Assembly (NCBI GenBank): GCA_035703895.1
Contig: DASSXJ010000212.1
Coordinates: forward strand, 1-38,579
Origin: a bacterium
GTDB taxonomy: Bacteria; Sysuimicrobiota; Sysuimicrobiia; Sysuimicrobiales; Segetimicrobiaceae
Length of the DNA: 38,579 nucleotides
Direction: 5' to 3'
This document shows positions 1-38,579 of the stretch, one piece after another. Under the pieces are notes generated by a model. That model was given only the letters and a program-made list of their open reading frames with translations. It did not search any database and was not told the origin of the DNA. Position 1 is the stretch's first letter. Every line of letters starts with the position of its first letter. The position numbers and the translations under genes are program-made.

Positions 1-2
1 TG

Positions 3-1469
3 GCCGAGTCGTGGACCACGAGCCCGGACGGGAAGACCTGGACGTTCAGGCTGCGCAAAGGCATCCGGTTCCACGACGGCGTGGAGTTCACGGCAGACGA
101 CGTGGTTTTCAACATGGAGGCGGCGTTTACTCCGGGCGTTCAGACGAGCCGCCGCGACGTGCTCACGATCGCCGGCAAGCCCATCAAATGGCGGAAGATA
201 GACGCCTACAGCGTTGAGTTCAAGACCGAGGAGCCGTTCGGGCCGTTTCTGCGGACGGTGACCTTTGGTATCCTGCCCAAACACAAGCTGGAGGCGGCGC
301 TTGCGGCGGGCCCGGCAGAGTTCAACAAGACCTGGGGGGTGAACACGCCCCCGAGGGACATCGTGGGGACGGGGCCGTTTATCATGCAGTCGTACGTCCC
401 CGGGGAGCGCATCGTCTTCCTTCGAAACCCCAAGTATTGGAAAGTGGACGCGGACGGGAACCGGCTCCCCTATCTCGCCCGTCACGTTCATATGATCGTT
501 CCCAATCTCGACACGTCGCGGTTGAAGTTCCAGGCCGGTGAGACGGACGTCTACGCGGTGCGCCCTAAGGAGTTTGCGGAGTTCAAGGCCGGCGAAAAGT
601 CCGGCAAGTACACCATCTATGAACCCGGCCCGGCGGCGGGAACGGAGTTTCTCGTCCTCAACCAGAACCCGCAAGGCGTCAAGCCCCCCAAGCTGACCTG
701 GTTCTCAAACACCAGGTTCCGGCAGGCGATCTCCTACGCCATCGACCGGGGCGCGATCGCCAACCAGGTTTACGGTGGGCGGGCCCACCCACAGTTCGGC
801 CCGGTGACTCCCGCCAACAAGTTCTTCTTTAACCCTAAGGTCATGCCGTATCCCTACGACCTGCGGCGGACGGAGGTGTTGCTGGCCGAAGCCGGGTTTA
901 AGAAGGGGCCCGACGGCGCCCTCCGGGATGCCTCCGGTAATGTCGTGGAGTTTTCGCTGTCCACGAACAGCGAAAACACCGAGCGGGTCGCCATTGGCAA
1001 TCTCGTCCGCCAGGACTTCGCCAAGCTAGGGATCAACGTCACCTTTGCCCCCGAGGCGTTCAACACGCTGGTCGGGAAGCTCACGGGGACGTTCAACTGG
1101 GAAGCGATCATCCTGGGCTTCACCGCGGGGCTCGATCCGCACACCGCCCAAAATATCTGGAAATCCACCGGGTCGCTCCACGAATGGCATCCCAAAGAAG
1201 AAAAGCCAGCCACGACGTGGGAAGCGGAGATCGACCGGCTCTTCGATCAGGCTGCAACGACGGTCGACCAAAACCGGCGGAAACTACTCTACGGCCGCTG
1301 GCAGGAGATCGTCGCCGAGCAGCAGCCGTTGATCTACTTCGTCAACACCCTGACCTCGACAGCGGCCCGGAATACGCTTGCCAATATCCGACCGTCCCCC
1401 TTCTCGTTCGGGGCGGGCGGAGTCGGATGGAACATCGAGCAGATCTTCTACACGGTCCCGTTCAGGTAG
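3..1469 (+). CDS. ABC transporter solute-binding protein, family 5 (oligopeptide type), 5'-truncated
   Basis: Extracytoplasmic binding protein of an oligopeptide/dipeptide-type importer. The reading frame is open from the first bases of the window, so the signal peptide and start lie outside; the ATG at 81 is internal. The first visible residues already contain the family 5 signature (TWTFRLRKGIRFHDGVEFT, then ADDVVFNMEA). Later blocks fit the family: FRQAISYAIDRGAIANQVYG, and a C-terminal run on the bound ligand lobe ending at TAG 1467-1469. A permease gene follows after 42 bases, so it is the first visible gene of a binding protein-permease-permease operon. The substrate cannot be read from the sequence; these proteins bind peptides, but also opines, nickel or sugars. 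Confidence 0.9.
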   Translation, partial: AESWTTSPDGKTWTFRLRKGIRFHDGVEFTADDVVFNMEAAFTPGVQTSRRDVLTIAGKPIKWRKIDAYSVEFKTEEPFGPFLRTVTFGILPKHKLEAALAAGPAEFNKTWGVNTPPRDIVGTGPFIMQSYVPGERIVFLRNPKYWKVDADGNRLPYLARHVHMIVPNLDTSRLKFQAGETDVYAVRPKEFAEFKAGEKSGKYTIYEPGPAAGTEFLVLNQNPQGVKPPKLTWFSNTRFRQAISYAIDRGAIANQVYGGRAHPQFGPVTPANKFFFNPKVMPYPYDLRRTEVLLAEAGFKKGPDGALRDASGNVVEFSLSTNSENTERVAIGNLVRQDFAKLGINVTFAPEAFNTLVGKLTGTFNWEAIILGFTAGLDPHTAQNIWKSTGSLHEWHPKEEKPATTWEAEIDRLFDQAATTVDQNRRKLLYGRWQEIVAEQQPLIYFVNTLTSTAARNTLANIRPSPFSFGAGGVGWNIEQIFYTVPFR

Positions 1470-1511
1470 CCGGTCGCATGACGTCGTCCACGTAGCACCG
1501 GGGCCGGGCGG

Positions 1512-2477
1512 ATGTGGCGCTACATCGCGCGCCGGGGCATCAACTTGATCCCCCTGCTGTTCGGAATCTCGCTCCTCTCGTTTATCGCCATCCAACTCTC
1601 GCCGGGGGATTTCCTCGCCGAGGTCCGTCTCAACCCCGTGGTCTCCCAACAGACGGTGGACGAGATGCGCCGCGACTTCGGTCTGGACCAACCGATCCAT
1701 GTCCAATACGCGAAATGGCTGTGGCGGGTCCTTCACCTGGACTTCGGCTACTCCTTCGCCTTCCAGGTGCCTGTGATGTGGCTGATCAGGTCTCACCTGG
1801 TCAACACGCTGATCCTCAACATTGCCGCGCTTGCCATCGCCTGGCTGCTCGCCATTCCGATCGGGATCCACGCGGCGACGCGTCAGTACTCGGTGACGGA
1901 CAACACTTTCTCCCTCGGCGCGTATCTTGGCATCTCGACCCCGACGTTTTTCTCGGGCCTGGTCTTGTTGTTTCTCGCTTTCAAGACCGGATGGTTGCCG
2001 ATCGGGGGGATGACCGGCCTGGACTACGAGGACCTCCCCTGGTATGGAAAGACCCTGGACGTTGCGCGGCATCTGGTGATCCCTGCGTCGGTGCTTGGAT
2101 TCGGCGCTGCGGCCGGGCTGATGCGGCAGATGCGCGGGAACCTCCTCGAGGTGCTGCGAGCGGACTTCGTGCGGACCGCCCGCGCCAAGGGGATGGGAGA
2201 GCGCCCGGTGATCTACAAGCACGCCGTCCGGAACGCCATCAACCCATTGATCACGATCTTCGGATTCGAGATCGGGCACCTGCTCTCGGGATCCGCGATT
2301 CTCGAGAACGTCGTCAGCTGGCCCGGGCTCGGACGGCTGATCCTGGAGTCGGTGGTTCGAAAGGACCTTTACGTCGTCATGGGGGCCCTGGTCATCGGCG
2401 GCACCACCCTGGTTGTCGGCAACCTCGTGGCCGACATCCTCCTTGTGCTCGCCGATCCCCGGATTCGGTATGACTGA
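1512..2477 (+). CDS. ABC transporter permease, DppB/OppB type
   Basis: Inner-membrane subunit (321 residues) of the peptide-type importer whose binding protein lies just upstream. The N-terminus MWRYIARRGINLIPLLFGIS is the usual DppB first helix, followed by a GLDQP-containing periplasmic stretch and about five more membrane segments. The EAA loop that docks on the ATPase is FVRTARAKGMGERPVIYKHA. The C-terminus ADPRIRYD is typical. The stop overlaps the next permease start by 8 bases (2470-2477), which implies translational coupling. No ATP-binding subunit is encoded next to it. Confidence 0.92.
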   Translation: MWRYIARRGINLIPLLFGISLLSFIAIQLSPGDFLAEVRLNPVVSQQTVDEMRRDFGLDQPIHVQYAKWLWRVLHLDFGYSFAFQVPVMWLIRSHLVNTLILNIAALAIAWLLAIPIGIHAATRQYSVTDNTFSLGAYLGISTPTFFSGLVLLFLAFKTGWLPIGGMTGLDYEDLPWYGKTLDVARHLVIPASVLGFGAAAGLMRQMRGNLLEVLRADFVRTARAKGMGERPVIYKHAVRNAINPLITIFGFEIGHLLSGSAILENVVSWPGLGRLILESVVRKDLYVVMGALVIGGTTLVVGNLVADILLVLADPRIRYD

Positions 2478-3564
2478 GCAGGCTCCTCGGCGGAGCCGGA
2501 GCCCTCAGGCCCTGGCTTGGCGGCAACTACGCAAGCATCGTGTCGCCATGGCCGGCGGCGCGATCCTCCTGGCGCTCTATACGCTGGCGGTCTTCGCCGA
2601 CGTCGTCGCCCCCTATTCCCTGGACTTCGCCGACCGGGAACATTTCTACCACCCCCCGCTCCTCCCTCGGTTTGTCGACGCCGAAGGGCGGCTTCATCTC
2701 CGCCCGTTCGTCTATGAAACGGTGACCGACAATCCCGGCCTGCGGACGTATCGGATCAATCGGGCACGGCTGTTCCAGGTGAAACTCCTCGCCCAAGGCG
2801 AACCCCACCACGTCCTCTGGGTGGTCCCAACGACCATCCATATGTTTGGTGTGGATCCGCCGGGGCGGATCTTCCTCTTGGGAACGGACCAGTTTGGTCG
2901 GGACGTGTTCAGCAGGATCCTCTACGGTTCCCGGGTGTCCCTCATTATCGGGCTCCTAGTGGTCTCGATCATCCTCCCGATCGGGATGGTCTACGGCGGG
3001 ATCGCAGGCTACTACGGAGGCCGCATCGACAACGCCATGATGCGGATCGTCGAGGTGATCCTTGGGTTCCCTGCCTTCTATCTGCTGCTGACGCTGAGCG
3101 CGATCCTACCAACCAGGGTCGGCTGCACCACGCGGTTCTACTTGATCGTCGTGATCATCAGCTTCATCGGCTGGACCGGGCTCTCGCGGCTGATTCGGGG
3201 TATCGTGCTGCCGATGAAGGAGCAGGAGTTCATCCTGGCGGCCCGGGCGATCGGGGTGGGCGACCTCCGCATTCTCGTCCGACACATCCTTCCCAATACG
3301 ACCTCGCTTGTCGTGGTCGTCGCTACGCTCAGTGTTCCCGGGTCGATCCTGGGCGAGTCTGGGTTGAGCTTTCTCGGATTCGGCGTGCGGGAACCCTGCG
3401 CCTCTTGGGGCAACCTGCTGTCGGCCGGGGCGAATCTCCCCAATCTCATCAACGCGCCGTGGCTGTTGGTGCCGGGCCTGTTCATCATTCTCACCGTCGT
3501 CGCGTACAATTTTCTCGGCGACGGGCTGCGCGACGCGCTCGACCCTCGCCTGCGTGTCGGGTAG
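2470..3564 (+). CDS. ABC transporter permease, DppC/OppC type, with enlarged first periplasmic loop
   Basis: Second membrane subunit (364 residues). I choose the ATG at 2470 because it overlaps the stop of the dppB-like gene; an in-frame extension to 2413 would run through that gene. The first helix (about residues 26-45) is followed by roughly 90 periplasmic residues before the conserved LGTDQFGRDVFSRILYGSR block, about 60 more than in ordinary DppC proteins. The EAA loop is FILAARAIGVGDLRILVRHI and the C-terminus DGLRDALDPRLRVG is canonical. It is the last gene of the plus-strand operon, with its stop 23 bases from the convergent hyuB-like stop. Confidence 0.92.
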   Translation: MTEQAPRRSRSPQALAWRQLRKHRVAMAGGAILLALYTLAVFADVVAPYSLDFADREHFYHPPLLPRFVDAEGRLHLRPFVYETVTDNPGLRTYRINRARLFQVKLLAQGEPHHVLWVVPTTIHMFGVDPPGRIFLLGTDQFGRDVFSRILYGSRVSLIIGLLVVSIILPIGMVYGGIAGYYGGRIDNAMMRIVEVILGFPAFYLLLTLSAILPTRVGCTTRFYLIVVIISFIGWTGLSRLIRGIVLPMKEQEFILAARAIGVGDLRILVRHILPNTTSLVVVVATLSVPGSILGESGLSFLGFGVREPCASWGNLLSAGANLPNLINAPWLLVPGLFIILTVVAYNFLGDGLRDALDPRLRVG

Positions 3565-3587
3565 CCCCGCCGCGGCGAGATCCGCCA

Positions 3588-5273
3588 TCACGACCTCCTC
3601 ACCCGTCCGCCGCGCCCCACCTTCACATCGTACGCGCTGGCGCCCTTCGGGCTGATGTATCCTTCAACAAGGTCGGCCTGGACGCGCTCCAGGGGCCGCT
3701 CACGCGGATCGCCGTATCCGCTTCCCCCCGCGATCTCGATCGTGGCCTCCTGGCTCCGATCCCGGAGCTCGGCCAGGCTGACCGTGGCGCCGCCTTCCAC
3801 GATCTGCGCGCCGTCGCTAATATGAGCCCGGGCGAGGGCACCCGGCTGACCACCGAACAACCCGGGAGGTGCGACGAGCATCCCGGTGGGGTGGAGGTCG
3901 ACGAGCGCGGTCCTGCCGTCGTCGACGAGCTTGCGGATCCGGACCCGCTGGCCTAGCCCGCCCCGGTGGCGCCCGGCGCCCCCAGAGTCCGCGATGAGCT
4001 CCTTGCACTCGACCACGAGCGGCGTCCGGCTCTCGAACATCTCCACCGAGACGTTGGCGGCCGACGTAGGGTAGAGCAACGCCGACTGCCCGTCGCCGTG
4101 CGCGCTGGCGCCCTGACCACCTCCTTGGAAGAGATGATCGTTGTACACCCGGCCGTCCGCGTCGACGCCATACGCTCCCATTCCCATCGGCAGGCCGGTA
4201 AACGCCTGCACGCGGTCCGCCAGAATCGGCGCCAGGGCCTTGAACACCCCCGGCCCGCAGTACCATCCGGTCTGCGTCCGTTGATTGACCGACGCGGGAC
4301 GCCGGCAGTTGAGGACGGTCCCCTCGGGCACCGTGACGTGGAGCGGCCGGAAGCACCCGGCGTTGGACGGGATCTCCGGTGTGAGAATCGACTTCAGCAC
4401 GTAGGTCGTGTGCGCGGCGGTGTAATGGTACGTGCAGTTGATGCCCCCTCGCGGCAGCTGCGGAGGCGCGCCGGTCCAGTCGACCGTCATCTCGTCGCCG
4501 TGAACCGTGACCGCGCACGGCAACGTGAGCGGCTCCCCCAGGCCGTCGAAGTGGACCTCGCTGCGGTAGACACCCTCGGGGAGCGCGCGGATCGCCTCCC
4601 GCATCGCCTGCTCCGCGCGCGCCTGTACGACGTGCGCGAGCGGCGTCAGCGACTCCAGCCCGTATTCGTCCATGAACGCCACGAGCCGGTCCGTGCCCAC
4701 CTGATTGCTCGACACCTGGGCCTGGATGTCGCCGAGCACCATCTCGCCCCGGCGCACGTTGGCTCGGATCATGTCGACGAGATCCCGGTTGAGTTCGCCC
4801 CGGCGGTAGAGTTTGAGCGGCGGGATCTGCAGGCCCTCCTCGTAGATCTCGCGGGCGCTCATCGAGTCGCGGGTGCCGCCGATGTCGGAGCAGTGGGCGA
4901 TGGACCCCACGAGCCCGACCAGGTCGCCGCGCCGGAACACCGGAGTGACGGCGGCCAGATCGTAGAGATGGCCGGCGCAGATCCACGGGTCGTTGGTGAC
5001 GAGAACGTCGCCGGGCTCGAGGGTGTCCCGCGGGAACGCAGCCAGGAGGTGGCGCACCGCCAGCGGCAGGGTCAGGTTGAACACAGGCATCGACCGCGGG
5101 GAGTGCGCAATCGATTCGGCGTTGGGGTCGAACAGTTCGCAGCCAAAATCCTGCGCCTCGCCGATGATCAGGCTGAACGCGGTGCGCCAGATCGTGATCC
5201 AGCACTCCTCGGAAATATTGATCAAGCGGCTCCACATGATCTCGAGGGAGACCGGATCGAAGAGGCCGCTCAT
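3588..5273 (-). CDS. hyuB: Hydantoinase B / oxoprolinase beta-type protein (HyuB)
   Basis: Homologue of the B subunit of ATP-dependent N-methylhydantoinase / 5-oxoprolinase (561 residues), cytoplasmic, expected to act with HyuA on a cyclic amide such as 5-oxoproline, hydantoin or a related compound. Conserved stretches include MSGLFDPVSLEIMWSRL at the start, TNDPWICAGHLYDLAAVTPV, and GSIAHCSDIGG, with glycine-rich repeats near the C-terminus (GGSGYGDPRERP). The start at 5273 is chosen because its ATG overlaps the hyuA stop as ATGA (5270-5273); the longer open frame to 6089 is antisense to hyuA and lacks homology. Substrate specificity cannot be deduced from the sequence. Confidence 0.92.
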   Translation of the reverse strand: MSGLFDPVSLEIMWSRLINISEECWITIWRTAFSLIIGEAQDFGCELFDPNAESIAHSPRSMPVFNLTLPLAVRHLLAAFPRDTLEPGDVLVTNDPWICAGHLYDLAAVTPVFRRGDLVGLVGSIAHCSDIGGTRDSMSAREIYEEGLQIPPLKLYRRGELNRDLVDMIRANVRRGEMVLGDIQAQVSSNQVGTDRLVAFMDEYGLESLTPLAHVVQARAEQAMREAIRALPEGVYRSEVHFDGLGEPLTLPCAVTVHGDEMTVDWTGAPPQLPRGGINCTYHYTAAHTTYVLKSILTPEIPSNAGCFRPLHVTVPEGTVLNCRRPASVNQRTQTGWYCGPGVFKALAPILADRVQAFTGLPMGMGAYGVDADGRVYNDHLFQGGGQGASAHGDGQSALLYPTSAANVSVEMFESRTPLVVECKELIADSGGAGRHRGGLGQRVRIRKLVDDGRTALVDLHPTGMLVAPPGLFGGQPGALARAHISDGAQIVEGGATVSLAELRDRSQEATIEIAGGSGYGDPRERPLERVQADLVEGYISPKGASAYDVKVGRGGRVRRS

Positions 5274-7366
5274 GACGCCACCGTGATCACGAGGTTGTGG
5301 TGCCCATCGACCGAAAGATGGTCCCCCGGCCCGACAACGGTCGTCGCCTCTCGCTCCTCGACGATCGCCGGGCCGTGGATCGCGGCCCCCGGCAGGAGCC
5401 GGTATCGGTCGTACACCGGCACCTCGACGAATCCCTCGGTCTCCGGAAAGTACGCCCGGCGCCTGCGCTTCAGCGCGGCGGTTGCATCCGCCCGCGGGTC
5501 GACGGGAGCTTCGTCGAGCCGCACACGCGGACGCGGCCCCGTCACAAGCACGCGCCAGTTGAGCACCTGGACCTGGCGGCCGGGGAGGTAGGCGCCGTAG
5601 AGGCGTCGGTATTCGCTCTCGAACCGGGCGGCCAGGGCGGGCACGACCGCCGGGGTCAGCCGTCCGGGTGGCACCGGCAGTTCGAGGTCGTGGAACTGGC
5701 CCGCAAGGCGCATCTCGGCCCGCCGCTCGCAGGAGATCTCGGCCGCCGGAGCCCCACCCTCGGCGAGCATCGCGCGGCCCTGCGCCTCCATCGACGTGTA
5801 CAGCCGATCCACTCGGTCCCAATCCAATGTCTCGAGTTCGCCGGGGAGGGAGTGCACGAACTCGAAGCTGAGGGGCGTGACGAGAAACCCGAGGGCCGAG
5901 GCAGCCCCGGAGGCCGTCGGCACGATGACTTCGCTGAGGCCGAGGATGCGGGCCACCCGCGATGCGTGGGCCGGACCCGCGCCGCCGAACGCCAGCATCG
6001 CGTAGCGGCGCGGATCCTGCCCGCGTTCGATCATGTACACACGCGCCGCCGCGGCCATGTTTTCGCTGACGATCTGGTGGACTCCCCACGCCGCCGCCAC
6101 CGCGTCGAGTCCAACCGCCGCCCCGAGGCGATCGAGCGCATCGATTGCCGCCTCGGGGTCGAGAGACATCGCCCCGCCGAGGAAGTACTGTGGATCAAAG
6201 TACCCGAGCGCCAGACAGGCGTCGGTCACCGTGGCGTCCCGCCCGCCTCGGCCGTAGCACGCCGGGCCCGGGGCCGCCCCCGCGCTCTGCGGACCCACCT
6301 TCATCAACCCGAGCATATCGATGCGCGCGATCGACCCCCCGCCGGCGCCGATTTCCATCATATCCACGACCGGTGCCTTGACGGGTAACCCTGAGCCGCG
6401 CTTGAACCGGTGCACCCGCGCCGCCTCGATCATCGGCGCGATCTCCGGCCGGCCTCCTCGCACCAAGCAGATCTTCGCGGTCGTCCCGCCCATGTCGAAT
6501 GCGACGAGGTCACGCCGTCCGAGCCGCTCCCCAAAGAATGCGGTCACGAGCGCGCCCCCCGCGGGGCCGGACTCGAGGAGCCGGATCGGAAACCGCCGCG
6601 CGGTCTCCCCCGTGGCCGTGCCTCCCGACGACTGCATCAGATAGAATCGTCCGGCGAACCCCCGCTCCGCCAGGGCGGTCTCCAACCGCCCCAGGTAGCG
6701 GTCCACCAGCGGCTGCACATACGCGTTGCACACCGTCGTGCACGTGCGTTCCCACTCACGTATCTCCGGCACGATGTCGCTCGATAAGGAGACGCCGAGG
6801 TCGGGGCACGCCTCGCGGACCGCCGCAAGCGCGGCCTGTTCATGCGCCGGGTTCTTGTAGGCGTGGAGCAGCGAGATGGCAACCGACTCCACCCCCTGGG
6901 CCCTGAGCCCGCGCGCCGCCTCGCGCACGCGCGCCGGGTCGAGCGGAGTGAGGACCTCGCCGTCGCGGCTCATCCGTTCGTCGAGTTCCACCCTCCAGCG
7001 TCGCGGCACGAGCGGTGGCGGGAACTGAAGGAACAGATCGTAGATGTCGTACCGTTGCTCCTTGCCCATCTCCAGGATATCCCGGAAACCTCGGGTCGTG
7101 AGCAGCGCTGTGGGCGCCCCGGTCCGCTCGATGATCGCATTCGTCACGAGGGTGGTCCCGTGGACCAACGTTCCCACATCGCCGAGACGGATGCCGGCGT
7201 CGCGGCAGAGCTCCGCGAGTCCGGCAAGCGCTCCCTCCGCCGGATCGGGAGAGGTCGTCAGGACCTTGTGCAAATGGATCCTACCCGACGCGTCGTCGAG
7301 GAGCACAAAGTCGGTGAAGGTACCGCCGATGTCGAACCCAATCCGGTAACGGCTCGCCATGATCAT
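5270..7366 (-). CDS. hyuA: Hydantoinase A / oxoprolinase alpha-type protein (HyuA)
   Basis: ATP-binding subunit of the hydantoinase/oxoprolinase family (698 residues, full length). An ASKHA-type phosphate motif opens the protein (RIGFDIGGTFTDFVLLDD), followed by LVHGTTLVTNAIIERTG, and a second motif DLVAFDMGGTTAKICLV begins the main hydantoinase domain. GIERGQDPRR-like and AFGGAGPAHASRVA blocks follow, and the C-terminus has the beta-rich GPAIVEE region. Two ATGs are possible (7366 and 7360); neither has a strong ribosome site. It forms a two-gene operon with hyuB (4-base overlap) and is divergent from the second peptide-type importer, which may deliver its substrate (inference). Confidence 0.93.
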   Translation of the reverse strand: MIMASRYRIGFDIGGTFTDFVLLDDASGRIHLHKVLTTSPDPAEGALAGLAELCRDAGIRLGDVGTLVHGTTLVTNAIIERTGAPTALLTTRGFRDILEMGKEQRYDIYDLFLQFPPPLVPRRWRVELDERMSRDGEVLTPLDPARVREAARGLRAQGVESVAISLLHAYKNPAHEQAALAAVREACPDLGVSLSSDIVPEIREWERTCTTVCNAYVQPLVDRYLGRLETALAERGFAGRFYLMQSSGGTATGETARRFPIRLLESGPAGGALVTAFFGERLGRRDLVAFDMGGTTAKICLVRGGRPEIAPMIEAARVHRFKRGSGLPVKAPVVDMMEIGAGGGSIARIDMLGLMKVGPQSAGAAPGPACYGRGGRDATVTDACLALGYFDPQYFLGGAMSLDPEAAIDALDRLGAAVGLDAVAAAWGVHQIVSENMAAAARVYMIERGQDPRRYAMLAFGGAGPAHASRVARILGLSEVIVPTASGAASALGFLVTPLSFEFVHSLPGELETLDWDRVDRLYTSMEAQGRAMLAEGGAPAAEISCERRAEMRLAGQFHDLELPVPPGRLTPAVVPALAARFESEYRRLYGAYLPGRQVQVLNWRVLVTGPRPRVRLDEAPVDPRADATAALKRRRRAYFPETEGFVEVPVYDRYRLLPGAAIHGPAIVEEREATTVVGPGDHLSVDGHHNLVITVAS

Positions 7367-7512
7367 CGATTCTTTACACCAATTACGGGATGGATAGCAT
7401 GTGGGTCCTGCCAGGTCCGCCGCCGCCGCTCGGACCGCCCTGGCGCAGGAACGCTCTCCCCGGCCCCCGAACGTAACCGCCCACCAAGAGCATCGTGAGG
7501 GGGGATGGGGGT
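7367..7512. promoter_or_regulatory. Divergent intergenic region between hyuA and second importer
   Basis: This 146-base gap separates the outward-facing starts of hyuA (-) and the binding-protein gene (+), so it should contain promoters for both operons. I cannot point to a convincing -35/-10 pair on either strand. The plus-strand gene has a strong purine-rich ribosome site, GAGGGGGG, ending about 10 bases before its ATG at 7513. No regulator gene is adjacent. Confidence 0.4.
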
Positions 7513-9072
7513 ATGGTCCAGAGGAGATCGCTTCGGGCCCTGGTCGCCGGAGGGGGCATCCTCGCGCTCGTGGGCGTGCTGATCTTTTCCTCGTCGGCCG
7601 CTCCGCGGCGGGGAGGCACCCTTCGGGTCGCGGAGATCGGTGAGCCGCTCACGATGGACACGGTTGCGACAACGGCAACCCAAACCTCGAACATTACGCA
7701 CGCCGTGTTTGAGGAGTTGCTCGCCTTCGATGCCAACTGGCGGGTGCAGCCCCTCCTCGCGGAGTCGTTCACCAAGAGCCAGGACGGCCTCACCTACACG
7801 TTCAAGCTGCGCAAGAACGTCCAGTTTCACAATGGCAAGGAGATGACGTCCGAGGACGTGGTGGCCTCTCTCAACCGATGGGGAAAGATGAGCCCTCGGG
7901 GGGTCGTCGCCTACAAGAACGTGGAATCCGCGGCCGGACCCGACAAGTACACTGTCGTCGTGAAACTCAAGGAGGCATTCGCCCCGTTCCCCATCTTCCT
8001 CGGGTACCCGAACGGCGCGGCGGCGATCATGCCCAAGGAAACTGTCGACGCGGCCGGCGCCGGCCCGCTTAAGCAGTACATTGGCACAGGCCCGTACAAG
8101 TTCGTCGAATGGATCCCAGACCGCCACGTAAAGCTCTCCCGTTTTGACAACTATGCGGCCAGGTCGGAGGCCTCAAGTCTCTATGCCGGTAAGCGGGAGG
8201 CGCTCGCGGATGACGTCTACTTTTACCCAGTGGCCCAGGTGGCCACCCGCGCCGCAGGCGTGCAGAGCGGCGACTACGATATCGCCGATAATACTCCGAA
8301 TCAGGACGCGTACAGCCAGTTCAAGAAGGATCCTCGGGTGGTCGTGGAGCCGATCAGGCCCGGAACCTTTCTGACCTTCTTCTTTAATAAGAAGCAGGGG
8401 ATCATGACCAATGAGAAGCTGCGCCAGGCGGTCGAGGTGGCGCTGGACATGCAGCCTATTATGAAAGCCTCCTTCGGTGACCCGGCGCTCTTCTCGCTGG
8501 GGCCCAGCATCTATCCCCAGGGGACCCCCTACTACACGACGGCCGGGAGCGAATGGTATAACGTCCACGACACCGCCAAAGCCAAACAATTGATGAAGGA
8601 AGCAGGATACAACGGCGAGCCGATCCGCTGGCTGACGACACAGCAGTACGACTACATGTTCAAGAGCACGGTCGTCGCCGCCGCGCAGTTGCAGCACGCG
8701 GGCTTCAAGGTGGACATGCAGGTCCTGGAGTGGGCGGGCGTGCTCGACCATCGGGGCAAGCCGGCGGACTACGATTTATTTACGACCTCGCATGGGTTCG
8801 TGGCGGATCCGGCCCTCATCACCGTGTTCAGCTCCGCCTACCCGGGGTGGTGGGACTCTCCCGAGAAGAACCAAATGTTCAGCCAGTTTAACCAGACAAC
8901 CGACCAAGGGGCGCGGGTCAAGCTCTGGAGCAACCTGCAGACATTATGGTACAAGCAGGTCCCGCTGGTGCGCCCGGGCGAGTTCTACACCCTGTACATG
9001 TGGACGAAGTCCTTGCAGGGGTTCCACCCCTCCGACTTCATCGTCGTCTGGAACGTGCAGCCGGTCAAGTAG
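7513..9072 (+). CDS. ABC transporter solute-binding protein, family 5 (second importer)
   Basis: Exported binding protein of a second oligopeptide-type importer (519 residues). The N-terminus has a basic stretch MVQRRSLRALVAGGGILALV, a hydrophobic core and a likely signal-peptidase site after SSSAA; there is no lipobox cysteine. The mature protein begins PRRGGTLRVAEIGEPLTMD, typical of family 5, with the signature region YTFKLRKNVQFHNGKEMTSE followed by DVVASLNRWG. I prefer the ATG at 7513 over the in-frame GTG at 7495 because of the GAGGGGGG ribosome site. Two permeases follow directly. It is divergent from hyuA. Confidence 0.93.
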   Translation: MVQRRSLRALVAGGGILALVGVLIFSSSAAPRRGGTLRVAEIGEPLTMDTVATTATQTSNITHAVFEELLAFDANWRVQPLLAESFTKSQDGLTYTFKLRKNVQFHNGKEMTSEDVVASLNRWGKMSPRGVVAYKNVESAAGPDKYTVVVKLKEAFAPFPIFLGYPNGAAAIMPKETVDAAGAGPLKQYIGTGPYKFVEWIPDRHVKLSRFDNYAARSEASSLYAGKREALADDVYFYPVAQVATRAAGVQSGDYDIADNTPNQDAYSQFKKDPRVVVEPIRPGTFLTFFFNKKQGIMTNEKLRQAVEVALDMQPIMKASFGDPALFSLGPSIYPQGTPYYTTAGSEWYNVHDTAKAKQLMKEAGYNGEPIRWLTTQQYDYMFKSTVVAAAQLQHAGFKVDMQVLEWAGVLDHRGKPADYDLFTTSHGFVADPALITVFSSAYPGWWDSPEKNQMFSQFNQTTDQGARVKLWSNLQTLWYKQVPLVRPGEFYTLYMWTKSLQGFHPSDFIVVWNVQPVK

Positions 9073-9105
9073 GGACCGGTCGGAGAGGCGCGTGCGGCCT
9101 GACTG

Positions 9106-10047
9106 ATGCTGTCGTACCTCACCGGCCGGGTGCTGGCCCTTGTCCCGGTTCTCTTGGTCGTCGCGGTCGTGGTGTTTCTGCTGATCCACGTCACGCCGGG
9201 CGACCCCGCGCGGGTGCTCCTGGGACAGGATGCTACCCCCGAACAGGTACAGAATCTCAGGCACGAGATGGGACTCGACCGGCCCTTGGGTGTGCAGTTC
9301 ATCCTCTGGCTGGGCCGCGCGTTTCACGGGGACCTGGGGATCTCGTTATTCCAGCGCATCCCCGTGACCGCAGACATCATCCAGCACGCCGGGCCCACGG
9401 TGACGCTCTCGCTGATGGCGATCACTGTTTCGCTGCTGATCGGGATCCCCGCAGGGGTGATCTCGGCCGTGTTCCGGGACTCGTGGCTGGACCAGGGAAG
9501 CCTAGCCCTGGCGATGCTCGGCGCGGCGGTGCCGAGCTTCTGGTTGGGCCTGTCGCTGATCGTCGTCTTCGCGGTCAATCTCGGTTGGTTGCCGTCGTCC
9601 GGTTATCGGGCGCCGGCCGAGGGGTTCGGCCTCAGCCTTCACTATCTGCTCCTGCCGGCGCTGGCGCTCGGCCTCCCCAACTCGTCGCTGATCATCCGCT
9701 TCACCCGGAGTAGCCTGCTCGACGTGATCGGCAACGATTACATTCGGACCGCCCGCGCCAAAGGCGTGAGCGAGCGCGGGGTTATTTTTCACCACGCCTT
9801 TCGCAACGCGCTCGTCCCGATCCTGACGGTCGTGGGGCTCACCTTCGCGGCTCTGATGGGCGGAGCGGTCGTGACCGAGACGGTCTTCAGCCTTCCCGGC
9901 GTCGGGCAGCTGGTGGTCTCCTCGGTCTTGCGGCGGGACTATCCCGTGATTCAAGGGGTCATCTTGATGGTCGCGACGGTGTACGTCATCATCAATCTCG
10001 TGGTGGATCTGCTGTACTTCCTCGTGGATCCGCGTGTGAAGTACTAA
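9106..10047 (+). CDS. ABC transporter permease, DppB/OppB type (second importer)
   Basis: Membrane subunit of 313 residues, starting MLSYLTGRVLALVPVLLVVA, with a GLDRPLGVQF periplasmic motif, about six membrane segments and the EAA loop YIRTARAKGVSERGVIFHHA. The C-terminus LVDPRVKY is the standard DppB ending. It lies 33 bases after the binding-protein stop and 7 bases before the next permease, so the three form one transcription unit. No ATPase gene is present. Confidence 0.93.
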   Translation: MLSYLTGRVLALVPVLLVVAVVVFLLIHVTPGDPARVLLGQDATPEQVQNLRHEMGLDRPLGVQFILWLGRAFHGDLGISLFQRIPVTADIIQHAGPTVTLSLMAITVSLLIGIPAGVISAVFRDSWLDQGSLALAMLGAAVPSFWLGLSLIVVFAVNLGWLPSSGYRAPAEGFGLSLHYLLLPALALGLPNSSLIIRFTRSSLLDVIGNDYIRTARAKGVSERGVIFHHAFRNALVPILTVVGLTFAALMGGAVVTETVFSLPGVGQLVVSSVLRRDYPVIQGVILMVATVYVIINLVVDLLYFLVDPRVKY

Positions 10048-10054
10048 CCCTGAG

Positions 10055-10942
10055 ATGGCTGAGCGCGCCCTTCCCTCCCCACGAGTCATTGCCGGAACGC
10101 GGCCGGGCATCGGCACGCTGCTCTGGCGCATGGTGCGGCGACGCCGGATCACCGGTATCGGGGGCGCCCTGATCCTCCTCGCCGTGGTGGCTGCCCTGGC
10201 GGCGCCTCTGCTCTCCTCCTACGATCCTAACGCGCTCAACGTGACCGACCGGCTCCTCCCGCCGGGGCAGTCGCATCCGTTTGGGACGGACGAGTTCGGC
10301 CGCGACATCCTGAGCCGGACGCTGTACGGGGCTCGATTGTCGCTGCTGGTCGGCGCGCTGGTCACGCTGCTCGCCACGACCGCCGGGATCATCATCGGCC
10401 TGACGGCCGGCGCGAGCCCGAAGGCGGATCGCATTCTGATGCGGATCATGGACGGCGTGATGGCATTTCCCGACATCCTGCTCGCCATCGCGCTGATGGC
10501 TTCGCTGGGGCCGAGTGTTCGAAACGTCGTCCTCTCGCTCGGGTTCGTCTACACCCCGCGGGTCGCGCGCGTCGTTCGCGCCGCCGTCCTCGTGGTCATT
10601 CGGTTGGAGTACGTGGAGGCGGCCCGCGCCGTGGGCGCGTCCGGCGCGCGGGTCCTGGCCCGACACATCCTGGTCAACTGCGCCTCTCCCGTCATCGTCC
10701 AAGCCACCTTCATCACGGCGTATGCGATGCTGGGCGAGGCCGCGCTCAGCTTCCTCGGCGTAGGCGTTCCGCCGCAGGTCCCGACTTGGGGCGGGATTAT
10801 CGCCGCCGGGCAGGTGTATCTCCGGCAGGCGTCGTGGATCAGCATCTTCCCCGGCATCGCCATCATCCTGAGCGTCCTCGCGCTCAACCTGATCGGTGAC
10901 GGGTTGCGAGACTTTCTTGACCCCCGACTCCGGCACGCCTAG
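10055..10942 (+). CDS. ABC transporter permease, DppC/OppC type (second importer)
   Basis: Membrane subunit of 295 residues and ordinary DppC length. A cytoplasmic N-tail precedes helix 1; the conserved HPFGTDEFGRDILSRTLYGA stretch leads into the transmembrane core. The EAA loop is YVEAARAVGASGARVLARHI and the C-terminus DGLRDFLDPRLRHA is canonical. It pairs with the DppB-like gene 7 bases upstream. The methionine aminopeptidase gene begins 45 bases downstream and could be co-transcribed. Confidence 0.93.
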   Translation: MAERALPSPRVIAGTRPGIGTLLWRMVRRRRITGIGGALILLAVVAALAAPLLSSYDPNALNVTDRLLPPGQSHPFGTDEFGRDILSRTLYGARLSLLVGALVTLLATTAGIIIGLTAGASPKADRILMRIMDGVMAFPDILLAIALMASLGPSVRNVVLSLGFVYTPRVARVVRAAVLVVIRLEYVEAARAVGASGARVLARHILVNCASPVIVQATFITAYAMLGEAALSFLGVGVPPQVPTWGGIIAAGQVYLRQASWISIFPGIAIILSVLALNLIGDGLRDFLDPRLRHA

Positions 10943-10987
10943 AATCACAGGAGACATTTCGCATTGGCGAAGCGATAGGAGCATCCC

Positions 10988-11728
10988 ATGTCCATCACAT
11001 CCCCGGCCGAATTAGCCGGGCTCCGCTCCATCGGGAGGATCGTGCGGAAGGCCCTCGACGCGATGGCTGCCGCAGTACGGCCCGGCATGACCACCGCAGA
11101 GTTGGATGACATTGGTGGCCGTGTCTTGGCCGAACATGGTGCGGAGTCGGCCCCGCCCAAAGTCTACGGTTTCCCGGGCGCGGTGTGCATCAGCCTCAAT
11201 GATGAGGCGGTACACGGGATCCCCGGGGATCGGGTCCTCCGGCCCGGGGATCTCGTGAAGCTCGACTTGGTGGCGGAAAAGCACGGCTTCCTGGCGGATG
11301 CCGCCGTTACCGTGGGGGTTGGAGAAATGACGGACACAGCCACGGCCCTGGTGCGATGCGCGGAGCGCGCCTTTCGGCAGGCGGCCAAGGTGGCGCGGGT
11401 CGGGTTCCGGGTCGACGACATCGGTCGTGCGGTACAACGGGAAGTGACCCGGGGCGGCTTCCGCGTGATGCCCGCGTTTGGCGGCCACGGAGTCGGCCGC
11501 ACGATCCACGAACCCCCTACCATCCCTAACTACCCTGACCCGCTGTGCCGGGAGCGGCTGACGGAAGGCTTGGTCATCACAATCGAACCGATCATTTCGG
11601 CGGGCACGGGCCGTGGCACGCCGCAGATGGACGGATGGACCGTCAGGACCGCCGACGGCAGTCTCTCCGCTCACTACGAACACACCGTGGTCATCACGAA
11701 GGACGAGCCGATTATGCTCACTGTCTGA
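10988..11728 (+). CDS. map: Methionine aminopeptidase, type I
   Basis: Cytoplasmic metalloprotease that removes N-terminal Met from new proteins (246 residues, normal length for type I without an N-terminal extension). All expected catalytic and metal-binding residues are visible: His76 (DEAVHGIPG), Asp93 and Asp104 (KLDLVAEKHGFLADAAVT), His167 (GGHGVGR), His174 (IHEPP), Glu200 (ITIEP) and Glu231 (EHTVVIT). The ribosome site AGGAG lies about 7 bases before the ATG. Its place after a peptide-importer operon, rather than in a ribosomal protein cluster, suggests that it may be a second copy or act on imported peptides; both are inferences. Confidence 0.95.
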   Translation: MSITSPAELAGLRSIGRIVRKALDAMAAAVRPGMTTAELDDIGGRVLAEHGAESAPPKVYGFPGAVCISLNDEAVHGIPGDRVLRPGDLVKLDLVAEKHGFLADAAVTVGVGEMTDTATALVRCAERAFRQAAKVARVGFRVDDIGRAVQREVTRGGFRVMPAFGGHGVGRTIHEPPTIPNYPDPLCRERLTEGLVITIEPIISAGTGRGTPQMDGWTVRTADGSLSAHYEHTVVITKDEPIMLTV

Positions 11729-11775
11729 GTTCGCAAGGCGAATCGTAACGCCGCGAAACTGTCACGCCGTGATGC

Positions 11776-12234
11776 CTATTGTCCCATACGGTGCCGCCGG
11801 TACAACTTCCGGGTCAGGAAGATCTGGCCCGCATGGTAGGATTCATGCGCGGCCGCGCCCAGCAGCAACTGCGCCAGCGGGTACCTGGCGCCCCGCGGCT
11901 CATAAAGATCATCCGGATCGAGGGCGATCACCGCGGCTCGTAACCCTCGGTGCAAGGCCGCAAGGTCGGCCGTCGCCTTGCGAAGATCGGCAGACGTCCG
12001 GCCCGGCGCGGGCCACGCCTGGCGCGCCTTGGTCCGTGCCCCCTGAATGCGCCGCAAGATATACCGCTTCCAGTATCCCACGTGGTTGATCTGCTCCCAC
12101 ACTGAATGGCCGCCCGGAGGTGTCCACAGAGCCTCGTCGACGCTGAGGTTCCTGGTCGCGACGGCGAGGCCGGCATGCGCCCAGTTTCTCCGCCTCGTCG
12201 TATCCTGCAAAAACCCAAGGATTACGGCGCGCAT
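11776..12234 (-). CDS. DinB-like (four-helix, putative metal-binding) protein
   Basis: Small cytoplasmic protein of 152 residues with the pattern of the DinB superfamily (DinB_2/DUF664-like): three spaced histidines that would bind one metal, His51 in INHVGYWKR, and His130 and His134 in AAHESYHAGQI. Related proteins include thiol-dependent transferases and many of unknown role. The start at 12234 is chosen because it lies just after the stop of the Vgb-like gene (23-base gap); an extension to 12309 would overlap that gene. It is the last gene of the fpg-like, vgb-like, dinB-like minus-strand set. The substrate is unknown. Confidence 0.75.
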   Translation of the reverse strand: MRAVILGFLQDTTRRRNWAHAGLAVATRNLSVDEALWTPPGGHSVWEQINHVGYWKRYILRRIQGARTKARQAWPAPGRTSADLRKATADLAALHRGLRAAVIALDPDDLYEPRGARYPLAQLLLGAAAHESYHAGQIFLTRKLYRRHRMGQ

Positions 12235-12257
12235 CGCAAGCCCCGATTCCTCGCGCC

Positions 12258-13274
12258 TCACCGCCGCCTCCAGACCACCAACTTGTCGACGCCGGACTCG
12301 GCCCCCCACACCTCACCCGGCCGGCCGAGGAGCTGACGAACGGTCGCCCCCTCCGTGGGGAATGGAAATGCCTCGAATGTTTGCCGCACAGGATCGAACC
12401 GGACGAGGGCATTCGCGCCCCAGTCGCTGAGCCAGACCATATCCTGCTCGTCGACGTAGACCGCGTACGGCATCGGCCGTTGGCCGGGCAGGCGCCACTC
12501 CTTCCACTGGTTTGTCCCCGGATCGTACAGCGCCAGGTTGCCGGCGTTCCACTCGCTCACCCAGATCCGGCCTCGCGAGTCCGACCACACGCGTCGGGCG
12601 CCCTGGTTCGCGCTCGGGGGCTGCAGCGCCGTGGCCGCACCCGTCTTCATGTCGATGCGGCCGACGTAGCTGCTGGCCAAAGAAGCGAAGTAGATCGCCC
12701 CCTGCGGCGTGACCGTCATCCCGTACGCGCCTGGGCCGCGAGGAGCGTCCCAGACCTCGACGCGACCGGTTGAAGGCGTGACCCTGCCGTAGACGCCGCT
12801 CTGGCCCGTGAACCAGAGCGTCCCTTCATGGTCGAACGCTGCGGTATTGAGGTTGACCGACGCCCGCCCCGCCGGGAGCGGAAACCGGCGGATCTCCTCG
12901 TTGGCCGGCGACACCCGCACGATCGCGTTAAGGCCACCATCGGTAATCCACGGCGCGCCATCCGGTCCGACGATGACGCCGTGTGGAGCCGACCCCTCGC
13001 CGAGCTTGATGTGCAGGGTTTTGCCGGTCGAAGGATCGAGCCGCCCCAACGCTCCCGCCGTCTGGGCCGTGTACCAGACGCCCCCATCCGAAGCCGGCGC
13101 GACGTCGTGTGGGTGCGATCCGGGCGGAACCCGGTACTCGCGTAGGGCGGCCGGCGCCCCCTGCGCCAGAGACGCACGGTCACTCAATCCGCCGCCGACG
13201 GCGATGGCCAGCACCGCGAGGATCGCTGCGACACGAGCCTCACTTGAATAACCTCGATCGCCTCCGATCCGCAT
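12258..13274 (-). CDS. Secreted Vgb-like (streptogramin lyase-type) beta-propeller protein
   Basis: A 338-residue protein with an N-terminal signal segment (hydrophobic VAAILAVLAIAVGGGL, probable cleavage near SLAQG) and then about seven repeats of the Vgb/NHL kind, each with a D-x-x-G-x-x-W-x-T/S pattern (DGGVWYTAQT, DGAPWITDGG, EGTLWFTGQS, RGRIWVSEWN, DMVWLSDWG). It resembles COG4257 virginiamycin B lyase-like proteins. Most members have no proven lyase activity, so I call only the fold. The ATG at 13274 has a strong GGAGGG site and overlaps the 3' end of the fpg-like gene by 35 bases, implying coupling. Confidence 0.8.
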   Translation of the reverse strand: MRIGGDRGYSSEARVAAILAVLAIAVGGGLSDRASLAQGAPAALREYRVPPGSHPHDVAPASDGGVWYTAQTAGALGRLDPSTGKTLHIKLGEGSAPHGVIVGPDGAPWITDGGLNAIVRVSPANEEIRRFPLPAGRASVNLNTAAFDHEGTLWFTGQSGVYGRVTPSTGRVEVWDAPRGPGAYGMTVTPQGAIYFASLASSYVGRIDMKTGAATALQPPSANQGARRVWSDSRGRIWVSEWNAGNLALYDPGTNQWKEWRLPGQRPMPYAVYVDEQDMVWLSDWGANALVRFDPVRQTFEAFPFPTEGATVRQLLGRPGEVWGAESGVDKLVVWRRR

Positions 13275-14100
13275 ATACCCTCCCTCCCGCTTGACACGTA
13301 GGGCAGTAATACGTCTCCCGGTTCTCGTAGTAGATCACGGCAATCGGCGTGCCGCACCGAGGGCACGGCTCTTTGCCGTGCCGGTGAACCCGCAATAGAT
13401 GGACCGGCTCTCGCATCGGGAGAATGCCGGTGAATTCCTTCCGATGCGCCGCGATGGCTCCCTCCAAGACCTCCCTGATCGCGTGATGCAGTCGCGCCAC
13501 CTGCTCGTCGGTGAGCGCATCGGTCATCGTTTGCGGCGACAACCGAGCCGCCCAGAGGATCTCGTCTGAGAACGCGTTCCCGATCCCGACCACGTAGCGC
13601 TGGAGCGTCAGAAAGCGCTTGAGGTGCATCCGCGCCTCGCCAAGTAGCGCGGCCAGGGCATCCCGCGTGAACGCCGCTGACAGCGGCTCGATCCCGAGGC
13701 CCGCCAGGGCCTCGCCTCCGGCCTCCCGCCCAGCCGGGACCACCCACACCGACGCGGCTTTTTTCGGTCCTATCTCGATCAACCGGAGATCGCTTCCGCC
13801 GCTCAGTTCGAACGTGATCGCGAGATCCTTGGCCGTCCGGGCCTTCCCTCGAGGGAGGACCTGCAGCCGGCCGTTGCGCCGGAGGTGCATCACCATGACG
13901 AGCCCATCGGTCAAGTGAAACACAAGGAGTTTACCGCGGCGGTGAACGCTCATGATGCGGCGCCCTGTGAGGCTGGTGATCGGGGGGTCGGCGGTCTTGA
14001 GGACGTACACGCTCCGGACGATGACGTCCTCGATCGCGCGCCCTTCCACCAGCGGCCGCAGATTCTCGACCAGTACCGTCACAAATGGCAACTCGGGCAT
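13240..14100 (-). CDS. Fpg/Nei-family DNA glycosylase (divergent)
   Basis: Base-excision repair DNA glycosylase/AP lyase homologue (286 residues). It starts MPELPFVTVLVENL, keeping the catalytic Pro2 and Glu3 (counting Met as 1), has the beta-hairpin Lys57 (HRRGKLLVF), the helix-two-turn-helix region VVGIGNAFSDEILWAA, and a complete C-terminal zinc finger (CPRCGTPIAVIYYENRETYY followed by CPTCQ). It differs from classical MutM at residue 6 (Phe instead of Glu) and in the void-filling loop (HLRRNGRL instead of the usual HLGMSG-type sequence), so it belongs to a divergent Fpg-like subfamily. It is the first gene of the minus-strand trio. The exact lesion preference is unknown. Confidence 0.88.
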   Translation of the reverse strand: MPELPFVTVLVENLRPLVEGRAIEDVIVRSVYVLKTADPPITSLTGRRIMSVHRRGKLLVFHLTDGLVMVMHLRRNGRLQVLPRGKARTAKDLAITFELSGGSDLRLIEIGPKKAASVWVVPAGREAGGEALAGLGIEPLSAAFTRDALAALLGEARMHLKRFLTLQRYVVGIGNAFSDEILWAARLSPQTMTDALTDEQVARLHHAIREVLEGAIAAHRKEFTGILPMREPVHLLRVHRHGKEPCPRCGTPIAVIYYENRETYYCPTCQAGGRVYADRRRSRLFK

Positions 14101-14221
14101 CTCGCTTGTGTATGCGCCGTACGCGTACGATTCCCCTACCGCGCGGTCTGCGCCTTGCCGCAGGAGACCACAGCGTCGTTTTCGAAATCACAGACGTTCC
14201 TATTTCGCGTGAGGAGTCGTG

Positions 14222-15163
14222 ATGAAGCATCTTCCGATGGGTCGGACGGGGGTCAAGATCTCGGCGATCGGGCTCGGCACGAACTCGTTCGGCGGCCGTG
14301 CCGAACGGGCGACGTCCATCGCCATTCTTCACCGGGCCATCGACGCGGGAATCAATCTGATCGACACGGCGAACATCTACACGCAGACGGCGTCGGAGAC
14401 GATCATCGGCGAAGGGTTGAAGAGCCGGCGCCACCAGGCAGTTCTGGCCACGAAGGGCGGGATGAAGATGGGCGAGGGGCCGAACGACGGCGGCTCGTCC
14501 CGGTACCATTTGATCCGGGAACTCGAAGGCAGCCTGCGCCGGCTCCAGACCGACTACGTCGACCTGTACCAGATCCACACCTGGGATGCGGAAACCCCGC
14601 TCGAGGAGACGCTCCGGACGCTCGACGACATGGTGCGGTCGGGCAAGGTGCGGTACATTGGAGCGTCCAACTACGCCGCCTGGCAGCTCACCAAAGCGCT
14701 GTGGGCCAGCGACCGACGCGGGTTTGTCCGGTTCGAGACCGTGCAACCGGAGTACTCATTGGCCCAGCGGGAGGTCGAGCGCGAACTCGTGCCGTTATGC
14801 CGAGACCAGGGGATCGGCCTGATCGCGTACTTTCCTCTCGCGGGCGGCATCCTGACGGGCAAGTACCGGAAGGGACAGGCCCCGCCCAAGGGTTCCCGCG
14901 CGCTGACGCAGCCCCAGTTCGCGAAGCGCATCAGCGACCAAGCCCTGCGGCTTGCCGAGGACGTGGCGGCCGTCGCAAGCGAGGTCCACTGCACCTCGGG
15001 CCAACTGGCCCTAGCCTGGCTGATCCGCCAGCCCGCGGTCTGTAGCGCGATCGCGGGCGCCACCTCGGTGGCGCAACTCGAAGAAAACCTGGGTGCGCTC
15101 GAGGTCAACCTGTCTGACGAGGTGTTGAGCCGGCTCGACGAGATCAGCCGTCCGTTCGTGTAA
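14222..15163 (+). CDS. Aldo/keto reductase
   Basis: NAD(P)H-dependent oxidoreductase with a TIM-barrel fold (313 residues). The catalytic tetrad is complete: Asp48 and Tyr53 (IDTANIYTQ), Lys78 (LATKGG) and His119 (YQIHTWD). The N-terminus MKHLPMGRTGVKISAIGLGT and the cofactor-binding C-terminal stretch IAGATSVAQLEENLGAL are typical of the voltage-channel beta-subunit/YajO-like group. The start at 14222 has GAGGAG 5 bases upstream; a GTG at 14219 is less likely. It is a single gene, convergent with the next and sharing a hairpin terminator. The substrate is not predictable. Confidence 0.93.
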   Translation: MKHLPMGRTGVKISAIGLGTNSFGGRAERATSIAILHRAIDAGINLIDTANIYTQTASETIIGEGLKSRRHQAVLATKGGMKMGEGPNDGGSSRYHLIRELEGSLRRLQTDYVDLYQIHTWDAETPLEETLRTLDDMVRSGKVRYIGASNYAAWQLTKALWASDRRGFVRFETVQPEYSLAQREVERELVPLCRDQGIGLIAYFPLAGGILTGKYRKGQAPPKGSRALTQPQFAKRISDQALRLAEDVAAVASEVHCTSGQLALAWLIRQPAVCSAIAGATSVAQLEENLGALEVNLSDEVLSRLDEISRPFV

Positions 15164-15169
15164 GATCGA

Positions 15170-15203
15170 AACGGGGTGAGCACCTGAGGGCGCCCACCCC
15201 GTT
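15170..15203. terminator. Hairpin between convergent genes
   Basis: A 9-base-pair stem (AACGGGGTG with CACCCCGTT) and a 16-base loop lie 6 bases after the aldo/keto reductase stop and 23 bases from the stop of the convergent secreted-protein gene. There is no strong T-tract on either side. The position suggests a bidirectional terminator. Confidence 0.5.
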
Positions 15204-15226
15204 GGGGAGGATTCGACGACTGCCGG

Positions 15227-15646
15227 TTACATCTTCGACATCGCGGTCAGCTGCACCCCGATGATGTGCGCGGCCGCCTTGGCCTGCGCGAGGTTTCCCA
15301 TCTTCAGCGCGTCGCTGCCCATGTGGGCGAGCCACCAGGCCACCTGATACTCCTGATCCTGGCCCATCTTAGCCTTGATATCCGGCATAATCCCCTTGCC
15401 CTGACCCTGGCACGGGTTTCCCGAGGCCTTGTCGAACATCGGGTCGCCCTCGCCCACGAGACAGTTCACGACGTGATGCAGGTGCAGGCTGACTTCCTTC
15501 ATCGAATCGTACTTTTCAGCGAACCCCGCGTGTGTGATCGCCGTCTTGAGCTCGTCCGCCATGCCCATTTCCGCCGCGTACGTTCCCTGGGCGACGACCG
15601 CCATGGCGAACACGAGCCCGAATACACCCCATAACATCTTCGGCAT
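15227..15646 (-). CDS. Secreted His/Cys-containing protein of unknown function
   Basis: A 139-residue protein with a clear signal peptide (MPKMLWGVFGLVFAMAVVAQ, cleavage likely after TYAA). The mature part is mostly helical and has a conserved-looking core: His55, His57, His58, Cys62 (HLHHVVNCLVGEGDP) and Cys79 (SGNPCQGQGKG). The two cysteines may form a disulfide and the histidines may bind a metal or heme, but there is no CxxCH motif. The start is fixed by AGAGGAGG 5 bases before the ATG. I remember similar small secreted proteins with an LHHVxNCLVG...GNPC pattern in soil bacteria, without a known role. Confidence 0.75.
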   Translation of the reverse strand: MPKMLWGVFGLVFAMAVVAQGTYAAEMGMADELKTAITHAGFAEKYDSMKEVSLHLHHVVNCLVGEGDPMFDKASGNPCQGQGKGIMPDIKAKMGQDQEYQVAWWLAHMGSDALKMGNLAQAKAAAHIIGVQLTAMSKM

Positions 15647-15738
15647 ACGATCCTCCTCTGCGCGATTTGGCGTACACGTGTTCACGTTCTATCGATTGTA
15701 TCCAGACGCGTGTCACAGCAGTGCAAAGATGGCGATGG

Positions 15739-15755
15739 GGTAGTGTCCTAATTTG
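15739..15755 (+). repeat. Outer inverted repeat, left copy (17 bases)
   Basis: The sequence GGTAGTGTCCTAATTTG is a perfect inverted match to 20337-20353. It contains the stop codon and last codons of the adjacent zinc-ribbon gene. The flanking 15731-15747 also matches 20358-20374 directly with one mismatch. Possible terminal repeat of a 4.6-kb element. Confidence 0.75.
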
Positions 15756-15978
15756 AATCCCAAATCACGTAGGCTTCCCCACCCTTGTCCTTCGCATCGT
15801 GAACCACGCCCGTTGACTTTTTGCAGTCCGGGCACTCCCGCTCGCCTTGTTTGCCCCCAGGTTCCTTGAGAAAATCACTGACTACGTAGACCTTGTTACA
15901 ATGAGGGCACATCACAGCGATATTGTTCCCGAACCAATCCTCGCTTTTTAGGGTTGGGTCTATCCCACGTTTGTTCAT
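15748..15978 (-). CDS. Small zinc-ribbon protein
   Basis: A 76-residue protein with two CxxC pairs that can form a zinc ribbon: Cys24 and Cys27 (VMCPHCNKVY), and Cys49 and Cys52 (RECPDCKKST). No other domain is visible. The start at 15978 has a purine-rich ribosome site (GGAGGGGAGGG) 7 bases upstream; the open frame extends further but without such a site. Its last codons and TAG stop lie inside the outer inverted repeat, so it may be cargo of the element or a gene truncated by it. It could bind nucleic acid or protein; the function is unknown. Confidence 0.65.
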   Translation of the reverse strand: MNKRGIDPTLKSEDWFGNNIAVMCPHCNKVYVVSDFLKEPGGKQGERECPDCKKSTGVVHDAKDKGGEAYVIWDSN

Positions 15979-16087
15979 GCTGCAGCCCTCCCCTCCGTAG
16001 CGGCCTCCAGCAGCGGCGCAAGGCCAGCGATTGCACGATGCCCTCCGCGCGAACAAGGAATGCCAGGGCGCGCAGGCGTGCTGGAAG

Positions 16088-16111
16088 TAATGTCAAGAGG
16101 GGTGGAAATTC
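16088..16111 (+). repeat. Inner inverted repeat, left copy (24 bases)
   Basis: Perfect reverse complement of 18601-18624; its core is TAATGTCAAGAGGGG. It lies about 96 bases upstream of the probable transposase start, as expected of an insertion-sequence end. Confidence 0.85.
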
Positions 16112-16183
16112 AAGTGGCGTACCCTTTCCGAAACCAGTCACACGGAACGCCTCCCTCGCCGGGGAGGGGAAAGGAGTACGCCA

Positions 16184-17417
16184 TTGCAAGGATATCAGCA
16201 CCTGCGGGGGTTGGACAAGCAGGGAGTACGCTCGCTGCTGGACGTCGTTGCCGTGAGGGCGCGCAGCGAATGTTAATCGATGCGTTGGAGCGAGAAGTCG
16301 GACGAGTTTTTCGGGCGGGCGCGCTACGAGCACCGGGTCGGACGGCGGCGCGGGTATCGGAATGGCATCGGAAAGCCGCGGAAGATCGCCGTGGGGTGCG
16401 GGACGCTGGAGATCCGGGCCCTACGGGTGCGCGAGACGGACGAACCCTTCCGCTCGCAGCTCTTGCCACGATATCAACGGTCGAGCCAGACTGTCCGCGC
16501 GCTGCTGCCGGAGCTCTACCTCCAAGGCCTGGCCACGGGCGATTTCGAGCCGGCCCTGCGCACGCTGCTGGGAGAGGCCGCCCCGCTCAGCCCCGCCTCG
16601 ATCGTGCGGCTCAAGGAGCAGTGGGTAGCGGAATACGAGGCATGGCAACGTCGCCCGCTCGATCCGCGCTATGCGTATTGCTGGGCCGATGGCTATTTGA
16701 AGGCCGGGCCCGAGGATGAGAAGACGGCCGTCCTGATCATCATCGGCGTCACCGCGGACGGCCGAAAAGAGCTGCTGGTCATGGTCGAAGGGTACCGAGA
16801 GCCCCGCGAGAGCTGGCGGGACGTCTTACGGGACCTGCGCCGGCGCGGTCTCAAAGAGATCCGGCTCTTCATCGGCGATGGGGGCCTGGGCTTGTGGGGC
16901 GCGGTCAAAGACGTCTATCCCAGGCCCGGCACCAGCTGTGCTGGTGTCATAAGCAGCTCAACGTGCTGGACAAACTCCCCCAACGGTTGCAGCCTGAGGC
17001 GAATGGGCTCGTCCGGAACATCTACACGGCTCCGACCCGGCTGAGGCAGAGGAGCGGATTGGGCGGTTCGCGCAGTGCTTTGCGCGGGACTACCCGCGGG
17101 GCGTGGCGTCGCTCGTCGATCATCAGACGGAGTTGCTCACCTACTACGACTTCCCGCGGGAGCACTGGAAGAGTTTGCGCACGTCCAACCCGATCGAGTC
17201 GGTCTTCGACCCGTTCCGGTTGCGGACGCGGGCGACCCGGCGGATGCGAACGGCGCGGACGGGCCTGTACCTGGTCTTCCAACTGGTACGACGGGCGGAA
17301 CGCCGGTGGCGGCGCATCGACGCACCGCACGTGGTGGTGAAGGTGCTCGACGGTGTTCAGTTCGTAGATGGAGTGGAGGTTATCGAGTCAGCAAGAAAGC
17401 GGAGGGCGGTCGCTTGA
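16184..17417 (+). pseudogene. IS256 (mutator) family transposase, frameshifted
   Basis: Reassembling three frames gives one IS256-type transposase of normal length, about 400 residues. It probably begins at TTG 16184 (AAGGAG 7 bases upstream) with LQGYQHLRGLDKQGVRSLLD. Four single-base shifts break it: near 16269 (one base missing), 16299 (one extra), 16920 (one missing) and 17040 (one missing). Catalytic region landmarks remain: Asp in CWADGYLKAG, Asp in LFIGDGGLGLWGAV, the LCWCHKQLNVL block and Glu in SNPIESVF, then the C-terminal RTRATRRMRTARTGLYLVFQ. It is either decayed or suffers from assembly indels; several shifts fall in short homopolymers. Confidence 0.88.
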
Positions 17418-17637
17418 GGCAGGATAAAGTGACGTTGTTGAAGCTCTCGTATCCATCTCACGCAACGAGCGTGAAGAACGGGGCCGGGACGCATGTACGG
17501 ACACGCCGATTTGCCATTCTCTGCCATGGACTGCCGGTTGCTTGGTACTTCCCGCTGGTACCCCGCGCAGTACGCCGAACGCGCGCCTGATGGTCAAAGT
17601 GTGGACGGTGAGGCAGTGGACTCGCTGCCCTCGCGTT
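17418..17637. other. Gap inside the insertion element
   Basis: These 220 bases lie between the transposase and methyltransferase 3' ends. I find no credible gene, no copy of the inner inverted repeat and no clear terminator, so there is no sign that the insertion sequence ends here. Confidence 0.5.
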
Positions 17638-18456
17638 TCAATCGCCCTTCCAGCCAATCGTCTCGCACCAGGTCGAGGCCAAGAACGCGTCCGGGCGCTC
17701 CGCCCACGCGTCCAATTCGGCGGCCATCGCATCTACCGTCGCTTGGGTCACCCATTCTTCGATCAGCGCCGTCCGCGCCATGCCCCGGAACCGGTCCTTC
17801 AACACTGCGGCGGAGCGGAGCGTCTCCTCCAGCGACCCAGCACTTTCAACGGAGGCCCTCGCTTCGGCCCGCACGAATCCGGCCTCCAGCAGGAGCCGGC
17901 GGTGATGGCGGCCTACAAGAGGATCCCTGCCGTTGTGCTGACCGACCCGCCTCCCAAGTGCACGCCGTTCCTCCTGCAGGGGCGTCGCGGGGGTGAAGAT
18001 CTCCCCTCCCAAATCCGGGTCGCGGAGCCCCACAATGCCGCCTGGGCGCAGCACGCGCCACATTTCCGCGAGCGCCCGGACCGGCTCGCGAAGATGCATC
18101 AATACCGCGTGGGCAAAGACCGCGTCGAACGAACGGTCCGGGAAGGGCAGCCGGTACGCGTCGCCGACCTCAAAGCGCACATTCACTATGCCGCGCTCGG
18201 CCGCCACGGCACGCGCCTGTTCGACCTGCGTGGGTTGGAGATCGGTGCCGACCACGTCGCCTGGGGCCACCGCCTTGGCCAGCCCTACGGTGATCGTCCC
18301 CGGACCACAGCCCACGTCCAGCAGTTGCATGCCTGGACGCAGATGCGGCAGGAAGAAGGCCGCCTGCTGGGCAGCCGTCCGTGTCGCCATCCAAACTTCG
18401 TAGGCCGGATTGTCCCGCTGGGAGTAAACCTCCTTGTCTGGACGCTGGTCAGTCAT
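17638..18456 (-). CDS. Class I SAM-dependent methyltransferase (passenger gene)
   Basis: A 272-residue cytosolic methyltransferase of the UbiE/COQ5-like kind. The SAM-binding motif I is LLDVGCGPGTITVGLA (residues about 45-60), the acidic end of strand beta2 is GTDLQPTQVEQA, and motifs II/III appear in FDAVFAHAVLMHLREP and LRPGGIVGLRDPDLGG. The C-terminal part is helical and variable, so the methyl acceptor cannot be named. The start at 18456 has GGGAGG 5 bases upstream. The gene lies between the inner inverted repeats, antisense to the transposase, and its frame is intact although the transposase is broken. Confidence 0.9.
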   Translation of the reverse strand: MTDQRPDKEVYSQRDNPAYEVWMATRTAAQQAAFFLPHLRPGMQLLDVGCGPGTITVGLAKAVAPGDVVGTDLQPTQVEQARAVAAERGIVNVRFEVGDAYRLPFPDRSFDAVFAHAVLMHLREPVRALAEMWRVLRPGGIVGLRDPDLGGEIFTPATPLQEERRALGRRVGQHNGRDPLVGRHHRRLLLEAGFVRAEARASVESAGSLEETLRSAAVLKDRFRGMARTALIEEWVTQATVDAMAAELDAWAERPDAFLASTWCETIGWKGD

Positions 18457-18600
18457 CGGCGCCTCCCTTGGTCGATGAGTTACAAGGCGCGGCAATGCCC
18501 GATTCGCTGTCAGCACAATGGAACCTTTCCAGTAAGGGCTAATGCCACGAGTGCAGATATTCTTGGTGTCAGTAATAGAGCAGAGGGTCGTTGCTTGAGA

Positions 18601-18624
18601 GAATTTCCACCCCTCTTGACATTA
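18601..18624 (-). repeat. Inner inverted repeat, right copy (24 bases)
   Basis: Perfect reverse complement of 16088-16111. It is 144 bases upstream of the methyltransferase start and 70 bases before the glycosyltransferase start, so the two genes are on opposite sides of this end. Confidence 0.85.
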
Positions 18625-18694
18625 GCTCGCGTGCTGGAACGCGCAGCGCCTAACGCCGTGACAGTAGTGCACCTTAAATGATAACATTCAACCC

Positions 18695-20023
18695 ATGGCG
18701 CTCGCATCGCAACATCGTGCGCGCTATCTGTTCGCAATGTTCGAGGGCGGCGGGAATCTCTCGCTCATCCTGCCAATCGTCGCGGAGCTTGCCCGGCGCG
18801 GCCACGACGTCCGGGTGCTGGCGGGACCGAATGTGCGAGCCGGACGTCCGCCCATGAGCGAGCGCTTCCTCGAGCGCATCCGGGCCACCGGCGCGACACC
18901 CATTATCCTGCCGGCGCCCGCAATCCATCCGTTCGACGAGGCCCGCTTCCGCGGACTGCTCGGCGGCGGGACGCCGCGGTGGCTCGAGCGGCTGACGCCG
19001 AACTGCGCGCCGCTGGTCTGGTCGCCCGCCTGGGCCGCCGGCATGCGCGCGGAACTCGACCGGGCGCCCGCAGACGTGGCCGTCGCCGATTTCATACTGC
19101 TGGGTGCGCTCGCCGCCGCCGAGGCAGAGAGCGTTCCCGCCGCCGCGCTCGTCCACGGGACGTGGAAGCACCGGCCCGCCCCCGGCGCCACGCCCTATGG
19201 TACCGGCTTCCTGCCGTCCCGGAGCGTGCTCGGACGGTTACGCGCCGCCCCGTACAATGTGCTCATCGAGTGCCGCTACCGGCGGGACGGCCTCCCGCCG
19301 CTCAACCGCGCGCGACACGAGCTCGGGCTCACACCGCTTCGCTCACCGTTTGAACAGTACGATCGGATCGCCCGGGTGCTGATCCTGTCAAGCGCCGCGT
19401 TCGACATTCCGCCAGACCCACTGCCGGCGAACGTCCGCTATGTGGGCTCGCCGGTGGAACGCTCCAGCGCCGCGACGTGGCGGTCGCCATGGCAGGCGGA
19501 CGATCCGCGGCCCCTGGTGCTGGTGAGCCTCAGCACCCTTCCGCAGGGACAAGGTCCGGTGTTGAAGCGCGCTCTCGCGGCCGTCGGCACGCTCCCGGTG
19601 CGCGCTCTCGTAACGCTCGGCCCGTCGCTAGATCGCGCGCAGTTCACGGCACCGCCAAACGCCGTCCTCGAGACGTTCGTACCACACGACGTGGTCATGC
19701 CCCTCGCCTCGGCGATGGTCACGCAGTGCGGTCTTGGCACGCTGGCAAAGGCGCTCTCGGTGGGCCTGCCGCTCGTCTGCCTCCCGCTCCTGGCCGATCA
19801 GCCGGGCAACGCCGCGCTCGTGGCAGCGCACGGCGCCGGGGTTCGTCTACACCACCATGCGTCACCGGCGCATATCGCGCGTGCGATCCAGCGCGTCCTC
19901 ACCGAACCAAGGTTCCGGGCGGCGGCGGGCCGGTTGGCCTCGCACATCGCGAACGAAGACGGCGCGCAGCATGCGGCATGGGAGCTGGAGGCTCTTGCTC
20001 TTGCCCCCGCCCTTGCCGGCTAG
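18695..20023 (+). CDS. GT1-family glycosyltransferase (MGT-like)
   Basis: UDP-sugar-dependent glycosyltransferase of the GT-B fold (442 residues), similar to macrolide/UGT-like enzymes. The N-terminal domain begins with RYLFAMFEGGGNLSLILPIV and ARRGHDVRVLAG, the usual acceptor-domain first strand and helix. The C-terminal donor domain has VTQCGLGTLAKALSVGLPLV followed by CLPLLADQPGNAALV, corresponding to the UGT signature in which a His/Gln-Gly-Gly and D-Q pair contact the sugar nucleotide; here the usual HGG is QCG. The ATG at 18695 has only a weak ribosome site. It lies between the inner and outer right repeats, so it may be cargo. The acceptor is unknown. Confidence 0.85.
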   Translation: MALASQHRARYLFAMFEGGGNLSLILPIVAELARRGHDVRVLAGPNVRAGRPPMSERFLERIRATGATPIILPAPAIHPFDEARFRGLLGGGTPRWLERLTPNCAPLVWSPAWAAGMRAELDRAPADVAVADFILLGALAAAEAESVPAAALVHGTWKHRPAPGATPYGTGFLPSRSVLGRLRAAPYNVLIECRYRRDGLPPLNRARHELGLTPLRSPFEQYDRIARVLILSSAAFDIPPDPLPANVRYVGSPVERSSAATWRSPWQADDPRPLVLVSLSTLPQGQGPVLKRALAAVGTLPVRALVTLGPSLDRAQFTAPPNAVLETFVPHDVVMPLASAMVTQCGLGTLAKALSVGLPLVCLPLLADQPGNAALVAAHGAGVRLHHHASPAHIARAIQRVLTEPRFRAAAGRLASHIANEDGAQHAAWELEALALAPALAG

Positions 20024-20051
20024 ATGGCACCGTAACTCACCTCGGCGCGGC

Positions 20052-20336
20052 TCACGGTCCCTGCTCCTCGTATTCTGCCGCCCGGCAGCTGCGCGGGAGG
20101 AACACGTACAGCCGGTTGCGCCTCCGGTCGAACGCCGTCGTATGGGCCCCCTCTTCGGTCGGTAGCGTCTGCACGATGGCCATCTCCGCGAGGTTGATCA
20201 CGTCGATCACCCCCGGTCTCCTGATGGCGACGTAGAGGAGGCGCCGATCGGATACCAGATTACACGCTGCCCGCGTTGCTGCTGGCTTGGAGCTGCTAGT
20301 AGAAAATGCGGCATAAAAGAGTTGCACCCTTAATTC
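20052..20336 (-). pseudogene. 3' fragment of a YVTN-type beta-propeller gene
   Basis: The translated frame contains about one and a half propeller repeats (LVSDRRLLYVAIRRPGVIDV, then HTTAFDRRRNRLYVFLPRSC) followed by a stop at 20052. Such YncE/YVTN proteins usually exceed 300 residues with a signal peptide; here the homology begins about 26 codons after an ATG that lies inside the outer inverted repeat, and the upstream part is missing. It is best read as the tail of a gene cut off by the element boundary. Confidence 0.65.
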
Positions 20337-20353
20337 CAAATTAGGACACTACC
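20337..20353 (-). repeat. Outer inverted repeat, right copy (17 bases)
   Basis: The sequence CAAATTAGGACACTACC is the exact reverse complement of 15739-15755. Only 12 bases further out the same end sequence reappears inverted (GGTAGTGTC, 20366-20374), making a hairpin. Confidence 0.75.
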
Positions 20354-20374
20354 GAACGGCGATCGGGTAGTGTC
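20345..20374. repeat. Hairpin at the outer repeat boundary
   Basis: GACACTACC (20345-20353) and GGTAGTGTC (20366-20374) form a perfect 9-base-pair stem with a 12-base loop. The right arm and preceding bases resemble the left flank of the element (15731-15747, 16 of 17 identical). It may be a remnant of a second end, or a regulatory hairpin 50 bases before the potassium-transporter start. Confidence 0.55.
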
Positions 20375-20423
20375 TGCCCCGGCCGCAGGGAGTGGTCTGC
20401 TCTTCGGGAAAAGAAGATGGACT

Positions 20424-22292
20424 ATGTCGCTCGCCGATCTGCTGTTCGGTAAGCCACTCCCGTCGTCCGCGGAGCGGGCGGAGAGAGCCGGACCCGGCGC
20501 GGGAATCGCGATCTTCGGCCTCGACGCGCTCAGTTCCGCCGCCTACGGCCCGGAGGCGGCGCTCACGTTGCTGATCCCGCTGGGTGCGGCAGGCATCGCC
20601 TACATCCTCCCCATCAGCGGCAGCATCGTCGTCTTGCTGGCGATCCTCTACTTCTCCTATCGCCAGACCATCGCGGCCTACCCGACCGGTGGGGGGTCGT
20701 ACACCGTGGCCCGGGAGAACCTCGGCGAGATGCCCGGGCTGCTGGCGGCCGCGGCGCTGATGATCGACTACATCCTGACCGCGGCGGTCGGCATCTCCGC
20801 CGGCGTGGGGGCGCTCGTCTCCGTGGTTCCCCAGTGGCAGCCGCACACGCTCGCGCTGTGCCTTGCCACGCTGGTGGCGCTGACGATCGCAAACTTACGC
20901 GGAGTGCGCCAGGTCGGCGCGATATTCATGTGGCCGACGTACCTCTTTATCGGGAGCCTCCTCAGCGCGTTGGCGCTGGGACTGTTCAAGACGCTGGCCG
21001 CCGGCGGGCTTCCGGTACCGGTCGCGGCGCCGCCTCCCCTGCATCCACAGGCGGCGGGGCTGACCATGTGGCTCTTGCTGCAGTCGTTCTCGAACGGGTG
21101 CACGGCCATGACCGGCGTCGAGGCGGTCAGCAACGGCGTGCGTGCGTTCCGCGAGCCGGTGGTCAAGACGGCGCAGCAGACGCTGACGGTCATCATCGCT
21201 ATTCTGGCGCTGATGCTGGTGGGCATTGCCTATCTCGTCCGCGTGTATCACATCGGCGCGACCGATCCGGGCCAGATCGGGTACGCAAGCGTGCTGTCAC
21301 AGCTCGTCGCCGCGGTCGCGGGAAGGAACGTCTTCTATTTCATCACGATGACCTCGGTGCTGCTCGTGCTGGCGCTCTCGGCGAACACCGCGTTTGCGGA
21401 CTTCCCGCGGCTGGGGCGCGCGGTCGCCCACGACAGCTACCTCCCGCACTCGTTCGCCTCACCCGGCCGGCGGCTCGTGTACTCTCAAGGGGTCGTCTTT
21501 CTGGCCGCAGTCTGCGCGGGCCTCTTGATCCTGTTCGATGGTGTCACGGACAAGCTGATCCCGCTGTACGCGGTGGGCGCCTTTTTGGCGTTCACGCTGT
21601 CGCAGGCCGGGATGGTGATGCACTGGAAACGAGTTCGCGGCCCGAAGTTCCGGTTGAGCATGATGATCAACGGCATCGGCGCGGTGGCCACCGCCATGAC
21701 CGTCGTGGTCGTCGTCGTGGCGAAGTTCGCCGCCGGGGCCTGGGTGACGGTCCTGTTGATCGCGGCGATCATCCTCGTCATGCTGGCGATCCGGCACCAC
21801 TACGATCGGGTCGAGGCGGAGACGGCGAGTGGCGCGCCGTTGGACGTGAAGGACCTGCGCCCACCGCTTGTCGTGATGCCGATGCGCGATTGGGACAAGG
21901 TGGCGCAGAAGGGGCTGCGCTTTGCGTTGAAGATCTCCCCCGATGTCCGCGTCGTGCACGTCGATTGCGGGGAGGAGACCGAGGACCTTCGCCGGGCCTG
22001 GCCCACCCTCGCCGTGGCACCGGCACGGCAGGCGGGGCTGGGGGAGCCAGAGCTCGTGATCCTCCAGTCGCCGTACCGCTACGTGATCACGCCGATTCGA
22101 GACTATATTCTGGATCTGGAACGGCGGCACCCCAACCGGCAGCTGGCCATCATCATCCCGGAGATGGTCGAGCATCACTGGTACCACTACCCGCTGCACA
22201 ACCAGCGCGGGCAGTGGCTCAAGGCGCTGCTGTTCCTCCAGGGGGAGCGGCGGATCAGTGTGGTCAGCGTGCCGTGGTACTTGAAGGACTGA
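20424..22292 (+). CDS. KimA-like APC-family potassium transporter
   Basis: Inner-membrane transporter of 622 residues, with about 12 membrane segments and a C-terminal cytosolic USP-like domain (from about residue 475). It matches the pattern of Bacillus KimA (YdaO): FGLDALSSAAYGPEA near the start with Asp34 and Tyr41, YPTGGGSYTVARENLGE, TGVEAVSNGVRAF, PLYAVGAFLAFTLSQAGM, and a C-terminus ending VPWYLKD. KimA proteins import K+ by proton symport and are inhibited by c-di-AMP; both properties are known of the family, not shown here. I take the ATG at 20424 because the family starts a few residues before LFGKPLPSS; the GTG at 20370 lies in the hairpin. No ydaO-type riboswitch is evident upstream. 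Confidence 0.85.
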   Translation: MSLADLLFGKPLPSSAERAERAGPGAGIAIFGLDALSSAAYGPEAALTLLIPLGAAGIAYILPISGSIVVLLAILYFSYRQTIAAYPTGGGSYTVARENLGEMPGLLAAAALMIDYILTAAVGISAGVGALVSVVPQWQPHTLALCLATLVALTIANLRGVRQVGAIFMWPTYLFIGSLLSALALGLFKTLAAGGLPVPVAAPPPLHPQAAGLTMWLLLQSFSNGCTAMTGVEAVSNGVRAFREPVVKTAQQTLTVIIAILALMLVGIAYLVRVYHIGATDPGQIGYASVLSQLVAAVAGRNVFYFITMTSVLLVLALSANTAFADFPRLGRAVAHDSYLPHSFASPGRRLVYSQGVVFLAAVCAGLLILFDGVTDKLIPLYAVGAFLAFTLSQAGMVMHWKRVRGPKFRLSMMINGIGAVATAMTVVVVVVAKFAAGAWVTVLLIAAIILVMLAIRHHYDRVEAETASGAPLDVKDLRPPLVVMPMRDWDKVAQKGLRFALKISPDVRVVHVDCGEETEDLRRAWPTLAVAPARQAGLGEPELVILQSPYRYVITPIRDYILDLERRHPNRQLAIIIPEMVEHHWYHYPLHNQRGQWLKALLFLQGERRISVVSVPWYLKD

Positions 22293-22334
22293 TCGCCTAG
22301 GCGTAAGCGTAAGAAGCCCGTGGGATGGTGGCGG

Positions 22335-23399
22335 CTACGGGACGAGCACGATCTTTCCGAAGTGCTCCCGCGCCTCGAAGCGGCGGTGCGCTTCACGTAT
22401 CTCCGACAACGGGAACACGGTGTCGATGACGGGCTCGATCTCGCCGCGGGACAATAAATGCATCACCGCCGCAAAATCCGACACGCTTCCCATCGGCGCA
22501 CCGAGGATCTGCCGGTGCCGCTGATACACCTCGCGGATGTCGATCTCAGGCCGCTCTCCCCCAGATGCGCCGCAGATGACCATGCGGCCGCCCGGGCGCA
22601 GGCTCCGGATCGATTCTGGCCACGTCGGCGCTCCGACCGGATCGGCGACAACGTGGACGCCTGCTCCCGTCAACTCCCTGACCCGCTCACTGAACTGTGG
22701 ATATCGCACACGGTCGATCGGGGTCACGCCGAGGGCCTCGGCCTTTCGGACTTTGGCCGGGCCGCTCACGAGCGCAAACACGCGGGCGCCGGCCCGTTTC
22801 CCGATCTGCAGCGCCCAACTCCCCACGCCCCCCGATGCTCCGACGACGAGCACGTCCTCCCCCGCGCGGAGGCGGCCGACGGTGACGAGCATGCGCCACG
22901 CGGTTGTGCCGCAGGCGGGGGCGGCCGCCGCGCGCTCGAACGCGACACCGTCCGGAATCTTCACGAGGTTCTTCGCGGGCGCACTGGTGAACTCGGCCAT
23001 CCCGCCCGGGGTGTGCTCCCCGTAAATGCGATAGTCGCGGCACATCGACTGTTCGCCCGCAAGGCACCACTCGCACCGGCCGCAGTGCAAAATGGGGTTG
23101 ATCACCACGCGGTCCCCGGTCCGCACCTCGCCCGCGTTCGGCCCGACCTCCTCCACGACCCCGGCCACGTCCACGCCTGTAGTCGTCGGCAGCCGCCGCT
23201 CGCGCCACGGGTAGACCGGCCGGCCGCCCGGGGGACCGCTGCGAGCCCAGATGTCGAGGTTGTTCAGCGCGACCGCCCGCACTCGGACCAGGGCGTCCCC
23301 CGGCCCGAGGCGCGGCGTCGGGATGTCGTCGAGGTGGAGCTTGTCTAACCCGCCATGCTCATGGATGACGACCGCCCTCACTGCGGCCCGGCCAGCCAT
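22335..23399 (-). CDS. Zinc-type alcohol dehydrogenase / quinone oxidoreductase family (MDR) protein
   Basis: NAD(P)H-dependent medium-chain dehydrogenase (354 residues). The GroES-like N-terminal domain carries the four-cysteine structural zinc lobe (CGRCEWCLAGEQSMC), and the Rossmann domain has VLVVGASGGVGSWALQIGKR. At the usual catalytic-zinc cysteine position the protein has Asn-Leu (VALNNLDIWARSG), so the catalytic site departs from classical Zn-ADH. The ATG at 23399 overlaps the binding-protein gene by 22 bases; a GTG at 23381 with a GTGA overlap is an alternative start. Last gene of the M20-permease-binding protein operon, where it may process the imported compound (inference). Confidence 0.88.
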   Translation of the reverse strand: MAGRAAVRAVVIHEHGGLDKLHLDDIPTPRLGPGDALVRVRAVALNNLDIWARSGPPGGRPVYPWRERRLPTTTGVDVAGVVEEVGPNAGEVRTGDRVVINPILHCGRCEWCLAGEQSMCRDYRIYGEHTPGGMAEFTSAPAKNLVKIPDGVAFERAAAAPACGTTAWRMLVTVGRLRAGEDVLVVGASGGVGSWALQIGKRAGARVFALVSGPAKVRKAEALGVTPIDRVRYPQFSERVRELTGAGVHVVADPVGAPTWPESIRSLRPGGRMVICGASGGERPEIDIREVYQRHRQILGAPMGSVSDFAAVMHLLSRGEIEPVIDTVFPLSEIREAHRRFEAREHFGKIVLVP

Positions 23400-24997
23400 G
23401 CATAGGACGACAAGTCGTAGAGTCCCTGGGCATCGGTGAGGACTTTGGTCATCCGTGTGGCGACCGCTGTGCGGGCGTTGGGATAGTACAGCGTGACCAC
23501 CGGCAGTTCGTCCGCAAATAGTTCCTGAAACCGATCATAGAGCTGATGCCGCTTCGCCGGATCCGCCGTGGTGGCTCCCTCATCCAGGACCTGGTCCATC
23601 TGCGCGATCGAGTGATACGAATAGTTGTACACCCCGCCGGTGCGGTACTGCGAGGCCACGTTGGGATCGGTGGGACCGGTCCATCCGAGGAGCGCCAGGT
23701 CGTAGTTGCCCTGCTTCATCGCGGCGATGTGGGTGGGGAAGTCCGACTTCTGGATCTCGGTCTTGATCCCGACCGCGATCAGGTTCTCGCGAATGATATC
23801 GGCGGACCGCTCGCGCAGCACGTTCCCGGTGGGGACCCGGAGCACCAGCGTCCGGTTGGGGTCCCACCCCGCCTCCTGCAGCAGCGCCTTGGCCCTCGCG
23901 GGATCGAACGGCCATGGCTTCACTTTCTTGTTGAAGTACGGGTTCGTGGGGGGGATCGGCCCCTCGGCCAGCTCGCCTTCGCCCTTCAGGAGCTGAGAGA
24001 CGAGCAGGGACCGGTTGACGGCGTGCGCGATCGCGCGCCGCACCCGCTTGTCCTGCAGGAACGCGCGCTGGAAATTGATCAGCATGTATTGGTATCCCGG
24101 CGCCCTGAACGAGATCCGCTTGAGGTGTCCCATGGCTTTGACGCTGTCCCAGTCCTCGATCAGGATCTCGCCGATCCCGAACCCCGCGGTCACGTCCAGA
24201 TCTCCCCGCTGCAACTGCGCGAGCATCGTCGCCGGCGGGATGATGCGGATGAAGAGCCGCCGGACGTGCGGCGCCCCAAGGTGGTAGTTGTCGTTGGCCG
24301 CGAGCTCGATGAACTCGTCGGTCCGGTACTGCACGAACTTGAACGGCCCGCTGCCCACGGTGGGGCGCTGGAAGAATGGGTGTTTCGAGAGCTGATCGGG
24401 CGGAACGGCGGCGAGCACGTGCTTGGGAATGATGTAGACGTTACTGCCGAACCGCTCCAGGAACATCGTCGGATCGACCGGCACCTTCGTTTTGACCTCG
24501 AACGACTTCGGACCGAGGATCCGGAAGCCGATCTGCGCCCCGGGAGCGCGCTTGCCGCCGGTGTCCAACCCGGCGATCGTGGCGATCTCAGCTCCCCGGT
24601 TAGTCTCTGTTTTCGGATCGCTGATGGTCATCACCGTGAACAGCACGTCTTCGGCGGTGACGGCCTCGCCGTCGTGCCACGCGGCCTTGGGGTGGATCGT
24701 AAACGTGAAGGTCTGGCGGTCGGCACCCACCTCCCACCGGCTGGCCAGCGCCGGGATAAACTGCTGTTGGTTGTTCTCGAGGCGGGTCTCCAGCATCCCC
24801 GGGAACATGAAGTGGATCGGATAGAACCCGTAGGAGCTGTCGGTGTAGATCGGGCTGAAGTTGTTCGGGGGGCTCCACATCCCGCTGACCACGACCAGCG
24901 ACGACTTCGGCGCGCCCCACACCCCCGCGGGGAGCCCCAGGGCGGCCGTGACCACGATGGCGGCGGCGGCCGCCAAACACGTACGGATTCTGCTCAT
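23378..24997 (-). CDS. ABC transporter solute-binding protein, family 5 (third importer)
   Basis: Exported binding protein of 539 residues. The signal peptide is MSRIRTCLAAAAAIVVTAAL with likely cleavage after VWGA; there is no lipobox. Family 5 signature region: FTFTIHPKAAWHDGEAVTAE then DVLFTVMT, and KRVRRAIAHAVNRSLLVSQL. The ribosome site GGAGGGAGAGG immediately precedes the ATG. A 144-base gap separates it from the upstream DppC-like gene, so it may have its own promoter as well as readthrough. The ligand is unknown. Confidence 0.93.
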   Translation of the reverse strand: MSRIRTCLAAAAAIVVTAALGLPAGVWGAPKSSLVVVSGMWSPPNNFSPIYTDSSYGFYPIHFMFPGMLETRLENNQQQFIPALASRWEVGADRQTFTFTIHPKAAWHDGEAVTAEDVLFTVMTISDPKTETNRGAEIATIAGLDTGGKRAPGAQIGFRILGPKSFEVKTKVPVDPTMFLERFGSNVYIIPKHVLAAVPPDQLSKHPFFQRPTVGSGPFKFVQYRTDEFIELAANDNYHLGAPHVRRLFIRIIPPATMLAQLQRGDLDVTAGFGIGEILIEDWDSVKAMGHLKRISFRAPGYQYMLINFQRAFLQDKRVRRAIAHAVNRSLLVSQLLKGEGELAEGPIPPTNPYFNKKVKPWPFDPARAKALLQEAGWDPNRTLVLRVPTGNVLRERSADIIRENLIAVGIKTEIQKSDFPTHIAAMKQGNYDLALLGWTGPTDPNVASQYRTGGVYNYSYHSIAQMDQVLDEGATTADPAKRHQLYDRFQELFADELPVVTLYYPNARTAVATRMTKVLTDAQGLYDLSSYAWLAGPQ

Positions 24998-25140
24998 GCC
25001 TCTCCCTCCAGTAGAACTCGCTCATTGCAAAACAGGTCTGGCCACGAGCCGTGAGAGTGTTCCCCCCGGATCGGGAACGCCCCTCTTTCGGTCGCCGTGC
25101 GGCGAGCACGCGGACCTGGGAGAGGCGGAGGGGCCTCGGG

Positions 25141-26019
25141 TCAGAGCTTCAGGCTGGGGTCCAGCGCATCCCTGAGCCCGTCCCCGACGAAGTTGATAGC
25201 AAGGACCGAGATGAGGATCATGAACCCGGGAGGCATCCACAACCAGGACATGCGTTCGAGGACGGTCAGCGACTGCGCGTCGGTGAGCATGTTGCCCCAG
25301 GACGGCGTCGGCGGCTGAACCCCCATCCCGAGGAACGAGAGCGCCGCCTCCACGAGAATGGCGTTGGCTGTTCCGAAGGTGGCGGCGACCAGGACCGGCG
25401 CCATCGCGTTGGGGAGTAAGTGACGCTCGATCACCCGGACGTCGGCGGCGCCGGACGCTCGCGCCGCCTGAACAAACTCCTGATCCCGCAGCGTCAACAG
25501 TTGGCCCCGGACCAATCTCGCGACTCCCGGCCACCCCAGGAGGCCGAGCACGATAATGACGTTCCACAGGCTCGGCTTCCCAAAGACGCTCACCGCGAAC
25601 AAGATGATGACCAGAGGAGGGAACGAGAGGACGATGTCCATGAGCCGGCTCAGCAGGACGTCCGCGACCCCGCCGTGGTAGCCGGCCAGGGAGCCTACCG
25701 TGGTGCCGATCGCGGCGTAGATCGCGACGGCGAGAAGTCCCACGGTCAGCGAGACGCGGGCCGCATAGATCAAGCGGCTCAGGACGTCGCGGCCCACACT
25801 GTCGGTGCCGAGCACGTGCAGATCGGACGGACCGGCTTGGAACGCGCCGGGGTCGATCGTGGTCGGGTTGTAGGGAGCCAGCAGAGGAGCGGCAAGCGCG
25901 GTCACTGCGATGCCGGCGAGGATCACCAGGCCGGCGACCGCCGGCCGGTGGCGCAGAAACCGGCGGAGCGCGAGGGCCCAAAAGGACGCCCCCGTGATCC
26001 GGGGTCCGCTTCTCTTCAT
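25141..26019 (-). CDS. ABC transporter permease, DppC/OppC type (third importer)
   Basis: Membrane subunit of 292 residues. The start at 26019 is fixed by an ATGA overlap with the DppB-like stop (26016-26019); the longer open frame reads antisense-like sequence with no homology. It shows the conserved HVLGTDSVGRDVLSRLIYAA stretch, EAA loop FVQAARASGAADVRVIERHL and C-terminus DGLRDALDPSLKL. About six membrane segments are expected. Confidence 0.93.
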   Translation of the reverse strand: MKRSGPRITGASFWALALRRFLRHRPAVAGLVILAGIAVTALAAPLLAPYNPTTIDPGAFQAGPSDLHVLGTDSVGRDVLSRLIYAARVSLTVGLLAVAIYAAIGTTVGSLAGYHGGVADVLLSRLMDIVLSFPPLVIILFAVSVFGKPSLWNVIIVLGLLGWPGVARLVRGQLLTLRDQEFVQAARASGAADVRVIERHLLPNAMAPVLVAATFGTANAILVEAALSFLGMGVQPPTPSWGNMLTDAQSLTVLERMSWLWMPPGFMILISVLAINFVGDGLRDALDPSLKL

Positions 26020-26966
26020 TCGTAGCGAACCCTCGGATCGACGAGTGAGTAGGCGACGTCGGCAAGCAGGTTGGCGACCGCGACGAGTCCGGCGCTGATC
26101 AGGGTGATCCCCATCAGGATAGGGTAGTCGCGCTGATTGATCGCCTCGATCGTCAGGCGCCCCATCCCGGGCCACTCGAAGATCTGCTCTGTGATCACCG
26201 CCCCGGCCAGCAGGATTGGGATCTGCAGGCCGGCGAGGGTGATCACGGGGATGAGCGCGTTCCTAAGCGCGTGCCGGCGCAGCACGACAAGTTCGGCGAG
26301 CCCCTTGGCGCGGGCGGTGCGGACGTATTCCTGTCCCAGCACCTCCAGCATGCTGGAGCGCACGTAGCGGGTGACCTGCCCGGCTCCGGCGACGGCAAGG
26401 ACACCTGCCGGCAGAATCAGGTGCAAGAGCGTGTCGAGGATCCCGCCCTCGCCGCCCAGCGTCACCGTGCCGCCGGTAGGCAGCCACTGCAGCTTGAGCG
26501 CGAAGAGGTAGATGCCGGCGAGGCCCAGGAAGAATGTCGGCAGGCTGATCCCGAGGAACGCAAACAGAGTCGCGAGGTAATCGATCCAGGTGTACCGTCG
26601 GGTGGCGGCCACGACCCCGGCAGGGACGGCGATGAGGTATGAGAGGAACAGCGCCGTGACGGTCAGCGTCAGCGTGGGCGGCACGCGCTCGGCGATCCGG
26701 TGCGCGACCGGGGCCCCGCTGCTGAACGAGTAGCCGAGATTGCCGTGGGTCAGCTCGTTGAGCCACCGCGCGTAGCGGACGTACACGGGCTGGTCCAGCC
26801 CGAGCGCCCGCCGCTTGATCTCGACGTCGGCCCGCGTCATGTTCGGGTCGATCAGCATCTGGACTGGATCCCCGGGTGTCAGCGACACGATGAGATAGCT
26901 CAGCATGGTGATGCCGAGCAGAATCGGAAGGGTGATCAGGACCCGCCGCAGCAGATACTGCTGCAT
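26016..26966 (-). CDS. ABC transporter permease, DppB/OppB type (third importer)
   Basis: Membrane subunit of 316 residues beginning MQQYLLRRVLITLPILLGIT, with GLDQPVYVRYARWL in the periplasmic section, about six membrane segments, EAA loop YVRTARAKGLAELVVLRRHA and the standard LVDPRVRYE ending. It starts 5 bases after the M20 hydrolase stop and overlaps the DppC-like gene by 4 bases, so the three are co-transcribed. Again no ATPase gene follows. Confidence 0.93.
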   Translation of the reverse strand: MQQYLLRRVLITLPILLGITMLSYLIVSLTPGDPVQMLIDPNMTRADVEIKRRALGLDQPVYVRYARWLNELTHGNLGYSFSSGAPVAHRIAERVPPTLTLTVTALFLSYLIAVPAGVVAATRRYTWIDYLATLFAFLGISLPTFFLGLAGIYLFALKLQWLPTGGTVTLGGEGGILDTLLHLILPAGVLAVAGAGQVTRYVRSSMLEVLGQEYVRTARAKGLAELVVLRRHALRNALIPVITLAGLQIPILLAGAVITEQIFEWPGMGRLTIEAINQRDYPILMGITLISAGLVAVANLLADVAYSLVDPRVRYE

Positions 26967-26971
26967 TCCGC

Positions 26972-28357
26972 TCAGTCCGCGGCAAACTCGTAGAGGAACC
27001 GGCAGACGGAGCGCTCGAACAACCGCATCCCGTCGATCGTCGCGTACTCGTTGGGGCTGTGGGGCCGCCCTCCGTGCCCCAACCCGCCCATCACAAACGG
27101 CTGGTTGAGGACCCGGCGGAAGAGATAGAACGGCGCCGAGCCGGCAAGGTGCGGCCAGATCTCCGGCTCTCCTTTCAGGGCCCGAACCGTGCGGATCATC
27201 GCCTGGACGGCCGGCTCGTTGACGCTCGTCTTGGCCGGCGGGTAGCCCTCGTAGAAATGGACCTGGATATCATCGCGATCGATGCGCCGGAGATGCGCCA
27301 GGATCCGCTCCCGGACGCGTTCGGGCTCCATGTTGGGCACGAGCCGGACGTCCATCTTCACCCGCGCCTCGTGGGGCAGGAGCGTCTTCATCCCCGGGCC
27401 GGTATACCCGCCCCAGATCCCGTCGATGTTCAACGTCGGAGTGTAGAGGTACTGGCGGAGCAGGGCCGCGCCGGCGAGGTTGTACTTGAACCGCTCCGCA
27501 TCCCACATCGCCAGCTGCGTCTCAGGATCAAAGGTCTTGGCGAGGTTCTCGAGCAGCGCTTCGTCCTCGGCGCTCGGCGGTACGATGTCGTCGTAGAGCC
27601 CATCGATCCTGATCTGCTCCTCGTCATCCATCATCGTGCCGAGCGCCCGCACGAGCCGCCACGCCGGACTCCCCACCCAGACCGCGTTGCTGCCGTGGAC
27701 CCCCTGTGTCCGCGGGCCCCCCCACGCACCACCGCGGGCGGCGACCTCGAAATACTGGATGCCCTTCACGCCCAGCCACAGCACGGGCTTTCCGCGCCGA
27801 TCCTGACAGAAGAACGCGAAGAACGTGGCGTCGGCCCCGAGCCGATCCTTGTGGGCATGGATGAACCCCGGCAGGTTGCGGCTGCCCAGCTCCTCCTCGC
27901 CTTCCACGACGAACTTCACATTGACCGGCAGCCGGCCATCGACCGCCTGAATACTCTCGAGCACATTGAACAGCCCGGCAAGCGGGCCCTTGGTGTTGTA
28001 GATGCCGCGCGCGACGATGCTCCGGCCTACCTCGGGGAGATCGACCGCCTCGCCCGCGAAGGGGGGAACCATCCACTCCTCCCCCTCGACCGGCTGGACA
28101 TCGTACATCCCGTAGAGGAGCAGGGTCTTCGGACGCCCCGCGTCGATCGCACCGTGGACAACCGGCCACCCGGGAGTCGGCGCAATCTCCGCGCTCCCAC
28201 CGAGGCAGCGGACCGTGTCCCGGACCAGCTCGGACATCTCCCGCATTCCGACGCCTTCGCCGCTGATGCTGGGCTGGCGGACGAACGCTCTGATTCGCTC
28301 CAGGTGTCGCTCAAATGCGCCGTCGATGTGACGGTATAGCGGCTGCAGGTCGGTCAT
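26972..28357 (-). CDS. M20-family metallohydrolase homologue with altered metal ligands
   Basis: Cytoplasmic M20/M25/M40 dipeptidase-like protein (461 residues, normal length), first gene of a transporter operon. The fold is clear: LLLYGMYDVQPVEGEEW (residues 80-96), ARGIYNTKGPLAG, VVEGEEELGSRNLPG, GVKGIQYFEV, and PHSPNEYATIDG near the C-terminus. However, the usual HxD metal motif reads Met84-Tyr-Asp86, the bridging Asp position is Asn121, and the downstream Asp ligand is not obvious around AFFCQDRRG. Glu154, Glu155 and His433 remain. Either the protein uses another metal arrangement or it is not a classical peptidase. I recall a related subfamily with a GMYDVQP and NSKGP pattern, so this is not a random defect. 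Confidence 0.88.
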   Translation of the reverse strand: MTDLQPLYRHIDGAFERHLERIRAFVRQPSISGEGVGMREMSELVRDTVRCLGGSAEIAPTPGWPVVHGAIDAGRPKTLLLYGMYDVQPVEGEEWMVPPFAGEAVDLPEVGRSIVARGIYNTKGPLAGLFNVLESIQAVDGRLPVNVKFVVEGEEELGSRNLPGFIHAHKDRLGADATFFAFFCQDRRGKPVLWLGVKGIQYFEVAARGGAWGGPRTQGVHGSNAVWVGSPAWRLVRALGTMMDDEEQIRIDGLYDDIVPPSAEDEALLENLAKTFDPETQLAMWDAERFKYNLAGAALLRQYLYTPTLNIDGIWGGYTGPGMKTLLPHEARVKMDVRLVPNMEPERVRERILAHLRRIDRDDIQVHFYEGYPPAKTSVNEPAVQAMIRTVRALKGEPEIWPHLAGSAPFYLFRRVLNQPFVMGGLGHGGRPHSPNEYATIDGMRLFERSVCRFLYEFAAD

Positions 28358-28517
28358 GAAGGCGCCCTCCCGGGATGGCCCATTCGGGCCGCGAGCAGAC
28401 GGCGCCTCATCGCTACGACGCGGAGTTCGACCGGTCCTCCCCTCTCAGCGTGTCCGGAACAAGTGTCTCGGGGGCATTAGTGTAGGGTGCCAGGAGACAC
28501 GGATGAAGGAGGATGAC

Positions 28518-28871
28518 ATGCAGGCCCGTAGCGTGATTCTAGGGCTGGTGATTGGGCTGGTGCTGGGGAGCGTCGTGACTGCGTTTGGGGAAAACGGTTT
28601 GACATGGTACACCGTATCGCAGTTGTACAGTGGCACGAATAACCGCAGCCTCCAACTCGGTTATTGGGCGGGAGTGCAAGACGCCATGGAGGACATTGTG
28701 ACGCCGCCTGTGACCACGGTAGGAGATCTGCAGCGGGCACTCAACTGCATGAATCAGCACACCAGTGACCGCCTCGGTGCTTTCGCCGAATGGGCGTTTA
28801 GCGTTGTGAATCGAAGCGACCGACAACAATTCACCGCGGCGAGCGTTCTGATTGCACATGCCTGTGAGTAG
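28518..28871 (+). CDS. Small secreted protein, possibly Rap1a/Tai-like
   Basis: A 117-residue protein with a signal peptide or signal anchor (MQARSVILGLVIGLVLGSVV, cleavage near TAFG). The mature part (LQLGYWAGVQDAMEDIV, a central helix with LNCMNQH, and a C-terminal TAASVLIAHACE) is reminiscent of Rap1a/Tai immunity-type proteins, which share a GYxxGVxDA-like start and end near a Cys; the match is weak. AGGAGG lies 4 bases before this ATG; ATGs further upstream in frame (28503) lack such spacing. It stands alone on the plus strand, its stop 7 bases from the convergent 3D-domain gene. No effector toxin gene is recognisable next to it. Confidence 0.6.
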   Translation: MQARSVILGLVIGLVLGSVVTAFGENGLTWYTVSQLYSGTNNRSLQLGYWAGVQDAMEDIVTPPVTTVGDLQRALNCMNQHTSDRLGAFAEWAFSVVNRSDRQQFTAASVLIAHACE

Positions 28872-28877
28872 GAAATT

Positions 28878-29291
28878 TTAATACCGTACTTTCAATTCCC
28901 GGACACCCCACACGCGTGCCAGCTCAGGGGTTTCCATGTAGATGTCCATGCGCCGCGTCCATTCAGGAGCCATGACATCCCGGACTCTATATTTCCACCC
29001 CGCGAGACACACGTCGCGCCCCAGCAGGGGCGTCAGATCGTGTGACACTGCAACCGTACCGGTCCACACCTTCCCACCGAGTGCCACTTCTGTGCCGGGT
29101 GTCATTCCATCCCCCACACTATACGCGGTCGCCGTCACCTGCATGACGCGGTTTCCCAGCCCGTAGCAGCGATGTGCTGCCGGATGCATCTTAGACGGCA
29201 ATGCGAACGTCGGCCCGATCGCCGGTGGTAGCACCAATACGCCCAGCCACGAGAGCAACATAATCCCCATGGAGCCCAAACGCGCGCACAT
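28878..29291 (-). CDS. Secreted 3D-domain (double-psi beta-barrel) protein
   Basis: A 137-residue protein with a hydrophobic export signal (MGIMLLSWLGVLVLPPAIG) and then the pattern of the 3D domain named for three aspartates: VTATAYSVGDGM, a GTVAVSHDLTPLLGRDVCLA segment, and YRVRDVMAPEWTRRMDIYM with the D-I-x-M ending. Such domains occur in cell-wall hydrolases (MltA-like, resuscitation factors, YuiC). Two starts are possible (29291 or ATG 29270). Whether it cuts peptidoglycan is unproven; only the catalytic-domain type can be read. Confidence 0.7.
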   Translation of the reverse strand: MCARLGSMGIMLLSWLGVLVLPPAIGPTFALPSKMHPAAHRCYGLGNRVMQVTATAYSVGDGMTPGTEVALGGKVWTGTVAVSHDLTPLLGRDVCLAGWKYRVRDVMAPEWTRRMDIYMETPELARVWGVRELKVRY

Positions 29292-29506
29292 CCCAGCACA
29301 CCCCCCATCTCACGCGGCCCAGCCGGACCACATCTGGTCATTGTGACGAATCAGTTGGAGGAGGGGACCTCATTCACTTTCGTCTCTTTTGCTGGACCGG
29401 CGCTCGTCCGGATGAAATCGCGCTCATCCGTCCGAACTCATACGTTTGCGCTGAAAAGGCCTAAAATACGCAGGAACCCTACGGTTAAGACGCGGGAGGT
29501 GGGCAC
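29292..29506. other. Gene-poor, relatively AT-rich stretch
   Basis: Between the 3D-domain gene start and the possible small peptide I see no credible gene. There are two related segments around 29397-29437 (GCGCTCGTCCGGATG and GCGCTCATCCGTCCG), and a TAAAAT box at 29462-29467 that could be a -10 element, although no well-spaced -35 is evident. I do not recognise any riboswitch class. Confidence 0.35.
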
Positions 29507-29620
29507 GTGAAAAACTTTCAGGTATCGGTCGTCGTCTTACTCGCGCTAATCGGCTCGGAGCTCGCGATGATCGCCGGGCGGCCTCACACTACTTCAGTTG
29601 TTGCCAGGAGAGGATCGTGA
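29507..29620 (+). CDS. Possible 37-residue membrane peptide
   Basis: A GTG start with GGGAGG about 7 bases upstream opens a 37-codon frame, with a hydrophobic helix (FQVSVVVLLALIGSELAMIA) and a short polar tail. It overlaps the 3' end of the PilX-like gene on the other strand. The stretch upstream (29342-29506) is less GC-rich and has imperfect repeats around 29397-29437. I have no homologue in mind, so this is tentative. Confidence 0.25.
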   Translation: MKNFQVSVVVLLALIGSELAMIAGRPHTTSVVARRGS

Positions 29621-31166
29621 GGCCGCGCCCGAAGGCGCTCAGCGCCAGGGGATCGAACCGAAGAACAACGGTCGCATCCTCTACGGTGAAGCTCGAGTTC
29701 GGAGTGCCGCGGTTGTTGTGGTACATGGCGCCGATTTGATCGACCGCGGCACCCGGCCCGATCGTCATCCCGTCCGCCGTGTAGAGGAGGCCGTCGGTGA
29801 TGAGTCGTTGCAAGGAGCCTCCGCATAGGACCAGCCGCCCGGATCCCCTGATCGTCTGCCCTCCACACACGGTGGTGAGGCGTCCGGCCGGGGTCGGGAG
29901 ACCCAACACCACCACCCCGGGCGTGGCCCGGCCGGCCGCGGTCGTCAGATCGTGCCGATTCGTCAGGCTCACGTCCTCGCCGAGGATCAGGTCACCCGCG
30001 ATCGCCAGCGTCACATCGCCGTTCGGACCGCCCAGGTCGAGGTCCCGGACCACCTGGACGATCCCGGCCACGTAAACGGTGCCTTGCAGCCCCTCTCCCC
30101 GGTGGGTTGAGAGATACCCCACGAGCTGGTAAAAATCCAAGTTCGAGTACACCGAATCGGTCTTGTCCGGGAACCCCGCGTGCTTGTTGACCATGACGTT
30201 CGCTGCGTTGCGCTTGGCGCTTTCGAGAAACGGTGCGCGGTCGAGCGCGAGCTGGGGAAGCTGCTGCTCCCGCATACGCCTCATATAGACATGCCGCATG
30301 CCGGCCGCATCGCGCGCCATGCTCTCAACGGTTCCGCGGAGGGTGGCAACACTCTCGAGATCGGCATGCGAGTCTCGAGCGCTCACACAGGCAGCGACGG
30401 TCCCGCAGGCGTTCAAGAGCGTCCCGGTCTGTGGCCGCGCCTTGACGAGATCTCCAAAGACCCCGAGAATCCAGGGCGAGCCGTCGGCGGCCGGATCGGG
30501 GTCGTAGGCGGGACGCGCAGGGAAGCCGAAAAGGGCGTAATCGGGGACCGACCCGACATCGCGGAGCCGCACCATCTGCATCGCTTCTTCGCTCAGCGCG
30601 TTCAGGTGAACTCCTGTGTCGGCGAAGTGGGTCTCGGTGAATGATCCCAGGCTTCCCCCGCCGCCGGGGGTGTCCGTGCCGTAGCCGGCCAGATAGATCC
30701 TGGTAGCGCTCCCCCCCAGCTCGATTCGCGAGACACCGAACAGCGCAATCGCCATCGGGGTCCCGGCGATTGCGCACGCACGCACCCGGGCCGGGATGGC
30801 TCGCTTCAGGAACGGGACCTCGGCCAACGCCTCGAGTGTCTTGAAGCCGGCGCCGCATCCCGTGGCGGGCCCCGCGTCCACCCAATACGTGAAGCGTCCG
30901 CCGCCGTATGGTCGAGTCACCCCGCGCGCCGGGGTCGTGTAGGCTCGGGGATCGACCGCGGCGGCGATCTCCCCCTTGGCTTCTTCCAGGCCGGCTTGGG
31001 CGAGATAGAAGCTCCGCGCCACGGCATTCTGAATGGACGCATGGAGCACGTCCGTGTCCATCACTCCCACGAGGGCGAAGCCGATCGTGGTCACGATCAT
31101 GATCGTCGCCAGCACCGCGATCATGGCGACCCCGCGCTCGGTCGTGGGGACGTCCTGCGCGTTCAC
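29589..31166 (-). CDS. PilX/GspK-like prepilin with large beta-rich domain
   Basis: A 525-residue envelope protein with a type IV prepilin-like leader: TTERGVAMIAVLATIMIVTT, where processing after Gly12 would leave a hydrophobic helix without Glu at +5, as in PilX and GspK. After the alpha-helical spine (SFYLAQAGLEEAKGEIAAAV) the rest is long and cysteine-containing, and the C-terminal third (about 365-520) has repeated short strands (GTVYVAGIVQ, LAIAGDLILG, LVLCGGSLQR, GLLYTADGMTI) suggesting a beta-solenoid. The start is a GTG overlapping the previous stop as GTGA. Third gene of a coupled prepilin trio. Confidence 0.8.
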   Translation of the reverse strand: MNAQDVPTTERGVAMIAVLATIMIVTTIGFALVGVMDTDVLHASIQNAVARSFYLAQAGLEEAKGEIAAAVDPRAYTTPARGVTRPYGGGRFTYWVDAGPATGCGAGFKTLEALAEVPFLKRAIPARVRACAIAGTPMAIALFGVSRIELGGSATRIYLAGYGTDTPGGGGSLGSFTETHFADTGVHLNALSEEAMQMVRLRDVGSVPDYALFGFPARPAYDPDPAADGSPWILGVFGDLVKARPQTGTLLNACGTVAACVSARDSHADLESVATLRGTVESMARDAAGMRHVYMRRMREQQLPQLALDRAPFLESAKRNAANVMVNKHAGFPDKTDSVYSNLDFYQLVGYLSTHRGEGLQGTVYVAGIVQVVRDLDLGGPNGDVTLAIAGDLILGEDVSLTNRHDLTTAAGRATPGVVVLGLPTPAGRLTTVCGGQTIRGSGRLVLCGGSLQRLITDGLLYTADGMTIGPGAAVDQIGAMYHNNRGTPNSSFTVEDATVVLRFDPLALSAFGRGLTILSWQQLK

Positions 31167-31783
31167 GGGTTCTCCGGGACGATGACCGTCTGGACGTAAA
31201 CATCACCCCGGCTGGGGGAGGCACCGGGGACACGTTCGTGCAGCGTCACCGCGACCGATGACGGGGCGGCGTTCCCCGCGGGCTCGAGCGTAAACGATGC
31301 GCCGACGACGCGGGTGCCGATGACCGCGTGCGGGGTCAGCGCCGGGGGTGGCCACTCGACCGCTGGGAATGTAGTACTCGGGTCGCACCGGCTGCGCAGC
31401 TCGTTCGAGGCCGCATCGCGCCAGAAGTAGATCGTCGCCTGCCAGTTAGGACCCCCGTTGACCAGTTGAAAGTGGCCTCCGCAGTTCGCATCGCGGGCCG
31501 TCACGAACCCGATGCACCCATCGTACTGTCCGGTGCACCCTGCCTCTGCCGGGTAGACCCTCAACCGGTCCGGCGCAAGGGTGGTTTCGTGCAGGACCCG
31601 GGCCGTCCGATCAAGGGCCAGCCGCACATCCTGCTGGACCGCAAGCCGGTCGTCGGCGCGCTGAGCGAGCACAAGAGCCATGACGAATACCTGGTAGATC
31701 GACAGGATCACGAGCCCGAACAGCGCGAGCCCCACAAGAGCGTCGACGATCACATACCCGCGCTGCGAGCGTGAACGGGTCAT
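31163..31783 (-). CDS. PilW/PulJ-like minor prepilin
   Basis: A 206-residue protein with an N-terminal prepilin signal, MTRSRSQRGYVIVDALVGLA then LFGLVILSIYQVF. Cleavage is expected after Gly9, giving an N-terminal Tyr and Asp at +5 where Glu is usual. The globular part has four cysteines (GCTGQYDGCIG, DANCGG, SRCDPS) that may pair, and the pattern of PilW/PulJ proteins that prime pilus assembly. The start at 31783 overlaps the upstream stop as ATGA; the longer open frame has no prepilin leader. Confidence 0.8.
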   Translation of the reverse strand: MTRSRSQRGYVIVDALVGLALFGLVILSIYQVFVMALVLAQRADDRLAVQQDVRLALDRTARVLHETTLAPDRLRVYPAEAGCTGQYDGCIGFVTARDANCGGHFQLVNGGPNWQATIYFWRDAASNELRSRCDPSTTFPAVEWPPPALTPHAVIGTRVVGASFTLEPAGNAAPSSVAVTLHERVPGASPSRGDVYVQTVIVPENP

Positions 31784-32226
31784 GGCGCATCCGGCCCCCT
31801 GACCCGGGTCTCCAGAGTCCGCGTCTGCGTGACGAGACCCCCCGAGCAGTTGGCTGAGGCGTTCCCCGACGCGCATCCTCCGCCATACGCAACCTGCCAG
31901 CTCACTGCGACCGCGATGTCGAGGAATCCCGTGACCGCACGACGCACGGTCGTGCGGATCGTGTACGGCCGGCCCCGTCCGGGGGGAACCTGGGCGATCG
32001 ACGTGCTGTCGTTCTCCGCGAGCAGCGTCCGCGCCGGCATCGTGCGCAGTATCTCCACGCGGGCCCGCGCGAGGTTCATCGCGATGGACGCGGTCTCGGC
32101 CACGACCCCGGAAGACAGCGACAGCATGAACATCCCCCACACCCCCAGCATCGCGACGCTGAAGAGGGTAAGCGCCACGAGGATCTCAATCGTCCCGAGA
32201 CCCCATTCGGCCGGGGATCTTCTCAT
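31780..32226 (-). CDS. PilV/GspI-like minor prepilin
   Basis: A 148-residue protein with a complete class III-like signal: MRRSPAEWGLGTIEILVALT, predicted cut after Gly9 and Glu14 at +5, then a hydrophobic helix LFSVAMLGVWGMFML. The C-terminal globular domain is small with one cysteine pair (GGCASGNASANCSGG). The start at 32226 is preferred because it gives a normal short leader; an upstream ATG at 32292 would lengthen it by 22 residues. It heads the prepilin trio; the assembly ATPase, platform protein and prepilin peptidase are not in this window. Confidence 0.8.
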   Translation of the reverse strand: MRRSPAEWGLGTIEILVALTLFSVAMLGVWGMFMLSLSSGVVAETASIAMNLARARVEILRTMPARTLLAENDSTSIAQVPPGRGRPYTIRTTVRRAVTGFLDIAVAVSWQVAYGGGCASGNASANCSGGLVTQTRTLETRVRGPDAP

Positions 32227-32317
32227 GGACTTCAGAAGGGATGCGACGAATGGACCGGGATGGGGCGCCCTTGTCCGCGCCGAGCGCCCCATCCTGTCAC
32301 GGCAGGCGACCCCGACC

Positions 32318-33814
32318 CTACGGCTGCGCCGCCAGATCAGTGACGAACTGATTGGCCTTCGGGCTTCCGAATCCCGTAGTGAGGTCCCATCCTGCGGTCG
32401 TCGGCATGCCCGGAACGCCCGAGCCGTACTCGGCGTTGCTGTTAAGCGTGGTCACCCCCGCGCCGGTCCCGAACGCGAGGGGCACGATGTCAAGGAAGTC
32501 GGCGGCTGGCAGTTGGTAGAGCCTGGGGTTCAGATACCCCACCGGACCCTTCCCCGCCTGAGCCCGCATCTGGTTGGCCACGGCGATGAGCGCCGTGAGC
32601 TGGGGCGATGCGGCACTCGTCCCACCAACGGTATGCCATCCCAAGCGCACGCCGGGGAAGCTCGTGTACACGAGTACCCCGCCGTTCACCGCCGCGTTCC
32701 AGGACAGATCGGGAATGCCACGACGGCCCTGCAAATTCGGGATGCCGGACTGGAAGGCCGGGGTGGCGAACAGCACGCTGCGCCCGCCCCCGGTCGCGAT
32801 CCGATCCCAGTCTTCTTTCCATACCGCTTCGGTCCGCCCGCCCGGAACGACGTTGAAGTTTAAGTAACTGGCCCGGCAGGTGTTGACAGGGGTGCCTGCC
32901 GCCAAGCAGGTGAAATAGGTGGACGCTTGGACTGTCGGGTTCCATCGCCAGCCGAACTGCAGCCAAGTTCCCCCTGCCGAGGTCACCAGCGGGTCCGACG
33001 ACGGCCAGTTCACGGTCGGGAAGGGGAACACCCGCATCTGTTTGTCGACGTTCGCGGTGCCAGTGTCGCCGCTCGAGCCCAGCACGGTCATCCCGTTCGC
33101 AGCGGCCTGCTGGTAGATCTTGTCGAACCGCGCCACCTGCGGATCCCCGGCCCCGTGGAACGACTGCTCGGTGGCCGCGAAGCTCTGGCTCATGGCCGAG
33201 CCCGGGAAGTTGACCGTCGCGATCTCTTCGCCCTTGAGCATGTTCGGGAACCCCTGTACATCCTCGGTCTCGGACGGGACGGTCGCGATCAAGACGATCT
33301 TTGCGTCGGGCGCGATGGCATGAGCCCATTGCAGATCCAGGCTGGTCTCGACGGCCCAGCCGACCGGGGCGCCGTTGACCGAGTTGTTGAAGGGCGGTGT
33401 GCCGTCCGGGTGGATGATCGTGAGGTCCGGCTGGGGCAGGCCGAAGGTGGTGCTGAAGACCTGTAGATCGTGCAGGGCTGTCGGGCTGCCGTACGAGTCG
33501 ACAATGACGATCGTCTGCCCCGCCCCGGCGTTACGTGGGTTCGCATTATGGAGGGCGCCGACGCCGTAGGCGGCATAGATATCGGACGGGGCATAGCAGT
33601 GGATGAAAGCCGACTTGAACACCGGCGCCGGGGTGATGCATGCCGCAGCAGCAGCAGGGATCGCCGCCTGATCGGGCTCATCGGGTGCCACAGCGACGAG
33701 CGGCACGAACTGCAGGATCCCGCGGGGCGTAGGCGACCCCGCCACAGCCACCGCTGCGACGAGGGTGAAGATCGCGAACAGGGCCGGACGCGTCCAGGTC
33801 CGAAATCGTGGCAT
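32318..33814 (-). CDS. Sedolisin-like (S53) secreted serine peptidase, propeptide missing
   Basis: A 498-residue exported protein with a signal peptide (ALFAIFTLVAAVAVAG) and an S53 catalytic domain. The catalytic triad is recognisable: Glu156 and Asp160 (GWAVETSLDLQWAHA), Asp250 for the oxyanion hole (GSSGDTGTA) and Ser400 (GGTSAASPQL). The calcium-binding end is GWDLTTGFGSPKAN. Ordinary sedolisins carry a propeptide of about 180 residues; only about 55 residues lie between the signal and the catalytic domain here, so it seems to lack it. The protein lies 91 bases upstream of the prepilin trio on the same strand. It may act at acid pH like its family (known of the family, not visible here). 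Confidence 0.88.
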   Translation of the reverse strand: MPRFRTWTRPALFAIFTLVAAVAVAGSPTPRGILQFVPLVAVAPDEPDQAAIPAAAAACITPAPVFKSAFIHCYAPSDIYAAYGVGALHNANPRNAGAGQTIVIVDSYGSPTALHDLQVFSTTFGLPQPDLTIIHPDGTPPFNNSVNGAPVGWAVETSLDLQWAHAIAPDAKIVLIATVPSETEDVQGFPNMLKGEEIATVNFPGSAMSQSFAATEQSFHGAGDPQVARFDKIYQQAAANGMTVLGSSGDTGTANVDKQMRVFPFPTVNWPSSDPLVTSAGGTWLQFGWRWNPTVQASTYFTCLAAGTPVNTCRASYLNFNVVPGGRTEAVWKEDWDRIATGGGRSVLFATPAFQSGIPNLQGRRGIPDLSWNAAVNGGVLVYTSFPGVRLGWHTVGGTSAASPQLTALIAVANQMRAQAGKGPVGYLNPRLYQLPAADFLDIVPLAFGTGAGVTTLNSNAEYGSGVPGMPTTAGWDLTTGFGSPKANQFVTDLAAQP

Positions 33815-34045
33815 ACTGCTACCCCCCTCTCTCAGATCGAAGTGGTTATCAGAATATCAGGCATGGCTTCCCTTCAAACCGGTAATCGTTCCTTCCTTCG
33901 GTCGATTGCCCGTCCCTGTCTGTTTGAATGAGAACACGCATTTCATGCCGGCAAATTCGCGTGAGCGGCATTTTTGTATGGGGACACGAGAGAATGTGCT
34001 GCTGGCGAATCGCTTGTTGAGTCTATCGAAGACAGGAGCTAACGG
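33815..34045. other. Intergenic region upstream of the sedolisin gene
   Basis: No protein gene is supported here. Near 33942-33973 there is a weak imperfect stem (ATGCCG with CGGCAT) followed by TTTTT, which could be a plus-strand terminator or part of an untranslated RNA. The stretch should contain the sedolisin promoter, but I cannot place it. Confidence 0.35.
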
Positions 34046-34080
34046 TGGAGCGGGAAACGGGACTCGAACCCGTTTCCCGC
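34046..34080 (-). other. tRNA acceptor/T-arm minihelix-like hairpin with CCA
   Basis: Read on the minus strand, GCGGGAA pairs with TTCCCGC as a 7-base-pair acceptor stem, and ACGGG with CCCGT as a 5-base-pair T stem, closed by a T-loop TTCGAGT; a single unpaired T and CCA follow at 34046-34049. D, anticodon and variable parts are absent: the 5' acceptor strand is joined directly to the T stem. The plus-strand frame here reads ERETGLEPV, a phrase commonly produced by mis-translating antisense tRNA. It may be a tRNA deletion relic, a tRNA-like RNA, or a terminator 20 bases beyond the stop of the minus-strand gene. Confidence 0.6.
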
Positions 34081-34100
34081 TTTATGACCGGGCTCGCGGG

Positions 34101-35354
34101 TCAGCGCACGGAGACCTCGACGCTGGCCGGGTCGGACTGGACGCCGTTTACGATCTCCACGGCGGAGATGACATACGGGAACGCCACAAAGGGAATCGAC
34201 GAGACGTTCATGTCCACCCTCCAGCGCCCCGCCTTATTGGCGACGGTCTGCTGCTGGATCGTGTTTCCGAGCAGACGCGGTTGCGCCTTGACGACGACGA
34301 TCGCCCCTGGGCTCGCCGAGCCTTCCACCGAGAACGCGTTTCCGACCGTTGCCCCGTTGCCGGGGACGGCGATCGACGGCGCGGAGACGACGGTGACGGT
34401 CGGGGTCTGCGCCGATGTGTCGGCCACGTTCACTTCGTAGGCCTCATTGGTCCCTTCGATAACCAGGAAGCGGGCGTTGCGCCCGTTCTGGAACGCGCCG
34501 AAGTCCGCCGCCTGACCGTTCAGGGTGATCCTGGCGTCATTGAGGACGACGAATGACACACCGCTGGTAAGCGTGACGGTACGGTTCCGGCCGTTCACCG
34601 TCGCGATCCGGCCGGACGCGCCGACCCGGTACTGTGCGGTGATCTTCACCGCTTGGTTCTGGCCGTTCATGTCAACCACGACGTGATCGCCGCGCTGGAG
34701 CGCCCCGAGCGGCGCGGAGCCGCCCGCATTACCCTGCGCATTGTAGCGGAAGATGGCCGTCTCGGGCAGGACCGGAATCGTGTAGTCTTGGTTGTTGCTC
34801 CGGACGACAATCTGAGGGTGGTCACCGGACGATACGGACATGAGCCGCCCCGAGAGCGTCTGGCCCGGCGACGGTGCCGGGGGTGGGGTCTGTAGAATCG
34901 GGGGCGGCGGCGTGCCGGCACCGGTCGAGCCAATCAGGATCGTCTGGCTTGCCTCAACCCACTGCACGTTTGCCCCGAGCGACTCGCTGATGAAGCGGAG
35001 CGGGACCATCGTCCTGCCCGCGATCGTGAAGGCTGGAACGTCGAGCAGGGCCGCGTTAGAATTGACGCGCGCCTGTCGCGACCCGATGGTCAACTCCACC
35101 GTCTGCGGTCCCCGAACCGCAACGATATGCTGCGTTTGGGGGTCGAAGTCGACCGTGGCCCCAAGGCGCTCAAAGATCCCCCGCAACGGCACAAGCACCC
35201 GCCCCTGGATCATACTGGGCGGCACGTCAAACGAGAGCGGCTGCCCATCGACGTACACTCGAATAGGCGCCTGTTGCGCGAACACACCAGCAGGCAACAT
35301 CAAACTCACTGCAACAACGAGGCTCACGAGCAGCGAAACGTTACGCCGCATCAT
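34101..35354 (-). CDS. Secreted protein with copper amine oxidase N-terminal-like domain and Ig-like C-terminus
   Basis: A 417-residue exported protein. After a signal peptide (SLLVSLVVAVSLMLPAGVFA) there is a CuAO_N-type domain with two VPLR motifs (GRVLVPLRGIFERLGATVDF and TMVPLRFISESLGANVQW, residues about 30-145), a proline-rich linker (PPPPILQTPPPAPSPG), beta-rich repeats concerned with QxVxV patterns, and a C-terminal Ig-like domain (PSIAVPGNGATVGNAFSVEG). Such proteins are frequent in Bacillota and related lineages and probably bind envelope polymers; no catalytic oxidase domain is present. GGAGGGAGGA lies directly before ATGATG, so the start is 35354 or 35351. The minihelix-like hairpin lies 20 bases after its stop. 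Confidence 0.85.
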   Translation of the reverse strand: MMRRNVSLLVSLVVAVSLMLPAGVFAQQAPIRVYVDGQPLSFDVPPSMIQGRVLVPLRGIFERLGATVDFDPQTQHIVAVRGPQTVELTIGSRQARVNSNAALLDVPAFTIAGRTMVPLRFISESLGANVQWVEASQTILIGSTGAGTPPPPILQTPPPAPSPGQTLSGRLMSVSSGDHPQIVVRSNNQDYTIPVLPETAIFRYNAQGNAGGSAPLGALQRGDHVVVDMNGQNQAVKITAQYRVGASGRIATVNGRNRTVTLTSGVSFVVLNDARITLNGQAADFGAFQNGRNARFLVIEGTNEAYEVNVADTSAQTPTVTVVSAPSIAVPGNGATVGNAFSVEGSASPGAIVVVKAQPRLLGNTIQQQTVANKAGRWRVDMNVSSIPFVAFPYVISAVEIVNGVQSDPASVEVSVR

Positions 35355-35462
35355 GTTCCTCCCTCCTTTCGAGGCCGCTCTGTTCCCGAAACGGCCCTAT
35401 GGATGAGTGCACCGCTCTTTCAACAGACCATTTTTCCCCGGGGATCCGGCCCCGAAACACAT

Positions 35463-35487
35463 CGGGGGCGCCCATCAGGCGCCCCCG
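35463..35487 (-). terminator. GC-rich hairpin downstream of the AIM24-family gene
   Basis: Ten base pairs (CGGGGGCGCC with GGCGCCCCCG) and a 5-base loop lie 33 bases after the AIM24-type stop. There is no T-run on the minus strand, so termination is inferred from position and stem stability. Confidence 0.5.
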
Positions 35488-35520
35488 GCAGCGTAGAATC
35501 TGTGGAGTTTTTCCGCCAGA

Positions 35521-36216
35521 TTACCCGTCCGTCGGCAGGTGCATGTACATCGACTGCAGCGCGATGCGCCCCGGCCCGGTGAAGCGGTTCCAGAAGATCT
35601 GGCCCGCGCTCGCAAAGAGCCCGGTCGAGAACTTTTGGAAGATGGTCTGCATCTGCACAGAGCGGTCCTTGTAGACCCACCCGCCCGGCTCGATGTCGAT
35701 CTGCTCGTTCGGGCCGAGGGTCACTTCGAAGACGTTGCCGTAACCGTGCAACCACAGGATCCCGTCCTGCCGCAGGCAGGTGAAGGTGTCAATAAAAAAC
35801 CCCGTGCCGCTGAACAGAATATTGGCGGCGCCCTTGACCCGGGTGAACGAGTAGTCCACGCCGTCCGTCGCGGCGAGGAACTGGTGCTCCCGGACGTCCA
35901 CCGCCTCGCCGACCTTCATGTGCAGGCCAAACACGTGCCCCGCTCCGTCCCGGCTAAACGCGATCCTGCCCGGCCCTTTGGCCTGGGTCATGAATACCGG
36001 CATCCCCGAGAGCACCCGTTTGAACGCCCCCTTGAGGGGTTTGAGGGACACTTCGACGGCGGGATCCTTCCACAGCAGAATATGGTGCTCGAAGTACACC
36101 TGCATGGCCGACAGCTCCACGTGGAGCGCCGGAACGAGTTCGCCCTCGATGTGATACGTGACGCCGCCAAATGTCTCATCGCGAGCCGTGGTGGGAAGCA
36201 GGATGGGAACCGCCAT
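35521..36216 (-). CDS. AIM24 / TIGR00266-like protein
   Basis: A 231-residue protein of the AIM24 family, made of consecutive beta-rich sheets with glycine-rich turns (FSGTGFFIDTFTCLRQDGI, GPGRIAFSRDG, TGPGRIALQSMYMHLP at the end), as in the tryptophan RNA-binding attenuator-like fold. The family is widespread in bacteria and has no proven bacterial function. The start at 36216 has GAGGAGG 8 bases upstream; the GTG nine bases earlier lacks the right spacing. Divergent from the M19 dipeptidase with a gap of about 190 bases. Confidence 0.85.
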   Translation of the reverse strand: MAVPILLPTTARDETFGGVTYHIEGELVPALHVELSAMQVYFEHHILLWKDPAVEVSLKPLKGAFKRVLSGMPVFMTQAKGPGRIAFSRDGAGHVFGLHMKVGEAVDVREHQFLAATDGVDYSFTRVKGAANILFSGTGFFIDTFTCLRQDGILWLHGYGNVFEVTLGPNEQIDIEPGGWVYKDRSVQMQTIFQKFSTGLFASAGQIFWNRFTGPGRIALQSMYMHLPTDG

Positions 36217-36409
36217 GAACAGCACCTCCTCATCTCATTACCTTTCTCGACAGGTACGAGCCGTGCGCGAGGCAAAAAAGAAAGATGGAACGACCACGGT
36301 GTCCGAACGCGTAAGATGAGTGCCCCAATGGATGGGGGCTTAGACCCGGGGGCCGCCCGAGCCGGCGCGGCGCGGGATGGGGGCCGCGGCCGAGATCAGG
36401 AGTGAGAGC

Positions 36410-37438
36410 ATGCGGGACCTTCACCGCGATGCCGTTGTGGTGGACTGCCATAACGATTTGATCCTGCTCGTTGCGAGGAAACGAGCACTGGGAGAAGCCG
36501 GTTACTTTCGGGATCACGTCATCCCAACGCTCCGAGAGGGGGGTGTGGACGTCCAAGTCGTCCCCATATTTATGGAAAGCGAATACGCGGCCGAGGGAGC
36601 CCTGCGCCGGACGCTCCAACTCGTCGAGTACGTTCACCAGGAGGTCGAGGCGAACCGCGACGCGGTGGCGCTTTGCCTGACCGGCGGAGAGATCGACGAG
36701 GCGGTCGCGCAGGATAAGATCGCCTTGGTCCTCGCGCTGGAGGGCTGCGAGGGTGTCGGGCGGCATGTCGAGCTTTTGGGCACGATGTTTCGGCTCGGCG
36801 TGCGCATTGCCTCGTTCACGCACTTCGGTCGGACGCTACTGGCGGACGGCAGCGGCGAGGACGACACCGGTGGTCGGTTGACGCACGCCGGGGTCGCCGC
36901 GGTCAGGGAAATGGAACGTGTGGGGATCCTCGTCGACGTCTCCCATCTCTCCGAGGCCGGGACGCGCCACGTGTTTGAAATCGCCACCCGCCCGGTGATC
37001 GCTTCACATTCTTCGGCCCGCGTCCTCTGTGATCACCACCGCAACCTCACCGACGATCAGTTGCGGGCCATCGCGATCACGGGCGGGGTGATCGGGATCA
37101 ACTTCTTCCCTGCATTCGTGGACAGGGACCATCCCACCGTGGACCGGGTCGTGGATCACATCGAGCACGTCGCGACGGTCGCCGGCATCGAGCACGTCGG
37201 AATCGGACCGGACTTTATCAAGGAATACTACGACGAGGTCTATCCTCAGTACCCAACCTTCAAGGTCCAGGGCCTCGACGCCAGGACGCCGGTCGAGGGC
37301 CTCGCGGGCCCGCAGGACCTGCCGGCCGTGACACAGGCGCTGCGGCGCAGAGGCATATCCGAGAAGGACGCGCGCAAGATTCTCGGAGAGAACTTCCTCC
37401 GCGTGTTCCGGTCCGGGTTGGGCGTCCCTGGAAGATAA
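36410..37438 (+). CDS. Membrane dipeptidase-family (M19) peptidase
   Basis: Zn-dependent dipeptidase homologue (342 residues) of the renal dipeptidase family, which hydrolyses dipeptides with L- or D-amino acids. The metal ligands fit the family: His14 and Asp16 (DCHNDL), Glu111 (LALEGCEG), His179 (DVSHLSE), His200 (ASHSSAR) and Asp268 (GIGPDF). No signal peptide is visible, so it is likely to be cytosolic. The start at 36410 has AGGAG 7 bases upstream; longer frames (36377) lack it. The C-terminal part (ARKILGENFLRVF) is typical. It is convergent with the DUF4242-type gene and may complete the degradation of imported dipeptides. Confidence 0.92.
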   Translation: MRDLHRDAVVVDCHNDLILLVARKRALGEAGYFRDHVIPTLREGGVDVQVVPIFMESEYAAEGALRRTLQLVEYVHQEVEANRDAVALCLTGGEIDEAVAQDKIALVLALEGCEGVGRHVELLGTMFRLGVRIASFTHFGRTLLADGSGEDDTGGRLTHAGVAAVREMERVGILVDVSHLSEAGTRHVFEIATRPVIASHSSARVLCDHHRNLTDDQLRAIAITGGVIGINFFPAFVDRDHPTVDRVVDHIEHVATVAGIEHVGIGPDFIKEYYDEVYPQYPTFKVQGLDARTPVEGLAGPQDLPAVTQALRRRGISEKDARKILGENFLRVFRSGLGVPGR

Positions 37439-37455
37439 CGGGACATGGGAGGTTG

Positions 37456-37481
37456 GGGGAGGCCCCGAGGGAGGCCTCCCC
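37456..37481. terminator. Hairpin between dipeptidase and DUF4242 genes
   Basis: GGGGAGGCC (37456-37464) and GGCCTCCCC (37473-37481) form a 9-base-pair stem with an 8-base loop, between two convergent stops. A short T-rich bit lies to its right (GGTTATTT). Probably a shared terminator. Confidence 0.6.
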
Positions 37482-37488
37482 GCGGCGG

Positions 37489-37755
37489 TTATTTGGGCGT
37501 CAGGTCCATCGCCTCGGTGATCCTAGTGAACGGGATCTTGGCGGTCTCATTCACCTGCTTTACCAGGTCCGCGTTCGACGCCTCGAACAGGCACATGCAG
37601 TGCGACTCGCCGGGCACAAACGTGCTGCGGATGTACCGCACGGGCTTGCCTTGTGCGCTGAACTGCCGGCTGGTCTCGATCGCGGCCTTCTGGGCGGCTG
37701 CGAGTTGATCGATCGTCACCCCTGGGAGGTTTCGATCTACCATATAGACGGGCAT
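37489..37755 (-). CDS. DUF4242 (SCO4226-like) small protein
   Basis: An 88-residue alpha/beta protein: MPVYMVDRNLPGVTIDQLAA at the start, and HCMCLFEASNADLVKQVNET in the middle, matching the DUF4242 pattern. The Streptomyces member SCO4226 binds nickel as a dimer; whether this one does is unknown. The ribosome site AGGAGG is 7 bases before the ATG. It is the downstream neighbour of the RidA-family gene on the same strand (112-base gap) and convergent with the dipeptidase. Confidence 0.75.
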   Translation of the reverse strand: MPVYMVDRNLPGVTIDQLAAAQKAAIETSRQFSAQGKPVRYIRSTFVPGESHCMCLFEASNADLVKQVNETAKIPFTRITEAMDLTPK

Positions 37756-37867
37756 CTCCGCACCTCCTGGCTTAGTGTGTGCAACCCTACCTCGGTCTCA
37801 GCCTCGAGTCATCTATTTCGCGCTCCGGGTGCGCAGTTCCCCGATCGGCCCGGCCGCCGGGACCCGG

Positions 37868-38251
37868 TCATGGACACGCGGCCACCGCCTCGATCTCCAG
37901 CAGGTACTCCGGGGTGGCGAGGCTCGCCACGACCACGAACGTGTTTGGCGGGAAGTACGTCTTGAAATACCGCGCGCGGACCTCCGCGATCTTCGCCCGG
38001 TACGCCAGGCTCGTCGTATATGTCGTCATCTTCACGACGTCGTCGAACGTCGCCCCGGCGGAGGCCAGGACCGCCTTGAGGTTTTCGAACACCTGCACCG
38101 CCTGGGCCTCGACGTCGCCTCTGCCGACGATCGCCCCCTCGATGTCCTGCGCCACCTGACCCGCGAGAAACACCAACCCCCCGGCCTTCGCCGCGTGCGA
38201 GTACCCTGTCGTCTTGTGCACGCCCCGAACGGCCACGTCCTCACGCCGCAT
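37868..38251 (-). CDS. RidA-family (YjgF/YER057c/UK114) protein lacking the catalytic Arg
   Basis: A 127-residue protein with the family fold: GLVFLAGQVAQDIEGAIVGR, VFENLKAVLASAGATFDDV, VKMTTYTTSL and a C-terminal LLEIEAVAA. RidA deaminates enamines/imines and uses an Arg in the PAR motif; here the corresponding place reads PPNT (residues 101-104), so it belongs to a Rid branch without deaminase activity in tested members, or with a different one. The start at 38251 has GGAGGAGGG 6 bases upstream; the ATG at 38257 is too close to it. No transcription partner except the DUF4242-type gene is visible. Confidence 0.88.
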   Translation of the reverse strand: MRREDVAVRGVHKTTGYSHAAKAGGLVFLAGQVAQDIEGAIVGRGDVEAQAVQVFENLKAVLASAGATFDDVVKMTTYTTSLAYRAKIAEVRARYFKTYFPPNTFVVVASLATPEYLLEIEAVAACP

Positions 38252-38579
38252 ATCCATCCCTCCTCCGTGAAAGGGCACGAGTCGCGCGTCACCCATGACG
38301 CGGCGGCGACGACGCGGTCTCCAATCTTCGCGCTCACGGTGCGGACTCCCCCGTCGGCTAAGCGTTGTGCATCTCTCAGGCGGTGAGCTTACGCAGGGCA
38401 GACCCAGGCTAACGCCGATCAATAAGCGGCGACGTCGACGACAGCGATTCAGTCGGATAAGTTCCTGCTCGATCGAAACTCTCTCCAAGCCGGTGACTTG
38501 CCGCGCATTCGTGCGCTGCAGCACGGCTGGTAAGCTATCGAATTAGCGCAGTGATCTGAACGCCGCTCGGACCTCTTCA
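38252..38579. other. No gene identified at the right edge
   Basis: The last 328 bases contain only short, non-conserved frames in all six readings, including in-frame extensions of the RidA-family gene that are unlike RidA. It should hold the promoter for that gene. I see no tRNA, repeat or terminator. Confidence 0.4.

Follow-up and report, generated by a model that had tools for sequence, protein, structure and literature searches.

It is close to certain, judging from its letters, that the tRNA-like hairpin at positions 34046-34080 (minus strand) of the window (the whole stretch of 38,579 nucleotides analyzed here, from a draft genome of the Segetimicrobiaceae) originated from a tRNA-Gly. 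The best explanation, to which we give about an even chance, is that it is an attachment-site scar from tRNA-Gly(CCC) that was perfected by a template switch and now forms a terminator-like hairpin at the end of a gene. In such a sequence of events, integration of a mobile element at the tRNA gene would have left a displaced tRNA-Gly(CCC) 3' fragment as the scar; the left half of that scar would then have been rewritten, probably by one replication template switch, so as to pair at every position with the 3' strand of the acceptor; and the resulting hairpin would most likely be the 3' end of the Cu_amine_oxidN1 mRNA, acting either as a U-tract-less (I-shaped) terminator or as a barrier to 3' exonucleases. 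The scar would be the origin and the terminator the present role, and the two are not mutually exclusive. The features are as follows:

34046..34080, minus strand: tRNA-Gly(CCC)-derived minihelix (acceptor stem, T stem, T-loop, discriminator and CCA), 34/35 identical to tRNA positions 1-7 + 49-76
34046..34072, minus strand: 27 bases shared without mismatch with the 3' terminus of the intact tRNA-Gly(CCC) gene, G000:C259:1381-1456
34069..34081, minus strand: 5' arm AGCGGGAAACGGG, perfectly reverse-complementary to the 3' arm, with 34081 as the partner of the discriminator T
34062..34068, minus strand: T-loop TTCGAGT
34049..34061, minus strand: 3' arm CCCGTTTCCCGCT (3' strand of the T stem, 3' strand of the acceptor stem, discriminator T)
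34046..34048, minus strand: CCA end, followed by CCGTTAG without a T run
34101..35354, minus strand: upstream gene for a Cu_amine_oxidN1-domain protein of 417 aa (PF07833, 7e-37; orthologues 58-67% identical)
32318..33814, minus strand: downstream gene for a sedolisin (S53)-like protease, assigned by inspection, Pfam giving no match; synteny with relatives is absent

Read on the minus strand from 34080 to 34046, the letters are GCGGGAA-ACGGG-TTCGAGT-CCCGT-TTCCCGC-T-CCA: an acceptor stem of 7 bp and a T stem of 5 bp, all 12 pairs Watson-Crick, closed by the T-loop and ending in CCA, exactly as the first-pass annotation had described. That annotation had further counted a 12-bp stem followed by one unpaired base; the 12 pairs stand, but the discriminator T, supposedly left single, has an A opposite it at 34081, so that the stem is in fact 13 bp long, and pairing ends at the next base. 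The folding energy of the 13-bp helix is -25.7 kcal/mol (z = -5.6; 0 of 200 shuffles equally good). The structure is not a full cloverleaf: the acceptor stem is joined directly to the T stem, with zero bases between them. ARAGORN reported no tRNA and Rfam no family at its gathering threshold in the window, and the tRNA family RF00005 gave no match either in the window or, when the hairpin's own genome was searched, at the hairpin site.

The tRNA nature of the element is nonetheless borne out by its source, which can be narrowed to tRNA-Gly(CCC). The first-pass annotation had proposed looking for an intact tRNA with a matching acceptor stem and T-arm, and the single tRNA-Gly(CCC) gene of the same genome (intact, contig C259:1381-1456) proved to be one: the 27 bases from 34072 to 34046, CGGGTTCGAGTCCCGTTTCCCGCTCCA, are its 3' end through CCA, 27/27, the identity with an intact tDNA of the same genome that would be expected of an attachment scar. 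Joining tRNA positions 1-7 and 49-76 gives GCGGGAAGCGGGTTCGAGTCCCGTTTCCCGCTCCA, and its sole difference from the window is at position 49, where the tRNA has G and the window A. Because much of a perfect hairpin is forced by pairing, we restricted the chance estimate to the 23 independent bases (loop, 3' arm and CCA) that equal tRNA-Gly(CCC); at the base composition of the genome, such a match is expected about 2e-7 times, in agreement with the earlier opinion that the geometry is hard to ascribe to chance.

The Islander paper describes a displaced tRNA 3' end as what integration into tRNA genes ordinarily leaves behind, with crossovers in the T-loop or at the T/acceptor junction in 1836 of its 3919 tDNA islands, about half (PMC4383910). 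In the family, the same tDNA appears to have been targeted repeatedly: tRNA-Gly(CCC) 3' fragments lacking the full tRNA are found in relatives (G005:C51, G005:C53, G005:C34:165, G003:C285 and G008:C81:22177), and a decayed one lies in the genome of the hairpin itself (G000:C106). The fragment at G008:C81:22177 follows the intact gene by 2.5 kb as a direct repeat. At this locus (L226), the intact tRNA (615-690) and the fragment (at 3178) flank short ORFs, one of them nucleotidyltransferase-like, possibly a small mobile element; no integrase was seen there. At G005:C53 (L036, 1987-2021), the CCA of the fragment is followed in frame by AQAGHADAGLTINRYGHLFNS, by inspection the C-terminal motif of a tyrosine integrase, and fragment and integrase remnant together look like a typical island scar. 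Comparable arrangements involve other tRNAs and other hosts: PF00589 matches adjoin tRNA-Ala ends at G002:C41 and G002:C44 (at the former, a truncated tRNA-Ala at 1936 adjoins a PF00589 fragment at 2105), and in phages of Rhizobium and Arthrobacter, tRNA-Gly 3' ends adjoin the phages' own tyrosine integrases. A common motif like TCGCAAAGAATTCGAACC follows the CCA of tRNA ends or fragments at four loci (L229 in G002:C1, L232 in G001:C74, L245 and L233) and may mark the attachment arm of one element family.

The suggestion that the hairpin is an element scar using the T-arm is thus the option that best fits its origin, given the 27/27 identity and the fragments in relatives, but there is no integrase and no second att copy within the window, and PF00589 has no match in the contig of the hairpin (C212) or in that of the intact tRNA (C259), two contigs that are unjoined. 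GC level is unchanged across the hairpin site, which gives no compositional sign of an island. An ORF at 16280-17044 of the window, probably truncated, encodes by inspection an IS256/Mutator-type transposase. Counting further against the scar, the hairpin is known from one genome, its contig is unconnected to the intact tRNA, and the other fragments still have the 3' half of their anticodon arm, or as a minimum GGGTCG ahead of the T stem, while the window has 5/9 of those bases.

These bases also bear on how the left arm was made. The nine bases before the T-stem CGGG read AGAGGGTCG in the displaced fragments and in the intact gene and AGCGGGAAA in the window. AGAGGGTCG already pairs with the acceptor 3' strand at 5/9 positions, and the four window differences are exactly those that complete Watson-Crick pairing; copying of the 3' arm would yield AGCGGGAAACGGG, which is what the window has. 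Perfection of a hairpin in one event by template switching has been described for RNA hairpins (PMC8794818), and a single template switch (quasi-palindrome correction) probably made the left arm here, although the comparison was devised after the sequence had been seen and we offer it as an inference and not as a test. The main competitor for this step, also raised in the first-pass annotation, is that a precise internal deletion removed the D arm, anticodon arm and variable loop from a complete tRNA-Gly(CCC) copy at an ectopic site. Such a deletion would give nearly the same sequence: the tRNA is matched at its two ends (by AGCGGGAA, covering positions -1 to 7, and by the 27 bases of the 3' end), and the A at -1 is present in every sampled intact tRNA-Gly(CCC) gene, as it is in the window. 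It would, however, require exact endpoints, an ectopic copy of the full tRNA and an additional G49-to-A change that happens to perfect the pair, which the scar model accounts for within the same event; there is no similarity to the tRNA locus upstream of -1 or downstream of CCA, and the ectopic pieces of tRNA-Gly(CCC) in the sampled family genomes are 3' fragments. We therefore regard deletion as possible but rather unlikely.

What the hairpin does at present is best approached from the gene that it follows. The helix starts 19 bases 3' of the stop codon of the Cu_amine_oxidN1-domain gene. We read past the stop codon at eight orthologous loci (full-length relatives, 58-67% identical, from seven other genomes), and at seven of them a strong GC hairpin follows soon after the stop, with energies of -24 to -43 kcal/mol; the eighth (L070) has no obvious hairpin there. 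These hairpins are unrelated in sequence to that of the window, T-loop and CCA are absent from all seven, and U-tracts are mostly lacking (several are weak or none). Within the window, GC hairpins also follow the stops of an AIM24-type gene (11 pairs) and of an M19/convergent gene pair (9-11 pairs); at least 10 pairs occur in 4% of random 90-mers. Since gene-end hairpins are found both in relatives and in neighboring genes, the tRNA piece sits where a 3'-end hairpin is usually found. Varying stems without T-loop or CCA at homologous loci were the outcome that the first-pass annotation had said would indicate a terminator, and its competing idea, an unusual terminator for this gene, is the best fit for the present role; the canonical form of that idea does not hold, as the minus-strand tail, CCACCGTTAG, has no U run, and a scan for terminators omits the hairpin. 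GC-rich bacteria are known to have structured 3' ends that lack a U-tract (PMC8269248), and the strong 13-bp stem, 19 nt past the stop, has the form of one. Termination or 3' protection is accordingly what its position and fold suggest as the likeliest present role.

The same orthologues give room to a hybrid history, in which an element with a tRNA-Gly 3' end inserted into an old terminator of the Cu_amine_oxidN1 gene, a secondary attachment site, so that the 5' arm would come from the terminator and the 3' arm from the tRNA. Orthologues do have GC hairpins with GGGTCC...GGACCC cores at the same spot, and the region downstream is not syntenic; yet a perfect 13-bp pairing between arms of different derivation is hard to credit without later correction, and the nine upstream bases would have to match by chance (p ~3e-6). 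We consider this history improbable.

The downstream side departs from that of relatives. The sedolisin-like protease has a close relative in one genus member only, in another neighborhood, and several relatives have as downstream neighbor a small convergent gene, which in the sampled genus is found at other places; the downstream neighbor of the orthologues is on other contigs in G000, G001 and G002. No tRNA piece was seen beside the best copy of that neighbor in G000. The hairpin, with its non-syntenic downstream side, is therefore close to the edge of a rearrangement; this fits a mobile-element scar and would also fit an assembly join. That the hairpin is an assembly or amplification artefact (a snapback chimera) in a draft, probably metagenome-assembled genome of 337 contigs is conceivable, as hairpins and short repeats are typical chimera points and the downstream side lacks synteny with relatives; but the hairpin is inside a contig of 38.6 kb, the intact tRNA is resolved within a different contig, and the Cu_amine_oxidN1 gene with its stop-to-hairpin layout resembles that of relatives, and we rate an artefact as distinctly unlikely.

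The third origin proposed in the first-pass annotation, a new small tRNA-like RNA, has no support. A covariance model built from the acceptor and T halves of 29 family tRNAs, the check with missing arms that had been recommended, did find the site (47.6 bits, E = 6e-8 in a search of the window), and the hairpin was the top match across 12 family genomes (runner-up 37.4 bits). The other top loci inspected in those 12 genomes were truncated tRNA 3' ends or intact tRNAs, mostly tRNA-Ala, whose matches are explained by a variable loop resembling the acceptor strand. Among 43 genomes of the phylum, the hairpin was the only match at E <= 2e-4, the 42 others having none; because it is single-copy and no other phylum genome searched has it, no new RNA family is supported, and we rejected that reading. 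A genome-wide scan for the tRNA-Gly minihelix pattern retrieved, among the matches inspected, largely intact tRNAs with a variable loop reading GCGG; of the 129 matches listed, four were fully paired and none of these was then followed by TCCA. The exact hairpin was absent from phage sequences in an exact-match scan, and the exact 27-mer, where it occurred in viral contigs, lay six times out of seven within a tRNA-Gly gene carried by a phage (the remaining case was truncated by the edge of the stretch read). A covariance run over 386 genomes, in which no more than 18 candidates were scored in each, failed to recover the hairpin of the window itself, and its negatives were disregarded; its two matches were a tmRNA-like 3' end (L257) and a tRNA-Ala-like gene (L258). 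The former (G249:C259:13242-13276, GGAGGCCGCGGGTTCGATTCCCGCCGCCTCCACCA) lies 16 bases past a stop codon in an unrelated genome and is a possible parallel to the window hairpin, with a tRNA/tmRNA 3' fragment placed at the end of a gene. Intergenic hairpins on Rhizobiaceae plasmids (L273, L274), with arms resembling AGCGGGAAACGGG...CCCGTTTCCCGCT, were judged chance convergence of GC hairpins. Rfam matches to miRNA families and to mascRNA were far under their gathering scores (mascRNA-menRNA: 16.7 bits vs 42.5, E 0.5) and were set aside as chance products of the hairpin shape.

In mascRNA-type 3' ends of eukaryotes, RNase P cleaves at a tRNA-like helix. The window hairpin could conceivably be a working module of a similar kind, in which RNase P would cut the mRNA at the helix, set its 3' end and free a 35-nt, CCA-ended minihelix that glycyl-tRNA synthetase might charge. 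The 12-bp stacked acceptor/T helix with a 3' NCCA is a standard minimal substrate of bacterial RNase P (PMC11221534), and the glycine identity elements of the acceptor end, U73, G1-C72, C2-G71 and G3-C70 (set from PMC9976931), are all present. C35 and C36, the identity bases of the anticodon, are absent, however, the A-1/U73 pair may disturb RNase P, and one copy in one genome shows no conservation; we think it very unlikely that such a module operates here.

If the preferred account of a perfected attachment-site scar is true, it provides a concrete route to a gene-end hairpin in bacteria, from the tRNA scar of a mobile element to a perfect stem in one template-switch step. It also carries a warning: a perfect “minihelix with CCA” can come about and yet have no function as a small RNA. 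The hairpin is of interest as an evolutionary example, and a new class of RNA finds no support in it. Displaced tRNA fragments are common in bacterial genomes; therefore, the scar route could be a general, testable source of terminator-like or RNase-P-like elements.

Several known systems share parts of this picture. Like the attR tDNA fragments of Islander (PMC4383910), the hairpin contains, at a distance from the intact gene, a faithful duplicate of a tRNA 3' end that runs through CCA, it involves the T-arm region that is a known crossover subsite, and its tRNA is fragmented elsewhere in the family; unlike them, it shows no integrase or island between itself and the tRNA (the contigs being unjoined), and unlike the other displaced fragments examined, it has a 5' side that complements its 3' arm perfectly. 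With the I-shaped, U-lacking 3'-end hairpins (PMC8269248) it shares a strong GC stem shortly past the stop and the lack of a U-tract, as do the orthologous loci, but its sequence and loop are tRNA-derived and its role in termination is putative. As in template-switch hairpins (PMC8794818), its perfect stem could be obtained from a quasi-palindrome by one local copy-back; here the starting point would be a putative tRNA-derived scar, an ancestral state that we infer. Finally, the coaxial acceptor/T helix, T-loop and CCA are those of RNase P minihelix substrates and of mascRNA-like 3' ends, from which the window helix, a hypothetical substrate, differs in that its mascRNA-menRNA match is subthreshold.
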